Source: Promicromonospora thailandica
GTDB lineage: Bacteria > Actinomycetota > Actinomycetes > Actinomycetales > Cellulomonadaceae
DNA: 64,000 nucleotides
Reading direction: 5' to 3'
Assembly (NCBI RefSeq): GCF_024171955.1
Contig: NZ_JAMTCS010000007.1
Location: 1 to 64,000 of the forward strand
Shown: positions 1 through 64,000 of the stretch, piece after piece
Layout of the letters: the number at the start of each line of letters is the position of its first letter
Numbering within the stretch: position 1 is the first letter of the stretch
The notes under the pieces: model-generated
Database searches by the model: none
Seen by the model: the letters and a program-made list of their open reading frames with translations, nothing else
Told to the model about the DNA's origin: nothing
Translations under genes and position numbers: made by a program

Positions 1-139
1 AAGTGAGGGGCAGGTTGCTCACGTGTTACTCACCCGTTCGCCACTGATCCACCCAGCAAGCTGGGCTTCACCGTTCGACTTGCATGTGTTAAGCACGCCG
101 CCAGCGTTCGTCCTGAGCCAGGATCAAACTCTCCGTAAA
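1..139 (-). rRNA. rrs: 16S ribosomal RNA, 5' end only (partial)
   Basis: The reverse complement carries the universal 5' segment of bacterial 16S rRNA, including AGAGTTTGATCCTGGCTCAG at about 113-132, followed by the stretch ending in the CATGCAAGTCGAACG signature and the V1 hairpin. The gene runs off the left edge, so only about 139 nt are present. Counting back to E. coli position 1 puts the mature 5' end near 139. The V1 sequence looks micrococcal (Promicromonosporaceae/Cellulomonadaceae-like), but that is recollection, not a search. Confidence 0.97.
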
Positions 140-315
140 AGAGAAACATCCACACACACAACATGCGTGCGAACAATGATACTGGCCAGACCACAACCAA
201 ACTGGCATGATCCGATCCAAAAACAAGACCCCCGTCCAACCCGCACGCACCCGACCGGGCACGCCACGAAGCCAACGAGAGCCATAAAATTTGGCATTGA
301 CTATCAAGCACACTG

Positions 316-327
316 TTGAGTTCTCAA
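316..327 (-). promoter_or_regulatory. rRNA leader motif (TTGAGAACTCAA)
   Basis: The minus strand reads TTGTTTGAGAACTCAACAGTG about 175 nt upstream of the 16S 5' end. This sequence is typical of actinobacterial rRNA leaders, where it takes part in processing and antitermination. The core TTGAGAACTCAA is a perfect palindrome. It lies between the promoters and the 16S gene, as expected. Confidence 0.75.
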
Positions 328-393
328 ACAACCGACGCACACCGTTGCAGTCATCATCCTCTGGATGCTGACCCCATCCGGGGCAACCTCTTC

Positions 394-422
394 AACTTAC
401 CAGACTCGAATCCGTCCCGCAA
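394..422 (-). promoter_or_regulatory. rrn promoter, proximal
   Basis: On the minus strand a -35 box TTGCGG (417-422) is separated by exactly 17 nt from a -10 box TAAGTT (394-399). Transcription would start near 387, about 250 nt before the 16S 5' end. Promoter assignment is by consensus and position only. Confidence 0.65.
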
Positions 423-584
423 ACTCGCTGTTCGTGATGAACAAGGTGCTGCGAGGGATCCTCATCCGATTCCCGCAGAGCAAGGTCAATCGCTCTGCAT
501 CAGAGATGGGATCCAGCCCCGGCGCGGCCACTCGGTCCGTTTCCGGCCCCTCGTGTCCGTCGGCCCGTCGGGCTGACATCCAGA

Positions 585-613
585 ACATTACGTCAGGCGA
601 CGGGGTGCGTCAA
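585..613 (-). promoter_or_regulatory. rrn promoter, distal
   Basis: On the minus strand a near-consensus -35 box TTGACG (608-613) is followed after 17 nt by TAATGT (585-590). Together with the proximal promoter it forms a tandem rrn promoter pair. A weaker third candidate, TTGGCG-17-TACGAA, lies at 778-806. Apart from these boxes I see nothing gene-like between 614 and 973. Confidence 0.65.
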
Positions 614-973
614 AGCCGGGAGCCGTGACGGCGGCCACAGAGGGCCTGTTCACCAGCAGTTTTTCCAAGGAGGCATCAGGTCGGGGAGGTCCCGAGGCCT
701 TCTCGGCAGCGCGTGAACGGTCAGCAGGCGGCCGGTTGGCCGCATACAGACCAAGAACTCTCCCGCGGGGGCATGTCTTCGTAATCTTTGATTCAGATTT
801 CGCCAACCGACGTCGTGGGTCGTGCGGCGGCGGCGTCGCGGGTCCGGCGCCCGGCCGGCTGCGCCCCCGGGCCGCCGGCGCGTCGGGTGGGCGTGCGCCG
901 AGGGCCGCGCCGGCACACTCGATCACCCGTGTCACCGTTGCGCCCGGAGAGCGTGGGGTGCGACCGTGCGGCG

Positions 974-1156
974 GTGAGGACGACCGACAGCCCGCGACGG
1001 GGCTTCTGGTATCAGGTGGGCAGACCGTTCCGCGCCCTCGGGCGCGGCATCGGGCACGTGCTGGAGGTCCTGGACCTCATCGGGCTCGTCGTCAGGATCG
1101 TCCGCGGCCTCGTATGGCTCGTCCGCGCCGTCGGGCGGCTGGTCTCCGACTGGTGA
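974..1156 (+). CDS. 60-aa hypothetical protein with hydrophobic/amphipathic C-terminal half
   Basis: Small ORF starting at GTG 974 and ending at TGA 1154-1156. Almost every third codon position is G or C, the pattern of the real genes here. The product begins with a basic, aromatic segment (RRGFWYQVGRPFRALGRG) and continues as a leucine/valine-rich helix with regularly spaced arginines (IVRGLVWLVRAVGRL), suggesting membrane association. It sits between the rrn promoters and the tRNA-Arg attachment site. I do not recognise a family. The start codon is uncertain because no strong ribosome binding site precedes it. Confidence 0.5.
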   Translation: MRTTDSPRRGFWYQVGRPFRALGRGIGHVLEVLDLIGLVVRIVRGLVWLVRAVGRLVSDW

Positions 1157-1203
1157 CCGCACCGGTCGCTGGGGGCCGGCTGCCCGAACCCGGGCAACAA
1201 GAA

Positions 1204-1237
1204 AGCCCCTCACCTGGCGTCTGCCTGGTGAGGGGCT
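1204..1237 (-). terminator. Terminator left behind the displaced tRNA-Arg 3' end
   Basis: An 11-bp perfect stem (AGCCCCTCACC / GGTGAGGGGCT) with a 12-nt loop is followed on the minus strand by TTTCTTGTT. It lies just beyond the 43-bp remnant of the tRNA, so before integration it would have terminated tRNA-Arg. Confidence 0.7.
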
Positions 1238-1240
1238 GCT

Positions 1241-1283
1241 GTGCGCCCGAAGGGATTCGAACCCCCAACCTTCTGATCCGTAG
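1241..1283 (-). repeat. attL: remnant of tRNA-Arg 3' half (43-bp direct repeat)
   Basis: These 43 bases match 11865-11907 with a single difference (A at 1250, G at 11874), leaving a 33-bp perfect run. They correspond to the anticodon loop through the 3' end of tRNA-Arg(ACG). Sequence diverges immediately on the far side of position 1283. This is the classic footprint of a tyrosine-recombinase element inserted in a tRNA gene. Confidence 0.93.
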
Positions 1284-1379
1284 GGACTCGCAGGAGGTGC
1301 GATCCGCATGCTTCTGCGGGTCCGTTGACCCGGAACGCCCGGGAAATTGGTGCTCGCGCGAGGGTTCGGCGGAATTTGG

Positions 1380-1397
1380 CGGGGAACCTGACGGGGA
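1380..1397 (+). repeat. Left arm-type direct repeat of the AICE
   Basis: The 18-bp sequence CGGGGAACCTGACGGGGA occurs here, 96 bp inside attL, and again at 11781-11798 near attR. Each copy contains a tandem CGGGGA unit. Subterminal repeats in both ends are expected of arm-type integrase or excisionase sites. Confidence 0.55.
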
Positions 1398-1508
1398 CTC
1401 GGTCACTCGGCCGGGCGGGTCTGTGACCCAACATGCTCCTGCTTCGGGGTCCCTGTTCCTCCGTCATCCGTTGGCGCGGGGCACGTCTCGGACGTCGGTT
1501 CTGCCGGT

Positions 1509-1575
1509 AGCGCAACAGGTCCCGCTCATCAGGTCCGGTGCGTTGGTGCTGGGGGTCGGCGGGACCTGTTGCGCT
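1509..1575. repeat. 16-bp perfect inverted repeat in AICE left end
   Basis: Arms AGCGCAACAGGTCCCG (1509-1524) and its complement (1560-1575) flank a 35-nt loop. It lies downstream of the minus-strand cargo gene at 1722 and could act as its terminator or as a protein-binding or replication site. A second small hairpin (GGGTC-TGT-GACCC) occurs near 1419-1431. Otherwise 1284-1721 holds no gene that I can support. Confidence 0.6.
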
Positions 1576-1721
1576 GGCGGCGGGTTCGGTGTCAGGGTCC
1601 CGGTCAAGCCAATGGATGACGGAGGGACAGGGGCACCGCGGCTCCCCTGATCCTCTTGATTCCCGGGTGCCCGCCGGAGGCACTTCGGAAGAGCTGCAAA
1701 GCGTGCGCGGCGGCGGTGGCG

Positions 1722-2216
1722 TCACACCTTGTAGTCAGGCATTGGGTTGCGTCGATAGGTCTCAGAAAGAGCGGAGGTCGCCCCGGCGGCAGACCGGACG
1801 ATCTCGCGACGCCACCGAGCAAGGAGGTCTCGGAGGGTCTCAACTTCGAGGAACTGCCCTTCGATGTCATCGCCGTCATACTCGTTGCGCGCCTCGACTC
1901 GACCAGCCTTCAGACGCATCAGGGTGGCATTGCCCCAGGTGAAAGGGCGATCGCTGCCCGACGCGAGGGCGGAGTCCAGCGTTCCCAGCGCGACGTCGAC
2001 CCAGTAGGTCGACGGACCGTTTCCCACGGCGCCCCGGGGTGGCCGGGACGAGACGCAGTCGTTCAGGGCCTCGGTGAAAAGCGTCCACTCCGGGCCGAGA
2101 TCGATGTCCACCTGTCCGTCCTCGCGTTGCGGGAAGCGCGCGTCCATTGGCACACGGTCCCACATCCGTGGCCGATAGACGGTCTCGACTACTGGAGTCG
2201 GGACCGTCTTCGTCAT
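1722..2216 (-). CDS. AICE cargo protein, 164 aa, unknown function
   Basis: Last gene of the minus-strand cargo operon. The product is mixed charged/hydrophobic without membrane segments or a recognisable motif. It has tryptophan-rich stretches (MWDRVPMDARFP, TYWVDVAL) and a C-terminal helix (EVETLRDLLARWRREIV). I start it at ATG 2216. An in-frame ATG at 2375 overlaps the end of the upstream gene and would add 53 residues, but those come from a GC-rich hairpin cluster and look like low-complexity read-through. No strong ribosome binding site decides between the two. Placement among HTH, phosphatase and small-protein genes suggests a cargo module, but no function can be assigned. Confidence 0.6.
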   Translation of the reverse strand: MTKTVPTPVVETVYRPRMWDRVPMDARFPQREDGQVDIDLGPEWTLFTEALNDCVSSRPPRGAVGNGPSTYWVDVALGTLDSALASGSDRPFTWGNATLMRLKAGRVEARNEYDGDDIEGQFLEVETLRDLLARWRREIVRSAAGATSALSETYRRNPMPDYKV

Positions 2217-2236
2217 GTTCCGGGCCGGTAGGCCGT

Positions 2237-2340
2237 CGGGGTGCGGTGGGGTGCGCGCAGGGCGCGAAGCGCCCGGAGCGCGGGGCCCCATCGCGGGCCC
2301 CCGCCGGCCGGACGGCCCAGCGCCGCGCAGCGGCGCCTTG
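2237..2340. repeat. Cluster of GC-only hairpins between two cargo genes
   Basis: About 100 bp between the two small cargo genes is packed with stems. One has a 6-bp stem with a GAA loop (2260-2265/2269-2274). Another has a 7-bp stem GCGCCGC/GCGGCGC with a 3-nt loop (2320-2326/2330-2336). Between them is an imperfect GCGGGGCCC-type stem (about 2279-2303). On the minus strand it is an open frame rich in R, P, A and G. It resembles a small structured repeat more than coding sequence. Confidence 0.5.
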
Positions 2341-2358
2341 AGCCAGTAAAGAAAGTCC

Positions 2359-2613
2359 TCACGAGGCTGCGACATCGGGCGCCGTGGGCGAGTACAGAGA
2401 CGGACTCTGGTCCATGCCGTTCCAGTAGACCCAGAGGTGCCCGCTCTCAGGACAGCGGAACATCAACGGAGACACCTGGTAAACCTCGTCCGCGTCTGCG
2501 CTATCGAAGAGCCGGTCGAAGTCCCCGTCGGAAACCATGCTCCATTGATACGGGTGTGGAATCTCGCCGCTCGTTCGGATGATGTAGCCACACACGCAGT
2601 AGAACTTGGCCAT
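2359..2613 (-). CDS. AICE cargo, 84-aa small cysteine-containing protein
   Basis: Start ATG 2613 is preceded by AAGGACG at good spacing, which favours it over an in-frame codon at 2682. The N-terminus FYCVCGYIIR has a CxCG pair, and a third cysteine lies in FRCPESGHLWVYW, so a metal site is possible but unproven. There are no membrane segments. It is the third gene of the cargo operon, downstream of the PP2C phosphatase. I recall similar small CxCG proteins in actinobacterial genomes but know no function for them. Confidence 0.7.
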   Translation of the reverse strand: MAKFYCVCGYIIRTSGEIPHPYQWSMVSDGDFDRLFDSADADEVYQVSPLMFRCPESGHLWVYWNGMDQSPSLYSPTAPDVAAS

Positions 2614-2663
2614 GCCCCGTCCTTGTTCAGCGTCGAAGTCGGTGGAGGAGAGGTGTGCATGGG

Positions 2664-3464
2664 TCACGCGAGCGGGACGCACACGAGGGTCTTGTCGTCG
2701 TGGAGCTTCGCACGGGGCCAGCGTTGCCCGCCGGGGTCGGTGGACTCGGCTTCGTGGATGCGCTGGAGAACGTGGGCAGGGCCGTGCTGGCGGGCCTCGT
2801 CGTAGAGGTCATGCCAAGTCGTAGCTTCGGGGTGGCGTGCAGGGTCGACGCCGTCGCTTGCGAGCACGAGCGCTGAAACTCCAGCTCGGCCCTCGACGCT
2901 CGTTATCCCGTGGCGTGCGGCTTCCGGGTGGGCTCCGGCGATCCAGTAGCCTTCGGGCCGGTTGCATCGTCGGGCCTGCTCGGCTTGTAGGTCGAGCATT
3001 AGGGCACGGTGACCTTTGTCGTATCCGTGCCCCTCGGCCAGGCGCTTTCTATAGGCGGCCCGCTCGTTGACGGCGACGGCGTCCAGGCGGTCATCGGTGT
3101 GAACGGCCTCGGTGCCGTCCGCGTAGAAGATGACGCCGTAGCTGTCGCCCAGCATGTACGTCTCGACCGTGTCGTTCGACCAGCGGGCCAGAGCGACCGT
3201 GCTGGTGGGTGTGGTCTCGGCGGTTAGCCCGTGGGCGTCGCGGACTGCGCGTATCGCCTCCTCCACGGCACCCGCGAGGGAGCCGCCTTGCGGCACCGTC
3301 TTCTCGATGGCGTCCGCGAGCTGTTCCGCGTACCAACCTGGGTCGTGGGACCGGTCTCCGGCTACGGAGGTCGCCCCGTCGAGCACTGCGGCGAACCTCT
3401 CTCCAATGACGTAGCGGTCTTGGTTGCGGGATGCACCGGCAAGTGTTGCGGCGAGTGTCTTCAC
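2664..3464 (-). CDS. PP2C-family serine/threonine protein phosphatase (AICE cargo), 266 aa
   Basis: The PP2C metal-site motifs appear in order: NQDR (14-17), VLDGAT (about 27-32), TSTVALARW, GDSYGVI, LASDGVD and a late HDDKT motif. These aspartates bind the Mg/Mn pair that dephosphorylates pSer/pThr. I start it at GTG 3464, which overlaps the stop of the upstream HTH gene as GTGA and has GAAGG seven bases upstream; ATG 3485 is the alternative. The overlap implies translational coupling to the HTH protein, so the two probably act together. No membrane or sensor domain is present. Substrate unknown. Confidence 0.85.
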   Translation of the reverse strand: MKTLAATLAGASRNQDRYVIGERFAAVLDGATSVAGDRSHDPGWYAEQLADAIEKTVPQGGSLAGAVEEAIRAVRDAHGLTAETTPTSTVALARWSNDTVETYMLGDSYGVIFYADGTEAVHTDDRLDAVAVNERAAYRKRLAEGHGYDKGHRALMLDLQAEQARRCNRPEGYWIAGAHPEAARHGITSVEGRAGVSALVLASDGVDPARHPEATTWHDLYDEARQHGPAHVLQRIHEAESTDPGGQRWPRAKLHDDKTLVCVPLA

Positions 3465-4285
3465 GAGTGAACCTTCGGCCCCCATAGCGCTTCGGTTTCG
3501 GTCACAGTCAGGTCGTCGAAGGTGCTCGCAACGACGAGCGAGAACGGCCGTTCGTTCACGGCGTCGAACAGGTCATCGAGGTTGCGTCGGAGGTACTCCA
3601 CGGCACCGATCGACCCGAGCGCGTGTACGCCTGCAACGACGAGCACCTGCCGGTTGTTGCGGGTAAGGCGCGCCACGTAGGCGATGTCCCGCGTCTTGTC
3701 ACCGATGTCATCCCACGGCGAGACGAACACTTCACCGGTCTGCCGATCGGTGATGACCCATCGGCCCTCGCTGTTCGGCTCGAACGACAGATAAGGATCG
3801 GACTGGATCGCCTCGGCCGTGACGTGAGAAGACTTCGGGCCGCAGATCGCCACCGCATCGGCGGGCGGCTCCCATTCGCCGCTGGGCGGGATCTCAAAGG
3901 AGCGCGGCTGGTGTCCGAGGAGCACAAGCAGTTCTGCCATTGCATCCGCTGCTGCCTGGTCTTCGGCGGCGATGACGCCGAGCGGCCGTTCATCGAGTGC
4001 ACGCCGAGGAATTGCCACCGTGACCGGGCCGACGCCGAAGAACGCTCGGGCGACCGGAGGGGCGCTCTTTCGGATCTGTGTGATCCGGCCCTTGGTGATC
4101 CCGCTCGCCTTCGCGATATCTGTGTATGAGCGACCCTCAGCGTACGCGCGGTCGATGGCGGCCTTGCGGAGGCGAGCGAGCTCGGCGCTCCGGTTCTTGT
4201 AGACGTCGATGAGTTCGGTGGCGCGCTGCGCCTGACGGAGAGGGTCTTTCTCCGCCCTGGTCTGCTCGAACTCGTCGACGTTCAT
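3461..4285 (-). CDS. HTH protein with unrecognised C-terminal sensor-like domain (AICE cargo), 274 aa
   Basis: Residues about 50-72 (RSYTDIAKASGITKGRITQI) form a sigma-factor-like helix-turn-helix. A C-terminal region of about 195 residues follows, with segments such as VAICGPKSSHV, VFVSPWDD and VLVVAGVHALGS. These look like a Rossmann-type or nucleotide-binding fold, but I cannot name the family. The gene is divergent from the AICE block. Its start (ATG 4285) lies 8 nt after a TAAACT box (4294-4299), so it may be leaderless. Three 16-bp repeats in the shared promoter region are natural candidate binding sites. It is likely a regulator of element transfer or a sensor of a host signal, paired with the PP2C phosphatase. 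Confidence 0.75.
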   Translation of the reverse strand: MNVDEFEQTRAEKDPLRQAQRATELIDVYKNRSAELARLRKAAIDRAYAEGRSYTDIAKASGITKGRITQIRKSAPPVARAFFGVGPVTVAIPRRALDERPLGVIAAEDQAAADAMAELLVLLGHQPRSFEIPPSGEWEPPADAVAICGPKSSHVTAEAIQSDPYLSFEPNSEGRWVITDRQTGEVFVSPWDDIGDKTRDIAYVARLTRNNRQVLVVAGVHALGSIGAVEYLRRNLDDLFDAVNERPFSLVVASTFDDLTVTETEALWGPKVHS

Positions 4286-4294
4286 GGTTCCCAA

Positions 4295-4396
4295 GTTTAG
4301 ACCCCTTGACGGGAGGGTCCGCGAGGCCTATCTTCATGTTTAGGCCCCTCAACTTCGACGGGTTCACGCGACGGGTCGTTGTTTAGGCCCCTCAAC
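4295..4396. promoter_or_regulatory. Three 16-bp direct repeats with exact 43-bp periodicity (operator array)
   Basis: GTTTAGACCCCTTGAC (4295-4310), GTTTAGGCCCCTCAAC (4338-4353) and an identical copy at 4381-4396 begin exactly 43 bp apart, about four helical turns, so they face the same side of the DNA. Copy 1 overlaps the plus-strand -35 and the minus-strand -10. Copy 2 covers the plus-strand start. Copy 3 sits just before the pra ribosome binding site. This is the arrangement of an operator array controlling both directions. Confidence 0.8.
4306..4334 (+). promoter_or_regulatory. Promoter of the AICE transfer/replication block
   Basis: TTGACG (4306-4311), a 17-nt spacer and TATCTT (4329-4334) form a good sigma-A-type promoter reading towards pra. 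Its -35 is the end of the first 16-bp repeat, so occupancy of the array should block it. Confidence 0.7.
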
Positions 4397-4410
4397 ACCA
4401 GGAGACAACC

Positions 4411-4848
4411 ATGGCGATGCAGCGACGGTTTGCAGTGGCTCACGAGGACGTGTTCCCCAAGGGCGCGTTCCTGAAGGGCGAGGTCGAGGCGGTGCAGGAC
4501 TTCCAGGCCGACAAGCGCCCGGACGGGTCGCGGCCTCAGCAGCGGGACAAGGACACCGGCCTTCTGCTGTGGCAGGTGGTGGTCCTGGACGCGGACGAGG
4601 AGGCGGGCAAGAAGGACACCGCCGTCACGGTGAAGATCGCGGCCCCGCACCAGCCGGTCCCGCCGGAGAACAAGACGCCGTTCCCCTGGACGCCGATCGA
4701 GTTCGTGGGCCTGACGGCCCTGCCGTACGTGGACGACAACGGCACCCGGCCGCGCCTGGCGTGGTCGTACAAGGCCGACGACGTGTGCGAGCCCGGCAAG
4801 GCCGACGTGCCGACCTCGGCCCGCCCCGACGCCGGCAAGGCGGCCTGA
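4411..4848 (+). CDS. pra: Pra-type activator of AICE replication, integration and excision, 145 aa
   Basis: The sequence resembles the Pra family of pSAM2-like elements: an N-terminal FxVxxxxVFPKGAFLxGEV stretch, then RDKDTGLLLWQVVV, TVTVKIAA and a conserved LAWSYKADDV near the C-terminus. In pSAM2, Pra activates the rep-xis-int genes; a similar role here is inferred from family and position. It is the first gene after the operator array, with AGGAG (4400-4404) before ATG 4411. It lies 3 nt before the next ORF, starting a long coupled block. Confidence 0.8.
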   Translation: MAMQRRFAVAHEDVFPKGAFLKGEVEAVQDFQADKRPDGSRPQQRDKDTGLLLWQVVVLDADEEAGKKDTAVTVKIAAPHQPVPPENKTPFPWTPIEFVGLTALPYVDDNGTRPRLAWSYKADDVCEPGKADVPTSARPDAGKAA

Positions 4849-4851
4849 CCC

Positions 4852-5265
4852 ATGAGCACCAACAACGTGTCTTCGGGGGTGGCGGGGGCTTCGGTTTCCG
4901 CCCCCTCGACGGGGGAGGCTTTGCGGTTCGCGGCGTACGTCGCGGAACTGGTCGGGGATGACCGGATCGTGGCGGTCAACTGGATCACTGACTCGGTGCG
5001 GCCGTCGCGCAAGGAGCTGTACGTGACGGTCACCGACACCACGCACGGTGAAACGGTCGCGCACCTGCTCGGCCTCGGCCAGCGGCACGACCTGGAGCCG
5101 CATGCGAACGGCAGTCGCATCTCCCGGGAGGGCTTCTCGTCGTGGTCGGGCACGTCCGGCAACGTGCCGGTCTTCCTGTCCGCACCGCTGGCCCTGGGCG
5201 GGCTGCCGCACCGCCACTCGAACGACTGGGCCGAGGCTCCGCCGGCTGCGCGAAGGGCCGCGTGA
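4852..5265 (+). CDS. AICE hypothetical protein, 137 aa
   Basis: Second gene of the transfer block, directly after pra. The N-terminal 25 residues are Ser/Ala/Gly-rich. The middle contains a compact alpha/beta-looking segment (RFAAYVAELV, ELYVTVTD, ETVAHLLGLG). There are no membrane helices or recognised motifs. Its stop overlaps the next start as TGATG, implying coupled translation. Many AICEs carry such a small conserved ORF between pra and the translocase gene. Function unknown. Confidence 0.75.
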   Translation: MSTNNVSSGVAGASVSAPSTGEALRFAAYVAELVGDDRIVAVNWITDSVRPSRKELYVTVTDTTHGETVAHLLGLGQRHDLEPHANGSRISREGFSSWSGTSGNVPVFLSAPLALGGLPHRHSNDWAEAPPAARRAA

Positions 5266-5522
5266 TGACCCGGGCGGAGTCGATGGCCGCTGCGGCGGTC
5301 TACCTCTCGGAGGCCGCGGCTGCCCTGGCGGGTGCTGTCGTGACGTTGGCCCGCCTGGACCTGGACGACGCGGTCGACGTGGTCCGGTCCGTGCAGCGAC
5401 CGGTCGAGGCCCTGTCCCAGGAAATCAGTTCCGCGGCCTGGGCCGCGCACCGGGCCGAGCGCCCCGAGTTCTACGACGAGTCCGGCCGCTTCGTCGGCCC
5501 CTACGGGAAGGGAAAGAACTGA
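5265..5522 (+). CDS. AICE small helical protein, 85 aa
   Basis: ATG 5265 overlaps the previous stop by one base (TGATG), which decides the start over longer in-frame alternatives. The product is an alanine/valine-rich helix (SMAAAAVYLSEAAAALAGAVVTL), followed by a charged helix and a short tail ending YGKGKN. The alanine-rich stretch is probably a soluble helix or weak membrane anchor. It belongs to the coupled run of three small ORFs before traB; similar genes in other AICEs are only loosely linked to spread functions. Confidence 0.7.
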   Translation: MTRAESMAAAAVYLSEAAAALAGAVVTLARLDLDDAVDVVRSVQRPVEALSQEISSAAWAAHRAERPEFYDESGRFVGPYGKGKN

Positions 5523-5767
5523 TGCCACTGGACGAGACCACACGGCAGGTCAACAAGCGCGCGGTCGATGCGCTCGAGGAAGCCGAGTACCGCCTGAACG
5601 AGGCGAACTTCAACGTCCTCGGGGCGGTCCAGCCGCTGCAGGACCTGAGCCGGTACACCAACGCCCATGACGCGGCCCTGGAAGAGCTGCGGGCCGTGTC
5701 TGCCCGGATCGGTGCCGCGCGTGAGGACGTGTCGCGTCGCCTGACTGCTGAGAGCGAGGACCAGTGA
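5522..5767 (+). CDS. AICE small coiled-coil protein, 81 aa
   Basis: ATG 5522 overlaps the preceding TGA by one base. The product is nearly all helical and charged (KRAVDALEEAEYRLNEANF, ALEELRAVSARIGAAREDV), with heptad-like spacing consistent with a short coiled coil. No catalytic motif is visible. It is tightly coupled to its neighbours, so it is probably expressed with the translocase. Function unknown. Confidence 0.7.
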   Translation: MPLDETTRQVNKRAVDALEEAEYRLNEANFNVLGAVQPLQDLSRYTNAHDAALEELRAVSARIGAAREDVSRRLTAESEDQ

Positions 5768-6012
5768 TGTTCAACCGACGGATCACGAAGAAGGACTACC
5801 CCGACCTTCTCAACGAGATGGGTAACGACCTGGAGCACACCCAGGTCATGGTCACGCGGATGCAGGACTGGGTCACCGATACCGGTCTGGATCAGGACCT
5901 CGCTCAGGCCCTCGGTAGTGCCGCTGCGGCGGTCAAGGACGCGCACGACGCCGCCCATCACGCCTGGCGCCGGGTCAGCGACGAGATCGAGAAGGAGGGA
6001 CGGGACCGATGA
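5767..6012 (+). CDS. AICE small helical protein, 81 aa
   Basis: Start ATG 5767 overlaps the previous stop (TGATG); GTG 5764 one codon earlier is possible. The product has a basic N-terminus (FNRRITKKDY) and two long helices (LLNEMGNDLEHTQVMVTRMQ and AVKDAHDAAHHAWRRVSDEI). The GGGAGG-like purine run inside its end (AAGGAGGGAC) serves as ribosome binding site for traB, whose ATG overlaps this stop by 4 nt. Function unknown. Confidence 0.7.
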   Translation: MFNRRITKKDYPDLLNEMGNDLEHTQVMVTRMQDWVTDTGLDQDLAQALGSAAAAVKDAHDAAHHAWRRVSDEIEKEGRDR

Positions 6013-7658
6013 ACGCCACGACGGCGCCGAACACCAGCCTGCGTGCCCGCCTGGACGCCCGAGTCGCCTCGGCCCGCGCCACGGTCCGCGCCTCCACCGT
6101 GGGGCGTCCTGGGTGGTCCGGTAAGGCATGGCGGGTCGCCGCCCAGATCGCCTACCGGGACTGGATGTTCACCCGGGCCCTGACCGTGTGGGCTGCCCGG
6201 CACTGGGTGCCGACCGTGCTCGGCGTCGTCGTCTCGGTCGGCTGGTGGGGTGTTCTCACCCTGGCCGAGGTCCCCGGGGACCGGATCACCTGGCCGCTGT
6301 TGGCGCTGCTGGTGTTCTGGTCTCCGGGCCTGGCGGTCGCCCTGTTCGCGATGATCGCCCCGGCCCGGTACCGGCGTCGGGTCCACGCGCACAAGATGGC
6401 CGCGTACTGGCCCGAGGTCGCCCGCTCCTGCTCCCTCTACCGCACCGAGCCGGACGGCACCGTGACCGTGTCCCGGCTGCGGCACGTCTCGCACCAGCCC
6501 GGCGCGGTCGTGCTGCGGGTCGAGACGTTCCCCGGCCAGACCCCGGACACCCTGCACCGCGCCGCCCCCGCCGTCGCGTCGGCGTACCGGGCGCACGGGT
6601 TCGAAGTCATGCCGGTCAAGCCCGGTGTCCTGGACCTGGCCCTGTTCACGACGTACCGCATCGCCCCCGTGATGGCCCGGATGCCGGTGCCGGAGGGTGC
6701 CAACCCGGACGCCCTGCCGGTGGGCCTGGCTCGGACGGGTCATGTCGCGGAGATGGTCGTGCGCGGCCGTCACACCCTCGTCGTGGGTGCCACGGGGGCG
6801 GGTAAGGGGTCGGTGTTGTGGTCGGTCATCGGTGGTCTCGCCCCCGCGATCCACGACGGCACCGTGTCTGCGTGGGGTCTGGACCTCAAGGGCGGCGTCG
6901 AGCTGGAGATGGGCCGCGCCCTGTTCGGCCGCGTCGCCTACACCGCCGACGACGCCATCGAGGTCCTGCGGGCCCTGATGCGGGTGATCGACCGGCGCAA
7001 GGAGTCCATGCGCGGCGTCTCCCGTCTGCACGTGCCGACGTCGGCGGATCCGCTGCACGTCCTGATGATCGACGAACTGGCCGACCTGATGGCCTACAGC
7101 GAGTTCGACGTACGCCGCGAGGCTGATCGGCTGATGTCCAAGATCCTGACCCAGGGTCGCGCCCTCGGTGTCGTGGTCGTGGCCTGCGTACAAAACCCCA
7201 GGCAGGAGGCTGTCGGGCAGCGCAACCTCTACCCCCAGAAGATCGCCCTCCGCCTCGACTCCGATGTGGAGTCAGACATGGTGCTGGGCCCGGCCGCACT
7301 CCAGGCTCCGGCCCACGAGATCTCCCGCTCGGACCCGGGCACCGGGTACCTGGTTCGGGAGGACGGCGCACCGGTGATGGTCCGGTTCGCGTACTGGCCC
7401 GACGAACTCATCCGAGAGGTCGCCATCCGGTACGCCGCGCCGGCCTCCCACTCCGCCCCGGAGCCTCGGGATGGTGCCGACGCCGCCAATGCCTGGGCTG
7501 CTGCGGCTCGACGCACCACGAACGACAACGCGGGCAAGCCCACCAACGAGGACGCCCCCGCGCCTCGCACCCGCAAGCCCCGCGCACCGCGCAAGCCCCG
7601 CGCACCTCGTGCGCCCCGCCCGGCCGCTCCTGCGGCTGCTGACTCTGAGGAGGTCTGA
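6009..7658 (+). CDS. traB: TraB/FtsK-like conjugative DNA translocase, 549 aa
   Basis: Two hydrophobic segments (about 66-86 and 95-117) anchor the N-terminus. Walker A GATGAGKGS is at 260-268 and Walker B VLMIDELAD at 351-359, followed by the QGRALGVVVVACVQNP motif typical of FtsK-HerA motors. The C-terminal tail is a run of PRxxRKPRAPR repeats that could contact DNA. In pSAM2-type elements the single TraB hexamer pumps double-stranded DNA between cells, recognising short clt repeats; that mechanism is family knowledge. ATG 6009 overlaps the previous stop (ATGA). Length fits the family. Confidence 0.93.
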   Translation: MNATTAPNTSLRARLDARVASARATVRASTVGRPGWSGKAWRVAAQIAYRDWMFTRALTVWAARHWVPTVLGVVVSVGWWGVLTLAEVPGDRITWPLLALLVFWSPGLAVALFAMIAPARYRRRVHAHKMAAYWPEVARSCSLYRTEPDGTVTVSRLRHVSHQPGAVVLRVETFPGQTPDTLHRAAPAVASAYRAHGFEVMPVKPGVLDLALFTTYRIAPVMARMPVPEGANPDALPVGLARTGHVAEMVVRGRHTLVVGATGAGKGSVLWSVIGGLAPAIHDGTVSAWGLDLKGGVELEMGRALFGRVAYTADDAIEVLRALMRVIDRRKESMRGVSRLHVPTSADPLHVLMIDELADLMAYSEFDVRREADRLMSKILTQGRALGVVVVACVQNPRQEAVGQRNLYPQKIALRLDSDVESDMVLGPAALQAPAHEISRSDPGTGYLVREDGAPVMVRFAYWPDELIREVAIRYAAPASHSAPEPRDGADAANAWAAAARRTTNDNAGKPTNEDAPAPRTRKPRAPRKPRAPRAPRPAAPAAADSEEV

Positions 7659-7660
7659 TC

Positions 7661-8359
7661 ATGAACCGCACCACCCGCACCGCTGGGCCTGTGGCCCGGA
7701 TCGCGGCCGACTCCCGGCCCGTGCTCGTCTTCACCGTCGTCCTAACCCTCGCCGTCGCCCTCGCCTCGTTCGCGCTGTCCTTCGCCTCGCTGCGGGACGC
7801 TGCATTGTGGGGCCGGGTGCCCGAGGCCCTCGCGTTCCTCGTGCCCGTCGTCATCGATGCCTCGGTGCTCGTCTACGGCCTCGTGGCCCTGGTGCTCCGT
7901 GCTCGCGGACGCTCCAGCGCGTGGGCCTGGACCCTGATGTTCGGATTCACCGTCGTGTCCATCGGCGCCAACGCCGCCCACGCCTACGACGTCGGCCCCG
8001 AACTGCGCACCATCGTCGGCGTCGTCCTGGTCGCCCTCGCACCCCTGTCCGTGCTCACCTCGACCCACGCGCTCGCCTCCCTCGTGGTCGCAGACCGGCC
8101 CGCCGCCGAGACAAAGCCCGAGCCCGCGCCGGTCCCTGAGGTGGCCGAGGTCGCCCCGGAGCCGGTGGCCGTGATCGAGCCTGCTCCCGTCGTCGAGCCG
8201 GAGCCCGCGCCGGTCCCTGAGCCTGCGCCGGCCGAATCGCCCACCCCGGCGGCTGCTCCTGCGCCGGCTGCCCGTCGTCCTCGTCTGGGGCGGGTCCGTC
8301 CGATCACTCAGGATGCCCTGGACCTGCCCGGCCTGAACATGGCGAGGGCCGAAGCATGA
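7661..8359 (+). CDS. DUF2637-type membrane protein (AICE), 232 aa
   Basis: Four predicted transmembrane helices occupy roughly residues 20-145 (for example VLVFTVVLTLAVALASFALS and VVIDASVLVYGLVALVL), matching the DUF2637 family common on actinobacterial plasmids and AICEs. The C-terminal 85 residues are a proline/glutamate-rich tail with EPAPVPE repeats and end with a basic RRPRLGRVRP segment. It lies 2 nt after traB and is coupled by ATGA to the WhiB-like gene. A role in mating-pore or spread functions is plausible but inferred. Confidence 0.85.
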   Translation: MNRTTRTAGPVARIAADSRPVLVFTVVLTLAVALASFALSFASLRDAALWGRVPEALAFLVPVVIDASVLVYGLVALVLRARGRSSAWAWTLMFGFTVVSIGANAAHAYDVGPELRTIVGVVLVALAPLSVLTSTHALASLVVADRPAAETKPEPAPVPEVAEVAPEPVAVIEPAPVVEPEPAPVPEPAPAESPTPAAAPAPAARRPRLGRVRPITQDALDLPGLNMARAEA

Positions 8360-8751
8360 TCGCCACCGCCGACCAGATCCGCGACGCGCTCTGCGCCCGT
8401 GACGAGTACCGCGGCCTGCCGTGGATCAGTGAGACCACCTCGCCCGCCCAGCGTGCCGCCATGGCCCGTGTCTGCGCCTCCTGCCCCGTCCTGGCTACCT
8501 GCGCCGCTGAGGCCGCTACGACGCCCACCACGGCCGGGTTCTGGGCCGGGCAGGACCACACCGCCCGCGACTACCCCGTCCAGGGCGTCCTGGACCTCGA
8601 CCTGGGCGAGAAGGGTCGCCGCGAGGTACCTGCCGGTGAGGTCGCGGACCTCGGTGACGGGTGGGTCCTGGTCGACCCCCGGGAGTACCCCGAGCTCGAC
8701 GGCACGACCCGCGTGGGTGGCCTGCTGGCCAAGGTCCGGAACGCCGCATGA
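8356..8751 (+). CDS. WhiB-like iron-sulfur regulator encoded by the AICE, 131 aa
   Basis: Four cysteines at 13, 40, 43 and 49 give the Wbl spacing (C-x26-C-x2-C-x5-C) that ligates a 4Fe-4S cluster. They are followed by a FWAGQD turn in place of the usual GVWGG. The C-terminal half is acidic and lacks the usual basic tail, so it may not bind DNA by itself. It is coupled at both ends (ATGA with DUF2637 and with rep). Wbl proteins act through the sigma-A subunit; on an element it could alter host transcription. Confidence 0.85.
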   Translation: MIATADQIRDALCARDEYRGLPWISETTSPAQRAAMARVCASCPVLATCAAEAATTPTTAGFWAGQDHTARDYPVQGVLDLDLGEKGRREVPAGEVADLGDGWVLVDPREYPELDGTTRVGGLLAKVRNAA

Positions 8752-10313
8752 ACAGCGCACTGACGTTCTCCGGCTTCGGGGAGCACGCACCGTTGGAGGT
8801 CGGCCCGGGCGCTCTGGGGTTCGCTACCCAGTCCGCCCGTGGCCGCACCTTCCGCTCGGCCCTGGACGCGTTCGCGGACACCGCCGCGGCTGTCGGCTAC
8901 TGCTCCCACCCGATCCGCCTCAACGGGTCCTCCATGACCGTGGACACCACGACCGGTGAAGTCGTCAGCGAGTACCACTCGGCCGACGCCCCCATGGGGC
9001 AGCTCTACCGGCCATGCGGCAACCGGCGTGCCGACATCTGCCCGGCCTGCTCGCGCGTCTACGCCCGCGACACCTTCGCGATGATCCGATCCGGCCTCCT
9101 CGGCGGCAAGACCGTCCCCGAGACCGTGGCAGACGCCCCGCTCGTGTTCGCGACCCTGACCGCTCCCTCGTTCGGGCACGTGCACGGCATCCGCAAGAGG
9201 GATGGACACAAGACCGGCGGGACCTGCCGCCCCTTCGACCGGGCCAAGGTCTGCGAGCACGGCCGGTCCAAGTCCTGCATGCGCGTCCACACCGAAAACG
9301 AACCCATCGTTGGGGCTCCGCTGTGCTGGGACTGCTACGACTGGGACACCGCCATCGTCTGGCAGTGGCACGCCCCGGAGCTCTGGCGCCGGTTCACCAT
9401 CGCTCTGCGCCGCGCTCTGGCCGTGCACCTGGGCCTCAAGGACACCGAACTCAAGCACGCGCTCTCCGTGCAGTACGCCAAGGTCGCGGAGTACCAGGCG
9501 CGCGGGTCCGTCCACTTCCACGCCCTGATCCGCCTGGACGGTCCCGACGGTCCGGGGTCGATGGCTCCCGTGGACGGGGACACCCTGAAAGGCCTGATCG
9601 AGTCCGCCGCCCTCGGGGTGGAGTACGTAGCTGTTCCGGTCGATGGTGCCGACGTGCCGCGCAAACTGGCCTTCGGGGTCCAGGTTGATACGCGGACCGT
9701 GAGCACTGGCCTGCCGGGCAGCGTCGCCGACGAAGCACACTCCACCGACACCCTGAGCCCTGAGCAGGTCGCGGGGTATCTGGCGAAGTACGCGACCAAG
9801 TCCACCGACGTGGACCCGGCCGCACCTCGAGCTCACCTCTCGCGCCTGATCCGGCAGTGCCGTCGCCTGGCCGACCGCGCCGCCACCGCCTGCCGCCTGC
9901 CCGGGTACGAGCCGGAGGAGGACGAGGACGGGTGCGTGTGTGGGGAGTGCATCAACTCGCCGTACCGGCTGCTGGCGAAGTGGGCGCACATGCTCGGCTT
10001 CCGGGGCCACTTCTCGTCCAAGTCCCGCCGCTACTCCGTCACTCTCGGCCGCCTGCGCACTGCTCGTGCTCGGTTCGCGCGGCTGGCTGCTGAGGCGGAG
10101 CGGGCTGGGGAGCCGCTGGACGTGGCCGACCTGGAACGCCGGCTCCTGGCCGACGACGAGGAAACCACGCTCGTCGTCGAGGGCTCCTGGACCTACTCGG
10201 GGACCGGGTGGGCCAGCAACGGCGAGAAGGAGCTTGCTGAGGCTGCTGCAGCTCGTGCCCGTGAGTACGCGCAGTGGAAGGCAGGACAGAAGAATCCGGC
10301 CCGCGCGGCCTGA
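8748..10313 (+). CDS. repSA: RepSA-type rolling-circle replication initiator, 521 aa
   Basis: A zinc-ribbon-like region (CGNRRADICPACSRVY, about 88-103) precedes a HUH-like motif VHFHALIRLD with histidines 256 and 258, which bind the metal in rolling-circle initiators. A second cysteine-rich patch (CVCGECINSPYR) follows near residue 400. This layout is that of AICE/Streptomyces RepSA proteins, which nick the origin and start excised-form replication. Start ATG 8748 overlaps the WhiB-like stop (ATGA). The candidate catalytic tyrosine cannot be assigned with certainty. Confidence 0.9.
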   Translation: MNSALTFSGFGEHAPLEVGPGALGFATQSARGRTFRSALDAFADTAAAVGYCSHPIRLNGSSMTVDTTTGEVVSEYHSADAPMGQLYRPCGNRRADICPACSRVYARDTFAMIRSGLLGGKTVPETVADAPLVFATLTAPSFGHVHGIRKRDGHKTGGTCRPFDRAKVCEHGRSKSCMRVHTENEPIVGAPLCWDCYDWDTAIVWQWHAPELWRRFTIALRRALAVHLGLKDTELKHALSVQYAKVAEYQARGSVHFHALIRLDGPDGPGSMAPVDGDTLKGLIESAALGVEYVAVPVDGADVPRKLAFGVQVDTRTVSTGLPGSVADEAHSTDTLSPEQVAGYLAKYATKSTDVDPAAPRAHLSRLIRQCRRLADRAATACRLPGYEPEEDEDGCVCGECINSPYRLLAKWAHMLGFRGHFSSKSRRYSVTLGRLRTARARFARLAAEAERAGEPLDVADLERRLLADDEETTLVVEGSWTYSGTGWASNGEKELAEAAAARAREYAQWKAGQKNPARAA

Positions 10314-10347
10314 CAACAACTTGGTGGATGTGGAAGGGGAAGCACTG

Positions 10348-10545
10348 ATGAGCCAGAACGACAAGATCCTGACGCAGGCCGAGGTGGCCGCGATTCTCCG
10401 TGTGCCGGAGAGCACCCTGCAAGACCTCGCCCGGCGTGGGCACCGATCGATCCCGAAGGCATGGAAGGTCGGTCGTGCCTGGCGCTGGCTCGCCTCCGAC
10501 GTGGACGCCTTCATTGCCTCGCGCGGTCAGCAGGTGGCGGCATGA
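10348..10545 (+). CDS. xis: Excisionase-like MerR-type HTH protein, 65 aa
   Basis: A winged-HTH of the excisionase/MerR type is seen: LTQAEVAAILRVPESTLQDL followed by AWKVGRAWRWLASDVDAFI. The protein has the length and position of AICE Xis, immediately before the integrase. GGAAGGGG stands upstream of ATG 10348, and the stop overlaps the integrase ATG (ATGA). Xis directs Int towards excision; the subterminal repeats at 1380 and 11781 are candidate sites. Confidence 0.88.
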   Translation: MSQNDKILTQAEVAAILRVPESTLQDLARRGHRSIPKAWKVGRAWRWLASDVDAFIASRGQQVAA

Positions 10546-11768
10546 GCGTCACGAAGCGTGTCTATGAGTACACCGACAAGGACGGCGTGATGCGAACCCG
10601 TGAGGTCTGGCGGGCTCGGGTCTGGACGTACCCGCCCCACGGTCCGCGTAGGGAGATCGAGGATGAGTTCACGACCTGGAAGGAGGCCAAGAAGTGGGAG
10701 GGGGAACAGCGCGCCAAGGCTCGCGGGCGGAACGTCGACCTGGAGCGCACGACCCTTGCGGCTTCGGGTCTGTGGGAGCGGGCTGAGCCGGTCCTGCGTC
10801 GTCGGCTGGCTCCGCGCACGTTCGGCTACTACCGCGAGGGCTGGAACGACCGGGTGCTCAAGACCTTCGGCAACATGAAGGTGGGCGCTATCTCCGTGGG
10901 CGACGTCGAGCGGGCACAGGCTGAGTGGGCACGGACAGGCAGCGTGCATGTGGCTCGGCAGGCTCGCTACGCCTTGTCGGCGGTGCTGCGGATCGCGGTC
11001 CGGGATGGCCTGCTCCCGGCGAACCCTGCTCGGTCGGCGGAGTCGTCCAAGGCGGAGAAGCGTAAGCGGCAGGAGCGCAAGGTTGGAATGACGCTCACCC
11101 CGGCGCAGCTCTCGACGCTGGTCGACGCCATCCGGGACCTGCCGCAGGGTGGCCGGTACGCGGTCATGGTCGATCTGATGGGTTCGGCCGGTCTCCGGTA
11201 TGGGGAGGCGGCTGCACTCCAGGTGGGTGACCTCGATCTGGCCCGGGGTGTGATGACGGTGCAGCGCAGCGTCTCGGAGATGACCAAGGACGACGCGGGC
11301 GACCTGGCGCCGGGGTACTGGCGTGAGGGCAACCTGGTGTGGGGTCCGCCCAAGGGCGGCAAGAACCGAGTCGTGCCGGTCCCCAAGCACCTCGTAGAGC
11401 CACTGCGTGACCTGACACTGGGTCAGCGCCGTACGGCTCAGGTTTTCCGGTCTGAGCGCACCGGGTACGTCATCCGGGGCAACGTGCTCAAGACCAAGAT
11501 GGCTACGGAGACGATGACCACGGAGGGCGCGAAGATGGTGCACGGCTGGGGGCCGTTCGTGGCAAGCCTGGGCTTCGACGGGATGCGGGTGCACGATCTG
11601 CGGGCGACGGCGGCGACGAACTACCTGAGCGCTGGGGTTCCTCCGCACGTCGTGCGGGACATCCTCGGGCACGAGGACATCAAGGTCACCAACCTCTACG
11701 CACGGGCCCACGATGACGCGCTGAGCCTGGCTGCTGCTGCGCTGAGTGCCTACTCGGGGCGGGCGTGA
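10542..11768 (+). CDS. int: Tyrosine site-specific integrase of the AICE, 408 aa
   Basis: The catalytic set is complete: R219 (GLRYGEA), a lysine in the beta-hairpin region (271 or 274), H351 and R354 (HDLRATAAT), H377 (GHEDI) and nucleophile Y386 (TNLYARAH). The N-terminal third contains an arm-binding-like domain and a SAM-like core-binding domain (about 70-165). Start ATG 10542 is coupled to xis. The gene ends about 95 bp from attR inside tRNA-Arg, the usual position for AICE integrases targeting tRNA genes. Confidence 0.95.
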   Translation: MSVTKRVYEYTDKDGVMRTREVWRARVWTYPPHGPRREIEDEFTTWKEAKKWEGEQRAKARGRNVDLERTTLAASGLWERAEPVLRRRLAPRTFGYYREGWNDRVLKTFGNMKVGAISVGDVERAQAEWARTGSVHVARQARYALSAVLRIAVRDGLLPANPARSAESSKAEKRKRQERKVGMTLTPAQLSTLVDAIRDLPQGGRYAVMVDLMGSAGLRYGEAAALQVGDLDLARGVMTVQRSVSEMTKDDAGDLAPGYWREGNLVWGPPKGGKNRVVPVPKHLVEPLRDLTLGQRRTAQVFRSERTGYVIRGNVLKTKMATETMTTEGAKMVHGWGPFVASLGFDGMRVHDLRATAATNYLSAGVPPHVVRDILGHEDIKVTNLYARAHDDALSLAAAALSAYSGRA

Positions 11769-11780
11769 TGGCTACTGTGA

Positions 11781-11798
11781 CGGGGAACCTGACGGGGA
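11781..11798 (+). repeat. Right arm-type direct repeat of the AICE
   Basis: Second copy of CGGGGAACCTGACGGGGA, 66 bp inside attR and just after int. Here the tandem GACGGGGAAC unit is complete in both halves (about 11780-11800). Likely integrase or excisionase arm site. Confidence 0.55.
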
Positions 11799-11826
11799 AC
11801 GGCCTTTCTACCCCGGGAAGCAGAAA

Positions 11827-11861
11827 GGCTCCTCACCCGGCTTTTCGCCTGATGAGGAGCC
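11827..11861 (-). terminator. Element-borne terminator for tRNA-Arg
   Basis: GGCTCCTCA (11827-11835) pairs with TGAGGAGCC (11853-11861), with an inner GGC-TTTT-GCC-like step, followed on the minus strand by CTTTCTG. It replaces the terminator left at 1204-1237, so the restored tRNA gene still ends properly. Confidence 0.7.
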
Positions 11862-11864
11862 ACT

Positions 11865-11907
11865 GTGCGCCCGGAGGGATTCGAACCCCCAACCTTCTGA
11901 TCCGTAG
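11865..11907 (-). repeat. attR within intact tRNA-Arg
   Basis: 43-bp partner of attL (one mismatch). It covers the anticodon loop to the 3' end of the tRNA, so integration preserves a complete tRNA gene. Confidence 0.93.
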
Positions 11908-11938
11908 TCAGATGCTCTATCCGTTGAGCTACGGGCGC
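11866..11938 (-). tRNA. tRNA-Arg(ACG)
   Basis: The 73-nt minus-strand sequence folds as a tRNA: acceptor GCGCCCG/CGGGCGC with discriminator A, T-arm GGTTCGAATCC-type, and anticodon stem TCTGA/TCAGA enclosing loop CTACGGA with anticodon ACG. No CCA is encoded. It is the integration site of the AICE, whose right end supplies the 3' half. Confidence 0.96.
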
Positions 11939-12087
11939 GTGCTGTACTGCGAACTTCCGTGCCGCCGTTCGTGCGGGCGACCGACGAGAACACTACCGCT
12001 TGTTCGGCGCGGACCCAAACTCAAAACCGCGCTTCCCGGGGAGAACTCCGTCACAGCCACCGGCTCCGACGTGCTGCTCCGACAGAA

Positions 12088-12120
12088 AAGGCCCCGGGCG
12101 TCACGCGCGGCCGGGACCTT
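12088..12120 (-). terminator. Terminator of tRNA-Ser(GCT)
   Basis: AAGGCCCCGG pairs with CCGGGACCTT (one mismatch) and is followed on the minus strand by TTTCTGTC. It lies directly downstream of tRNA-Ser. Confidence 0.65.
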
Positions 12121-12125
12121 CCTGG

Positions 12126-12214
12126 CGGAGACGGAGGGATTTGAACCCTCGAACGGGTTGCCCCGTTACCACCTTAGCAGGGTGGCGCACTAGACCTGAC
12201 TATGCGACGTCTCC
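12126..12214 (-). tRNA. tRNA-Ser(GCT)
   Basis: 89-nt class II tRNA on the minus strand: acceptor GGAGACG/CGTCTCC with discriminator G, anticodon loop CTGCTAA (anticodon GCT), a long variable arm and the T-loop TTCAAAT. Decodes AGC/AGU serine codons. Confidence 0.96.
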
Positions 12215-12386
12215 TCGCGGCGTCCTGACCCAGGCAGGGCGGTGCCGCGCGGCCCAGGCTACCTGCCCCACGCCGGACTGAGCAAAGCGGAAGGTCGATC
12301 GCCCGTCCGGCCCGGTCAGGATCCCCGCCATCCTGCGGTTCGGCCGCGATATTTCACCTGGCGTCAATAGCGGGTACATTCGCGCC

Positions 12387-14099
12387 ATGGACTACGACGT
12401 CTTGGTCATCGGCTCCGGCTTCGGCGGCAGCGTCGCCGCCCTGCGCCTCACCGAGAAGGGCTACCGCGTCGGTGTGCTCGAGGCAGGCCGCAGGTTCGAG
12501 GACCACGAGTTCGCGAAGAACTCCTGGCACCTCCGCCAGTTCCTGTGGGCCCCCGCGCTCGGCTGCTACGGGATCCAGCGGGTGCGTCTGCTGCGCAACG
12601 TCCTGTGCCTCACCGGCGCAGGGGTCGGCGGCGGGTCGCTGGTCTACGCGAACACCCTGTACCGCCCCCTGGACCCGTTCTACGCGGACCCGGCGTGGGC
12701 GCACATCACCGACTGGAAGACCGAGCTCGCGCCGTACTACGACCAGGCGGAGCGCATGCTCGGCGTGGTCCGGTACCACGGCCGCTCGCCGGCCGACGAA
12801 GTCGTCCGGGAGGTCGCGGAGGACATGGGCGTGGGCGACACGTTCCGGCCCACCCGCGTCGGCGTCTGGTTCGGTCCGGGCGGCGCGGAGTCACCGTCCC
12901 CGGGCTGCCGGTCGGCGGACCCCTTCTTCGGCGGGGTCGGCCCCGAGCGCTCCGGGTGCACCGAGTGCGGCGAGTGCATGACGGGCTGCCGCCACGGGGC
13001 CAAGAACACCCTGGTCAAGAACTACCTCTACCTCGCGGAGCGCGCAGGCGCCGCGGTGCACCCGCTGACCACCGCCGACGTCGTGCGGCCGCTGCCGGAC
13101 GGCGGGTACGAGGTCCGCGCGCACCGCACGGGCCGCAGATGGTCGGGCCGGCGCACCTTCACCGCGCGGCAGGTCGTGTTCGGCGCCGGCACGCTCGGGA
13201 CGCAGCGGCTGCTGCACGCGATGAAGGACTCCGGGACGCTGCCGCGGCTGTCCGCGCGGCTCGGGCACCTCACCCGCACCAACTCGGAGGCGTTGCTGGG
13301 CGCGATGACACGGCGGGTCGGGTCGACCGACTACTCCCGCGGGGTGGCCATCACGTCGTCGTTCTACCCGAACGAGAGCACCCACATCGAGCCGGTGCGC
13401 TACGGGCACGGCTCCAACGTCATGGCCGCCCTCCAGCACATCCTGGTCGACGGCGGGCCGTTCCGGTTCCTGCGGTGGTTCGGCGAGATGGGCAGGAACG
13501 TACGGTGGCTGCCCGTGCTGATGGACTGGCGGCGCTGGTCCGAGCGAACCGTCATCGCGCTGGTCATGCAGGCCCAGGACAACTCGCTCGTCACGCTGAC
13601 CCGCCGCTCGCCGTTCGGCCGCTACATGACCTCTCGGCAAGGGACCGGATCGCCCAACCCGAGCTGGATCCCCGAGGGCCACGAGGCGGTGCGCCGCATG
13701 GCCGACAAGCTCGGGGACGACGGCGTCGAGGGCATCCCCGGCGGGACCATCGGCGACCCGTTCAACATCCCGCTCACGGCGCACATCCTCGGGGGCTGCG
13801 CGATCGGGTCGGACGCTCAGGACGGTGTCGTCGACGCCTACCTGCGCGTGTTCGGCCACGAGGGCCTGCACGTCATGGACGGATCGGCCGTGACGGCGAA
13901 CCTCGGCGTGAACCCGTCGCTCACCATCACCGCGCAGGCGGAGCGCGCGTGCGCGCTGTGGCCCAACGCCGGCGAGCCCGACGCCCGTCCGGCGCTCGGC
14001 GGCGGCTACGCGCCGGTCCGGCCGGTGCGCCCCGTCGCGCCCGTGGTGCCCGAGGCGGCGCCGGCCGCACTCCGCCTGCCCATCGTCGGGATCAGCTAG
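12387..14099 (+). CDS. GMC-type FAD oxidoreductase with ferredoxin-like cysteine motif, 570 aa
   Basis: The N-terminus holds the FAD dinucleotide motif VIGSGFGGSVAALRL (7-21) and a second GAGVGGGSLVYAN flavin motif. A cysteine cluster (CTECGECMTGCRHGAKN, about 191-207) has C-x2-C-x2-C-x3-C spacing, typical of actinobacterial cholesterol-oxidase-like GMC proteins (ChoD type). The C-terminal substrate/FAD motif is HVMDGSAVTANLGVNPSLTI. Substrate is not predictable. The gene seems leaderless: TACATT at 12375-12380 is 6 nt before the ATG. Its end overlaps the convergent TetR gene by 8 nt. Confidence 0.88.
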   Translation: MDYDVLVIGSGFGGSVAALRLTEKGYRVGVLEAGRRFEDHEFAKNSWHLRQFLWAPALGCYGIQRVRLLRNVLCLTGAGVGGGSLVYANTLYRPLDPFYADPAWAHITDWKTELAPYYDQAERMLGVVRYHGRSPADEVVREVAEDMGVGDTFRPTRVGVWFGPGGAESPSPGCRSADPFFGGVGPERSGCTECGECMTGCRHGAKNTLVKNYLYLAERAGAAVHPLTTADVVRPLPDGGYEVRAHRTGRRWSGRRTFTARQVVFGAGTLGTQRLLHAMKDSGTLPRLSARLGHLTRTNSEALLGAMTRRVGSTDYSRGVAITSSFYPNESTHIEPVRYGHGSNVMAALQHILVDGGPFRFLRWFGEMGRNVRWLPVLMDWRRWSERTVIALVMQAQDNSLVTLTRRSPFGRYMTSRQGTGSPNPSWIPEGHEAVRRMADKLGDDGVEGIPGGTIGDPFNIPLTAHILGGCAIGSDAQDGVVDAYLRVFGHEGLHVMDGSAVTANLGVNPSLTITAQAERACALWPNAGEPDARPALGGGYAPVRPVRPVAPVVPEAAPAALRLPIVGIS

Positions 14100-14685
14100 C
14101 GGCGGCGGACCCGGTCCCGTAGCGGGCCACGGCCTCGTCGACCAGGCCGTCGAGCTGGTCGGCGGCGACCACGCCGCAGCTGGCCAGGCCCGCGATGCCC
14201 TGCAGCGTCGCGAGGAAGAGCGTTCCGGTGCGTTCTGCCTCCCCCGGCGCGCGCCGTGCCCGGGCCTGGTCGCGCCGGAAGACGTCCAGCAGGGGCGTGA
14301 AGGCCTCGGTGGCGCGCGCCTCGACGAGCGGTCCGTCGCCGCCTCGCCCGTGCGCGTACATCAGCTCCAGCAGGTTCGCCTCGCTGACGGCGAAGGCGAC
14401 GTACACGTCGGCGATGGCGCGTACCTGGTCGCCGAACGTCGGCGCCGACTCCACGGCCTCCCGCAGGCGCAGGCCGAGACGGGCGAACCCGTCGGCGGCG
14501 AGAGCGTCGAGCAGCGCCTGCCGGTCGGCGAAGTAGCGGCGGGGCGCGGCGTGGGAGACACCGATGTCGGCCGTGACCTCCCGGAGCGAGAGGCTCGCCG
14601 CACCGCGCTCGCGCAGCACCTCGGCGGCCCGGTCCAGCACGGCCTGGCGCAGGTTGCCGTGGTGATAGGGGCGCGCCGACGTCAT
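14092..14685 (-). CDS. TetR-family repressor, 197 aa
   Basis: The N-terminal TetR HTH spans about residues 12-58 (AVLDRAAEVLRERG, LREVTADIGVSHAAPRRYFADRQAL); the C-terminal ligand domain is helical. It is divergent from the SDR gene. A 33-bp near-perfect palindrome (14703-14735) between them overlaps the SDR -35 box, so the protein probably represses the SDR and itself. A TATGCT box lies 6 nt before the ATG, suggesting a leaderless transcript. The ligand is unknown; the TetR/SDR pair hints at detoxification or ketone/alcohol metabolism. Confidence 0.9.
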   Translation of the reverse strand: MTSARPYHHGNLRQAVLDRAAEVLRERGAASLSLREVTADIGVSHAAPRRYFADRQALLDALAADGFARLGLRLREAVESAPTFGDQVRAIADVYVAFAVSEANLLELMYAHGRGGDGPLVEARATEAFTPLLDVFRRDQARARRAPGEAERTGTLFLATLQGIAGLASCGVVAADQLDGLVDEAVARYGTGSAAAS

Positions 14686-14702
14686 CCCGTCAGCATACGG
14701 AA

Positions 14703-14735
14703 GTATCCGTTGACAACATAGTTGTCACTGGATAC
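14703..14735. promoter_or_regulatory. 33-bp palindromic operator between TetR and SDR genes
   Basis: GTATCC-GT-TGACAAC-ATA-GTTGTCA-CT-GGATAC: the outer (6 bp) and inner (7 bp) arms are perfectly symmetric around a central ATA, with only the 2-bp spacers unmatched. Size and symmetry fit a TetR dimer-of-dimers site. Confidence 0.8.
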
Positions 14736-14738
14736 ATT
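14710..14738 (+). promoter_or_regulatory. Promoter of the SDR gene
   Basis: A perfect -35 TTGACA (14710-14715), 17-nt spacer and TACATT (14733-14738) stand 7 nt before ATG 14746, so the mRNA is probably leaderless. The -35 lies inside the TetR operator. Confidence 0.8.
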
Positions 14739-14745
14739 GCCTGGC

Positions 14746-15645
14746 ATGGCTGTCCTCCCCTCCCCCGCGCACATCCCTGACCAGACCGGCCGGACCGCGA
14801 TCGTCACCGGTGGCGGCAGCGGCATCGGCCGGGCCACGGCCGCCGCCCTCGCGGCCAAGGGGGCGCGCGTCGTCCTCGCCGTCCGCGACCAGGACAAGGG
14901 CCGTGCCGCCGCCGCCGGCATGGCCGGCCGGGTCGAGGTGCGTCCGCTGGATCTCGCCTCGCTCTCCTCGGTCCGTGCGTTCGCCCGGGACCTGGACGGC
15001 CCGGTGGACCTCCTCGTCAACAACGCCGGGATCATGAGCGGCACGCTCCGGCACACCGAGGACGGCTTCGAGCTCCAGCTCGGGACGAACCACCTCGGGC
15101 ACTTCGCGCTGACGAACCTGCTCCTGGACCGCGTCGTGGGCCGGGTCGTGACGGTGACGTCCACCGCGTACCGGTCGACGTACCTCGACGTCGACGACCC
15201 GCACTGGGAGCGGCGACCCTACCGCCCGTTCCCCGCGTACGGGCAGTCCAAGCTGGCCAACCTGCTGTTCACCGTGGAGCTGCAACGCAGGCTGTCGGCG
15301 GCGGGTTCGTCCGTGCTGGCGACCGCCGCGCACCCGGGCTGGGCCGCGACAGGGTTCCGGATCACCAGCGGGAACCGGCTCTTCGACCGGTTCATGGCGG
15401 TGAGCGCGCCGCTGGTCGCACACGGCCCGGAGGGTGGCTCGCTGCCCACCCTGCTCGCCGCGGTGGGCGACGTCCCGGGCGGCAGCCTCGCCGGCCCGAG
15501 CCGCTTCGGCGTGCGCGGCCCGGCCACGGTGGCCGACGCCGCGCCCCTCGCCGACGACGCCGCGGTCGCCGCGCAGCTGTGGGCCCTCTCGGAGCGCCTG
15601 ACGGGTACGCGGTTCCCCGAGGCCACCCGGCCGGCCACCCCCTGA
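14746..15645 (+). CDS. Short-chain dehydrogenase/reductase, 299 aa
   Basis: Classic SDR layout: nucleotide motif TGGGSGIGRA (about 20-29), NNAG (about 93-96), and catalytic YGQSK with a preceding serine (TSTAYRS). The length and the sequence HPGWAATGF place it with the retinol-dehydrogenase/WW-oxidoreductase-like SDRs. It reduces or oxidises a carbonyl/alcohol with NAD(P); substrate unknown. It is controlled by the divergent TetR through the palindrome at 14703. It ends in a 16-bp hairpin shared with tRNA-Ser. Confidence 0.88.
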   Translation: MAVLPSPAHIPDQTGRTAIVTGGGSGIGRATAAALAAKGARVVLAVRDQDKGRAAAAGMAGRVEVRPLDLASLSSVRAFARDLDGPVDLLVNNAGIMSGTLRHTEDGFELQLGTNHLGHFALTNLLLDRVVGRVVTVTSTAYRSTYLDVDDPHWERRPYRPFPAYGQSKLANLLFTVELQRRLSAAGSSVLATAAHPGWAATGFRITSGNRLFDRFMAVSAPLVAHGPEGGSLPTLLAAVGDVPGGSLAGPSRFGVRGPATVADAAPLADDAAVAAQLWALSERLTGTRFPEATRPATP

Positions 15646-15669
15646 CCCGGGGGACCTGGCCGGGAACGA

Positions 15670-15706
15670 CGACGACGCGGGACATCGTGGATGTCCCGCG
15701 TCGTCG
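15670..15706. terminator. Bidirectional terminator, 16-bp perfect stem
   Basis: CGACGACGCGGGACAT (15670-15685) pairs perfectly with 15691-15706 around a 5-nt loop. It lies between the SDR gene (plus) and tRNA-Ser(TGA) (minus) and can serve both. Confidence 0.8.
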
Positions 15707-15712
15707 GACGTG

Positions 15713-15797
15713 CGGAGGGCGAGGGATTCGAACCCCCGGTGCGTTGCCGCACAACGGTTTTCAAGACCGTCACATTAGGCCGCTCTGTCAGCCCTCC
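15713..15797 (-). tRNA. tRNA-Ser(TGA)
   Basis: 85-nt class II tRNA: acceptor GGAGGGC/GCCCTCC, discriminator G, anticodon loop CTTGAAA giving anticodon TGA, long variable arm, T-loop TTCGAAT. Decodes UCN codons. Confidence 0.96.
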
Positions 15798-15865
15798 TCG
15801 CGCCGGGCACCCGCCGGGTGCGGCAGGACGGCGCGGCCATACAGTCTAGCCCCGGCTCATACAGC

Positions 15866-15898
15866 GACGGCGGGCCGCCCTCGAGGTGGCCCGCCGTC
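15866..15898 (-). terminator. Terminator of the cvn operon
   Basis: 11-bp stem GACGGCGGGCC / GGCCCGCCGTC with an 11-nt loop, 22 nt after the cvnD stop codon in the direction of transcription. Confidence 0.7.
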
Positions 15899-15919
15899 CG
15901 CGAAGTGCTGGAGAGTGAC

Positions 15920-16750
15920 TCAGCCCTGCGCCTGTGCGCCCGACCGGAGCTGGCGCATCGCGAGCTGGACCAGCGCGATGAGGGTCTGCTTGGTCGCCGC
16001 GCGGGACCGTGCGTCCGTGTAGAGCATCGGCACGTGGGACGGGATCTGCAGCGCCTCGCGAACGTCCTCGAGCCGGTGCTTGGCCACACCGTCGAAGCAG
16101 TTCACGCCCACGACGAACGGGATGTTGCGGGACTCGAAGTAGTCGATCGCCGGGAAGCACTGCTCCAAGCGGTCCGTGTCGACCAGGACGACGGCGCCGA
16201 TCGCGCCGCGCACCAGGTCGTCCCACATGAAGAGGAAGCGGTCCTGGCCGGGCGTGCCGAACAGGTACAGCCACAGGTTGCCCGGCAGCTCGACACGGCC
16301 GAAGTCCATGGCCACCGTGGTGGTGGTCTTGCGGTCGGTGACGCCACCGGCGTCGTCCACGCCGACCGAGTGCTCGGTCATGGCCGCCTCGGTGTTCAGC
16401 GGCTCGACGTCGGAGATCGAGCCGATGAACGTCGTCTTGCCGACGGCGAAGCCACCCGCGACGACGATCTTGACGACCGTGGGCGCGGTGCGCTCGGAGG
16501 CGGGCTGCGCGCCCGGAGCGGCCTGTGCACCGGCGTTGCCGGTGGGCGCCTGCTGCATCACCGGCGGCGCGGGCTGGGTCTGCGCCGGCCGGGACGCCTG
16601 CGCGGTGGGCGCAGGAGCGCCACCGCCACCACCGAGCACGCTCTGGCGCGCAGGCGCGTTCGAGGAGGCCGTCGCGGTGCCGGCGTTACCCGAGACCGGG
16701 GCCCAGTTGGGGCCGCTGCGGGCCCCGCCGTCAGAGGGCGGAAATGCCAT
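15920..16750 (-). CDS. cvnD: Conservon GTPase CvnD with extended N-terminus, 276 aa
   Basis: The C-terminal 195 residues are an MglA/Ras-like GTPase: P-loop AGGFAVGKTT (about 91-100), a FGTPGQDRF switch II motif and GVNCFDG in the place of NKxD. CvnD proteins are the G-protein part of conservons, membrane-associated signalling complexes. An additional N-terminal segment of about 80 residues rich in P, A, Q and G is longer than I expect for CvnD. The start at ATG 16750 overlaps cvnC by 20 nt and has GGAG upstream. Last gene of the operon. Confidence 0.92.
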   Translation of the reverse strand: MAFPPSDGGARSGPNWAPVSGNAGTATASSNAPARQSVLGGGGGAPAPTAQASRPAQTQPAPPVMQQAPTGNAGAQAAPGAQPASERTAPTVVKIVVAGGFAVGKTTFIGSISDVEPLNTEAAMTEHSVGVDDAGGVTDRKTTTTVAMDFGRVELPGNLWLYLFGTPGQDRFLFMWDDLVRGAIGAVVLVDTDRLEQCFPAIDYFESRNIPFVVGVNCFDGVAKHRLEDVREALQIPSHVPMLYTDARSRAATKQTLIALVQLAMRQLRSGAQAQG

Positions 16751-17141
16751 TCAGAACACTCTCCAAGACGCTCAGCGACAGGCCCGAGTTCGAGCTGCCG
16801 TGGCCTGTGTGGACGTTAACCGGTGTCGAGGTGTGCACGGTGACGTGCCCTTCCTCCTGCATGTCCGCCACAAGGATCCGGACGACACCCAGGGGCAGCC
16901 GCAAGAGGGCCGAGAGCTCGGCGATCGACACGTACGTGTGCGCGGCGTGCTGGAGGATCGCGCGCTTCTCGGGCGGCAGGCCGTAGCTGCTGACCGCGCC
17001 GGGAAGAACCTCCACGAGGGCCTCGAGCGGCAGGTCGGACAGCTCCGACCGCACCCGGCCTCCGGTGACCGCGTAGGGGCGCACGGTGGACGTCTCGCGG
17101 ACGTCCCCCTGCCCCTGGGAACCGAAAGGTGCGTACGTCAT
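16731..17141 (-). CDS. cvnC: Conservon protein CvnC (DUF742), 136 aa
   Basis: DUF742 signature: VRPYAVTGGR near the N-terminus, followed by a winged-helix-like region (YVSIAELSALLRLPLGVVRILVADM, about 75-100). Start ATG 17141 is supported by GAGGA seven bases upstream; a longer in-frame start at 17183 is less likely as it would overlap cvnB. In conservons CvnC links the kinase-like CvnA and the GTPase; exact role unknown. Confidence 0.9.
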   Translation of the reverse strand: MTYAPFGSQGQGDVRETSTVRPYAVTGGRVRSELSDLPLEALVEVLPGAVSSYGLPPEKRAILQHAAHTYVSIAELSALLRLPLGVVRILVADMQEEGHVTVHTSTPVNVHTGHGSSNSGLSLSVLESVLNGISAL

Positions 17142-17151
17142 GGTCGAGTCC

Positions 17152-17601
17152 TCATCCCACGCTGGCGGCTCGGGTCTGCCCATCGACCGGGAGGCTGCCC
17201 CGCATCTCCGAGATCAGCTGCGGCGTGAGCGTGGCCTCGGTGCGGGACACCAGGAGGGCCATCTCGTAGCCGATCAGGCCGATGTCGCAGGTGGCCTCCG
17301 CGACCACGCCGAGCACGGACCCGTTCGAGACGTTCATCAGGAAAAGGAACCCGTTGTCCATCTCGATGATCGCCTGACGGACATTACCGCCGTTGAGCTG
17401 CCGAGAGGCTCCACGCGTAAGACTTGACATACCCGAGACGATCGCCGCCAGCTGGTCGCCGCTGGTGCGGTCGAGCTGGTCGGACATCGCCATGAGCAGG
17501 CCGTCTGCCGATACGACGAGCGTGTGCCGGCTGCCGGGAACGGTACGCACGAAGTTGTCGAGCAGCCACCCGAAATTCGTTGCTTCGGTGCTGAGGGTCA
17601 C
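17152..17601 (-). CDS. cvnB: Conservon roadblock/LC7 protein CvnB, 149 aa
   Basis: A Roadblock/LC7 fold is indicated by NFVRTVPGSRHTLVVSADGLLMAMS, followed by LAAIVSGMSSL and FLFLMNVSNGSVLGVVA. Start GTG 17601 has AGGAGGAAC upstream. Roadblock proteins regulate MglA-like GTPases, here CvnD. The gene lies 10 nt before cvnC. Confidence 0.92.
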   Translation of the reverse strand: MTLSTEATNFGWLLDNFVRTVPGSRHTLVVSADGLLMAMSDQLDRTSGDQLAAIVSGMSSLTRGASRQLNGGNVRQAIIEMDNGFLFLMNVSNGSVLGVVAEATCDIGLIGYEMALLVSRTEATLTPQLISEMRGSLPVDGQTRAASVG

Positions 17602-17641
17602 TCTCTGTTCCTCCTAGTCAGAATCCACAGACGCGTTTTGG

Positions 17642-20600
17642 TCACCGCGACTGCGGCGCTGAGTCAGGGACATGATTCACGGTCGAGGGTGCCCACGTCG
17701 AGTCCCCATCGCCCTTCTTGCCGTTCTCGTGCTCCGACTTGCCCTCGTCGATCGACTCCGACCGGCCACGCGCGGTGGCCGACTGGAACGCCGAGAGACG
17801 CGAGCGAAGCTGCTCGGGGTCACGATCGATGCGAGCTGAGAGGCGCTCGACAGTGGGGTCCGCACCGGTGCCGGAGGCACCACGCGTGCGGCGGGTCAGT
17901 CCGCCGCTGACGCCCTCGGTGCTGACGGATGCCGGGCGGTACGAGTCGTCCTCCTTCACATCATCTTCCTGGAATGCCCCCCGCCGAAGCAGGCTCGTCA
18001 TCTCCTCGTAGAGAACCGCCGAGGCCGTCCACTCCGACCGAGCCTCCACCGAGTCCCGCACGTACTCCGGGTCCAGTGGGTCCTTGCCGTCGCCGTCGGT
18101 ACCGGCGGCACGCTTGGCCAGCGGCGCAGGCGAGCCGTACGTCGGGTCGTACACAGCGCCGGTCGGGTACGGCTCGCTGAACTCGCGGGCCGGAGCCGGG
18201 GCCGACTGCTGCGCGGTCGCCATCGGCACGGCCTGGGTGGCCGGGGCCGACGCGAACGAGGTGGGCGCCTGCCGCTGCGGAGCGGGCGCCGGCGCCGGGG
18301 CGGCCGCGCGGGGCGCGGCGTCCACGAACGGGTTGGAGGCCTGCGCCGGGGGCGCCGACTGCGCGGGCACCGGCACGGTGCCACCGGCAGGCGCGCTGGG
18401 CACGGTCGACACCGCGGAGGTCATGGCCTCCTGGACCGCCCGCTGGTACCCCTCCTGGTAGCCCCGCTGGTAGGTCGGGTCCTCGACCGAGGGCGCCGGG
18501 GCAGGAGCCGCCGGGGCCTGGGCCGGGAACGCGCCGGTGGGCGGAGCAGCGGGGGTACGGACAGCCTGCGGCCGGCTCAGCGCCTCGAAGTTCTGCGGCT
18601 GGTTCGGCACGTAGAAGTCCTGCGGCTGGCTCGCCGCCGCCTGGAAGCTCTGCGTCTCGACGCTCGGCGCGGGCACGACCGGTGCGCCGTAGCTCGGCAC
18701 CCCCGAGACGGGACCGCTCACCGTCTGGATCGGACGCGACGCCGGACGCTCCTGCGGCTGGTAGGCACGCAGCTCGCCCGTGGCGGGCTGGCCCGGACGG
18801 CGACCGAAGAGACCCCGCTTCGGGGCCGGCTTGGCACCCTGCTGGGACGGCGTCGAGCGGCGGCTCGGGAGGTCCGCCATGAGCTCCTCGAACGCGGGCA
18901 GCGCCTCGAAGGACGAGTCGGGCCCCTCGGGGGCCTCCGCTCCGAAGCCCTGCGACTGGCCGCCGTCGCCCGGGTACGACCGGCCGAAGCTCTGGGCCGG
19001 AGCCGGGCTCTGCCCGCCGCCCGCGGCCGGGAACCGCATGACGTCCGTGTCCGACATCCCCGGCAGCGCGGCCGGGTCCTGGGTCACGGGGTCGAGCTGC
19101 AGCGACTGGGTGCCACCGGCGTCCGCCGGGTCGATGGTGCTCAGCGAGCGGAAGCTCGAGAAGAGCGCGCTGCGCTGGTCCACGTCCACCGCGGCGGGCG
19201 TGGTGTCCTCGAAGACCGGGGTGACCGGCTCCGCCGGCTGCGGCGCCCGCTGCCGGCTCGGGAGCGAGCTGCCCTCGGACACGTTCGACGGCGGGGCCCA
19301 GGCGTTGTCGTCGCCCTGGTACTCCTGCGGGAGCGACGGCGTCTGGATCTCGGGGAGCACGATCGAGCCGGTCGGCGTGGTCTCGGCGGTCGGCTGGGCG
19401 GCCGTCGAGCTGCGACGCCGGGCCAGGCCGAGCGCCGTCGTGCCGTCCGTGAGGGACTCGATGTCCACCGGCTGGGCGACCGGGGCGGGCTGTGCCGCGA
19501 AGGCGGCGGCCGCGATCTGCGACGTGCCGGTCGGGACCGGCATGCCGCCCTGCTGCGGCACCGACGTCGTGGCGGGCGAGGCCGCCGTCACGCCGGACGA
19601 GCCGAAGGCGTTGGCGGCCGCACCGCGCATCGCACCGGTGCCGGGGCCGGTGGCCACGCCACCGTTGAACTGCGACGCGGCCTGCTGGGTGTTGGCCTCC
19701 AGCGGGTCCGTCGGCATCGGCAGCGGCATCGCGTTGTCCGGCATGAACAGCACCGCCGGGAAGCGGACCGTCACCTCGGTACCGGTGCCGCCCTCGCCGA
19801 CGCCGAACGCCACCTGGGCGCCGAGCCGGTCGGACAGGCGGCCGACCACGTAGAGGCCGAGGCGCTGCGCACCGACGGCGTCGGACGCCGCGTGGCTGTG
19901 CACCTTGCGGTTCGCCTCGGCGATCTCCTCGGGGTTCATGCCAAGGCCGTGGTCGCGGACCACGACAGTCACGAACTGCTCGTCGCGTGCCGTGGTGACC
20001 TCCACCGGCGTGTGCGGCTCGGAGAACATCGTCGCGTTCTCGAGGAGCTCGGCCAGCAGGTGCGCCGCGTTCAGCGCGTTGTGGCCCAGCATCATCGGGT
20101 CGACGACGAGGTTCAGGCGCACCCGGTCGTACAGCTCGATCTCGGACGACGCCGTACGGATCACGTCGGAGACCGGCATGGGCTGGCGCACGCGACGTCC
20201 GGAGTCGATGCCCGCGAGAACGAGGAGGGACTCCGCGTTGCGGCGCATACGGGTCGCGAGGTGGTCCAGGCGGAAGAGGTTCGACAGGGTCGACGGGTCT
20301 TCCTCGGAACGCTCGAGGTCGTCGAGGAACGCGAGCTGCCGGTTGAGGAGCACCTGGTCGCGGCGGGCCACGTTGACGAACATCTCGGCGATGGACCCGC
20401 GGAGGGCCGCCTGCTCGCGGGCCACGTCGATGGTCGTGCGGTTGACGTCGTTGAACGCCGCGGCGAGCTGTCCGATCTCGTCGGACGACTCGATGCTGAT
20501 CGGGTCGAGGTCGATGCTCGGGCCCTGGCCCGGCACCGACACCTGCTCCACCAGGGTGGGGAGGCGGTCGCGGACCACGCCGGCGGCCTGCGTGAGGCGG

Positions 20601-21712
20601 CGCAGCGGGGAGACCAGGCGACGGGCGATGACGAGGGCCATGATGACCGAGAAGCCGAGGGCCGCGATCGCGACGCCACCGGTGAGGTAGGCGCGGTTGG
20701 CCGCGACGTCGGCGCGCTCCTGGGCGAACGCGGCGGTGTCCTCGCGGACGGCGTCGCGGACGATGCGGCTCTCCTCGACCCACTTGGCGGACTCGCCCTG
20801 GAAGGCGTCGACCTGGGCGGGCTGGATGGCGGCGAGGTCGCCGCGGGCCACGTAGCCGCGCACCGTGCCGTAGACGCCGTCCATGCCCGGCACCTGGTAG
20901 TCACCGGGGATGCGGTCGAACAGGTCCTGCGTGCTGTCCCACTGGCGGTCACCGAGGTTCACCAGGTCGGCACCGCGCAGCGCGAGGGACCGCGAGGCGG
21001 CCTCCCTGATCTCCGCCGGGTAGCCGTTGAAGATGCCCAGGGCCAGGCCGACGACCGGACGCTCGTAGGTGTTGGTCAGCATGAGCTGGTCGATGGCGAA
21101 GTACGCCTCGAGGCGGGTACCCAGGTCGCGGTCCTCGGAGGTGTCCGCGATGGCGTCCATCACCTCGAGCGCGCCGTCGATGTAGGTGCCGTACGCGTCG
21201 GTCGCGACCCGTTCGGTGAGGCGCCCCTCGGAGACCTTCTTCTGCACGTCCGTGATGGCGGCACGGTCCTCGATGGTCTGCGCGACGGCGTCCTTGACGC
21301 GCTGGTCCAGCATCGAGATGTCGATGTTCAGCAGCTCTTCGTCGCGGGCGTCGAGAGCCGTGATGGTCTGTGCCTGGGCCGCGGGGGCCGCCCACACGGG
21401 CTGGCCGTCCTTCGTGACCGGCTGGCCGTTCTCGTCGAGCTCCGGCGTGCCCTGCAGCAGGGCCAGCCGGGCGCCCGTCCCGGACTCCGAGTCGTCGATC
21501 ATCGCGACGATGTTGTACGCCCGCTCCTGCGCGAATGCGGTGCCTGCCTGGTCCTGGTACTCGAGCGCGGCGACGAGATCAGCTGTCTGCTGCGCGCGCA
21601 TCGCGTCGGCCACCGAGAGGCCGATGATGTACGCCGCTGCGATGACCAGGACGACGGCAGGCGTGACCAGAGTCGCAAGAACTTTCCCGCGCACTCCCAA
21701 CCTGCGGAACAT
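17642..21712 (-). CDS. cvnA: Conservon sensor kinase-like protein CvnA, 1356 aa
   Basis: N-terminal membrane helix (about 15-35), an extracytoplasmic nitrate/nitrite-sensing-like domain to about 330, a second helix, HAMP linker, then an H-box-like LDHLATRMRRN and a GHKL ATPase with ELLENA (N box) and DHGLGM (G1). The remaining C-terminal half, more than 650 residues, is disordered and rich in P, A, Q, S and G, ending in short charged helices. This makes it large for the family. It is the first gene of the operon, with GAGAGG before ATG 21712. In conservons CvnA receives the signal relayed to CvnB-D. Confidence 0.9.
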   Translation of the reverse strand: MFRRLGVRGKVLATLVTPAVVLVIAAAYIIGLSVADAMRAQQTADLVAALEYQDQAGTAFAQERAYNIVAMIDDSESGTGARLALLQGTPELDENGQPVTKDGQPVWAAPAAQAQTITALDARDEELLNIDISMLDQRVKDAVAQTIEDRAAITDVQKKVSEGRLTERVATDAYGTYIDGALEVMDAIADTSEDRDLGTRLEAYFAIDQLMLTNTYERPVVGLALGIFNGYPAEIREAASRSLALRGADLVNLGDRQWDSTQDLFDRIPGDYQVPGMDGVYGTVRGYVARGDLAAIQPAQVDAFQGESAKWVEESRIVRDAVREDTAAFAQERADVAANRAYLTGGVAIAALGFSVIMALVIARRLVSPLRRLTQAAGVVRDRLPTLVEQVSVPGQGPSIDLDPISIESSDEIGQLAAAFNDVNRTTIDVAREQAALRGSIAEMFVNVARRDQVLLNRQLAFLDDLERSEEDPSTLSNLFRLDHLATRMRRNAESLLVLAGIDSGRRVRQPMPVSDVIRTASSEIELYDRVRLNLVVDPMMLGHNALNAAHLLAELLENATMFSEPHTPVEVTTARDEQFVTVVVRDHGLGMNPEEIAEANRKVHSHAASDAVGAQRLGLYVVGRLSDRLGAQVAFGVGEGGTGTEVTVRFPAVLFMPDNAMPLPMPTDPLEANTQQAASQFNGGVATGPGTGAMRGAAANAFGSSGVTAASPATTSVPQQGGMPVPTGTSQIAAAAFAAQPAPVAQPVDIESLTDGTTALGLARRRSSTAAQPTAETTPTGSIVLPEIQTPSLPQEYQGDDNAWAPPSNVSEGSSLPSRQRAPQPAEPVTPVFEDTTPAAVDVDQRSALFSSFRSLSTIDPADAGGTQSLQLDPVTQDPAALPGMSDTDVMRFPAAGGGQSPAPAQSFGRSYPGDGGQSQGFGAEAPEGPDSSFEALPAFEELMADLPSRRSTPSQQGAKPAPKRGLFGRRPGQPATGELRAYQPQERPASRPIQTVSGPVSGVPSYGAPVVPAPSVETQSFQAAASQPQDFYVPNQPQNFEALSRPQAVRTPAAPPTGAFPAQAPAAPAPAPSVEDPTYQRGYQEGYQRAVQEAMTSAVSTVPSAPAGGTVPVPAQSAPPAQASNPFVDAAPRAAAPAPAPAPQRQAPTSFASAPATQAVPMATAQQSAPAPAREFSEPYPTGAVYDPTYGSPAPLAKRAAGTDGDGKDPLDPEYVRDSVEARSEWTASAVLYEEMTSLLRRGAFQEDDVKEDDSYRPASVSTEGVSGGLTRRTRGASGTGADPTVERLSARIDRDPEQLRSRLSAFQSATARGRSESIDEGKSEHENGKKGDGDSTWAPSTVNHVPDSAPQSR

Positions 21713-21854
21713 GCGTACCTCTCTCCATCACTGATCCGGAAGGGTGTGGCGTGCGTGGTGCCCGCGCGCATCCCTCGGTGCTGCGTACAAGTTACCGGCA
21801 CCCGGTTCCCGCTGACGACCCTCGTGAGGCCACACGGAAGTAGGCTTCATCGAT

Positions 21855-22832
21855 GTGCGAGCCGTCACGATATCCGGACCGGGCCCCTCAGGGAAACTCT
21901 CCCTTTCAACCCTGAATCACCCGAATGCTGGCCAAAGCGACGTTCTGATCGACGTCGCAGCCGCCGGAGTGAACCGCGCTGACCTGCTTCAACGGGCCGG
22001 ATACTACCCCCCTCCACCGGGTGCCCCGGACTGGCCAGGGCTGGAGATATCCGGAACAGTCAAGCGTGTCGGACCCGGCGTGTCGCGCTGGCGGGCCGGT
22101 GACCGGGTGGTCGCCCTGCTCGAAGGCGGCGGTTACGCGGAGCAGGCCGTGGTCCGCGAGACCCAGGTTCTCCCCGTCCCGGACGGGGTCGACCTGGTCG
22201 ACGCCGCGGCGCTGCCCGAGGCGGCCTGCACCGTCTGGAACAACCTCGTGGACGTGGGCCGGCTCCGTGCCGGCGAGTGGGTGCTCGTCCACGGCGGCTC
22301 CGGCGGCATCGGCACGCTCGCGATCCAGGTGGCCAGGGCGCTGGGCGCGCACGTGGTCGCCACGGCGGGCGGCGCGGAGCGCACGGCGCGCTGCGCCGGG
22401 CTCGGTGCGGAGGTCGTGGTCGACCACCGGACGCAGGACTTCGCCGACGAGGTGCTGCGGGCGACGGACGGCCGCGGGGTCGACGTCGTGCTCGACCTGC
22501 TCGGCGGGCGGGCGCTGAACGACAACGTCCGTGCGCTGGCCCGCGGCGGCCGCCTCGTCGTGATCGGGATGCAGCAGGGCCGGCGCGGGGAGCTCGACCT
22601 GGGCGCGCTGCTCGCGCGGCGCGGCACCGTCACGGGCACGCTGCTGCGGTCCCGTCCGGCGGACGAGAAGGCGCGCATCGTCGCGGACACCGAGCAGCAC
22701 GTGTGGCCGCTGGTCGCCGCCGGTCGCGTGCGCCCGGTCGTGCACGCACGCATCCCGTTCGACGAGGCGCAGAGCGCGCACGACCTGCTGGAGTCGGGCG
22801 AGGCGTTCGGCAAAGTGCTCCTGGTCCCGTGA
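21855..22832 (+). CDS. Zinc-independent quinone oxidoreductase (MDR family), 325 aa
   Basis: MDR fold: N-terminal GroES-like domain with AAAGVNRADLLQRAGYYPPP, then VHGGSGGIGTLAIQVARALGA (NADPH-binding, about 144-164). The catalytic zinc ligands of alcohol dehydrogenases are missing, and the sequence is close to the PIG3/TP53I3-like quinone reductases. It would reduce quinones or related enones with NADPH. Start GTG 21855 is 8 nt after TAGGCT, so it is probably leaderless. It is divergent from cvnA. Confidence 0.9.
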   Translation: MRAVTISGPGPSGKLSLSTLNHPNAGQSDVLIDVAAAGVNRADLLQRAGYYPPPPGAPDWPGLEISGTVKRVGPGVSRWRAGDRVVALLEGGGYAEQAVVRETQVLPVPDGVDLVDAAALPEAACTVWNNLVDVGRLRAGEWVLVHGGSGGIGTLAIQVARALGAHVVATAGGAERTARCAGLGAEVVVDHRTQDFADEVLRATDGRGVDVVLDLLGGRALNDNVRALARGGRLVVIGMQQGRRGELDLGALLARRGTVTGTLLRSRPADEKARIVADTEQHVWPLVAAGRVRPVVHARIPFDEAQSAHDLLESGEAFGKVLLVP

Positions 22833-22840
22833 TCAACGCG

Positions 22841-22856
22841 TGCCTATATATAGGCA
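22841..22856. promoter_or_regulatory. 16-bp perfect palindrome TGCCTATATATAGGCA upstream of bpa
   Basis: TGCCTATATATAGGCA lies 70 bp before the bpa start and 8 bp after the preceding stop. It is perfectly symmetric and strikingly AT-rich for this genome, as expected of a dimeric repressor site or an AT-rich promoter element. Confidence 0.55.
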
Positions 22857-22926
22857 TGGCCGGTAATTTCGTTCCGGGGCCCGGAAAGCCGTGCGGGCGT
22901 CAGCCGATTGGGGCAAGACTGGGTTC

Positions 22927-23562
22927 ATGAGCGACGAGCGAGCGAACCCCCGGCCCGACGAGCGACCCGACCGTCCGGGCGCCGGGCAGCCCACTGTCCA
23001 CCCCCAGGTCGTGACCCCCGACGGCGCGGCCGTCCCACCGGAGCGCGAACCCGAGGAGGGCGAGGAGGAGAAGGTGGACGAGGCCGAGGCCGTGGTGGGC
23101 CAGGTCGAGGAGCCGGCCAAGGTCATGCGCATCGGCGGCATGATCAAGCGGCTGCTCGACGAGGTGCGCGACGCCCCGCTGGACGAGGCGGCCCGCTCCC
23201 GCCTGGCAGAGATCCACGAGCGCTCGATCCACGAGCTCGAGGACGGCCTCTCCCCCGACCTGGTCGACGAGCTGCACCGCATCACGCTGCCGTTCACCGA
23301 CGACTCCGCCCCCTCGGACGCCGAGCTCCGGGTGGCCCAGGCGCAGCTCGTGGGCTGGCTGGAGGGGCTGTTCCACGGCATCCAGACGGCGCTCGTGGCC
23401 CAGCAGATGGCTGCCCAGGCGCAGCTCTCGCAGATGCGGCGGGCGCTGCCGCCGGGCAGCGCCGGCTTCGGCCCGGCGGGCCCGGGTGGGCCGGGCGGCC
23501 CCACCATGCCGGGCGGCCCGGACGAGGGCGGCGAGCGCAGGACCCCGGGCCAGTACCTCTGA
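22927..23562 (+). CDS. bpa: Bacterial proteasome activator Bpa, 211 aa
   Basis: Matches the Bpa family (DUF2587; Rv3780 in M. tuberculosis): an acidic N-terminus, a four-helix core (KVMRIGGMIKRLLDEVRDAP through VGWLEGLFHGIQTALVAQQM, about 60-170) and the C-terminal GQYL (208-211). That motif docks into the alpha-ring of the 20S proteasome and opens it without ATP. A glycine/proline linker joins core and tail. The presence of Bpa implies proteasome genes elsewhere in the genome. Confidence 0.93.
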   Translation: MSDERANPRPDERPDRPGAGQPTVHPQVVTPDGAAVPPEREPEEGEEEKVDEAEAVVGQVEEPAKVMRIGGMIKRLLDEVRDAPLDEAARSRLAEIHERSIHELEDGLSPDLVDELHRITLPFTDDSAPSDAELRVAQAQLVGWLEGLFHGIQTALVAQQMAAQAQLSQMRRALPPGSAGFGPAGPGGPGGPTMPGGPDEGGERRTPGQYL

Positions 23563-23571
23563 CCTGCACCG

Positions 23572-23601
23572 GCCCGGGCGGACGACGGTGTCCGCCCGGG
23601 C
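23572..23601. terminator. Bidirectional terminator between bpa and 23610 gene
   Basis: 12-bp perfect stem GCCCGGGCGGAC / GTCCGCCCGGGC with 6-nt loop in the 47-bp gap between convergent genes. Confidence 0.75.
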
Positions 23602-23609
23602 GGCGGAGG

Positions 23610-24728
23610 TCAGAGGTCGGTCGGATCGACCAGGAAGCCGTCCTCGTCGGCGATCTCTCCGCCGGCCGCGCCGTGGATGGCACCGGCGAGGCGCGTCACG
23701 AGCTCGGCCGCGCGCTTGCGTGCGACACGCAGCTCCATGGCGGGGAACTCCTGCTGCGACTCCGCCAGGTCGTGCGGTGCCCAGTGCACCCAGTAGCGCA
23801 CGGCGCCCTGCTCCGCCCACGGCAACCCGCGCAGCAGGCGCGGCAGCTTCTCCTCGCCGCTGATCTCGATCGAGACGATGCCGTCGACGTCGAGCTCGAC
23901 CACGAGGCCGTAGCCGTCGAGCACGCGCGGACCGGTCAGGGCCTTGATGTCGTAGTCGTCGGCGGCGGCGTGGATGCGCTTGCGCAGGTCGGGGTCCAGC
24001 GGGTCGCCCGGGTAGAGCGGCTTGTCGGCGATGCCCTTCGGCGGGCCACCCCACTCCTTGCCCTCCATGTGGAGACGGGTGCGCGGGTGCACCTGGTGCA
24101 GGATCGTGTAGGCGGCCTGCGGGTCCAGCCAGACGTCCGAGTACACGGTCATGTCGATGGCGGCGCCGGCGTCCGGGGTGAGGACCACGCCGGCGCCGGG
24201 CGGCGCCGTCGGACCCGAGGGGTCCCACAGCCCGCCGACGTCGAGCCGGAGGGATCCGCCCAGCCGCCGGGCGACCGCGACGAGCCACTCGACGAGGCGG
24301 CGCTCCTCACGTTCGGGCATGCCCCCGGCAAAGGCCCGGCCGATGCCGTCCCGGTCGCCGCCGCCCGGGAACGGCACCTCGCCGCGCTCCCGGTGGCAGA
24401 CGATGTCGAAGGCCATCGCCGCGCCCGGCGGGACGCCCAGGTCGAAGCCGTCGCCCGCGGGCTGGTACGGGCCGTTGATCACCGCGTGCCGCGAGATGCG
24501 CAGCACGCCGACCTCCTTGCCCTGCGCGCGGCGGCCCTGCGGGGCACCGGCCACGTTGCCCGGGAGGATCCCGGCGGGCACCACGTCCCAGCGGGTGGCG
24601 GAGAACCGGGAGAGCGCGAGGACCTCGATCTCGTCCAGCTCCACGTCGCCCGGCACGGTGAGGATGTGCCGGGCCTGGTGTGCCTGCGCGGCCGTGCGAG
24701 GCAGGAGCGGGAGCTGGGGAGAGGCCAT
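23610..24728 (-). CDS. Conserved actinobacterial protein of unknown function, 372 aa (paralogue of 29418-30428)
   Basis: Start ATG 24728 has AAAGGAC six bases upstream. No membrane helix or catalytic motif is recognised. It shares with the gene at 29418 a central block DRDGIGRAF...ERRLVEWLVAVARRLGG, a WVHWAPHDL/YRMSWMPADP-type block and a C-terminal VARKRAAELVTRLAGAI...DEDGFLVD segment. The two are therefore paralogues in a window of 7 kb. It lies in the same orientation as dcd, with a 99-bp gap. Function unknown. Confidence 0.8.
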   Translation of the reverse strand: MASPQLPLLPRTAAQAHQARHILTVPGDVELDEIEVLALSRFSATRWDVVPAGILPGNVAGAPQGRRAQGKEVGVLRISRHAVINGPYQPAGDGFDLGVPPGAAMAFDIVCHRERGEVPFPGGGDRDGIGRAFAGGMPEREERRLVEWLVAVARRLGGSLRLDVGGLWDPSGPTAPPGAGVVLTPDAGAAIDMTVYSDVWLDPQAAYTILHQVHPRTRLHMEGKEWGGPPKGIADKPLYPGDPLDPDLRKRIHAAADDYDIKALTGPRVLDGYGLVVELDVDGIVSIEISGEEKLPRLLRGLPWAEQGAVRYWVHWAPHDLAESQQEFPAMELRVARKRAAELVTRLAGAIHGAAGGEIADEDGFLVDPTDL

Positions 24729-24827
24729 CGGGGTCCTTTCTGACGTCCGGATCGCCCGGTCCGCCCCGGGCACCCGGAGCCTACCGCCCGCCGACCGCCC
24801 CGGGACGCGCCGCCCGGCCCCCGGCCG

Positions 24828-25403
24828 TCACACCGGGGTGCGGTGGAAGTTCTGCGCGGAGCGGGACGCCGTCGGGCCGCGCTGGCCCTGGTAGCGGGAC
24901 CCGTACAGGTCGGAACCGTAGGGGTGCTCCGAGGCGGACGAGAGCCTGAAGAAGCAGAGCTGGCCGATCTTCATACCGGGCCAGAGCTTGATCGGCAGGG
25001 TCGCCACGTTGCTCAGCTCGAGCGTCACGTGCCCGCTGAAGCCGGGGTCGATGAACCCCGCGGTGGAGTGCGTGAGGAGGCCGAGGCGGCCCAGCGAGGA
25101 CTTGCCCTCGAGGCGGGCGGCGACGTCGTCGGGCAGCGTGACGGTCTCGTACGTGCTGCCGAGCACGAACTCGCCCGGGTGCAGCACGAACGCCTCGCCG
25201 TTGTCCGCCTCCACGAGGCGGGTCAGCTCGGGCTGGTCCGCGGCCGGGTCGATGAACGGGTACTTGTGGTTGTCGAACAGCCGGAAGAACTTGTCGAGGC
25301 GCACGTCTATGCTCGACGGCTGCAGCATGGACGTCTCGTACGGGTCGAGGACGACGCGGCCGGCCTCGAGCTCGGCACGGATGTCGCGGTCGGAGAGGAG
25401 CAC
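24828..25403 (-). CDS. dcd: dCTP deaminase, 191 aa
   Basis: The Dcd hallmark [10 protein letters not shown] (about 110-119), [19 protein letters not shown] (about 121-139) and C-terminal [10 protein letters not shown] are all present. Full length for the family. It converts dCTP to dUTP (in some actinobacteria bifunctionally to dUMP), feeding thymidylate synthesis. Starts at GTG 25403; TACCGT six bases upstream suggests a leaderless mRNA. Confidence 0.97.
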
Positions 25404-25482
25404 GCGGCTACGGTACTGGGCGCCGCGGGCCGGCGCCCGCCCCGTCCCGGGGGCGGCGCCGGCGGCCGTCAGCGGGACGCCG

Positions 25483-25923
25483 TCACCACTGCAGCGGGCG
25501 GAGCTTGGCGTCGACCGACCAGTACCCCTTGCGCATCACCAGGTAGAGCACGCCCTCGACCGCGCCCCAGATCGCCGGGACGAACCACGCGTTGCCCAGG
25601 GACACGGCGGTGATCAGCAGCATGACCCAGCCCAGGCCCTTGTAGCCGAGGTAGAACCGGTGCGCGCCGACCACGCCGAGCAGGATCCCGAGGAGGCCCG
25701 CCGTCAGGCGCGACTTGCGCCCGGGGACGTGCTCCACGGGCGGCGTGGGCCGGTCGTAGTCGTACTGCTGCTGGTAGTTGGCCGGAACCTTGGGCGTCCG
25801 CAGGGCCCGCGTCTCGCGGGCCGGCGGTGCGGGCGGCTTCGGGGGATCCTGCGGCCGCGGGGGAAGCGGCTTGGTCTCCTGGTAGATCGGCTCGGTCGGC
25901 TTCTCGCTGGGATGCTCGCTCAC
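25483..25923 (-). CDS. TM2-domain membrane protein, 146 aa
   Basis: The first 60 residues are proline-rich and hydrophilic. They are followed by a basic [29 protein letters not shown] motif, the signature of TM2 domains, then a second helix and a third hydrophobic stretch up to residue 135. TM2 proteins are small inner-membrane proteins of unclear role. Start GTG 25923. Confidence 0.9.
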
Positions 25924-26079
25924 TGCTGCTCCGGCTGCTCGGCGACACTCGCCCGGAACCCGGTTCGGGCATCCGGGCGAGGTTGGGTATGATCAGGTCG
26001 CGCGCCAGGTTCGACGGGCGCTGCTGGGGAACCCTAGCGGGATCCGCGAGCAGCACATACCCGGGCAGAACCGGACGAT

Positions 26080-26153
26080 GCGGGTGTAGTTCAATGGTAG
26101 AACTTCAGCTTCCCAAGCTGACAGCGCGGGTTCGATTCCCGTCACCCGCTCCA
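26080..26153 (+). tRNA. tRNA-Gly(CCC)
   Basis: 74 nt including an encoded CCA: acceptor GCGGGTG/CACCCGC, discriminator T, anticodon stem TCAGC/GCTGA with loop TTCCCAA (anticodon CCC), T-loop TTCGATT. A possible promoter TTCGGG-18-TATGAT lies near 25960-25995. Confidence 0.95.
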
Positions 26154-26160
26154 CAGGCTC

Positions 26161-26196
26161 CGCCCCAGGTCAGGATGCAGATCCGGACCTGGGGCG
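26161..26196 (+). terminator. Terminator of tRNA-Gly
   Basis: 11-bp perfect stem CGCCCCAGGTC / GACCTGGGGCG followed by TTGTCGTTCC, 7 nt after the tRNA CCA. Confidence 0.8.
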
Positions 26197-26239
26197 TTGT
26201 CGTTCCCCTGTTCGGTCCCGTGTCGGGCACCACGGGCTG

Positions 26240-26303
26240 TGTTCGGTCCGATGTCACGAGATCGGCCCGACGGACGACCGATCTCGTGACATCGGACCGA
26301 ACA
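26240..26303. repeat. 26-bp perfect inverted repeat
   Basis: Arms 26240-26265 and 26278-26303 are perfectly complementary and enclose a 12-nt loop; the arm begins TGTTCGGTCCGATGTCACG. A partial copy of the outer part (GTTCGGTCC) occurs at 26211 and a partial copy of the inner part (ACCGATCTCGT) near 26326. It lies between the tRNA-Gly terminator and a minus-strand gene end. Confidence 0.85.
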
Positions 26304-26336
26304 GCACGGAGCCGGCCAGACGACAGACCGATCTCG

Positions 26337-26663
26337 TCAGGCCGGCTGCCGCGCCGTCACGTGAAGGGAGACCGGGAGGCCGCGGTCCGCCGCGGCGACC
26401 CAGCCGCTCCAGCAGCGCCACGCAGACCGGTCGTCGTCGTGGTGGCCCAGGCGTTCGGTCAGGTGGAGCAGCCCGGCGAGCCGTGCGGCGTCGGGCACCT
26501 GCGCGGCCACGACGTCGACCGTCAGCACGCCCAGCATGACGTCCTCCAGGTCGAGGTGGTCCACCCCCGCCCTGACGTCCAGCGTGCGGATGTCGAAGAC
26601 GTGCGCGATCAGCGCCGTCACCCCCACCAGCTCGGCGAGGTGCGCGCCCTGTCCCGCGGTCAC
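26337..26663 (-). CDS. Hypothetical protein, 108 aa, coupled to 26660 gene
   Basis: I start this gene at GTG 26663, which overlaps the stop of the upstream gene as GTGA. The product is helical and leucine/valine/aspartate-rich (HLAELVGVTALIAHVFDIRTL, DVMLGVLTVDVVAAQV, ARLAGLLHLTERLGHHDDD) without membrane character. No family is recognised. It is probably translated only together with its partner. Confidence 0.6.
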   Translation of the reverse strand: MTAGQGAHLAELVGVTALIAHVFDIRTLDVRAGVDHLDLEDVMLGVLTVDVVAAQVPDAARLAGLLHLTERLGHHDDDRSAWRCWSGWVAAADRGLPVSLHVTARQPA

Positions 26664-26959
26664 GAGGGCCACGCCCGGACCGTGCGGGCCGCCCCGCGGA
26701 GCTCGGAGTAGACGAACATGTCCAGCTCCTGCCAGCGCCCGGTCCAGACCGTGAAGCCGGGCCGCGTGGCCGGGTAGTCCGTCGCGGTGGTGATCCCCAG
26801 CTGCGCGGCGATGTCCGCCCCGTCGCTCATCCGTTCCGGGTGCACCACCAGGCGGTCGCGGAAGACCTCCACCCACTTGACCCGTTCGTCCCCGATCTGC
26901 GCCAGCAGCTCGCTCATGCCCGCCGCCGACGTCGCCAGGCAGAGTGTCATCGCCCCCAT
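26660..26959 (-). CDS. Hypothetical protein, 99 aa
   Basis: Start ATG 26959 follows GGAGAGG with 7-nt spacing, better than the in-frame GTG at 26968. The product looks alpha/beta (VKWVEVFRDRLVVHPERMSD, FTVWTGRWQELDMFVYSEL). No motif is recognised. It forms a two-gene unit with the 108-aa protein and is divergent from a GntR regulator, which probably controls it. Confidence 0.65.
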   Translation of the reverse strand: MGAMTLCLATSAAGMSELLAQIGDERVKWVEVFRDRLVVHPERMSDGADIAAQLGITTATDYPATRPGFTVWTGRWQELDMFVYSELRGAARTVRAWPS

Positions 26960-27009
26960 CTGTCCCACCTCTCCGTACCGCTCTCGCGGTGACCTCGACG
27001 GCCACCTCT

Positions 27010-27080
27010 AGTTGCATAGACAGCCTGCGGGTCGTCGGGGCAGGGCCGCAACCGGGAGGCCGAAAAGTTGCGTATACGCA
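27010..27080. promoter_or_regulatory. Candidate GntR operators
   Basis: Two similar sites, AGTTGCATAGAC (27010-27021) and AGTTGCGTATAC (27066-27077), lie 56 bp apart in the divergent intergenic region. The second forms a 12-bp palindrome TGCGTATACGCA (27069-27080), typical of GntR/HutC operators. Confidence 0.6.
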
Positions 27081-27122
27081 CTGGCTGCGGGTTAGGTGGG
27101 TTCCGTGCCTAGAGAGGGACGT

Positions 27123-27842
27123 GTGACTGCCGCAAGCATCGCCAAGGATCTTCGTGCCGCGATCCGCTCCGGGACCTACGGTCCAGGTGATCGCCTGCCG
27201 AGCGAGGCTGCGCTCATGTCGACCTACGGAGTGGCGCGCATGACGGCGCGCCACGGGCTGTCGATGCTCAAGGACGAGGGCCTCACCGTCACCCGGCACG
27301 GCTCCGGCGTCTTCGTGCGCGCCTTCGAGCCCATCGTCCGGGACACCACGGGCGGCCCGGTCGACGCGTCCACCGTCACGGCGGAGATCGACGAGACGGG
27401 GGCGGGCCTCACCGTCCGCACGCTCGGCGTCACCGCGGAGGCCGAGCCCTCCGAGAAGGTCCGCACCGCCCTGGGGCTCTCCGACGGCGCCTCGGTGACC
27501 GTCCGGGAGCGCCTGCACCTGCGCGAGCGGAAGCCGGTCCTGTTCGCCACCTCCTACGTGCCGTCCGCGATCGCCGCGGGCACGCCCATCGCGGACGAGG
27601 AGGTCGGGCCTGGCGGCACCCACGCGCGCCTGGCCGAGGCCGGGCACGCGCCGGTCCGCTTCCGTGAGGACGTGGTGGCCCGCATGCCCTCCATCGAGGA
27701 GATCGAGGAGCTGCGGATCGAGCCCGGCACACCGGTGCTGTCCGTCACGCGGACCGCGTACACCCAGGACGACACACCCGTCGAGGTCAGCTACGTGGTG
27801 CTGGACGCGGGCGAGTTCATGCTCCGCTACGACATCGACTGA
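27123..27842 (+). CDS. GntR/HutC-family transcriptional regulator, 239 aa
   Basis: N-terminal winged HTH (SIAKDLRAAIRSGTYGPGDRLPSE..., about 5-72, including VARMTARHGLSMLKDEGL) is followed by a UTRA ligand domain with RERLHLRERKPVLFATSYVP and the final VSYVVLDAGEFMLRYDI. GTG 27123 is favoured by GAGAGGGAC just upstream. It is divergent from the two small unknown genes. The ligand is unknown. Confidence 0.9.
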   Translation: MTAASIAKDLRAAIRSGTYGPGDRLPSEAALMSTYGVARMTARHGLSMLKDEGLTVTRHGSGVFVRAFEPIVRDTTGGPVDASTVTAEIDETGAGLTVRTLGVTAEAEPSEKVRTALGLSDGASVTVRERLHLRERKPVLFATSYVPSAIAAGTPIADEEVGPGGTHARLAEAGHAPVRFREDVVARMPSIEEIEELRIEPGTPVLSVTRTAYTQDDTPVEVSYVVLDAGEFMLRYDID

Positions 27843-27862
27843 GGTGCCGGCCGGGGCCGGCG

Positions 27863-28900
27863 TCAGCCCTGGCCCGGCCGCGTACGCGGCGTGAGCCGCA
27901 GGTCCGGGAGCACCGGGGCCCGCAACGGGCCGCCCGCGTAGCCGTGCACCTGGCCGAACCGGCGACCGGCGGCGTCGTCGACGTAGCCGGTCGTCCCGCC
28001 GTCGAGCTCGGCGACCAGCGCCATCCAGTCGTCCCGCGCCCGCGCGACGTCCTCGTGCGTGCGGCCCATGAAGTTCCACCACATGATGACGTCCTCGGCG
28101 AAGGGCAGGCCGCCGATCAGCACGGCGCGGGCACCCGTGCCCCCGGCCCGCACCGCGAGCCGGCCGCGGCCGGGGGCCACGTAGCCGAGGGCGGACGGCG
28201 GCACCGCGCTGCCCTCGAAGGTGACCTCGCCCGTGTCGACGAGCAGGGCGTGCTCGTGCCCGGGGTCGACGTCGAGGTGCACATCGGCGCCCGGCTCGAG
28301 GTCGACCTGCGCACCGACGAGGGGCGTGTACGTGGTGGCGGGTGACGCGAGGTCCTGGCCGGCCACGGCGAGGCGCCCGACGAACACCTGCACGACGGCG
28401 CCGTCGTACCGGGCGACCGGTAGGTCGGCGTGGTGCTCGAAGTGGGGGTCGATGCCGAGGGCGGAGCCGGGCAGCGCCGTCCAGAGCTGCACGCCGTGCA
28501 GGCGGGGCGGGCGGTCGTCGGCCGGCGACTCCTCGGAGTGCGAGATGCCGACCCCGGCCGTCATGAGGTTGAGCTCGCCGGGCCGGACGGTCTGGAGCGA
28601 ACCGACCGAGTCGCGGTGCAGGATCTCGCCCTCGAAGAGCCAGCTCACGGTCTGCAGGCCGGTGTGCGGGTGCGGCGGCACCTGCATGCCCTCGGTGCCG
28701 GAGACCTCGTCGGGGCCGTAGTGGTCGCTGAAGCACCAGGCGCCCACCAGAGATCGCGCGCGCTGCGGGATGGTGCGCCGCACGTTCATCGCACGGGGCC
28801 CGCCGAGGGGCACGTCGCGCGGCGTGAGGAGCTCGATGCCGTCACCCTGCGCGCCGGCGGTGCAGACCTGCTCGGCCGGTCGGGTCTCGAGGTTGCTCAT
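27863..28900 (-). CDS. Pirin-family bicupin, 345 aa
   Basis: N-terminal cupin with VPPHPHTGLQTVSWLFEGEILHRDS (metal-binding histidines) and ISHSEES, then the C-terminal pirin domain ending with FAEDVIMWWNFMGRTHEDV. Slightly longer than the usual 290-300 aa. Pirins are Fe-dependent quercetinase-like or redox regulator proteins; the role here is unknown. Confidence 0.92.
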   Translation of the reverse strand: MSNLETRPAEQVCTAGAQGDGIELLTPRDVPLGGPRAMNVRRTIPQRARSLVGAWCFSDHYGPDEVSGTEGMQVPPHPHTGLQTVSWLFEGEILHRDSVGSLQTVRPGELNLMTAGVGISHSEESPADDRPPRLHGVQLWTALPGSALGIDPHFEHHADLPVARYDGAVVQVFVGRLAVAGQDLASPATTYTPLVGAQVDLEPGADVHLDVDPGHEHALLVDTGEVTFEGSAVPPSALGYVAPGRGRLAVRAGGTGARAVLIGGLPFAEDVIMWWNFMGRTHEDVARARDDWMALVAELDGGTTGYVDDAAGRRFGQVHGYAGGPLRAPVLPDLRLTPRTRPGQG

Positions 28901-28951
28901 GGGCTGAGCCTAGGCCGACCGCCCGCGCCGGAGAACGGCTCCCGACACGGG

Positions 28952-28983
28952 CCAGGGCCCCCGGGGCAGGCCGGGGGCCCTGG
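28952..28983. terminator. Strong orphan hairpin upstream of the pirin gene
   Basis: 13-bp perfect stem CCAGGGCCCCCGG / CCGGGGGCCCTGG with loop GGCAGG. It precedes the pirin start by 50 bp and follows no annotated gene directly, so it may end an unrecognised transcript or act as an attenuator. Confidence 0.5.
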
Positions 28984-29139
28984 TATCACCGCGCACCCGT
29001 GGTCCGCCGGAGCGAGCGACGGGCGTCGTGTCGACGTCACGACCCCGAGGTGCCCGTCAGACCCGGGCCGCCGGGCCTGCTTCTGGGTGAGCACTTCGGA
29101 CGCGGGCGGTCTTCCGGCCCCGTACAGGCACCTGTGGCG

Positions 29140-29408
29140 TCATCCACAGCCCGCACCGCGGTACGGGACGTCCTGTCGTTCTCCGGTCGACCATATGTGT
29201 CCGATACCCGGGCCGGTCGGTACTGCTGCAGCGCACCGCGTCGTCCCGGATCGTCGAACCATTGCCACGTTTCTATCCGCGTGTCGTACCCGCGGCAACC
29301 GCTCCACCGTTGTAATTTTCACCCTCTTCTTGCCCACAGTTCTGTCCACAGGAAGAGCGGCCAGATTCCCGCGTCATACACAGGTCTGTGGACAAAATCT
29401 GTGGATAA
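29140..29408. promoter_or_regulatory. Cluster of five DnaA-box-like sites
   Basis: Two perfect 9-mers on the minus strand, TTGTCCACA (29387-29395) and TTATCCACA (29400-29408), lie 4 bp apart. Three one-mismatch sites are TCATCCACA (29140-29148), TTGCCCACA (29330-29338) and CTGTCCACA (29342-29350). The segment 29310-29330 is unusually AT-rich. This is the only content I can see in the 517-bp gap 28901-29417, apart from the hairpin at 28952. Confidence 0.7.
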
Positions 29409-29417
29409 CACCGGGGA

Positions 29418-30428
29418 TCAGACCCAGGCGCGGGCGCCGGGTGCGCTGCCCGTCGTCGGGTCGTTGCGCCCCTCCAGCTCCTGCGCGTCGGCGATGAACC
29501 CGCCGTCGTCCACGAGGATGCCTGCGATGCGGCTCTGCAGGCTCACCGCGAGACGGGCGAGCGAGGCGCGCATGCGCGCCCGGGCGATGACGTGCAGCCC
29601 GGACGGGTGCTCCAGCTCGAGCTCGTACGGGTCCGCCGGCATCCAGCTCATGCGGTAGGCGAAGGGGCCGTAGCTGCGCCAGTCGAGCGACCCGAGCGCC
29701 CGCGGCACCCGGTCGACCCGCTCGACGTCGACCACGATCGAGCCGTCGTAGGCGGTGCTGCCCACGAGCTGGTAGTGCGGGGAGCCGTCGGGCGTGGGCC
29801 GGTCGACCGTGACGTCGGCGGTCGCGATGAGCGAGCGCAGCATGGGCAGCACGTCCGCGGGCTGGAGCGGGTGCGCGGAGTAGAGGCCCAGGTCGACCGA
29901 CCCGGCGGGGTCCGGGACCAGGGGCTGCCTGCCGTCGGCGAGCACGCCGCCGCCGGTCTTGCGGGCCGCGGCGACCATCCACTGCACGAGACGCAGCTCC
30001 TCGCCCTGCGGGAGCGCGTGCGGGAACGCCCGGGCGATGCCGTCACGGTCGTCGTAGGACGTCGGGGCCGCGCCCCGCACGTCACGCAGGCCGTCCCCGC
30101 GTGCCACCGAGTACGCCTCCGCCGCGGTGGCGCGGATCTCCAGCTCGGCGAGGGACGCCTCGCCCACCTCGAACGGGCCCGTGGCGACGTAGCCCTCCCC
30201 CAGACGCAGCACGCCGGGCACCAGCGCGTCCGGCTGTGCCATGCCCCGGAACCGGGCCCCCGCCATCCTGCGGCTCCCGACCGTGCGCGACGGCTCCCGG
30301 AGCCACTCCACCTCGGAGAACCAGGCCGCGGCGAGCTCGCTGACGGCCACCGGACCATGGGTGCTGGGCAGGACAAGAATGTGACCCGAGGCGTGTTCCG
30401 CGGGGATCACGCCTGCCAGAAAAGTCAT
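29418..30428 (-). CDS. Conserved actinobacterial protein of unknown function, 336 aa (paralogue of 23610-24728)
   Basis: Shares with the 23610 gene the block DRDGIARAFPHALPQGEELRLVQWMVAAARKTGG, a central VDLGLYSAHPL/IDMTVYSDVWL-type strand and a C-terminal ARMRASLARLAVSLQSRIAGILVDDGGFIAD segment. No catalytic motif or membrane helix is seen. TAAAGT (30435-30440) is six bases before the ATG, so it is probably leaderless. It is divergent from a TetR gene. Function unknown. Confidence 0.8.
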   Translation of the reverse strand: MTFLAGVIPAEHASGHILVLPSTHGPVAVSELAAAWFSEVEWLREPSRTVGSRRMAGARFRGMAQPDALVPGVLRLGEGYVATGPFEVGEASLAELEIRATAAEAYSVARGDGLRDVRGAAPTSYDDRDGIARAFPHALPQGEELRLVQWMVAAARKTGGGVLADGRQPLVPDPAGSVDLGLYSAHPLQPADVLPMLRSLIATADVTVDRPTPDGSPHYQLVGSTAYDGSIVVDVERVDRVPRALGSLDWRSYGPFAYRMSWMPADPYELELEHPSGLHVIARARMRASLARLAVSLQSRIAGILVDDGGFIADAQELEGRNDPTTGSAPGARAWV

Positions 30429-30647
30429 GCGGAAACTTTACTGCCAGGCACTTTCCACGATGATGCGAGCATGTTACAGAGAGGAAACACGCAGGTGACA
30501 GAGCGCGCACACGTTCTTGGCGCCTTTTTCTTGTGCCGCACAAATGCATGACTTCGGATATTCACTGCGGATCACGCCGCGACCGCGTCTCACCGGCGGC
30601 CGATCCCGCGTTCCAGTTACCTGACGACGCATGCCTATGATGTCAGC

Positions 30648-31253
30648 ATGCCCAAGATCATCGGCAAGAGCCTGCACGAGCACCGCCAGATGACGAGGCA
30701 CAAGCTGTTCACCGCCCTGTCCACCCTCATGGCGGAGCGCGGGTTCGACACCATCACCCTGGCCGACATCGCCGCGGCGGCGAACGTCGGCCGCACCGCC
30801 GTCTACAACCACTTCCACGACAAGGAGGCGCTGCTCCTGGGCTTCATCACCCACGAGACGGAGCAGTACGCCCACACGTTGGAGCGGGCGCTCGACGGCG
30901 TGCAGGACCCCGTGGAACAGCTGCGTACCTACATCCGGCAGCAGGCCCAGCTCACGCGCGTCTTCCACCTCGCCCCCGGCCCCGACCTGCGCACGGTCCT
31001 CTCCCGCGCCACGCAGCAGCGGCTGCGGGAGCACGCCGACATCGTCGAGGCGATCCTGCGTCGCATCCTGGCGGCAGGGATCGAGGCGGGCACCTTCCCG
31101 CCCCAGGACATCGACCCGACCGTGCACCTGGTCAACGCGTGCCTGTCCGGCCGCCTCATCCCGGACGAGCCGGTCGCCCGCGAACGCACGATCCGCGCGG
31201 CGGAGGCGTTCGTCCTGCGCGCGGTCGGCGCCCGGGTGCCGGTGCCGGCGTAG
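30648..31253 (+). CDS. TetR-family regulator, 201 aa
   Basis: TetR HTH: LFTALSTLMAERGFDTITLADIAAAANVGRTAVYNHFHDKEAL (about 23-65), then a helical ligand domain. TATGAT (30636-30641) six bases before the ATG indicates a leaderless transcript. It precedes an MFS transporter gene by 32 nt, which it probably regulates. Confidence 0.92.
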   Translation: MPKIIGKSLHEHRQMTRHKLFTALSTLMAERGFDTITLADIAAAANVGRTAVYNHFHDKEALLLGFITHETEQYAHTLERALDGVQDPVEQLRTYIRQQAQLTRVFHLAPGPDLRTVLSRATQQRLREHADIVEAILRRILAAGIEAGTFPPQDIDPTVHLVNACLSGRLIPDEPVARERTIRAAEAFVLRAVGARVPVPA

Positions 31254-31285
31254 GGGCGCCGCCCGCGGACGATAGCCTCGGGCAC

Positions 31286-32593
31286 GTGTCCTCCACCTCC
31301 GTGAGCCCGGGCCCCGCCCCCGCGGCGCGACCCGCGCCGCTCGGGGGTGCGTTCGCCCGGGTGGTCTCCGCCAACCTCAGCTCGAGCCTCGGCGACGGCA
31401 TCGCGCGCGTGGCGGCACCGCTGCTCGCCGTGCAGCTCACCGACGACCCGCTGCTCGTCTCGCTCGTCGCGGTCGCCGCGCTGCTGCCCTGGCTCCTGTT
31501 CGCCATCCCGGCCGGCGTGCTGGTCGACCGGGTCGACCGCCGTCTCGCGCTCGGGCTGGCGGGCGGGGTCCGCGCCCTCGTCGCGGCCGGCCTCCTCGCG
31601 CTCCACCTCACGGGGGCGCTGACGATCTGGTGGCTCCTGCTGGTCGTGCTCCTGTACGGGATGCTGGAGACGGTGTACGACGGCGCCGTCCGCGCGGTGG
31701 TCCCGTCCGTCGTCGCCAAGGGCGACCTGCCGCGGGCGAACTCGCGCATCGAGGCCGCCGAGATCGTGGTGCAGCAGTTCCTCTCGCAGCCGGTGACCTC
31801 CTGGCTGCTCGCCTTCTCCGCGGCCTGGGCGCTCGGGCTGAACGCGGCGGCCTACGCCGTGGCGGGCGGCCTCGCGCTGGCCCTGCCCGCCGTCGCCTCG
31901 GGGGTCGCGGCCCGACGGCGGGGCGGGCCGGCGCAGCCCGTGCGTGACGCGCACCCGCGGCCGGGCCGGCGCGCCGAGCTCGCCGCCGGCTTCCGCTTCA
32001 TCTGGGCCGACGCGATGCTCCGGCCGCTGTGGATCGTGAGCGTGCTCATCGGCATCTGCCACGCCGCCATCACGTCCACGCTGGTGCTGTTCGTCCTGGA
32101 GCGGCTCGACGTGCCCGAGGCCTGGTACGGCACCTTCATGCTGGCGGGTGCCGCGGGTGCGCTCACGGCCGCCGCCGTCACGAACCGCCTCCGGGCCCGG
32201 TTCCGGACGGGTCCCGTGATGGCGGCCGTGAACGCCGTCGGCCTGGGGGCGTGGTTCCTCGCCGGAGCGTTCCCCCTGGCCGGGGTGGGCGCGGTGGCGA
32301 TCTTCGTGTCGTTCGGCTGCACGACGACCTGGAACGTGCTGGTCATGTCGCTGCGCCAGGCCGCGGTGCCGAACGAGCTGCTCGGCCGCGTGCACGGCAC
32401 CTGGCGCACCGCGCTGTGGGGCGCCATGCCGCTGGGCTCCCTGGCGGGCGGCCTGCTCGCGCGGGCCGGCTACAGCACGCCGCTCCTCGTCGGCGCGACG
32501 GCGGGCCTCGCCGTCGCCGTCGTCGGCCACCGGTACGTCGCCGGACTGCCGGATCCCGAGGAGCTCGACCCCGAGGCCGGCAGGCCCGCCTGA
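31286..32593 (+). CDS. MFS exporter (enterobactin/tetracycline-exporter type), 435 aa
   Basis: 12 hydrophobic segments; the loop motif GVLVDRVDRRLALGLAGGVRAL after helix 2 matches the MFS_3 / EntS-like group (macrolide or siderophore exporters). Starts at GTG 31286, with TAGCCT seven bases upstream (leaderless). Directly follows the TetR gene, suggesting a TetR-controlled efflux pump with unknown substrate. Confidence 0.88.
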   Translation: MSSTSVSPGPAPAARPAPLGGAFARVVSANLSSSLGDGIARVAAPLLAVQLTDDPLLVSLVAVAALLPWLLFAIPAGVLVDRVDRRLALGLAGGVRALVAAGLLALHLTGALTIWWLLLVVLLYGMLETVYDGAVRAVVPSVVAKGDLPRANSRIEAAEIVVQQFLSQPVTSWLLAFSAAWALGLNAAAYAVAGGLALALPAVASGVAARRRGGPAQPVRDAHPRPGRRAELAAGFRFIWADAMLRPLWIVSVLIGICHAAITSTLVLFVLERLDVPEAWYGTFMLAGAAGALTAAAVTNRLRARFRTGPVMAAVNAVGLGAWFLAGAFPLAGVGAVAIFVSFGCTTTWNVLVMSLRQAAVPNELLGRVHGTWRTALWGAMPLGSLAGGLLARAGYSTPLLVGATAGLAVAVVGHRYVAGLPDPEELDPEAGRPA

Positions 32594-32603
32594 GCCGGCC
32601 GGG

Positions 32604-33749
32604 TCAGATCCAGCGCTTCCAGCGGAAGACGCCGAACAGCCCGACGCTGACGGCGAGCATGCCGACCAGCGCCGCCGGGTAGCCGTAGGCCCAGCCGAGC
32701 TCCGGCATGACGTCGAAGTTCATGCCGTAGACCGTGCCGACGAGCGTCGGGGCGAACAGGATCGCCGCCCAGCCCGAGATCTTCTTGACCTCCTCGCCCT
32801 GCCGGATGCTGACCTCCGACAGGTGCTTCATCTCCTCGTTCTGCCGCTGCGCGACGAGCGTCGCCGCCACGGTCAGGATGTCGCGCAGCGCGGCGCGGAA
32901 GACCTCGATGCGGTCGGCGACCTCGGTGAGGTGGTCGGCCACGTCGCGCAGGTAGGCCTGCAGCTCCGGGTCCACGTCGTACTTGTCCGCGCCCTTGGCG
33001 AGCGAGGCACAGACCTTCTGCTCCGGCCGCACCGCCCGCTGGAAGTCGATGACCTCACGGGACAGCTCGTAGATGCGGCGCGACACGTCGGGCGCGCCAC
33101 CCCAGACGTCCGACTCGATCTCGTCGATGTCGTGGTCCAGGCCGGCCACGACGGGCGCGTACCCGTCCACCACGCTGTCCAGGATCGCGTACAGGACGGC
33201 CTCCGGGCCGCGAGCGAGCATCGCGCGGTCGGCCTCCAGGCGCGCGCGCACGGCGGCCAGGTCGGGCGAGGCGCCGTGCCGCACCGTGACCACGAAGTCG
33301 GGGCCGACGAACACGTGCAGCTCGCCGAACTCGACCTCCTCGGTCGCGTCCAGGTAGCGCGCGGCGCGCAGCACCACGAACAGGGTGTCGCCGTACCGTT
33401 CGATCTTGGGGCGCTGGTGCGCCTGGATCGCGTCCTCGATCGCCAGGGGGTGCAGGTCGAACTCGCGGGCGAGCGACGTCAGCTCCGCCTCCTCGGGGCG
33501 CTCCAGGCCGATCCACGCCATGCCGCCGGGCCGGGACCGGAGCGCGCTGAACGTCTCCGCGAGGTTGTCGTAGCGGGCGGTGCGCACGCCGTCGTCGTAG
33601 ATCGCGGCGGCGACCACCGCCGAGCGCGGCTCGGGGGCGGCGGGACGCGGGGCGGTGTCGGGCGGCGTGCCAGGGGTGCGACGCGGGCGCAGGGCGCCGA
33701 GCAGCGGACGAGCGGGGCGCGCCGGGCGCGCGGGAAGAAAGGTAGCCAT
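32604..33749 (-). CDS. corA: CorA-type magnesium/cobalt channel, 381 aa
   Basis: The YGMNF signature (GMN) sits between the two C-terminal transmembrane helices, preceded by the long cytoplasmic helix DRIEVFRAALRDILTVAATLVAQRQNEEMKHLS. The N-terminal 45 residues are an R/P-rich extension. Start ATG 33749 has AGGAG at 8 nt. A short ORF with a strong ribosome binding site lies 150 bp upstream (33902-33943). Convergent with the MFS gene (10-bp gap). Confidence 0.95.
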   Translation of the reverse strand: MATFLPARPARPARPLLGALRPRRTPGTPPDTAPRPAAPEPRSAVVAAAIYDDGVRTARYDNLAETFSALRSRPGGMAWIGLERPEEAELTSLAREFDLHPLAIEDAIQAHQRPKIERYGDTLFVVLRAARYLDATEEVEFGELHVFVGPDFVVTVRHGASPDLAAVRARLEADRAMLARGPEAVLYAILDSVVDGYAPVVAGLDHDIDEIESDVWGGAPDVSRRIYELSREVIDFQRAVRPEQKVCASLAKGADKYDVDPELQAYLRDVADHLTEVADRIEVFRAALRDILTVAATLVAQRQNEEMKHLSEVSIRQGEEVKKISGWAAILFAPTLVGTVYGMNFDVMPELGWAYGYPAALVGMLAVSVGLFGVFRWKRWI

Positions 33750-33901
33750 GTGGAGCTCCTGGGGTCGAGCGCAGGGAAAGGACTGCGAACGGACACCGCA
33801 GCAGGGACGGCCGACCGACCGGTGGAGGTCACGCCCACGAGAGGGGCGGAGCGCACCGGTGCGCGAGAACCCGCGGGACCGCGGGGTGGGGAACCGTCAG
33901 C

Positions 33902-33943
33902 TCAGCTGCGGTTCGGACTACTCGGAGGCTCGCTGCGGGTCAT
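33902..33943 (-). CDS. Candidate 13-aa leader peptide upstream of corA
   Basis: A near-perfect Shine-Dalgarno GAAGGAGGTGG precedes ATG 33943; the ORF encodes MTRSEPPSSPNRS and stops at 33902. Between its stop and corA are GC-rich inverted segments (for example CCCGCGG/CCGCGGGG around 33868-33885). Proline-containing leader peptides control Mg transport genes in other bacteria; use here is inference. Nothing else gene-like is seen in 33750-34083. Confidence 0.5.
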   Translation of the reverse strand: MTRSEPPSSPNRS

Positions 33944-34083
33944 GCGCGCCACCTCCTTCGTCCGTGCGGCGGGTCGCCGCGGCCGTGTCTCGACGGCACC
34001 CAGTCTAGACCCGTGACCCGGGCCGGTCGAAACAGTTCGAGACCAGGATCACACCGGTCGCCGGGCGCCCGCCCGGTCCGTGC

Positions 34084-34962
34084 TCACCACGCGTCGTGCG
34101 GCCGGTGGTGGACGCCCGGCGGCGGGCGGAAGTCGTGCGGGGCCGAGGACAGGTACGCCCTCGCGAACTCCAGCGAGGCCGCCAGGTCGTCGTGCCGCTC
34201 GGCGGCCGTGCGCGCCGCGCGTGTCGAGATCTCGACGCAGACGTCGCCGCTCCAGCGCCGGGCCACCAGCTCCTGGAGCACCTTCTCGGCCTGCATGCTG
34301 CCGCGTCCGGGCACGAGGTGCTCGTCCCGCGCGCCGTGGTTGCCGTCGGCCAGGTGCACGTGCCGCAGCCGGTCGCCGAACGTGTGCAGCAGCACCAGCG
34401 CGTCCTGCTGCGCCACGCTGGCGTGCGACAGGTCGAGGGTGACCGCGTCGTAGTCGTGCTCGGCGGGGTCCCAGCCGGGCAGGTAGGCCTGGAACTCCCG
34501 CTTGCCGCCGCGCCACGGGTACATGTTCTCGACCGCGATGGTGATGCCCGTGGACTCGCTCAGCGTCCGCACCTGGTCCTGGAACTGCCGCGCGTACTTG
34601 TACTGCCAGCGGAAGGGCGGGTGCACCACGACGGTGTCGGCGCCGAGCTCGAGCGCCATGTCCGCCGTCCGCTCCAGCTTCGCGTCCGGCGACCGGCCCC
34701 AGACGCGCTGGCTGACCAGCAGCGTCGGCGCGTGCACCGAGCACACCGGCATGCCGGTGTCGGCGGACAGCTTCGCGAGCGAGCGCGGGTTCTGGGTGAC
34801 CTCCTCGGACCAGACCATGACCTCCACGCCGTCGTAGCCGAGCTCGGCCGCCGACTCGAAGGCGAGCGGCACTCGGCGCGGGAAGACCGACGCCGTCGAC
34901 AGCGTGACCCGCACCTCGGGAGCTGCGGGTTCCTGCGGTTCGGTCCGGAACGATTCGGGCAT
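34084..34962 (-). CDS. Sugar phosphate isomerase/epimerase (xylose-isomerase-like TIM barrel), 292 aa
   Basis: AP_endonuc_2-type TIM barrel: ELGYDGVEVMVW (about 38-49), the metal-binding VHPPFRW, TIAVENMYPW, VTLDLSHAS and LRHVHLADGNHG, with C-terminal VCVEISTRAA. Such proteins isomerise or epimerise keto-sugars with a divalent metal, often in inositol metabolism; the substrate is not defined. Start ATG 34962. Confidence 0.88.
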   Translation of the reverse strand: MPESFRTEPQEPAAPEVRVTLSTASVFPRRVPLAFESAAELGYDGVEVMVWSEEVTQNPRSLAKLSADTGMPVCSVHAPTLLVSQRVWGRSPDAKLERTADMALELGADTVVVHPPFRWQYKYARQFQDQVRTLSESTGITIAVENMYPWRGGKREFQAYLPGWDPAEHDYDAVTLDLSHASVAQQDALVLLHTFGDRLRHVHLADGNHGARDEHLVPGRGSMQAEKVLQELVARRWSGDVCVEISTRAARTAAERHDDLAASLEFARAYLSSAPHDFRPPPGVHHRPHDAW

Positions 34963-35020
34963 GCGGGCCACCTTAGGGCGCGGACGTGACTGGGATGTGA
35001 CCGGTGGGTTCAGATGACGT

Positions 35021-36670
35021 TCAGGGAAGAAGGCTCTCCCGTACGGCGTCGCGTGCGGCCTGCGCCGTCGGACGGTCGAGGACCACCCGCGCCAGCTCCA
35101 CGCACTCGTCGCGCGACACCCGGGCGAGGGTGTCCGCGACCTCGGCCAGCGCACGGGGGGTCATGGACAGCGACGATACGCCGAGTCCCACCAGGACGGG
35201 GGCGAGGAGCGGGTCGGCCGCCGCCTCACCGCACACGCCCACCGGGGCACCATGCACCGCACCACCCTCGCACGCCACCCGGACCAGCTCCAGGACGGCG
35301 GGCTGCCAGGGGGTGGAGAGGGCCGCGACGCCCGCGAGGTCGCGGTCCGCCGCCATCGTGTACTGCGTGAGGTCGTTGGTGCCGAGGCTCGCGAACGCCA
35401 CCTCGGCCAGCACGTGCCGGGCCTGCAGGGCCGCCGCGGGCGTCTCGATCATGACGCCGGGCCGCTCCAGGCCGTGGGCGGCGCACGCGGCCGCGAAGTC
35501 GCGGGCCTCGTCCACCGTCGCGACCATCGGAGCCATCACCCACACCTCAGCCGTCTCGGCCGCGGCGGCCCGGGCGATCGCGTCGAGCTGGCGGTCCAGC
35601 ACGTCCGGGTGCGCGACGGCGGTGCGCAGCCCCCGTACGCCGAGCGCCGGGTTGTCCTCGTGGTCCGGCGTGAGGAACCGCAGCGGCTTGTCCGCTCCGG
35701 CGTCGAGCGTGCGGACCACCACGCGGCGGCCCGGGAACTGGGACAGCACGGCCCGGTAGGCGGTCACCTGCTCCTCGACGCTGGGCTCCTCGCCCCGGCC
35801 CAGGAAGCAGAACTCGGTGCGGAACAGCCCCACCCCGCGCGCTCCGGCAGCGGCTGCGGCCCGGGCCTCCGCGGGGTCGGCGACGTTCGCCACGAGCTCG
35901 ACCTCCGACCCGTCGCGCGTGACGCCCCGGCCGTCGAAGGTGGCGGCGACGACGCGGCGGCGCGCCTGCTCCACGTCCGCGGCGGACGGCGCGCGCAGCA
36001 CCGTGCCCACCGTGCCGTCCACGACGATCTCCTCGCCGTCGACGAGGTCGTTCGCCTCCGGCAGGGCCACCACGGCGGGGATGCCGAGGGCGCGCGCCAG
36101 GATCGCCATGTGCGACGTCGGGCCGCCGCGCGCCGTCACGATCGCGGTGACCACGGCCGGATCGAGCATGGCGGTGTCCGCCGGGGCGAGGTCGCTCGCC
36201 ACGAGGACGAACGGGTGGCCAGGATCGGGCACCCCGGGCGGCGCGGCGCCCGTGAGCGCCGCGACGATGCGGTCGCGCACGTCGCGCACGTCGCGGGCGC
36301 GCTCCGACATCGGCGGTCCGAGGGACTCGAGCTGGGAGGCGACGGAGCCGGCGGCGTCCCAGACGGCGCGTTCCGGCGTGAGGCGGTCCTCCCGCACCCG
36401 GCGGGCGGCGCCGGCGGCGAGCGTCGGGTCGGCGGCCATGGCGGCCGTCACCGCGAGCACGTCGGCGGCCGTCCCGGACGCCCGCCGGGCGCGCTCGGCC
36501 AGGTCGGCCTCCACCTGCGCGGCGGCCTCCTCGACCGCGCGGACGGCGGCGTCGGCCTCCCCGGTCAGGCGGCTGGTCCGCGGTTCCGGCACGCGGGCCG
36601 GCATCCGCACCACGACTCCCGCGGCGCGCCCCGGGCTCGCCGGGACCCCCGTGAGCCTCTCGCTCGTCAT
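35021..36670 (-). CDS. ptsI: PTS enzyme I (phosphoenolpyruvate-protein phosphotransferase), 549 aa
   Basis: Active-site loop TARGGPTSHMAILARALGIPAVV holds the phosphorylated histidine. The PEP-binding barrel has GVGLFRTEFCFLGR, RTLDAGADKPL, MIETPAAALQ, and the cysteine loop GVCGEAAADP. Full family length. It transfers phosphate from PEP to HPr. Divergent from an EIIA gene, so a control region for general PTS components lies between them; no HPr gene is seen in the window. Confidence 0.97.
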   Translation of the reverse strand: MTSERLTGVPASPGRAAGVVVRMPARVPEPRTSRLTGEADAAVRAVEEAAAQVEADLAERARRASGTAADVLAVTAAMAADPTLAAGAARRVREDRLTPERAVWDAAGSVASQLESLGPPMSERARDVRDVRDRIVAALTGAAPPGVPDPGHPFVLVASDLAPADTAMLDPAVVTAIVTARGGPTSHMAILARALGIPAVVALPEANDLVDGEEIVVDGTVGTVLRAPSAADVEQARRRVVAATFDGRGVTRDGSEVELVANVADPAEARAAAAAGARGVGLFRTEFCFLGRGEEPSVEEQVTAYRAVLSQFPGRRVVVRTLDAGADKPLRFLTPDHEDNPALGVRGLRTAVAHPDVLDRQLDAIARAAAAETAEVWVMAPMVATVDEARDFAAACAAHGLERPGVMIETPAAALQARHVLAEVAFASLGTNDLTQYTMAADRDLAGVAALSTPWQPAVLELVRVACEGGAVHGAPVGVCGEAAADPLLAPVLVGLGVSSLSMTPRALAEVADTLARVSRDECVELARVVLDRPTAQAARDAVRESLLP

Positions 36671-36876
36671 CCGTACGCTCCCCACCGGCTCGTCGTCGAG
36701 TGCGCTCGGAACGTTACACGCGAGCGCCGCCACGAGCGAGACTCCGGGCGGTCTCCGAGGGCCCCGGATCGCGCCGGGGATCACCCCGCCCGGCGGCCGG
36801 GTCTCTGACAGGATGGCTCCATGCAGGCTCCAGGCAGGCAGGCACCAGGCAGGCATACACCATGCAGGACGGCTCG

Positions 36877-37392
36877 ATGGCCGAGGCTCTGATCGTCGGG
36901 TCGCCCGTCGCGGGACGGGTGGTCGCGATGCACGACGTGCCGGACCCCGTCTTCGCCCAGAGCATCGTCGGACCGGGGCTCGCGGTCGATCCGGACACGG
37001 GCCCGGGTGCCACTCCGGGCACGGAGCCGGGCGGGCGCGTGGTGGCGCCGTGCGCCGGGACCGTGGTCAAGCTGCACGCCCACGCGTTCGTGCTGCTGGC
37101 ACCGCCGGCCGCCGGAGCCTCCGAGCCCGCCGCCGGCCGCGGGGTCCTGGTGCACCTGGGCATCGACACCGTGCAGCTGCAGGGCGAGGGCTTCACGCTG
37201 CTGGTCGCCGAGGGCGACGCGGTGGAGGCGGGTCAGGAGCTCGTGCGGTGGTCGCCGTCGGCGGTGGCGGACGGCGGCCGCTCGCCCCTGGTGCCAGTCG
37301 TCGCGCTGGACCTGGGGCCGGGCGGCCTGGAGGAGCCGGCCCGGCCGGGAGCCGTCGTGAGCGCGGGAGACCCCCTGTTCCGCCTCCCCTGA
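36877..37392 (+). CDS. PTS EIIA component, glucose family, 171 aa
   Basis: EIIA-Glc fold: SPVAGRVV at the start, VVAPCAGTVVKLHAHAFVL (first active-site histidine region) and VLVHLGIDTVQLQGEGF with the phosphoacceptor histidine. I start at ATG 36877 because AGGA lies seven bases upstream; ATG 36862 is also in frame. The upstream region has repeated CAGGCAGGCA units (36825-36860). It is a free-standing EIIA that receives phosphate from HPr. Confidence 0.92.
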   Translation: MAEALIVGSPVAGRVVAMHDVPDPVFAQSIVGPGLAVDPDTGPGATPGTEPGGRVVAPCAGTVVKLHAHAFVLLAPPAAGASEPAAGRGVLVHLGIDTVQLQGEGFTLLVAEGDAVEAGQELVRWSPSAVADGGRSPLVPVVALDLGPGGLEEPARPGAVVSAGDPLFRLP

Positions 37393-37443
37393 CGCACGTG
37401 GTCTCGGGCGACCTGTGCGTCTGACAGCACCTAGGGTCGGGGC

Positions 37444-38088
37444 ATGGTGCGTTGCGTGGTGTTCGACGTCGGGGAGACGCTGATCGACGAGTCCCGGATC
37501 TGGCTGCGATGGGCTGAACGGCTCGGGGTGCCCGCGCTGACGTTCCTCGGCGTGCTCGGCGGCTGCGCCGCGCTCGACCGGCCGCACCGGGACGCGTTCG
37601 AGCTGGTGCGGCCCGGCGTGGACATCGACGCGGAGATCGCGCGCTGGGCGCAGGACGAGCCCGCCGGCCTGCGCAACGGCTTCGACGCCGACGACCTGTA
37701 CCCCGACGTGCGCCCGGCGCTGGACGCGCTGCGTGGGGCGGGGTTCGACGTCGTCGTCGCGGGGAACCAGCCGCCCGAGGCGCGGGCCGCGCTCGAGGCG
37801 ATGGACCTGCCGGTGAGCGCCGTGCGCACCTCGGACGAGTGGGGCGTGCAGAAGCCCGAGCCGGGGTTCTTCGCGAAGGTCGCGGAGCTGTCGGGCGTCG
37901 CGCCCGAGGACATCGCGTACGTGGGCGACCGGCTGGACAACGACGTGCTCCCCGCCGCCGACGCCGGCATGCGGCCCGTCCTGCTGCGGCGTGGCCCGTG
38001 GGGGTACCTGCACGCGGAACGCCCGGAGGCGGCGCGCACCACGGTGATCGACTCGCTGACCGAGCTGCCCGCGGTGCTGGCGCGCTGA
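37444..38088 (+). CDS. HAD-family hydrolase, 214 aa
   Basis: HAD motif I VVFDVGETLID (nucleophile Asp), motif II-like VVVAGNQPPEA, motif III lysine in VQKPEPGFF and motif IV YVGDRLDNDV. The cap is small and helical. Probably a phosphatase of small phosphorylated metabolites. TAGGGT six bases before the ATG marks a leaderless promoter. Confidence 0.92.
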   Translation: MVRCVVFDVGETLIDESRIWLRWAERLGVPALTFLGVLGGCAALDRPHRDAFELVRPGVDIDAEIARWAQDEPAGLRNGFDADDLYPDVRPALDALRGAGFDVVVAGNQPPEARAALEAMDLPVSAVRTSDEWGVQKPEPGFFAKVAELSGVAPEDIAYVGDRLDNDVLPAADAGMRPVLLRRGPWGYLHAERPEAARTTVIDSLTELPAVLAR

Positions 38089-38110
38089 CTGCCGGACGCC
38101 CGCGGACGTG

Positions 38111-40075
38111 TCAGCCGCGGAGCGGGAGCGTCAGCACCGGGTCGCCGGTCGGCACCACGCGCACCGGCACGCCCCAGTCCTGCTGCGCCAGGTGGCATGC
38201 GGGGAACACGTCCGGGTCGGGCTCGCCGTCCGGCAGCAGCGGCACCTCGTCGCACGACGCCGCCTTCGCGGTCACGTGCAGCACGCCCTCGGGCACCTCG
38301 GGGTTGATCACCAGGTCGCGGAACAGGTCGGTCCCCGTGCCCGCACCCGAGAGCAGCAGCTCGGGCGGCGTCGCGCTGACCTGGAGCGACGTCGACGGTC
38401 CCCAGCGGTCGTCGAGCTTCTGGCCCGGCGCGGGAGCGAACGGGACGTCCAGGCGCAGCGTTCCGGCGGCGACGTCGGTCGCGGGCCGAGCGACGCGGTG
38501 GGCACCGCCGTCGAGCACCTCGCCCGCGAGCGTGGCGGGCAGCGCGACACGCGTGACACGGTGGGCGGCCGACTCGACGACCAGCAGGTGCACCGCGTCG
38601 TCGGCCACCTCGACGAGCACGCCCGACGGCTCCGCGAGGTCGCGTGCCAGGGTCGTCACCTCTCCGGAGGCGGGGTCGTACCGGCGCAGCGCGCCGTTGT
38701 AGGTGTCGGCGACGACGACGCTGCCGTCCGGCAGCACCGCGACACCGAGCGGGTGCTGCAGCAGCGCCTGGTCGGCGGCACCGTCGCGGTGACCGAAGTC
38801 GAACAGCCCCTGGCCCACGGCGGTGGTGACGGTCGCGGCCGGGACGCCGTCGGCGCCGTCCGACAGCTCGACGCGGCGCAGCGACGAGGTCTCGGAGTCC
38901 GCGATCCACAGGTGGCCGTCGGGCCGGCCGGAGGCGTCGACGGACGGCACCACGCCGGAGGTCTGCGCGAACCAGGCCCCGTCGCCGGGACCGTCCTCGA
39001 GCCCCTCGTTCATGGTCCCCGCGAGCAGGCCCGCCGAACCCTGCACGAGGTCGACCTCCCAGAGGGTGTGGTTGCCGGCCATGGCCACGACGAACGCGGC
39101 GCGCACGGGCGACCACGCGACGTCCCACGGCGAGCTGAGCCGCACGTCGAGCGGCGCCACGGAGGTCCCCGGCTCGTACGGCTGCGCCGGCTCCCCGGCG
39201 CGGCCGCCGACGTTCTCCTGCCCGCCGACCATGAACTGCTCGCCCGTGCCCGCCACGGTGGTGACGCGCCCGTCGGACAGCCGCACGCCGCGCAGGGCGT
39301 GGTTCACCGTGTCGGCGACCACGACGTCGTAGCCGAGCCCGGCGCGCAGCTCCTCCGGCACCAGGCACAGCCCGTTCGGCTCGGAGAAGCGCGCCTCGCC
39401 GGGCCTGCCGTCGGCCAGCCCGCGCTCGCCGGAGCCGATGCGCCGCACGAGGGTCTCGCCGTCGGGAGCGAGCTCGGCGAGCGAGTGGTGCCCCGCGTCG
39501 GCGACCAGGAGGTTGCCGCCGGGCAGCGCGATCGCCTTGGCGGGGAACCGCAGGGTGCCGGACGCCGGTGCGGGCGGCACGTACGGGCCGTCGCCGCGGT
39601 GCAGCGTGCCCTTCGCCGAGTGCTCCGCGATCAGCTCGGTGACCAGGGCCGCGATGGCGGTGCCGTGCCCCTCCCCCGCCATCTGCGCCACGACGTAGCC
39701 CTCGGGGTCGATCACGACCAGCGTGGGCCACGCCCGCGCGGTGTACGCGCCCCAGGTGACCAGCTCGGGGTCGTCGAGCACGGCGTGCCGCACCTCGTAC
39801 CGCTCGACCGCGGCCGCGAGCGCGGCTGGGTCGGCCTCGTGCTCGAACTTGGGCGAGTGCACGCCGATGATGACGAGCTCGTCGCGGTGCTGCTCCTCGA
39901 CCTCGCGCAGCTCGTCGAGCACGTGCAGGCAGTTGATGCAGCAGAAGGTCCAGAAGTCGAGGACGACCACCTTGCCGCGCAGGTCGGCGAGGGTGACGTC
40001 GCGGCCGCCGGTGTTCAGCCAGCCGCGCCCGACGAGCTCCGAGGCGCGGACGCGGGGAAGGACTCCAGTGCTCAC
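38111..40075 (-). CDS. Thioredoxin-like NHL-repeat protein (NHLRC2-like), 654 aa
   Basis: N-terminal thioredoxin fold with FWTFCCINCLHVL (CCxNC in place of CxxC), followed by GAYTARAWPTLVVIDPEG. Residues 180-540 form NHL/beta-propeller repeats (for example LLVADAGHHSLAELAPDG and VVADTYNGALRRYDPASG). C-terminal beta-sandwich-like region. Start at GTG 40075. Homologues exist from bacteria to humans (NHLRC2) with poorly understood function. No signal peptide is evident. Confidence 0.9.
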   Translation of the reverse strand: MSTGVLPRVRASELVGRGWLNTGGRDVTLADLRGKVVVLDFWTFCCINCLHVLDELREVEEQHRDELVIIGVHSPKFEHEADPAALAAAVERYEVRHAVLDDPELVTWGAYTARAWPTLVVIDPEGYVVAQMAGEGHGTAIAALVTELIAEHSAKGTLHRGDGPYVPPAPASGTLRFPAKAIALPGGNLLVADAGHHSLAELAPDGETLVRRIGSGERGLADGRPGEARFSEPNGLCLVPEELRAGLGYDVVVADTVNHALRGVRLSDGRVTTVAGTGEQFMVGGQENVGGRAGEPAQPYEPGTSVAPLDVRLSSPWDVAWSPVRAAFVVAMAGNHTLWEVDLVQGSAGLLAGTMNEGLEDGPGDGAWFAQTSGVVPSVDASGRPDGHLWIADSETSSLRRVELSDGADGVPAATVTTAVGQGLFDFGHRDGAADQALLQHPLGVAVLPDGSVVVADTYNGALRRYDPASGEVTTLARDLAEPSGVLVEVADDAVHLLVVESAAHRVTRVALPATLAGEVLDGGAHRVARPATDVAAGTLRLDVPFAPAPGQKLDDRWGPSTSLQVSATPPELLLSGAGTGTDLFRDLVINPEVPEGVLHVTAKAASCDEVPLLPDGEPDPDVFPACHLAQQDWGVPVRVVPTGDPVLTLPLRG

Positions 40076-40085
40076 CCGCCCATTG

Positions 40086-40301
40086 TCACTCGGTCGGCGT
40101 GGTGTCCTGGTCGGTGTCCGGCCTGCGGGCACGCCACTGCTCGACCAGCGCCTTGTCGGCGCGGCGACGGGTGAGGTCGCTCTTGCCGGCGTGCACGGCC
40201 GCCCGGTGCGCGAGCAGGGCGTCCCGGTCTCGCTCGAGCGCCCACATGAGGGCGGCGCGCACGTCCGCGCGGGTCACCCGCGTGCTCCGCGTCTCGTCCA
40301 T
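40086..40301 (-). CDS. Small conserved-looking protein, 71 aa
   Basis: Short basic helical ORF (RADVRAALMWALERDRDALLAHRAAVHAGKSD) ending 10 bp before the thioredoxin-NHL gene, same strand, with GC-rich third positions. Start ATG 40301 or ATG 40313. No family recognised. The GC-poorer 40302-40562 upstream of it holds the divergent promoters but no further gene. Confidence 0.6.
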   Translation of the reverse strand: MDETRSTRVTRADVRAALMWALERDRDALLAHRAAVHAGKSDLTRRRADKALVEQWRARRPDTDQDTTPTE

Positions 40302-40562
40302 CGTCCCGATCATTCTCGCCGTTCCGTAGTTCGCCGGCGCCCAGGTCGGGCGCCGCCAACGTTTCAGGAGGCAGTTCCGGGGAGGTTTGTGACATCCCTG
40401 GCCTTCCTGGCTTTCACCCGGCCATGGTTGGGTGTAGCAGAGGAACGTATCGCGCAAACCCGGCGCGGCGATATCCACCTTTCGGATGACTTCGTGGGTC
40501 AGAACGGCGTGTCGTGACGGCGTGTGCGTGTCGTGTCAGTGGGTGAGGAGAGGATCAGGGTC

Positions 40563-41633
40563 ATGGACCGCGACCAGGCCAGGAAGTTGAAGGAGCAGCT
40601 TGCGGCGTTCGCCCGGGACCTCGCCGAGCGCCAGGGGGTGGTGGCCACACCGCGGTCGCTGGGGGCGCAGTCGGCGCAGGAGCGGGTGTCGGAGGCGGCC
40701 GACGTCGTACGCGCCCCGACTCTCGCGCTCGGGCTGGTGCCGCAGGGAGAGGGCGGCTTCGGCATCGCCGTCCGCTACCGCCTGGGCGTACCGCGTGCCC
40801 GGTCGATCGTGCGCAAGGTCTTGGCGGAGGTGGGACCCGAGGTCGACGTGCGGCGCACGGGCCGCATCCGCCCGGTGAGCGAGCTGGGGCCACGCCCGCC
40901 CGCGCCGACGTCGCTGGCGGACGGCGACACGGACCGCCGTCGTCCGCTGCGGCCCGGCGTCTCGATCGGCCACGTGGGCGTCACGGCCGGCACCCTGGGG
41001 GCGTTCGTGACCCGTCCGGGCGGGGACGACGACGGCGCGCTGTACGCCCTGTCGAACTACCACGTGCTGGCCGGGTCGCCGGACGCGCGGCCCGGCGACA
41101 TCGTGCTGCAGCCGGGCCCGGCGGACGGCGGCCTGGCGCCGGGCGACCGGATCGGCGAGCTGGCCCAGGTGGTGGACCTGGACCCGCTCGAGCCCGCGGT
41201 CACGGACGCCGCCATCGCGCGCCTGGACCGGGTCCCGGTCGACTTCGAGTACCCGGTGGGCCGCGTGGTGAAGACCGCGCGCGCCCTCGGCGGGGAGATC
41301 GTCGGCAAGGTGGGCCGGACGACGGCGGTCACGCGCGGGCGGGTGACCGCCATCGAGCTGGACGACGTCATCGTGGGCTACGAGGACCTCGGCGCGCTCG
41401 GGTTCGACGACCAGATCGAGATCGAGAGCCTCCACGACGGCCCGTTCTCGCGCGGCGGCGACTCGGGGGCGCTGGTCTACCGGGAGGACGGCGTGGCGCT
41501 GGGGCTGCTGTTCGCCGGGTCCGAGTCGGGCGGGCGCAGCGGCAAGGGGCTGACCTACGCCAACCCGATCGACCGCGTGCTGGAGATCCTCGGCGTGGAG
41601 CTGGCGCGGGAGGCACCGCACCCGTTCGGATGA
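40563..41633 (+). CDS. Trypsin-like serine protease with N-terminal accessory domain, 356 aa
   Basis: The catalytic triad is visible as H167 (SNYHVLAG), D215 (VTDAAIARLD) and S301 (RGGDSGALV), giving a chymotrypsin-fold peptidase of the Nal1-like/S1 type. Before it, residues 50-102 form a small alpha/beta domain (LALGLVPQGEGGFGIAVRY ... VDVRRTGRI). There is no signal peptide or membrane helix, so it looks cytoplasmic. ATG 40563 is used; GTG/ATG codons upstream are possible. The next gene encodes a protein that looks like that N-terminal domain on its own. Confidence 0.85.
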   Translation: MDRDQARKLKEQLAAFARDLAERQGVVATPRSLGAQSAQERVSEAADVVRAPTLALGLVPQGEGGFGIAVRYRLGVPRARSIVRKVLAEVGPEVDVRRTGRIRPVSELGPRPPAPTSLADGDTDRRRPLRPGVSIGHVGVTAGTLGAFVTRPGGDDDGALYALSNYHVLAGSPDARPGDIVLQPGPADGGLAPGDRIGELAQVVDLDPLEPAVTDAAIARLDRVPVDFEYPVGRVVKTARALGGEIVGKVGRTTAVTRGRVTAIELDDVIVGYEDLGALGFDDQIEIESLHDGPFSRGGDSGALVYREDGVALGLLFAGSESGGRSGKGLTYANPIDRVLEILGVELAREAPHPFG

Positions 41634-41856
41634 GGGCGGGCCCGGGATGTTCGGTGTGCGCACCAGCGTTTCACCCCTCGGGCGTGTCGCGCGGGGCTCT
41701 GTCGGCGCCGGGCGTGTCCGCGCGGCGCGTCGCGGTCGAGAGTCCCGCTGACCTGCGGCGCCGCCCGACCGCCGCGACGAGCCCTGGGAGCCCTTCCACG
41801 CCCGGTGGAAGGGGGTAGACACGGGGGACACAATGGATGACCAGGAGGTGATCGGG

Positions 41857-42201
41857 ATGGCAACACTCGACGAGGCCCGTTCCGCCAAGGCCGCACTGCG
41901 CGACACCGTGGCCGGGCTGGACGGTGTGATCGGCGTCGGCGTCGCCCCTGAGTTCACGACCTCCCTCGAGCAGCCCCCGCGCGAGTACCGCGCCCGGGCG
42001 CAGGGGGAACCCGGTGGCTCCCGCGGCTCACAGGTCGAGGTGCTCGCCGAGGAGGTCTCGGTGGAGCAGGTGACCGGGCCCGGCGGAAGCTGGGTGCTGC
42101 AGGTCAACGTGACCGACCCGCGTCTGGTGGACAAGATCCCGGAGGAGATCGACGACGTGGCGGTGCGCGTGCGCGTCGTCGGGGCCGTCCGGGCGGGCTG
42201 A
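41857..42201 (+). CDS. Small protein resembling the protease N-terminal domain, 114 aa
   Basis: Start ATG 41857 has a perfect AGGAGGTG six bases upstream, so the upstream ATG 41833 is rejected. The product has LDGVIGVGVAPE ... SWVLQVNVTDP ... IPEEIDDVAVRVRVVG, the strand-helix-strand pattern seen at residues 50-102 of the neighbouring protease. It could be a detached prodomain, inhibitor or chaperone; this is inference from pattern and adjacency. A CCCTTCCAC/GTGGAAGGG hairpin lies upstream (about 41794-41816). Confidence 0.75.
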   Translation: MATLDEARSAKAALRDTVAGLDGVIGVGVAPEFTTSLEQPPREYRARAQGEPGGSRGSQVEVLAEEVSVEQVTGPGGSWVLQVNVTDPRLVDKIPEEIDDVAVRVRVVGAVRAG

Positions 42202-42250
42202 CGCCCGCCGCCGAGGTGAGGCGCACGCGCTCCACCTCGGCGTACGCAGG

Positions 42251-44407
42251 TCAGCCCAGCGTGGCCGGCAGCTCTGGCGTCTCGCCCAGCACCCGCTCCG
42301 CGAGGAACGCCGAGACCACCTGGTACCAGACCTTGGCGTTCTGCGGCGAGAGCACCCAGTGGTTCTCGTCCGGGAAGTACAGGAACCGGTGCGCCGTCTC
42401 GCCGTCGTCGGACGCGGGCAGGCCCGACTTCGTCAGCAGCTCGAACCAGAGGCGCAGCCCCTCCCCGACCGGGACGCGGTAGTCCTTGTCGCCGTGGATC
42501 ACGAGCATCGGCGTGCGGATCTCGCCCACGGACAGGTGCGGGCTGTTCTCCAGCGCCCTCTCGGGCGTCATCTCGCGGGCCCAGTAGTAGCCCGCGTCGG
42601 TGGTCGGGCCGAACTGGTCCAGCGCCCACAGGCTCGCGTGGGTCACGACCGCCTGGAAGCGGTCGGTGTGGCCCGCCACCCAGTTCGCCATGTAGCCGCC
42701 GAACGAGCCGCCCATGGCCGCCGTGCGGGTCCCGTCGATCTCGGGCAGCGCCTCCGCCGCGTCCGTGATGGCCATGAGGTCGGTGAACGGCGCCCTGCCC
42801 CAGGCACCCCAGCCCCGCTGGACGAACTCCTGGCCGTAACCCGTCGACAGCGCCGGGTCCGGCAGCAGCACCGCGTACCCCTGCGCCACCATCAGCCACG
42901 GGTTCCAGCGCCAGCTCCACGCGTTCCAGGAGCCCAGCGGGCCGCCGTGGATCCACAGCAGGAGCGGGGCCGGGGCGTCCGGGCCGGCGTCCGGGGGCAG
43001 CGCGAGCCAGGCGCGCACCCGCGCGCCGTCGGCGGCGGTGGTCTCGACCTCGGTGAGGGTGCCCGGCAGGGCGGGCGCGGGCACCGGCGAGCGGAGCAGG
43101 GTCGCGGCGACCGGCGTCCGCTCCCCGGCCGCACCCGAGGCGACGAAGGCGCCCAGGTCGATCCGCACGGGCTCGGCCGGGGCGGCGTAGGACGAGCGCA
43201 GCGCGAAGACGGTGGCGCCGTCCGGCGTGACGGACAGGTCGGAGAAGACGGCGTCGTCGGAGGTCACCCGCTCCACGACCACGTCGCTGCCCGGCAGCTC
43301 CCCGGCGAACGTGAGCAGGAAGACCGGGCCGCGCCCGTCGTCGTCGGCCTGGACCAGCAGGCCGCTGCCGTCCGGGAGCCAGGTGGGGCGGCCGGGCCAG
43401 CGGTCCCAGTCGTCGGCGAGCACGACCGGGTCGGCGGACCCGTCGGTGGGCACGAGCCCGAGGCGGGTCACCGGCGCCTGCTCGGGCGTGGAGATCGACT
43501 CGGTCAGGTACGCGACCCAGGCGCCGTCGGGCGAGATGCGGGGCGCCCCGGCGTCGGCGTCCGGGTCGTCGACGAGGATCCGGCGGTCGCCCGTGGCGGT
43601 GTCGACGGCGACGACGGTGCCGCGGCGGGCCGCTCCAGCGTCGGGCACGGCCCAGGTCGTCACGAGCGTGGCGCCGTCGGCGGACAGGTCCGCGGTGTGC
43701 TCGTCGAGCTGGCGTCCCGGGCCCGTGAGGTCGCGCAGGTCCAGGAGCCGGGGATCGGGCGTCGCGCCGGGCCGCTCCCCGTCCGCAGGGGCCGGCAGCG
43801 GCGACGCCGGCTGGTCGGCGAGCGCCGTGAGGTCTCCGGTGAGGCGCCGCACCTGGTCCGGGCCCAGGTCCTGGTCCCAGTACCGGACGGGGTAGCCGGC
43901 GTGCAGGACGGCGGACACCTTCTGGTCCTTGCGGGCCGTGCGCAGCGTGGCGTCCTGCGTCAGGTCCTTGGCGGAGGGCAGGACCTGCGCCGCGACGCTC
44001 ACCACGTCGGCGGCACGCGCGGCGAGCGGGCCGGAGACGCCACCGGGCGCCGTGGCGACGACGTGGGCCTCGCCGCCCCGGGCGGGCAGGAGCCAGAGGG
44101 CGGGCACGGGGTCGTCGCCGTCCTTGCCGTCCGGGTCGGGGCGGGCCGACGTGAACAGGAGGTCGCCCGACCGCGTGAAGGTGGCCGAGGACTCTCCCTT
44201 GGCCGAGCGGGTCAGGCGCCGGGCGGGCGCCTCGCCGGCGGGGTCCACCTCCCACAGGGCCGTGCGGTAGGCGGTGCGCTCGCCGTCGAGCGTCTGGACG
44301 GTGACGACGAGCCGGGAGCCGTCCGGACCGGCCGTGAGACCGGTGAGGCGGGGGACGGCGACGTAGTGGTCGAGGTCGTGGAACGGGGTCTGCGCGGTTT
44401 CGCTCAC
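42251..44407 (-). CDS. S9-family prolyl oligopeptidase/acylaminoacyl peptidase, 718 aa
   Basis: N-terminal beta-propeller (TolB/WD-like repeats, to about 440) and C-terminal alpha/beta hydrolase with nucleophile S568 in GGSFGGYMAN, acid around D640-D642 (HGDKDYRVP) and H683 (DENHWV). The oxyanion region is LLLWIHGGPLGSW. It would cleave short peptides in the cytoplasm; no signal peptide is seen. Start GTG 44407. Confidence 0.95.
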   Translation of the reverse strand: MSETAQTPFHDLDHYVAVPRLTGLTAGPDGSRLVVTVQTLDGERTAYRTALWEVDPAGEAPARRLTRSAKGESSATFTRSGDLLFTSARPDPDGKDGDDPVPALWLLPARGGEAHVVATAPGGVSGPLAARAADVVSVAAQVLPSAKDLTQDATLRTARKDQKVSAVLHAGYPVRYWDQDLGPDQVRRLTGDLTALADQPASPLPAPADGERPGATPDPRLLDLRDLTGPGRQLDEHTADLSADGATLVTTWAVPDAGAARRGTVVAVDTATGDRRILVDDPDADAGAPRISPDGAWVAYLTESISTPEQAPVTRLGLVPTDGSADPVVLADDWDRWPGRPTWLPDGSGLLVQADDDGRGPVFLLTFAGELPGSDVVVERVTSDDAVFSDLSVTPDGATVFALRSSYAAPAEPVRIDLGAFVASGAAGERTPVAATLLRSPVPAPALPGTLTEVETTAADGARVRAWLALPPDAGPDAPAPLLLWIHGGPLGSWNAWSWRWNPWLMVAQGYAVLLPDPALSTGYGQEFVQRGWGAWGRAPFTDLMAITDAAEALPEIDGTRTAAMGGSFGGYMANWVAGHTDRFQAVVTHASLWALDQFGPTTDAGYYWAREMTPERALENSPHLSVGEIRTPMLVIHGDKDYRVPVGEGLRLWFELLTKSGLPASDDGETAHRFLYFPDENHWVLSPQNAKVWYQVVSAFLAERVLGETPELPATLG

Positions 44408-44456
44408 CGCCCACGTCTACCACGCACGGGACGCCGGGTGGTCGTGAATTACCGTG

Positions 44457-46499
44457 CTACCCCTCGGTGCGCCGGGTCTGCTCCGCCTTCTCGGCCAGCA
44501 TGGCGTTGTACGCCTCGAGCTCGGCGTCGCCGTCGCGTTCCGCCTTGCGGTCGGTGCGCCGGGCCTCGCGCGCGTCGGACCGGGTCCACGAGATCGCGAC
44601 GCCGACGGCGAGGAGCAGGGTCGGCAGTTCACCGATGCCCCAGGCCACGGCGCCGCCCTTCTGCTGGTCCTCGATGGCGCTGGGTCCCCACGGCCGGCCG
44701 AGGAGGCCGAACCACTCGGGGACGAGCAGCGCGGTGCCGGACGTGAGCGCCACGCCGAAGAACGCGTGGAACGCCATGGTGGCGAACAGGAGCACGAGGC
44801 GCAGCGGGTACCCGGGCCGCGAGGGGCCGGGGTCGACGCCGATGAGCGCGTTCGCGAAGAGGTACCCGACGAGCGTGAAGTGGGCGACCATCCACAGGTG
44901 GCCGGCGTAGGTGTCCAGGGCGAGCTCGAACAGGGGCGTGAAGTAGAAGACGATCATCCCGCCCGCGAACAGGACGGCCGCGACCACGGGGTGCGCCATG
45001 AACCGGCCCCAGGCCGAGTGCACGAGCGTGAGCACCCACTCCCGGGGTCCCCGCGAGCCGTCCTTGCGGGCCGGGACCGCTCGGACCAGCAGCGTCACGG
45101 GTGCGGCGAGCACGAGGAAGAGGGGCACCACCATCGCCAGGACCATGTGCTGCACCATGTGGGCGCTGAACAGCACGTGCCCGTAGGTGGCGGCACCGCC
45201 GTTCGTGGCCCAGAACAGGACCACGATGCCCAGGCACCACGCGATGGTGCGCCCCACGGGCCACGCGTCGCCGCGTCGCCGCAGGCGCACCGTCCAGCCC
45301 ACGTACACGACGAGTGCGGCGGCGCACGCGAACGCGAGGATGACGTCCCACTGGAACTCGGTGAACCAGCGCGCGAGCGTGGGCTCGGGCGGCAGGGGGT
45401 GACCCGTGACGATCTCGGCGGGGGTGCTGTCGGCGACCTCCTCGGACACGGGCGGGGCGGTCGAGCCGAGGGCCACCGCGACGCCGGACACGGCACCCAT
45501 CACCCCGACCTCGACGGCCGCGAGCCGCCAGAACAGGCCGATCGCCGCGTTGCGGGTGGTCGTGGGGGACGCCAGCCGGGCGACGACGGTGGTCCGGTGC
45601 AGCCAGCCCAGCCCGCCCAGCACCACCAGGAGCGCGACCTTCACGATGAGCAGGACCCCGTAGTCGGTGTTCAGCTTGTCGAGCGATCCGATCCGGACCC
45701 AGGCGCTGACCAGCCCGGAGACCGCAACGGCGAGGAAGCACCAGAGGGCGATCCCGGAGTAGCGGCTGATGACGTCCGGCGTCGCCGCGTGCCGCACGCC
45801 GATCAGGGCGATGACCGCCAGGCCACCGATCCAGAGGGCCGCGCCGCCGAGGTGCAGGAACAGGGCCGAGACGGCGAGGTCGTGGCTGGCCGCCCCCGCG
45901 GCGTGCCCGGTCGAGGACTGCATGCCGAGCGCGACGAGGGGCAGCGCCAGCGTGGTCAGGGCGCCCACGGGTCCGCGCACGAGCAGGGCGAGGGCAGCCG
46001 TCACCGCGGCGACGACGACGATGCCCAGGTACGTGCGCCCGACCGTGATGGTCGAGACGTACTCCATGAGCGTGGGCCCGAACCCCTCCGCGTCCAGGGG
46101 CAGGTACGTGGACCACGAGAAGCGCAGGACGAGCTGGACCAGCGCGGCGAGCGTCCACAGACCCGCGGCCACACCCGCGACCCCGAGCGCCCGGTCGACC
46201 AGCGGGCCCTGCGGCAGCACGAACGCGGCCAGCGCGAGCGCGCCCACGGTGACGGCGACCGACAGCTCGGTGACCACCGTCGCCACGGGAGCGCCCCAGC
46301 GCACGACGGCGCCCGGGTCGGTGAAGCTGGCGAACGCGGTGAAGGCCCCGGAGAAGGCGCCGGCCGCGACCAGGGCCGCGAACGCGACGAGGACGGCGGC
46401 AGGCAGCGCGGCGACGAGCCACGACGGGCTCGCCGGGCCGCTCGCTGCGGCGGTCCGTGCTGGTCTACCGGTCCTGTTCCGGGCGTCGGTCGGGGTCAC
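44457..46499 (-). CDS. CopD-CtaG fusion: copper resistance/cytochrome oxidase assembly membrane protein, 680 aa
   Basis: About 15 membrane helices. The N-terminal half is CopD-like (YGVLLIVKVALLVVLGGLGWLHR, YSGIALWCFLAVAVSGL). The C-terminal half is caa3_CtaG-like (HVLFSAHMVQHMVLAMVVPLFLVLAAP and WMVAHFTLVGYLFANALIGVDPG). Such fusions are known in actinobacteria and are linked to copper delivery for cytochrome c oxidase. Starts at GTG 46499, with TAGGCT seven bases upstream (leaderless). Confidence 0.93.
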   Translation of the reverse strand: MTPTDARNRTGRPARTAAASGPASPSWLVAALPAAVLVAFAALVAAGAFSGAFTAFASFTDPGAVVRWGAPVATVVTELSVAVTVGALALAAFVLPQGPLVDRALGVAGVAAGLWTLAALVQLVLRFSWSTYLPLDAEGFGPTLMEYVSTITVGRTYLGIVVVAAVTAALALLVRGPVGALTTLALPLVALGMQSSTGHAAGAASHDLAVSALFLHLGGAALWIGGLAVIALIGVRHAATPDVISRYSGIALWCFLAVAVSGLVSAWVRIGSLDKLNTDYGVLLIVKVALLVVLGGLGWLHRTTVVARLASPTTTRNAAIGLFWRLAAVEVGVMGAVSGVAVALGSTAPPVSEEVADSTPAEIVTGHPLPPEPTLARWFTEFQWDVILAFACAAALVVYVGWTVRLRRRGDAWPVGRTIAWCLGIVVLFWATNGGAATYGHVLFSAHMVQHMVLAMVVPLFLVLAAPVTLLVRAVPARKDGSRGPREWVLTLVHSAWGRFMAHPVVAAVLFAGGMIVFYFTPLFELALDTYAGHLWMVAHFTLVGYLFANALIGVDPGPSRPGYPLRLVLLFATMAFHAFFGVALTSGTALLVPEWFGLLGRPWGPSAIEDQQKGGAVAWGIGELPTLLLAVGVAISWTRSDAREARRTDRKAERDGDAELEAYNAMLAEKAEQTRRTEG

Positions 46500-46657
46500 G
46501 CGGTCCAGCCTAGGCGTGCCGGGCCCCTGCTCTGACCGTCCCCGGGTGTCCGGTTGACCACGCCGTGAGCCAGGGCGAACCGGACATTCCGACGAAGTCC
46601 AGGAAAAGTTCGGCTGGATTATGCACCAAACCCAACCCTTTAGCCCTCTTCTGCGTT

Positions 46658-46939
46658 GTGACCAGTGTGGACCTCGCGAACATCATCACCGAGACCGACG
46701 ACTCCGTGCCGTGCTCGGACCAGCCTGAGCTCTGGTTCGCGGAGCATCCGGCTGACCTCGAGGCGGCGAAGCGTGCGTGCGGCGACTGCCCGCTGAAGGC
46801 CCAGTGCCTCGCGGGTGCGCTGGCCCGCCGCGAGCCGTGGGGTGTCTGGGGCGGCGAGATCGTCGTCGACGGCACCGTGCGGAGCCGCAAGCGCCGCCGC
46901 GGCCGGCCGCGGTCGATCGGCGGCATGCGCGTGGCGTGA
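46658..46939 (+). CDS. whiB7: WhiB7-type redox/antibiotic resistance regulator, 93 aa
   Basis: The four cluster cysteines (PCSDQPE, RACGDCPLKAQC), the EPWGVWGGE turn and the C-terminal AT-hook RKRRRGRPR match WhiB7, which activates intrinsic resistance genes with sigma-A. I use GTG 46658; the frame stays open to GTG 46565 and no Shine-Dalgarno decides. In related species whiB7 has a long regulatory leader with an upstream ORF; the present 150-bp upstream region is compatible but not proven. Confidence 0.9.
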   Translation: MTSVDLANIITETDDSVPCSDQPELWFAEHPADLEAAKRACGDCPLKAQCLAGALARREPWGVWGGEIVVDGTVRSRKRRRGRPRSIGGMRVA

Positions 46940-46951
46940 GGCCACGCGGTC

Positions 46952-46972
46952 CGGACGGCTTCGCGCCGTCCG
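46952..46972 (+). terminator. Terminator after whiB7
   Basis: 8-bp perfect stem CGGACGGC / GCCGTCCG with 5-nt loop TTCGC, 12 nt after the whiB7 stop codon. Confidence 0.65.
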
Positions 46973-47021
46973 ACACCGGAACCTGCCCGGGGCACGGCGG
47001 CCGAGCCCAGCCGCCGTGACA

Positions 47022-47063
47022 CGTCAGACCCTCAGGTCACCAGGGTGACCTGAGGGTCTGACG
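47022..47063. terminator. Bidirectional terminator, 19-bp perfect stem
   Basis: CGTCAGACCCTCAGGTCAC (47022-47040) is perfectly complementary to 47045-47063 around a CAGG loop. It separates whiB7 (plus) from the dehydrogenase operon (minus) and ends 9 bp from the E2 stop codon. Confidence 0.85.
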
Positions 47064-47072
47064 CGTTCGGGG

Positions 47073-48515
47073 TCAGCCCCAGACGAGGCCGCGGGCCGGG
47101 TCCTCCAGGACGCGCGCGACGTCGGACAGGAACCGGGCACCGAGCTCGCCGTCGGCCAGCCGGTGGTCGAAGCTGAAGCTGAGCGTCGTCACCCAGCGCG
47201 GCTTCACCTTGCCCTTGTGCACCCAGGGCTGCTGCCGGATCGCACCGAAAGCCAGTATCCCCGACTCCCCCGGGTTCAGGATCGGCGTACCGGTGTCGAT
47301 ACCGAAGACGCCGAGGTTGGTGATGGTGATGGTGCCGTCGGACATGTCGGTCACCGAGGTACGCCCGGCCCGCGCCGTCGCGGTCAGCCCGGCCAGCGCC
47401 TTCGCGATGCCGAGCAGGTCGAGCGTGTGGGCGTCCTTGATGTTCGGCACCACGAGACCCCGGGGCGTCGCCGCGGCGATGCCCAGGTTCACGTAGTGCT
47501 TGTAAACGATCTCCTGGGCCGCGTCGTCCCAGGATGCGTTGATCTGCGGGTGCCGCTTGACGGCCAGCAGCACCGCCTTCGCGGCCACCAGCAGCGGCGT
47601 CACCTTGACCTCGGCGAAGTCGCGGTCCTCCTTGAGGGCGGCCACGAGCTTCATCGTCCTGGTGACGTCCACGGTGTGCAGCACGGTCACGTGCGGTGCC
47701 GTGAAGGCGCTCGCGACCATCGCCTCGGCCGTGCGCTTGCGCACCGACCGCACCGGGACGCGCGTCTGCCGCCCGTCCGGGGACACCACGCCGGAGGCGA
47801 GCCACGGCTCGTCGTCCGGGTAGTGCGTCAGGGTCCGCACCGAGGAGCGCTCGGCGTGGGCGACCACGTCCTCGCGCGTGACGATGCCCCCCGGACCCGA
47901 CGCGTGCACCCCCGCCAGGTCCACCCCCAGGTCCTTGGCGAGCTTGCGGACCGGCGGCTTGGCGAGCACGCGGGCGCGCGCGGCCGTGGTGGTCCCGTTG
48001 TCGGACGGCGGGGTGGCCGGCCTGGGCGCGGGCGGTGCCGCTGGCGCAGGGACGGGTGCCGGTGCGGGAGCCGGTGCCGGCGCGACGGCGACCGCGGCGG
48101 CCGGTGCCGGCGCCGCCGTCGACTGGAACCGGCGGCGGCGGCCGCTGGCCTTCGCCTCGGCGGTCCCGTACCCCACCAGCACCGACCCGGACCCCTCGTC
48201 CTGGGCGCCCTCGGCCGGGGCCGACGTCGCGGCACCGTTCGACGACGGCCCCGCGGGCGCACCGCCGCCGGACACCGCGATCTCGATGATCGCGGTGCCG
48301 ACGTCCACGGTGGTGCCCGGCTCGACGAGCAGGGCGGAGACGGTCCCGGCCCAGGGCGACGGCAGGTCGACGAGCGACTTCGCCGTCTCGATCTCGACGA
48401 TCGTCTGGTTCACCTCGACGGTGTCGCCCACGGCGACCCGCCACTCGACGATCTCCGCCTCGGTGAGACCCTCACCGACGTCGGGGAGCGGGAACCTCTG
48501 GTTGTTCGAGCTCAC
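47073..48515 (-). CDS. bkdC: Dihydrolipoamide acyltransferase E2 of a 2-oxoacid dehydrogenase, 480 aa
   Basis: One lipoyl domain (about 5-80; lipoyl lysine in IETAKSLVD), an alanine/proline-rich linker, a peripheral-subunit-binding domain (about 190-225, VRKLAKDLGVDLAGVHASG) and the catalytic domain with SFSFDHRLADG. Typical of BkdC-type E2. Start GTG 48515, 18 nt after the E1-beta stop. Acts with the two E1 subunits and an E3 encoded elsewhere. Branched-chain specificity is inferred from the gene arrangement (as in M. tuberculosis Rv2495c-2497c). Confidence 0.92.
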   Translation of the reverse strand: MSSNNQRFPLPDVGEGLTEAEIVEWRVAVGDTVEVNQTIVEIETAKSLVDLPSPWAGTVSALLVEPGTTVDVGTAIIEIAVSGGGAPAGPSSNGAATSAPAEGAQDEGSGSVLVGYGTAEAKASGRRRRFQSTAAPAPAAAVAVAPAPAPAPAPVPAPAAPPAPRPATPPSDNGTTTAARARVLAKPPVRKLAKDLGVDLAGVHASGPGGIVTREDVVAHAERSSVRTLTHYPDDEPWLASGVVSPDGRQTRVPVRSVRKRTAEAMVASAFTAPHVTVLHTVDVTRTMKLVAALKEDRDFAEVKVTPLLVAAKAVLLAVKRHPQINASWDDAAQEIVYKHYVNLGIAAATPRGLVVPNIKDAHTLDLLGIAKALAGLTATARAGRTSVTDMSDGTITITNLGVFGIDTGTPILNPGESGILAFGAIRQQPWVHKGKVKPRWVTTLSFSFDHRLADGELGARFLSDVARVLEDPARGLVWG

Positions 48516-48533
48516 TGGCTGCTGGCTCCTTGC

Positions 48534-49568
48534 TCAGTGCGCGAAGGCACGGTCGACGGCGTCGAGCACACGGTCCACGCTCGGCAGGTACTCGTGCTCG
48601 TGCTTGGCCACGGGGTACGGCGTGTGGAATCCACCCACCCGGAGCACCGGCGACTCCAGCGCGTAGAAGCACTCCTCCGTGACGCGGGCCGCGATCTCCG
48701 CGCCCGCCCCGAAGAACACGGGCGCCTCGTGGATCACGACGCACCGCCCCGTCTTGCGCACGCTGGCCACGACGGCTCCGGTGTCGAGCGGCGAGATCGC
48801 GCGCAGGTCGACGACCTCGGCCGAGCGCCCCTCCTCCGCGAGCGCGGCGGCGGTCTTGAGCGCCGTCTCGACCGACGGCCCGTAGGCCACCAGGGTCACG
48901 TCGGTGCCGGTCCGGACCACCTGGGCGGCGTTGAGGGTCGCCGACCCGACCGGCACGTCGAGATCCACCTCGCCCTTGGCCCAGTAGCGGCCCTTGGGCT
49001 CGAAGAACACGACGGGATCCGGCGAGGCGATGGCCTCCTGGATCATCGTGTACGCGTCCTGCGGGCTGCTCGGGGAGACCACGCGCAGACCGGCGGTGTG
49101 CGCGAACAGCGCCTCCGGGCTCTCGCTGTGGTGCTCGACGGCGCCGATGCCACCGCCGTAGGGGATGCGGATGACCACGGGCATGTCGATCGCGCCGCGC
49201 GTGCGGTTGTGGATCTTGGCGAGCTGCGTGGTGATCTGGTTGAACGCCGGGAAGACGAACCCGTCGAACTGGATCTCGCAGACCGGCCGGTAGCCGCGCA
49301 TGGCGAGGCCGATGGCGGTGCCGACGATGCCGGACTCCGCCAGCGGCGTGTCCACCACGCGCTCCTCGCCGAACTCCGCCTGCAGGCCGTCGGTGACCCG
49401 GAAGACGCCGCCCAGCGGGCCGATGTCCTCGCCCATGAGCAGCACCTTGTCGTCGCGCCGCATCGCGGCGCGCAGGCCCTCGTTGACGGCCTTGCCGAGC
49501 GTCAGGGTCTTCGTGCCCTCGGCGCGGGCGCCGGACGTGGTCTGCGTGCGTTCCGCCATGGTTGTCAT
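48534..49568 (-). CDS. bkdB: 2-oxoacid dehydrogenase E1 beta subunit, 344 aa
   Basis: Transketolase-like pyrimidine domain: LMGEDIGPLGGVFRVTDGL, DTPLAESGIVGTAIGLAMRGYRPVCEIQF, and C-terminal VVIHEAPVFFGAGAEIAARV. Start ATG 49568 overlaps the E1-alpha stop (ATGA), which implies 1:1 translation. Forms an alpha2beta2 TPP enzyme that decarboxylates a 2-oxoacid. Confidence 0.93.
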   Translation of the reverse strand: MTTMAERTQTTSGARAEGTKTLTLGKAVNEGLRAAMRRDDKVLLMGEDIGPLGGVFRVTDGLQAEFGEERVVDTPLAESGIVGTAIGLAMRGYRPVCEIQFDGFVFPAFNQITTQLAKIHNRTRGAIDMPVVIRIPYGGGIGAVEHHSESPEALFAHTAGLRVVSPSSPQDAYTMIQEAIASPDPVVFFEPKGRYWAKGEVDLDVPVGSATLNAAQVVRTGTDVTLVAYGPSVETALKTAAALAEEGRSAEVVDLRAISPLDTGAVVASVRKTGRCVVIHEAPVFFGAGAEIAARVTEECFYALESPVLRVGGFHTPYPVAKHEHEYLPSVDRVLDAVDRAFAH

Positions 49569-50731
49569 CGTGCGCCTCCCTGGGCCGTCTCCGCGATCGC
49601 GTACTGCTCGGCCGGCGGGTCGCCGGCCTCGTATGCCTCGTACCAGGCCCGCTCCGAGGCGACGATGCCGTGCGGAGTGGCGTAGACGTCGTCGAACGTC
49701 GAGACGGGTGCTCCGCCGTCGAGGGCGCGGACGCCGGAACGGAGCCCCACGCCGAGCTCGTCGGCGGACGCCTGGACCTGGGCCACGAACTCGTCGTCGA
49801 GCTCGCCCTCGGCCCGCAGGAGCGCGGCGAGGCGGTCGATCGGGTCGCGACGCCGCCACACCTCCTCCTGGTCGGTGGTGCGGTACCGCGTCGGGTCGTC
49901 CGACGTCGTGTGGGCGCCCATGCGGTACGTGAACGCCTCGATGAAGCTGGGGCCCTGGCCCAGGCGGGCCCGCTCGAGGGCCTCCTGCGTCGCCGCGTAG
50001 ACGGCGAGCACGTCGTTGCCGTCGACCCGCAGGCTCGGCATGCCGAACGCCTCGCCGCGCCGGTAGAGCGGGGTGCGGGTCTGGCGGCTGGTCGGCTCGG
50101 AGATGGCCCACTGGTTGTTCTGCAGGAAGAACACGACGGGCGCCTGGTTCACCGTGGCGTACACCATGGCCTCGTTGACGTCGCCCTGCGAGGTGGCGCC
50201 GTCGCCGAAGTAGGTGATCACGGCCGTGCCGTCGTGCTTGTCGAGCGGGGTGCCGTCGCGCTGGACGCCCATGGCGTAGCCGGTGGCGTGCAGCGCGTGC
50301 GCACCGATGACCACCGTGTAGACGTGCGCGTTGTGCTCGTTCGGGTCCCAGCCACCGTGGTCGGACCCGCGGAAGAACCGCAGCCGGTCGACGGTGTCCA
50401 CGCCACGGACCTGCAGCACGCCGTGCTCCCGGTAGGACGGGAACACGAAGTCCTGCGGCCGCAGTGCGTAGGCGCTGCCGACCTGCGCGGCCTCCTGGCC
50501 ACGAGAGGGTGCGTACAGGGCGAGCTCGCCCTGCCGCTGGAGCGACGTCGCCTCTTCGTCGAATCGGCGGGTCAGGACCATGTCGCGGTACATGCCACGG
50601 AGGTTCTCCGGGGTCAGGTCCGCTGCGCGGTCGCGGTACCCCTTGGTGCCGCGCGTGGTGACGCGGCGACCTTCGGGGTCGAGTAGCTGCAACGTCGGGA
50701 TCGCCTCGTTGGAGCCGTTGGTCGTAGTCAC
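49565..50731 (-). CDS. bkdA: 2-oxoacid dehydrogenase E1 alpha subunit, 388 aa
   Basis: TPP-binding motif GDGATSQGDVNEAM...NNQWAIS (about 180-210) and the RRFDEEATSLQRQGELALYAPSRGQEA start region identify the alpha subunit. Start GTG 50731 has AAGGAGGAAGT directly upstream. First gene of the E1a-E1b-E2 operon. Three overlapping palindromes about 115 bp upstream suggest repression by a dimeric regulator. Pyruvate is an alternative substrate. Confidence 0.93.
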   Translation of the reverse strand: MTTTNGSNEAIPTLQLLDPEGRRVTTRGTKGYRDRAADLTPENLRGMYRDMVLTRRFDEEATSLQRQGELALYAPSRGQEAAQVGSAYALRPQDFVFPSYREHGVLQVRGVDTVDRLRFFRGSDHGGWDPNEHNAHVYTVVIGAHALHATGYAMGVQRDGTPLDKHDGTAVITYFGDGATSQGDVNEAMVYATVNQAPVVFFLQNNQWAISEPTSRQTRTPLYRRGEAFGMPSLRVDGNDVLAVYAATQEALERARLGQGPSFIEAFTYRMGAHTTSDDPTRYRTTDQEEVWRRRDPIDRLAALLRAEGELDDEFVAQVQASADELGVGLRSGVRALDGGAPVSTFDDVYATPHGIVASERAWYEAYEAGDPPAEQYAIAETAQGGAR

Positions 50732-50844
50732 ACTTCCTCCTTCGACTGCGGACGCGAGCGCCCGCAGTTGCGGAGACGCCCGGCCCGTTCCGGGGACCTT
50801 TCCATCCTGGCACGGGTCCAGCCGGAAATATGGCCGATCCGCAA

Positions 50845-50890
50845 CCTACGCTCTCGTAGCCTACGCAAGCGTAGGCTACGGCTCCGTAGG
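50845..50890. promoter_or_regulatory. Three overlapping CTACG-N4-CGTAG palindromes (operator array of the dehydrogenase operon)
   Basis: CCTACG-CTCT-CGTAGC (50845-50860), CCTACG-CAAG-CGTAGG (50860-50875) and GCTACG-GCTC-CGTAGG (50875-50890) repeat with an exact 15-bp period, sharing one base at each joint. The central copy is part of a 26-bp perfect palindrome with 2-nt centre. They lie 114 bp upstream of E1-alpha. The rest of 50732-50999 shows no gene. Confidence 0.85.
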
Positions 50891-50999
50891 TCGGTCTGCC
50901 GCGATGTCGCCCAATCTCTCGGGGAGGCGTTTGTGGACTTCCGCCAACTGCCGCGACGCAGTCTCGGTGCGGCGCCCGACAGGGCTCCTGCGTCTCGCC

Positions 51000-51023
51000 G
51001 CCCGCCCGGCGATACCCGGGCGG
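51000..51023 (-). terminator. Terminator of the MFS gene
   Basis: CCCGCCCGG (51000-51008) pairs with CCGGGCGGG (51015-51023) around CGATAC, 8 nt past the MFS stop codon. Confidence 0.65.
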
Positions 51024-51030
51024 GGGCAGG

Positions 51031-52506
51031 TCACGGTCGCTTCGTGGCGTGCACGGCCAGCACCGCGAAGACGACGGCGCACCCCGCCTGCACGGCCAGC
51101 GCCACCACCAGGCCGACGGCGAGACCGGCGTCGGACCCCGTGGCCTCCGCCGAGGCCGTGCCGTCCGCCGCGCTCGCCACCGCGTGGAAGAGCCCGCCGA
51201 GGAGCGCCACGCCCAGGCCCAGACCGAGCTGCTGCAGCGTGGTGAACAGTCCGCCCGCGGTGCCCGCGGCCCACGTCGGCGTGCGCGAGAGCACCGTCTG
51301 CAGCACGGGCCCGTACATCATCGCCTGGGCCGCGCCGAGCACGACCAGGAGCGGCTGCAGCGCCACGGGTGCGGACCCGCCGTCGTCGAGCCCCACGACC
51401 AGGGCGATCCCGAGCAGCGTGCCGGCCTGCCCCAGGGCGGCGTACGCCATGACCCGCGGCCCGACCCGGCGCAGGATCCGGGGCAGCAGCAGCGCCGTGA
51501 CGAGGAAACCGAACCCGAACCCGAGCAGGTGCACCGCGGCGTCCCAGACGTCGGCACCCCACACGGTCTGCGAGTACTCCGAGATCTCGTAGAGGAAGGC
51601 GCCGTAGGTGACGAAGAAGAGCATCGTCATCAGCAGGCCGAGCCGGACGGCCGGGACGCGCAGCACGCTCGGCGGCACGACGGGCAGCAGCCCGCGGCGC
51701 TCGGCCCGCAGCTGGGCCACCACGAACACGGTGAGGAACACGGCCGAGACGGCCAGGAGCACCAGCGACCAGACCGGCCAGCCCGCGCCCGGGCCGGTCG
51801 TCAGCGGCACGACGAGCGCCACCAGGCCGCCGCCCAGCAGCACCGCTCCCGGCAGGTCGAGCGCGAGCGGGGCCTCCGACCGGGACTCGGGAACCTTGCG
51901 CAGCCCGGCCACCGCGCCGACCGCGATCGCGGCGGTGACGAGCTGGACGGCACGCCAGCCGAGGTGCCCGGGCAGCAGGACGGCGACCGCGCCCGCCACG
52001 ACCTGGCCGCCGATGGTGGCGACGGCCCCGGCCGCGGTGAACAGGATGATCCCCCTGGTGCGCAGGTTCTCCGGCGCCGTGACCTGGATGGTGGAGAGCA
52101 CCTGCGGCGTGAACAGCCCTGCCGCCAGGCCGAGTGCCGCACGCAGCACGACGAGGTCGGTCAGGCCCTGGGCCAGGGCGGTGAGCACCGCGAGCACGGC
52201 GAAGGACGTGAGCCCCGTCGCGAGGAGCCGGCGCCGGCCGTACCGGTCGCCGAGCCGGCCGGAGACGACCAGGCCGGCCGCGAACGTCGTCGTGTAGGCG
52301 GACAGCACGAGCCCGCCGGACGCCGTGCTCGTGCCCAGGTCCGCGGCGATGGCCGGGACCAGGAGGTTCACGGCTCCGAACGTGAAGTTGACCGGGAGGA
52401 AGCCGAGCAGCAGCACGGCCAGGCCCGCCGTGGTCAGCGCACGCGCCGGGACGCGCACGTCCTGGGCCGGCGCCGCCGCGGCGGTCAGCGAGGGGGATGT
52501 CGTCAT
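51031..52506 (-). CDS. DHA2-type MFS drug exporter, 491 aa
   Basis: 14 hydrophobic segments, motif A SGRLGDRYGRRRLLATGL after helix 2 and a motif C-like GAVATIGGQVVAG region fit the 14-TMS drug:H+ antiporter family. Start ATG 52506. Divergent from an XRE-type regulator, the common pairing for such pumps. Substrate unknown. Confidence 0.92.
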   Translation of the reverse strand: MTTSPSLTAAAAPAQDVRVPARALTTAGLAVLLLGFLPVNFTFGAVNLLVPAIAADLGTSTASGGLVLSAYTTTFAAGLVVSGRLGDRYGRRRLLATGLTSFAVLAVLTALAQGLTDLVVLRAALGLAAGLFTPQVLSTIQVTAPENLRTRGIILFTAAGAVATIGGQVVAGAVAVLLPGHLGWRAVQLVTAAIAVGAVAGLRKVPESRSEAPLALDLPGAVLLGGGLVALVVPLTTGPGAGWPVWSLVLLAVSAVFLTVFVVAQLRAERRGLLPVVPPSVLRVPAVRLGLLMTMLFFVTYGAFLYEISEYSQTVWGADVWDAAVHLLGFGFGFLVTALLLPRILRRVGPRVMAYAALGQAGTLLGIALVVGLDDGGSAPVALQPLLVVLGAAQAMMYGPVLQTVLSRTPTWAAGTAGGLFTTLQQLGLGLGVALLGGLFHAVASAADGTASAEATGSDAGLAVGLVVALAVQAGCAVVFAVLAVHATKRP

Positions 52507-52567
52507 GGTTCCACGGTGGCCCGCCCCGCATCCCGGTACCAGATGCGTGTTCATACCGGTACTGCCA

Positions 52568-52586
52568 CCACCTGGTTAACCGGTGG
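52568..52586. promoter_or_regulatory. Palindrome between MFS and regulator genes
   Basis: CCACCTGGTTAACCGGTGG is a 19-nt palindrome with one mismatched pair, 21 bp before the regulator start. It is a candidate operator for the divergent pair. Confidence 0.5.
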
Positions 52587-52607
52587 CCCGGGGGTGACAC
52601 TGGTTCG

Positions 52608-53504
52608 GTGACCACGACCGCGCCCGACCCGAAGGCGCTCGGCGCCTTCCTCCGCGAGCGCCGGGGCCGGGTCGATCCTGCCGACGTCGGGCTGCCGGAG
52701 GTCGGCCGGAGGCGTACCCCGGGGCTCCGTCGCGAGGAGGTGGCGCAGCTCGCCGGGGTCGGCGTCACCTGGTACACGTGGCTCGAGCAGGGGCGTGCGG
52801 CCAACCCGTCCGACCAGGTGCTCGGCGCGGTCGCGCGCGCTCTGCGGCTGTGCCACGAGGAGCGGCGGTACCTGATGATCCTCGCGGGCCGCGCTGCCGA
52901 CACGGGGTCGGGCGCACCCGACCCGCTCATGCGGGTGCTGCCGGAGCACGTGATGCTCCTGGAGCGGATGCTCCCGTACCCCGCGGCGATCCAGACCGCC
53001 GCGTACGACCTCGTCGCGACCAACCGCAGCTACCGCTATCTCTTCGGTGACCTCGACGCCGTCGACCCGGCCGACCGGAACTGTGCGTGGCTCCTGTTCA
53101 CCGACGACACGTGGCGCGCCGGCCTCGTGGAGCCCGAGGTGGTGCTGCGCGACCTCGCCGGGCGGCTCCGCGCCCGGGAGGCCGAGTTCCGCGGCAACCC
53201 GCGGTGGGGCGGGCTGCTCGACAGCCTGCGGGAGCAGTCGCCCGAGTTCGTGCGCTACTGGGCCGAGCACGAGGTGCGGGGCGACCGTCCGGGACAGCTG
53301 CGCCGCTACCGCTCGCCCCGGGTGGGGCGGGTCGACGTCATCCTCCAGAGCCTCTGGCTCGACCGGGGTCGCGGCGAGCGCATCGTCGTGCTGCTGCCCG
53401 CCGACGCCGCGTCGGCCCGTCGCCTGGAGCAGCTCGACTCCCTCGTCGGCGCGGCACCGGCCTGGACCGCGCGCGACGGGGTGGTGGAGGCCCTCACCGG
53501 CTGA
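52608..53504 (+). CDS. XRE-HTH regulator with MmyB-like ligand domain, 298 aa
   Basis: HTH_31-type N-terminus (LGAFLRERRGRV...RRRTPGLRREEVAQLAGVGVTWYTWLEQGR, about 10-60) and the MmyB-like PAS-type C-terminal domain (VATNRSYRYLFGDL ... NCAWLLFTDD, LQSLWLD). Start GTG 52608. This family generally controls adjacent SDR or MFS genes, here the DHA2 pump. Confidence 0.92.
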   Translation: MTTTAPDPKALGAFLRERRGRVDPADVGLPEVGRRRTPGLRREEVAQLAGVGVTWYTWLEQGRAANPSDQVLGAVARALRLCHEERRYLMILAGRAADTGSGAPDPLMRVLPEHVMLLERMLPYPAAIQTAAYDLVATNRSYRYLFGDLDAVDPADRNCAWLLFTDDTWRAGLVEPEVVLRDLAGRLRAREAEFRGNPRWGGLLDSLREQSPEFVRYWAEHEVRGDRPGQLRRYRSPRVGRVDVILQSLWLDRGRGERIVVLLPADAASARRLEQLDSLVGAAPAWTARDGVVEALTG

Positions 53505-53537
53505 CGGCGTCGCCGCGGCCCGTGGTGCGGGCCTCCC

Positions 53538-54626
53538 TCAGAGCCAGGTGGACGCGATCGACAGGAACGCGTCGTTGGCCTCGGGCTCGCCGATCGTGAC
53601 GCGGAGGCCATCGCCCGCGAACGGGCGCACGAGCACGCCGGACTCGCGGGCCTGGCCCGCGCGTTCGACGGTCCGCTCACCCAGCCCGAACCAGACGAAG
53701 TTCGCCTGCGTCTCGGGCAGGTCCCACCCCTGGTCGCGCAGGGCGTCCGTGACCCGGGTGCGCTCCGCGACGAGGGCGTCGACGCGCTGCATCAGCTCAC
53801 CCTGCGCCTCGGGCGCGAGCGACGCGAGCGCCGCGACCTGGGCCAGGTGCGAGACGCCGAAGGGCGTCGACACCGCCCGGATGCCCGCGGCGAGGCCAGG
53901 CGCGGCGACGGCGTAGCCGACCCGCAGACCCGCCAGGCCGTACGCCTTGGACAGCGTGCGCAGCAGCACGACGTTGGGGTGCCGGCGCAGCAGGTCCACG
54001 CCGTCGGGCACCTGGGGATCACGGACGAACTCGAGGTAGGCCTCGTCGACGACGACGAGCACGTTCCGGGGCACCGCGGCCAGGAACGTCTCCAGCTCGT
54101 CGGAGTGCACCGCGGGGCCCGTCGGGTTGTTGGGCGTGCAGACCAGCACCACCCGCGTGGCGGGCGTGACGGCGGCCGCCATGGCGGGCAGGTCCAGCCG
54201 GCCCGTGCCCTCCTGCACCGGGACCATGACGGCCCGACCGCCCGCGACGGCCACCGCGATGGGGTACGCCTCGAACGACCGCCAGGGGAACACGACCTCG
54301 TCGCCGTGCTCGACGACCGCCTGCAGCACGTGGGCGAGCACCGCGACCGAGCCGTTGCCGACCACGACGTTCTCCGGTGCCACGCCCGTGTGTGCCGCGA
54401 GCGCCTCGACGAGCTCGCCGGCGTACATGTCCGGGTACCGGTTCACCTCCGTCGCGCCGCGGGCGATCGCGTCCAGCACGGAGGGCAGCGGCGGGTACGG
54501 GTTCTCGTTCGACGAGAGCTTCCAGGCCCGGGACCCGGCGGCGACGCGGGCACCGGGCACGTAGGCGGGCAGGGCCGACACGGCGGCGCGGAGCGGTACG
54601 GATGCTTCTTCCACGGAGGTCAGCAT
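53538..54626 (-). CDS. hisC: Histidinol-phosphate/aromatic aminotransferase, 362 aa
   Basis: Fold-type I PLP aminotransferase: KLSSNENPYPP near the N-terminus, CTPNNPTGP (about 163-171), VVVDEAY and the PLP lysine K227 in TLSKAYGLAGLRVGY. The HisC subfamily includes Pat-type aromatic aminotransferases (phenylalanine transaminase); the isolated position away from his genes favours the Pat role, but sequence alone does not settle it. Confidence 0.88.
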   Translation of the reverse strand: MLTSVEEASVPLRAAVSALPAYVPGARVAAGSRAWKLSSNENPYPPLPSVLDAIARGATEVNRYPDMYAGELVEALAAHTGVAPENVVVGNGSVAVLAHVLQAVVEHGDEVVFPWRSFEAYPIAVAVAGGRAVMVPVQEGTGRLDLPAMAAAVTPATRVVLVCTPNNPTGPAVHSDELETFLAAVPRNVLVVVDEAYLEFVRDPQVPDGVDLLRRHPNVVLLRTLSKAYGLAGLRVGYAVAAPGLAAGIRAVSTPFGVSHLAQVAALASLAPEAQGELMQRVDALVAERTRVTDALRDQGWDLPETQANFVWFGLGERTVERAGQARESGVLVRPFAGDGLRVTIGEPEANDAFLSIASTWL

Positions 54627-54640
54627 GCCACGATGGCCGG

Positions 54641-55048
54641 ATGAAGCTCGTGGCGCGCATTCTCATCACCGCACTCGCGATCGGGCTGTCCGCCCTGATC
54701 CTCGGCTCGCACATGGACGTGGTGAGCGACGGCACCACGCTCGGCACGATCCTCGCCCTCGTGGTGGTGGCCGTGGTCTACGGCCTGGTCCACATGATCG
54801 TGAAGCCGATCGTCCAGCTCATCTCGCTGCCCCTCTACATCCTGACGCTCGGCCTGGTGTCGCTGCTGGTGAACACGCTCATGCTGTGGATCACGACGCT
54901 CATCACCAACCAGTCGTGGTTCTCGGACCAGCCCAACTGGGGGCTGGAGGTCAACGGCGGGTTCTGGTGGTACGTGCTGGCCGCGCTCGTGATCTCGGTG
55001 GTGCAGACGATCCTGCTGGCCGTGCTGCCCAACCGGGTCACGGACTGA
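54641..55048 (+). CDS. Phage holin family 4-like membrane protein, 135 aa
   Basis: Four transmembrane helices (for example ILITALAIGLSALILGS, LVHMIVKPIVQLISLPLYIL) with the conserved VKPIxxLxSLPLxxLTLGL motif of the Phage_holin_4_2/YvlD family. Despite the name these are housekeeping membrane proteins of unknown role, not prophage genes. Divergent from hisC with a 14-bp gap; no Shine-Dalgarno. Confidence 0.88.
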   Translation: MKLVARILITALAIGLSALILGSHMDVVSDGTTLGTILALVVVAVVYGLVHMIVKPIVQLISLPLYILTLGLVSLLVNTLMLWITTLITNQSWFSDQPNWGLEVNGGFWWYVLAALVISVVQTILLAVLPNRVTD

Positions 55049-55069
55049 GCCGGCCGCGTCGAGCGGCGG

Positions 55070-56634
<1,565 letters not shown>

Positions 56635-56638
<4 letters not shown>

Positions 56639-56883
56639 CACGGCCGGCCGGCCGCTGTCGCCGCCTGGACGGCGGCCGCCCGCCGCGTGGCGTCGTCCAG
56701 GAGCAGCCGGTCCCCGACGAGCCCGTGGAGCACCTCGTCGATCCCGCCGCGGAAGAGGTCCGCGGCGCGGGCCGCCCACTCCACCTCGCGGGCGGCCCGC
56801 AGACCGTCGATGGCCAGCTCGGTCATCCGGCCTGCCTCCGCCAGCGCCGAGACCGTGTCGTGGCCCGGTGCGCCCTCGCTCAC
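56635..56883 (-). CDS. Small helical protein coupled to the hydrolase, 82 aa
   Basis: Start GTG 56883, at the edge of an 18-bp tandem repeat. The product is helical and alanine/leucine-rich (MTELAIDGLRAAREVEWAARAADLFRGGIDEVLHGL), of the size of WXG100-like helical-hairpin proteins, though a clear WXG is lacking. Its stop overlaps the hydrolase start (GTGA), so the two products likely interact, for example as a secretion partner or chaperone. Confidence 0.65.
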
Positions 56884-56884
56884 C

Positions 56885-56952
56885 GTGTCGTTCCACCCGG
56901 TCGTGTCGTTCCACCCGGTCGTGTCGTTCCGTCCGGTCGTGTCGTTCCGTCC
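56885..56952. repeat. 18-bp tandem repeat, 3.8 copies, upstream of the 82-aa gene
   Basis: GTGTCGTTCCACCCGGTC is repeated at 56885, 56903, 56921 (CAC to CGT change) and partly at 56939. It ends 1 bp from the start codon of the 82-aa gene. Each unit presents a GGGTGG-like purine stretch on the coding strand. The 18-bp period could be a protein-binding array or a duplicated translation-start region. Confidence 0.85.
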
Positions 56953-57138
56953 ACCGGCATCCCCCTGACGTCGTCTGCCGTCCCGTCCTCGTCCCGCACG
57001 ACAGTAGGCGCCGGGCCGGACGGTGGCCTCCGTCTCCGAGGGAGCCTGTGCACAAGGGGTGGACGAGGCGGGATGTGGTCGAGCCACGTGCCGCGGCACG
57101 GCGTCGGGAGGGACCGTCGGGCCGCGCGCCGAAGTCCC

Positions 57139-57744
57139 TCAGACCCTGGGCCCGAGCACGAGCCGCAGGGCGTGGCGGGCGTGAGCCCGCGCCTCGTCCC
57201 GCGTCGGTGCGGGCGTGAGCCCGAGCAGGCGCCGTCGGTGCGCCTCGCCGAGCAGCAGCGTGTAGAGCGGCTCTGCCGATCCGTGGTCGGGGCCGAGGCT
57301 TGCGGCGAGCACCTCGATCGAGCGGGCCGGTCCGCGTTCGTAGAACGTCGCCGCGAGCCGCGGCAGCTGGCGAGACTCGGCGACGACCAGGCGGTGGAGC
57401 GTGACGGCGTCGTCCCCGTGCAGGATGTGCACCATCCGCGTGGCGAGCTCCTCCAGGTCCGCGCCGTCGTGGACCACCGGCCGCTCGTGGACGTGCAGTC
57501 GCTCCACGGCGGCGAAGAAGAGGCCGGTCTTGTCGGTGAAGTGCCGGTAGACGGTGCGCTTGGTCGCCCCCACCGCCAGCGCCACCGCCTCGATCGTCGT
57601 GCCGGTGAACCCGCGCTCGGCGAACAGGCGCACAGCGGCCGCCAGGATCTCCTCCCGCCGGGCATCGACGTCCTCGCGGCGCGGGCGACCCGGACCACGC
57701 CGCCGTCCGCCTGTGGCGTCGGTCTCTCTGCTCTCGTGCTCCAC
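57139..57744 (-). CDS. TetR-family regulator, 201 aa
   Basis: HTH GFTGTTIEAVALAVGATKRTVYRHFTDKTGLF and a helical C-terminal domain with a TetR_C-like YTLLLGEAHRRRLLGL. Start GTG 57744: TATCAT lies seven bases upstream on the minus strand, implying a leaderless mRNA; ATG 57771 would add nine residues. Divergent from DUF952. Confidence 0.88.
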   Translation of the reverse strand: MEHESRETDATGGRRRGPGRPRREDVDARREEILAAAVRLFAERGFTGTTIEAVALAVGATKRTVYRHFTDKTGLFFAAVERLHVHERPVVHDGADLEELATRMVHILHGDDAVTLHRLVVAESRQLPRLAATFYERGPARSIEVLAASLGPDHGSAEPLYTLLLGEAHRRRLLGLTPAPTRDEARAHARHALRLVLGPRV

Positions 57745-57788
57745 ACTCGTAATGATACGTTGTCGTTTCATTGATCGGAGGAGGACCG

Positions 57789-58205
57789 ATGGCCGGGGAA
57801 CGACTGCTGCACGTGGCCTTCAGCGACGACTGGGAGGCCTGCGAGCGCTTCGGGGAGTACGACGTCGCGACGCGCAGCACGCTGTTCGATGACACCGGGT
57901 ACCTCCATGCCACCACCGCGGAGGGTCTGCCGGCGGTGCTGCGCGAGGTCTACGGCGACGCGTCCGAACCCCTCGTGCTCGCCGTGATCGACGAGGCCGC
58001 CCTCGCCGACCAGGGCATCACGGTGCGCTGGGAGGCCGGCGCGGGACCGGACGGCTCCGCGGCGCCACGCATCGAGGGCACGCTGCAGATGGATGGCGTC
58101 ACGGTGCCCGCGGTGCTCCCGGTGGGGCGGGACGCCGGCGGGTGGGTGGCCCCGGACCTCGACGCGTGGCACGTGCGCCGGACACCGCCGCCCGGCGTCG
58201 GCTAG
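57789..58205 (+). CDS. DUF952 family protein, 138 aa
   Basis: N-terminal LLHVAFSDDWEAC, TGYLHATTAEGLPAVLREVYGD and C-terminal LDAWHVRR fit the DUF952 family. Start ATG 57789 with AGGAGGAC five bases upstream. Function unknown; some relatives are glutathione S-transferase-like or ADP-ribosyl-related, which I cannot confirm. Confidence 0.82.
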   Translation: MAGERLLHVAFSDDWEACERFGEYDVATRSTLFDDTGYLHATTAEGLPAVLREVYGDASEPLVLAVIDEAALADQGITVRWEAGAGPDGSAAPRIEGTLQMDGVTVPAVLPVGRDAGGWVAPDLDAWHVRRTPPPGVG

Positions 58206-58227
58206 GTCGCATGGGAGAATGGGCGCC

Positions 58228-59703
58228 GTGAACGACACCTCGCCGCAGACCGCCCAGCCCGCCCGCGTCACCCTCGCGGAGGTGAGCCCGGCCATCGCGC
58301 TCGGCCCGCTGGACGGCCGGTACCGCAAGGCTGTCGCCCCGCTCGTGGACCACCTGAGCGAGGCCGCGCTGAACCGCGAGCGCCTCCACGTCGAGGTGGA
58401 GTGGCTGATCACGCTGTGCAACGGCACTCCCGGCTCCGCGGCGCCGGTGGTGCCCGGGGCGCCCACGCTGACGTCGCAGGAGATCGACTACCTGCGCGCG
58501 ATCCCGGCGACGTTCGGCGCGGACGAGATCGCCGAGCTGGCCGAGATCGAGCGCGAGACGGTGCACGACGTCAAGGCGGTCGAGTACTTCATCAAGCGCC
58601 GGATCGCCGCGGCGCCCGAGGTGCTCGGCGAGACCAGCCTGCCGGCAGCGAGCGAGCTGGTGCACTTCGCGTGCACCAGCGAGGACATCAACAACCTGTC
58701 GTACGCGCTGATGGTCCGGGGCGCGGTCCGGCAGGTGTGGCTGCCGGCGGCGACCGCCGTCGTCGACCAGCTCGCGGGCATGGCGCGCGAGCACGCCGCC
58801 GCTCCCCTGCTGTCGCGGACGCACGGCCAGCCCGCCACGCCGTCCACCCTGGGCAAGGAGCTGGCCGTCCTGGCGCACCGCCTGCGGCGGCAGCTCCGCC
58901 GCGTCGAGGGCGCCGAGTTCCTGGGCAAGCTGAACGGCGCGACCGGCACCTACGGCGCGCACACCGTCGCCGTGCCCGGGGCCGACTGGCCCGCGGTGTC
59001 CAAGGCGTTCGTCGAGGGTCTCGGCCTGGACTGGAACCCGCTGACCACCCAGATCGAGTCACACGACTGGCAGGCCGAGGTGTACGCCGACGTCGCGCGG
59101 TTCAACCGGATTCTGCACAACCTCGCGACGGACGTGTGGACCTACATCTCGCTGGGGTTCTTCACGCAGATCCCGGTCGCCGGGGCCACCGGCTCGTCCA
59201 CGATGCCGCACAAGGTGAACCCGATCCGGTTCGAGAACGCCGAGGCCAACCTCGAGATCTCGTGCTCCCTGCTGGACACCCTCTCGGCGACGCTGGTGAC
59301 GAGCCGTCTGCAGCGCGACCTCACCGACTCCACGACCCAGCGCAACATCGGGCCTGCGTTCGGGCACAGCCTCCTGGCCATCGACAACGTGTCGCGCGGT
59401 CTGGACCGGCTCGCCGTGAACGAGACGCTGCTGCGTGAGGACCTCGACGCCAACTGGGAGGTGCTGGGCGAGCCCGTCCAGTCCGCGATGCGCGCGGCCT
59501 CGGTCGCGGGCGTGCCCGGCATGGAGAACCCGTACGAGCGTCTCAAGGACCTGACCCGCGGCCAGCGCGTGGACGGTGCGCGCATGCGCGAGTTCGTGGC
59601 CGGGCTCGGTCTGCCCGACGACGTCACGGCGCGCCTGACCGACCTCACCCCGGCCACGTACACGGGCCTGGCGGAGCAGCTGGTCAAGGACTATCTGGAC
59701 TGA
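58228..59703 (+). CDS. purB: Adenylosuccinate lyase, 491 aa
   Basis: Fumarase/aspartase superfamily signature SSTMPHKVNP at 323-332 with the catalytic serine loop. Also ALGPLDGRY near the start, FACTSEDINNLSYALM and SRTHGQPATPSTLGKE (catalytic histidine). Full length. Splits SAICAR to AICAR and adenylosuccinate to AMP. I use GTG 58228 (7 nt after a GAGAAT box, leaderless); ATG 58219 is in frame. Confidence 0.97.
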   Translation: MNDTSPQTAQPARVTLAEVSPAIALGPLDGRYRKAVAPLVDHLSEAALNRERLHVEVEWLITLCNGTPGSAAPVVPGAPTLTSQEIDYLRAIPATFGADEIAELAEIERETVHDVKAVEYFIKRRIAAAPEVLGETSLPAASELVHFACTSEDINNLSYALMVRGAVRQVWLPAATAVVDQLAGMAREHAAAPLLSRTHGQPATPSTLGKELAVLAHRLRRQLRRVEGAEFLGKLNGATGTYGAHTVAVPGADWPAVSKAFVEGLGLDWNPLTTQIESHDWQAEVYADVARFNRILHNLATDVWTYISLGFFTQIPVAGATGSSTMPHKVNPIRFENAEANLEISCSLLDTLSATLVTSRLQRDLTDSTTQRNIGPAFGHSLLAIDNVSRGLDRLAVNETLLREDLDANWEVLGEPVQSAMRAASVAGVPGMENPYERLKDLTRGQRVDGARMREFVAGLGLPDDVTARLTDLTPATYTGLAEQLVKDYLD

Positions 59704-59726
59704 CCCGCTCGCCTAGGGTCGGGGTC

Positions 59727-60098
59727 ATGACCACGCCCGAGACCGCTCCCGTCGACACCTGGCTGGCCGTCACCCGCGAGGACGGCGAGACCGTCGGCTA
59801 TCTCGAACCCCTGACCGCCGACTACTCCGACGTGATCCCGCGCAACCGGCTCGGTCACGCCGTCGGCGCTGCGGGCGACTACCACGCGGCCGAGGAGCTC
59901 GTGCTGGACCGGGGTCTGCGTGAGCTCGCGCAGCACTGGCAGGTCGACGGCGAGGGTCCCGAGCTGGCGATCAGCGAGCTGTCGCCGGACGGGATCGTGC
60001 TGCGTGACGCCCTCCTGTCCAAGGCCCTGGTCCGCTCGGAAGCGGTCCACGTCGCCTGGCCGGACGTCTCACGCCGGCTGCGCCCCGCCGGCGACTGA
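59727..60098 (+). CDS. Conserved hypothetical protein, 123 aa
   Basis: Small acidic protein, with WLAVTREDGETVGYLEPLTADYSDVIPRNRLGHAVG at the start and a C-terminal EAVHVAWPDVSRRLRPAG. TAGGGT seven bases before the ATG gives a leaderless promoter just after purB. Family unknown to me, although it is typical of actinobacterial genomes. Confidence 0.8.
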   Translation: MTTPETAPVDTWLAVTREDGETVGYLEPLTADYSDVIPRNRLGHAVGAAGDYHAAEELVLDRGLRELAQHWQVDGEGPELAISELSPDGIVLRDALLSKALVRSEAVHVAWPDVSRRLRPAGD

Positions 60099-60151
60099 GT
60101 GCGGGATCCCCGCCCTTCCTGACGGTCGTCAGGGGCGAGGATCCCGCACTC
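60097..60151. terminator. Bidirectional terminator overlapping the 59727 gene stop
   Basis: Outer 13-bp stem GAGTGCGGGATCC / GGATCCCGCACTC, with an inner CGCCC...GGGCG and CCTGACG-CGTCAGG step. The first base overlaps the stop codon of the 123-aa gene. The convergent YhgE gene ends 12 bp away. Confidence 0.8.
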
Positions 60152-60162
60152 GGTACGGCCGG

Positions 60163-62409
60163 TCAGGCGGTGCGGAGGTCGCCGATACGCACCGTGCGGC
60201 GGCGGGCGACCATCAGGGTCGTCACCGCCAGGGACGCCGCGGTCCACAGCACCACCGACGCGATCACCATCCCGACCCCGCCCGTGCCCGGCTCCACGAG
60301 CCGGCCGAGCCCGACGGTCGCGGGGCCGACCGGCAGGAACGCCGTGAGCCCCTCCAGGACGGCGGGAACCGTCGACACGACGCCGGTCGCGATGACCAGG
60401 ACCGCGACGAGCAGGCTCACGCCGCGTCCCACGTGACCGAGCGCGGCCGCGAGCGCCTGGTTGGCCGCGACGAAGGCGACCGAGACGAGCGCGCCGAAGC
60501 CCATCGTCGCGATCCAGCCGCCGACGTCGAGGCTCTCGATGCCCGCGAGCACCGCTCCTGTCGCCAGGCCGGTGACCAGGCCGACGACCGCCGGGACGGC
60601 CAGGGTCTCCAGGGCGAGCCGCAGGGCGCCGCGCGTCGAACCGCGAGCGTGCAGCGGCACCGGCGTGAACACGACCATGAGCGCCAGAGCACCCAGCCAG
60701 AGCGCCAGGACCGCGAACATCGGGCCGGTCGCCCCCGTGTCGAGGTCGGTGACCTCACCGTCCGTGGCCACCGGGTCGGCCACGACGGACGCGAGCGACC
60801 TGCGCTCGTTCTCGGTGTACGAAGGGATCTCCTCGGTGGCCTGGTCCAGGCCGTCGGAGAGGTCCTGCGCGCCGCCGGCCAGCTCGCCGACACCGTCCGC
60901 GAGACCGCCGACGCCGGTCGCGAGCTGGCTGGTGCCCGTCTCGAGCTGGCCCACCCCGTCGGCGAGCTGCGTGGCCCCCGAGGCGATGCCGCCCGCGCCG
61001 CCGGAGAGCTCGCGGGCGCCGGAGGCGAGCGCACCCACGCCGCCAGCGGCCTGGTCGGCGCCGGAAGCCAGCTCGGCGAGCCCACCCGAGAGCTGGTGTG
61101 CGCCGTCGGCAAGGGCCGACGCCCCGCCCGCGACCTGCTCGGTCCCGCCTGCGAGCTCGTTCGCACCCTGCGCGAGGCCGCTGATGCCTGCCTGGAGCTC
61201 GTAGAGACCGGTCGGCTCCTTGCCAGGTGTGCCTGCGAGACCACTCACACCGCCGGCAACCTGGGCAGCACCCGCCTTGAGCCCTTCGAGCTGGGGAAGC
61301 TTTGCGCAGAAGTCCGCGTAGAACGGAGCCGCGAGCGGGTTGTCGCACGCCTCCGCGATCCCGTCGACCAGTCCGGCGACGCCGTCCGACACGTCGTCCG
61401 CGCCCACCGCGAGCTGTGCTGCGGCGTCCGCCGGTCCTGGCTGGTCCGCGGTGCCCTGCAGCTTCGCCGCCGTCGCCGACAGGCCGCCGGCCAGCCGCTT
61501 CGCCCCTTCGGCGGTCAGGCCAGCACCCGCCGCCAGCTCGTTGGCGCCGGCGGTGAGCTCTGCGGCGCCGTCCGCGGACTGCCCGGCGCCCGTGGCCAGC
61601 TGGCTCACGCCCGCCGCAGCCTGGTCGGCGCCCGCCGCCCACTGGTTCGCGCCCGTGGCCCACTGGCCGGCGCCGCCGGCCAGGCCGGACACGCCGTCGC
61701 CCAGGCCGGCGACGCCCTCGGAGGTCTGGCGGGCTCCGTCGGCGAGCTGCTGCGCGCCCTCGCCCGCCTCGGTCGCGCCGTCGGCGAGCTGCCCGGCGCC
61801 GTCCGCGGCTTTGCCGAGCTCCTCCGACAGCGTGGAGAACCCGACGAGCACGTTGTCCACGTACGTCTCGGTGAGGGTGCTGCCGAGCACGCCGGTGGCG
61901 GTCTGGGCCACCACCTGCGCGAGGGCGTCGTCGAGCACGCGGCCGTTGGTCGGCGTCGCGACGTCGATGGTCGCCTGGCGAGCGTCGGACGGGTCGTCGC
62001 TGCCGAAGGAGGTCGCCGCGGCGGAGAAGTCCTCCGGGATGGTCACGACGGCGGCGTACGTGCCGTCGGCCAGGCCGTCGGCCGCGCCCTGCTCGTCGGT
62101 GATCTCCCAGTCGTAGCTGGCGTCGGAGGCGGGCACCGCCGCGGCCTCGCCGGCCTCGACGTCCGCCGTCTCGCCTCCGCTCACCAGTCCCGCGGCGAGC
62201 TGCCGCCCGAGCGGCACCGTCTGACCGTCCACCTCGACGGGCTCGTCGAGGTTCACGATCGCCGCCTTGACCGTGTCGAGGCGCTCCTGCGGGTTCCACA
62301 GGGCAGAGATCAGCAGCCCCAGGATCATCAGCGGGAGGAGCGCCACGGCCACCGCCCGCCAGGGGTTGCGGAAGGGCTCGGGCCGCAGCCATCTCGTCGC
62401 GGTGCTCAT
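60163..62409 (-). CDS. YhgE/Pip-domain membrane protein, 748 aa
   Basis: One N-terminal membrane helix (about 20-42) starts a large outer domain containing a long run of LAxGAxxLxxGxxxL helical repeats (about 205-540), and five or six helices follow to the C-terminus. This is the YhgE/Pip (phage infection protein) architecture. Start ATG 62409 overlaps the MMPL stop (ATGA). Such proteins resemble ESX accessory and ABC-2-type permeases; function is not established. Confidence 0.9.
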   Translation of the reverse strand: MSTATRWLRPEPFRNPWRAVAVALLPLMILGLLISALWNPQERLDTVKAAIVNLDEPVEVDGQTVPLGRQLAAGLVSGGETADVEAGEAAAVPASDASYDWEITDEQGAADGLADGTYAAVVTIPEDFSAAATSFGSDDPSDARQATIDVATPTNGRVLDDALAQVVAQTATGVLGSTLTETYVDNVLVGFSTLSEELGKAADGAGQLADGATEAGEGAQQLADGARQTSEGVAGLGDGVSGLAGGAGQWATGANQWAAGADQAAAGVSQLATGAGQSADGAAELTAGANELAAGAGLTAEGAKRLAGGLSATAAKLQGTADQPGPADAAAQLAVGADDVSDGVAGLVDGIAEACDNPLAAPFYADFCAKLPQLEGLKAGAAQVAGGVSGLAGTPGKEPTGLYELQAGISGLAQGANELAGGTEQVAGGASALADGAHQLSGGLAELASGADQAAGGVGALASGARELSGGAGGIASGATQLADGVGQLETGTSQLATGVGGLADGVGELAGGAQDLSDGLDQATEEIPSYTENERRSLASVVADPVATDGEVTDLDTGATGPMFAVLALWLGALALMVVFTPVPLHARGSTRGALRLALETLAVPAVVGLVTGLATGAVLAGIESLDVGGWIATMGFGALVSVAFVAANQALAAALGHVGRGVSLLVAVLVIATGVVSTVPAVLEGLTAFLPVGPATVGLGRLVEPGTGGVGMVIASVVLWTAASLAVTTLMVARRRTVRIGDLRTA

Positions 62410-64000
62410 GCCCGCACCTCCTGCTCCGTCACGGCGGACTCCTGGTCACGTTCTGTCGGGGTATCGGCACCGGGACTGACGTCCAGCATCGGGGTGCCTG
62501 CCGGTGCGAGGTCGGTGGCCGCGACGCCCGTCGAGCCGAGCAGCACCGCGACGCCGTCGCGCTGCGCCCCCGCGAGCGCCTGGGCCAGCTCCGCGCGTGC
62601 CGCGAGGTCGCCGACCGTCTCGGTACCGTCCACGACGAGCACCGCGGGCTTGTCGCGCAGCGCGCGGCGGACCGCCTCGGCGGGGTGCCCGCCCTCAGCG
62701 GCGGAGTCGACGACCGCCGCCCGGCGCCGCACCGAGGACGCCCGTTCGGGCAGCACCAGCCCGGCCGTCTTGGCCACGCCGCCGGTGAGGGCGAGCCGGC
62801 CGGACACGGCCAGCAGGAACGCGCTCACGGGGGCGGTGGCGTCGCCGCGGACCAGCAGCGCGCCGCCGTCGGGCACCCGCACGCTGACGGGGCCGACGAC
62901 CCGGCCAGAGCGGCCGCCCACCTCCAGGTCCTGGGCCGCCACGGCGTCGTCCGCGCCCGGCTCGGGCCAGTCGGCGAGCGACAGCTCGCGCGCCAGGCCC
63001 TCCCCCTCGACGTCGAACGACGGCAGCGCATGGTCGAGCCACCGGGGCATGTACCAGGCCTTCTCACCGAGCAGCGCCAGCACCGCGGGCACGAAGACCA
63101 TGCGCACCACGAAGGCGTCCACGGCCACGCCCACCGCGAGGCCGAGCGCGATCGGCTTGAGGTTCATGTCGCCGTGCGGCACGAACGCGACGAAGACCGC
63201 GATCATGATGACCGCCGCGGCCGTGACGACCTTGGCCGAGCCCTGGAACCCGGTCGTGACCGCGTGCCGCGCGCTGCCGCCGTGCACGTAGTCCTCGCGC
63301 ATGCGGGAGACGAGGAACACCTCGTAGTCCATGGCCAGGCCGAACAGGATGCCCATGAGGACGATCGGCATGAAGCTGATGACCGGTCCGGTGCGCGTCA
63401 CGTTGAGCGCCTCGGCGAAGACGCCGTGCTCGAACACGAGCGAGACCACGCCGAACGCCGCGCCCACGGAGAACAGGTAGCCGACCGTCGCCTTGATCGG
63501 CACGGCGATCGAGCGGAACACCATGGTCAGCAGGATCAGCGACAGGCCGACCACGACGAGGGCGAACGGCAGCAGCGCGTCGCCGAGCTTGTCCGACACG
63601 TCGATGCCGACGGCCGTGAAGCCGGTGACGGCCAGGTCCACGCCGTACTCGTCGAGGAAGCGGTCGTGCAGGCCGCGGATCTCGCGGACCAGGTCCTCCG
63701 TCTCGGCCGACGTCGGCCCCCCCTCGGGAACCACCTGGATGATGCCGGTGTCGGCCGTCATGTTCGGGGTCGCGAGCGGCACGTCGGCCACGCCCGGCAG
63801 GTCCTCGATCTCGCCGGCGATCTGGTCCATGAGGGCCAGGGGGTCCGTGCTGGTCACGATCGAGCCGGTGACGATCAGCGGGCCGTTGAAGCCGTCGCCG
63901 AAGTGCTCCGAGACGAGGTCGTACGTGACGCGGGCCGGGTCGTCCTCCTCCATGACGCCCGCGTCCGGCAGGGCCAGCCGCAGGTCCAGCGCGGGGTAGC
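62406..64000 (-). CDS. MMPL-family transporter, C-terminal part, with degenerate ABC-ATPase-like tail (partial)
   Basis: The reading frame is open to the right window edge; the 5' end is missing. The visible part begins in an extracytoplasmic domain, then shows the second MMPL helix bundle with ILFGLAMDYEVFLVSRMREDYVHGGSARHAV, an RND/MMPL signature. About 165 residues after the last helix look like an ABC ATPase: a strand PDGGALLVRGDATAPVSAFL in the place of the Walker A region, LPERASSVRRRAAVVDSA and PAVLVVDGTETVGDL in the place of Walker B. The lysine of Walker A is absent, so it should not hydrolyse ATP normally. Confidence 0.88.
   Translation of the reverse strand, partial: YPALDLRLALPDAGVMEEDDPARVTYDLVSEHFGDGFNGPLIVTGSIVTSTDPLALMDQIAGEIEDLPGVADVPLATPNMTADTGIIQVVPEGGPTSAETEDLVREIRGLHDRFLDEYGVDLAVTGFTAVGIDVSDKLGDALLPFALVVVGLSLILLTMVFRSIAVPIKATVGYLFSVGAAFGVVSLVFEHGVFAEALNVTRTGPVISFMPIVLMGILFGLAMDYEVFLVSRMREDYVHGGSARHAVTTGFQGSAKVVTAAAVIMIAVFVAFVPHGDMNLKPIALGLAVGVAVDAFVVRMVFVPAVLALLGEKAWYMPRWLDHALPSFDVEGEGLARELSLADWPEPGADDAVAAQDLEVGGRSGRVVGPVSVRVPDGGALLVRGDATAPVSAFLLAVSGRLALTGGVAKTAGLVLPERASSVRRRAAVVDSAAEGGHPAEAVRRALRDKPAVLVVDGTETVGDLAARAELAQALAGAQRDGVAVLLGSTGVAATDLAPAGTPMLDVSPGADTPTERDQESAVTEQEVRA

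Follow-up and report, generated by a model that had tools for sequence, protein, structure and literature searches.

AICEs and small plasmids carry genes between antibiotic-producing actinobacteria. In pSAM2-type AICEs, KorSA is reported to repress both pra and its own gene (PMC8584621). SCO3932 leaves two footprints between its own gene and a pra homologue, one of them over the start on the pra side, and metabolite genes are reported among the targets that it activates (PMC8584621). The AICE repressor given a target in these sources is KorSA, of the GntR type; they also note XRE-type genes close to pra (PMC8584621, PMC3218068). KorA of plasmid RK2 binds GTTTAGCTAAAC (PMC2680271), with R48 contacting G1, G49 lying against T3, Q53 reaching positions 4-6 and T47 acting via water (PMC4889941; positions renumbered here along the half-site). 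Among the matches listed in the open-licence literature, as judged from titles and the starts of abstracts, no paper describing the repressor family or operator reported below was found.

The left part of our window, i.e. the whole 64-kb stretch of DNA that was analysed, is a 10.6-kb AICE in a tRNA-Arg gene (Table 1). It carries the integrase, the att repeats in a tRNA gene, the RepSA initiator and the FtsK/TraB translocase of a pSAM2-like AICE, and also codes for a DUF2637 protein and a WhiB-like protein. PHROG 733, an excisionase family by its label, is a further match of the DUF2637 protein (window 7661-8359; E 1.8e-19), even though a separate small excisionase-like gene precedes the integrase. 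The pra-like P0001 has no family match in Pfam, NCBIfam or PHROGs. It lies divergently from the gene of an HTH protein, P0006, whose nearest named relative, from Promicromonospora sp. AC04, is 92% identical.

Between the HTH gene and pra stand three copies of a repeat, O1, O2 and O3, which start at 4295, 4338 and 4381 and thus follow one another in steps of 43 bp, as a previous sequence-only reading had stated. That reading spoke of one 16-bp repeat. This is accurate for O2 and O3, which are identical over 17 nt (TGTTTAGGCCCCTCAAC), and less so for O1 (GTTTAGACCCCTTGAC), which matches them at 13 of 16 positions, three differences that the quoted consensus conceals. Each copy is an imperfect 16-bp dyad, GTTTAG-N4-CTmAAC; measured against GTTTAG-N4-CTAAAC, O2 and O3 fit at 11 of 12 positions and O1 at 10 of 12. 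With up to three mismatches, the exact 16-mer occurs in the window only as O1-O3 (shuffle mean 0.17; 0 of 100 shuffles reach three). The dyad GTTNAGGNNCCTNAAC with up to two mismatches gives three sites in the window, as many as 1 of 100 shuffles reaches, and GTTTAGN4CTAAAC with up to three mismatches returns O1-O3 again, a number that 19 of 100 shuffles reach. Because the loose dyad is this common in shuffles, the strength of the case lies in sequence identity, place and conservation. In the 5.38-Mb genome, the strict dyad GTTNAGGNNCCTNAAC is found at 4338 and 4381 only, and searching for GTTTAGN4CTMAAC with one mismatch adds a single place genome-wide, on contig 10 (C10:47439). Very probably, these repeats are dimer operators of the divergently encoded HTH protein, which would be an autoregulated repressor silencing pra and itself.

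Table 1. Features of the AICE and of the region between the HTH gene and pra (window coordinates).
Feature	Position	Strand	Remarks
Putative attL, 61-nt direct repeat	1223..1283		92% identical to attR
PP2C-like phosphatase gene P0002	2664..3485	-	start overlaps HTH gene end; homologue in 46/54 design loci
HTH repressor gene P0006 (putative), 274 aa	3461..4285	-	N-terminal sigma-region-4/KorA-like HTH and conserved C-terminal domain of ~190 aa; ATG 8 nt past TAAACT
Inferred HTH-gene -10 hexamer TAAACT	4294..4299	-	O1 left half plus conserved A
Candidate operator O1, GTTTAGACCCCTTGAC	4295..4310	+	right half with pra -35, left half with putative HTH-gene -10
Predicted pra promoter TTGACG-17 bp-TATCTT	4306..4334	+	consensus scan; equal geometry in relatives
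Candidate operator O2, GTTTAGGCCCCTCAAC	4338..4353	+	starts 3 bp past pra -10, spans expected start ~4341
Candidate operator O3, identical to O2	4381..4396	+	pra leader, 3 bp before Shine-Dalgarno AGGAG (4400-4404)
pra-like gene P0001, 145 aa	4411..4848	+	named from position and by the sequence-only reading
TraB-type FtsK/SpoIIIE translocase	6009..7658	+	Pfam
RepSA replication initiator, pSAM2 family	8661..10313	+	E 7.5e-150
Small excisionase-like gene	10348..10545	+	position and size only
Tyrosine integrase	10542..11768	+	Pfam
Putative attR	11847..11907		in tRNA-Arg(acg) 11865-11938; 92% identical to attL

Searches of 221 genomes from the family and 396 from the order found relatives of the HTH protein in 17 and 7 of them, respectively (own genome included); further relatives occur in 24 plasmid records and in 113 of 394 genomes of the class, many of the latter matching in the HTH part only; the phages and viral contigs searched yielded none. 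From these, 54 design loci were assembled (15 of 20 family loci, four of the order's new loci, 10 of 24 plasmid loci and 25 of 30 class loci), a chosen part of the matches in which many class-level matches have no locus and near copies such as L005/L006 count separately; partial, very weak or duplicate loci were omitted (L003, L018-L021, L024, L029, L040, L066-L069). Residue patterns in the recognition helix, set after some sites had already been seen, divide the design loci into 19 of type [TS][KR]GR[IV][TS]Q, to which the window belongs, 18 R[GA]RIHQ, two RGRIFQ, three of a Streptomyces plasmid type and 12 others.

In the 19 [TS][KR]GR[IV][TS]Q loci, 45 sites matching at 10 or more of 12 positions fall into the 5,118 bp upstream of the HTH genes and none into 64,935 bp elsewhere. 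The box type differs by helix: GTTTAG-type scores exceed GTCTAG-type ones in 17 of these 19 loci (one tie, one without a site), while the reverse holds for 16 of the 18 R[GA]RIHQ loci (two ties). Both RGRIFQ loci (L047, L048) lean towards GTCTAG, all three Streptomyces plasmid-type loci are of the GTTTAG type, and none of the 12 design loci with other helices has a site of either type. A de novo dyad search over 4096 hexamers and 11 spacers (0-10) returned GTTTAG with spacer 4 as the single best dyad in 8 of the 19 loci, and GTCTAG with spacer 4 as best or tied-best in 12 of the 18. The sequence-only reading passes the comparison with related AICEs that it had itself proposed: near and remote relatives alike retain the repeats at matching positions.

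Several observations on individual relatives may be added. A perfect GTCTAG-N4-CTAGAC box is present in 12 of 14 RIHQ-type loci (L044-L046, L049-L051, L053-L060; not L049 and L057). Four relatives with other helices (L017, L023, L030, L037) show, by eye, different repeated boxes (GTTCAn..GTTGAC; GTTAAC with G runs), which are perhaps further operator codes. At L022/L024 (G183:C1:159095-159909), the HTH copy is matched in two frames, pointing to a frameshift or stop, and the pra-like frame beside it has, by eye, an early stop; this is probably a decaying element.

The relation between helix and half-site was then scored on new loci by a script written beforehand, with slightly widened helix patterns (I, V or L; K or R). 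Of 56 loci fetched, four lacked the N-terminus and were dropped, leaving 52; part of them stem from one match set, which gave loci for 30 of its 38 matches. The two families of these loci had already supplied three design loci, so that they are new elements rather than unrelated ones; a third family, represented by 13 genomes, yielded two HTH matches, and the design set had included both. Among 33 new helix-matched loci, 29 are GTTTAG-type, one is GTCTAG-type (L106) and three have no site, whereas all four new RIHQ loci are GTCTAG-type; the remaining 15, with other helices, comprise five GTTTAG-type loci and ten without a site. All three boxes of L086, L090 and L091 are of the GTCTAG type, with a 43/43 spacing in L090.

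Pooled over both sets, helix-matched loci divide into 46 GTTTAG-type and one GTCTAG-type, and RIHQ loci into none and 20 (five and two, respectively, being tied or siteless). With one representative per 70% identity, the counts are 17 to 1 and 0 to 6 (four without a site, one tie). The corresponding Fisher P values, 3.6e-16 pooled and 5.2e-5 for the representatives, are naive, as the tree requires just two changes each of helix and of box type, making the swap nearly one evolutionary event, and in the sole independent pair on supported branches both members have the same box type. Boxes and HTH protein thus travel and change together by clade. We gave up the narrower idea of His69 as the residue that sets the base, given that the sole independent pair is alike in box type and that RIFQ proteins also lean towards GTCTAG. 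Also given up was a joint change of spacer length in every copy of an element: many elements mix 16- and 17-bp copies. Four loci (L013, L025, L109, L110) have 17-bp copies throughout.

The recognition helix of P0006, T64-K65-G66-R67-I68-T69-Q70, links this code to KorA. Aligning the AICE family with KorA by hhalign (E 1.9e-4 for a single comparison, probability 47%) places T64-K65-G66-x-x-T69-Q70 on KorA T47-R48-G49-x-x-S52-Q53, so that the base-reading residues of KorA recur as T64, K65 (a conservative exchange), G66 and Q70. The inverted-repeat GTTTAG half-site of the KorA type is present too, with a spacer of 4-5 instead of 0. By Pfam, P0006 scores 15.6 bits against KORA (PF16509), below the gathering cut-off of 26.7, and is therefore not filed as a KorA. 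A PDB search with the family profile listed a repeat protein first (8vd6, 7.5e-6), followed by the KORA-domain chains 7bbq/7bca (0.003-0.006), ParB and, more weakly, sigma factors. The full-length AlphaFold model was unusable (pLDDT 40.6), and a Foldseek search with a single-sequence model of the 84-aa HTH part (pLDDT 78.5) gave no match at E<=0.001 and one at E 7.5. Judged by helix and half-site, the AICE HTH protein would read its bases in the manner of KorA: the KorA half-site is once more paired with a KorA-like helix, here with 4-5 bp between half-sites, which places these 10-11 bp from each other. As the binder of the boxes, the HTH protein is well supported indirectly.

Neither Pfam nor NCBIfam recognises a GntR domain in P0006 up to E 0.1, and Pfam has no match for the C-terminal ~190 aa, the end at which KorA has its dimerisation and KorB-contact domain. 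In this C-terminal domain (window 3464-4033, residues 85-274), P150, D163, W176, S189, D200, G219, H221, G224 and S249 are invariant among 26 sequences, and it is possibly a sensor or enzyme-like domain. Of the two regions that would mark a sigma-70 factor, 2 and 4, only region 4 gives matches, weak and below the cut-offs of Pfam and NCBIfam, and the sigma model is covered at positions 87-157 of 165 only. Nevertheless, 17 of the 24 plasmid relatives (L031, L034, L035 and L036 among them) are annotated as 'sigma-70 family RNA polymerase sigma factor'. With the query matching region 4 weakly, this label is doubtful and a probable misannotation.

The promoters tie the boxes to both genes. A consensus scan found one pra promoter (shuffle mean 0.0, sd 0.2), and it is the mismatches in the right half of O1 (TTGAC) that make its -35, TTGACG. 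On the other strand, the left half of O1 supplies TAAACT, which ends 8 nt before the HTH-gene ATG; the repressor mRNA may accordingly lack a leader. No minus-strand promoter for the HTH gene was found by consensus scan of the window, implying that its -35 is weak or absent. O1 would probably serve as operator, as pra -35 and as -10 of the HTH gene. The sequence-only reading had placed the repeats over the promoter, start site and ribosome-binding region of pra and over the HTH-gene -10. Its first point stands, with the -35 inside O1 and O2 over the expected start, an arrangement conserved in relatives. The ribosome-binding site has to be taken out, as O3 ends at 4396 and only abuts AGGAG. The HTH-gene -10 is backed by a conserved -10-like hexamer and weakened by the result of the scan on that strand.

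This hexamer can be followed through the relatives. The left half is GTTTAG in all 17 O1 copies found among the 19 helix-matched design loci, and an A precedes O1 in 17 of 17 cases as opposed to 7 of 31 for O2 and O3. A larger set, with the KGR[IVL][TS]Q helix type and a strict O1, comprises 41 loci, of which 39 have the A and 37 an in-frame start codon at a distance of 5-9 nt past the hexamer; in three RIHQ loci examined, neither feature occurs (0/3 each). The retention of both indicates that the -10-like hexamer built on O1, and probably the leaderless state of the repressor mRNA, is conserved in the KGR[IVL][TS]Q-type class. Several RIHQ relatives have 23-26 nt with GGAGG before the HTH-gene start, and both leadered and leaderless forms of the switch seem to exist.

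Spacing was compared in 44 loci, i.e. the 41 of 52 helix-matched loci that have a strict O1 (11 do not) plus three of 22 RIHQ loci. Of these, 34 (31 helix-matched, three RIHQ) entered the count of triples, 10 being omitted for want of a -10 or third box. The O1-O2 step is 41-45 bp in 33 of the 34 and the O2-O3 step 41-46 bp in 30, with 43 bp the commonest value for each (13 loci). O2 begins 1-3 bp from the pra -10 in 33 of 34 loci, meaning that part of the 43-bp step is promoter geometry, and the O1-O2 distance mostly follows promoter length. O2-O3, fixed by no promoter element, still clusters near four helical turns. Misfits are L025 (56/26) within the count and L013 (52/57) and L092 (53/22) among the omitted loci. 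Exact helical phasing at 43 bp as a strict rule is hence rejected: the identical steps emphasised by the sequence-only reading are real in the window and typical of relatives, not obligatory, and its placing of all copies on one DNA face is plausible but loose. The bidirectional switch it saw fares similarly, gaining from the repeats, the pra overlap and the conserved hexamer in O1 and losing from the lack of a minus-strand promoter in the scan and from the variable step.

From these elements, a mechanism can be proposed. The KorA-like recognition helix would read each GTTTAG half-site in the major groove, and with half-sites 10 bp apart, centre to centre, both helices of a dimer would approach from the same face. 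Occupied O1 would hide the pra -35 together with the repressor-gene -10, so that one binding event could shut both promoters, a form of negative autoregulation. O2 would block the pra start site, O3 would add a further block in the leader, and a spacing near four helical turns would favour cooperation between operators. The integrated element would thereby be kept quiet. Once the repressor lost its activity, pra would be released, and with it replication, excision and transfer; the inducing signal would possibly arrive via the neighbouring PP2C-like protein.

The alternative that survives best, and is still improbable, has another protein, either Pra or a host factor, bind the repeats, with the HTH protein acting at other places. 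The gene across from the HTH gene is that of Pra, described as an activator in pSAM2 (PMC3218068). Yet in four loci (L011, L012, L014, L041) boxes are present although the flank across from the HTH gene, some 1.5 kb, holds no match to the pra of the window; half-site type follows the HTH clade; and helix and half-site match those of KorA, all of which argues against a Pra or host binder. The host genome, moreover, has no further strict site, unlike what a host regulator with a regulon would show. No support was found for Pra as the binder of the boxes.

A little less probable again is an HTH protein that acts as a sigma-like activator or alternative sigma factor, with the boxes as its promoter elements. 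The annotation of the 17 plasmid relatives, the weak region 4 matches and the overlap of boxes with a -35 speak for it. However, the match is confined to the end of the sigma model, and beyond it the protein consists of a conserved domain that matches no sigma family. An ordinary TTGAC-17-TAnnnT promoter is present, and boxes lie over the start and leader, where an activator would be in the way. ArdK, a sigma-like HTH protein over its own -35, is described as a repressor (PMC9723621). A dose-dependent dual action like that reported for pLS20 (PMC4207663) is conceivable, and the GntR-type SCO3932 is itself reported to activate other targets (PMC8584621).

We see very little likelihood that the repeats act in RNA, through structure in the leader, or that they are iterons for replication or arm sites for recombination. 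Iterons may consist of direct repeats, and O2 and O3 do lie in the predicted pra leader; this leader, however, folds no better than shuffles (z 0.28), a search of positions 4000-4900 against Rfam gave nothing up to E 1, O1 precedes the pra start site, and the sites retain their place relative to promoter elements, far from RepSA, integrase and att. Chance, or a recent duplication inherited without function, would account for the identity of O2 and O3 and for the frequency of the loose dyad in shuffles, and can practically be set aside given the exact 16-mer (three copies in none of 100 shuffles), boxes kept across several actinobacterial families despite differing sequence between copies, and the prediction on new loci.

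Returning to the autoregulated repressor, its PP2C-like neighbour deserves a closer look. By tblastn (E<=1e-4), 46 of the 54 design loci include a homologue of P0002. Pfam assigns three plasmid homologues to PP2C_2, one of which shares 32% identity with P0002; P0002 itself has no PP2C match up to E 0.1. In Streptomyces plasmids, homologues are annotated 'integrase' or 'UTRA domain-containing protein' (L031 4860-5696, L034 4856-5728, L035 4857-6188). Phospho-control through this protein is a guess. Tentatively, and with more doubt than confidence, the locus can be seen as a widespread immunity module of actinobacterial AICEs and plasmids, in which a KorA-like repressor encoded by a leaderless mRNA works with a PP2C partner, a single 16-bp box combines the operator with the -35 of the transfer operon and the -10 of the repressor gene, (de)phosphorylation by the PP2C protein gates release, and specificity differs by clade (GTTTAG versus GTCTAG). 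If so, clade specificity would settle between which elements in one host repression can occur.

For this repressor family, the findings provide an operator code that can be read from sequence alone and that predicts binding specificity, cross-immunity between elements and residues to mutate; they also suggest that the name 'sigma-70 factor' of the plasmid relatives is wrong. Compared with described systems, the AICE studied here resembles KorSA and SCO3932, as reported, in the proposed target of repression, pra plus the repressor's own gene. Those two are GntR proteins, whereas here a KorA/sigma4-like HTH with a C-terminal domain lacking a Pfam match would act through another operator sequence, and through three boxes, one of which also includes a -35 and a putative -10. 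KorA (TrfB) of the IncP-1 plasmids RK2/RP4 has exactly the same half-site, GTTTAG, reads it with similar residues (T, R/K, G, Q) and is described as an autorepressor of plasmid functions, like the repressor proposed here; its reported operator (GTTTAGCTAAAC) has no spacer and is straddled by two domains, whereas our half-sites are 4-5 bp apart. ArdK of R388, a KorA-family HTH resembling sigma region 4, likewise has operators over its own -35, but is described as reading direct repeats as an asymmetric dimer (PMC9723621), while the boxes here are dyads. RcoLS20 of the Bacillus plasmid pLS20, finally, offers the parallel of overlapping divergent repressor and conjugation promoters with more than one operator; that element is unrelated, and a DNA loop between two operators has been shown for it (PMC4207663), where the present switch would have three boxes within 102 bp.
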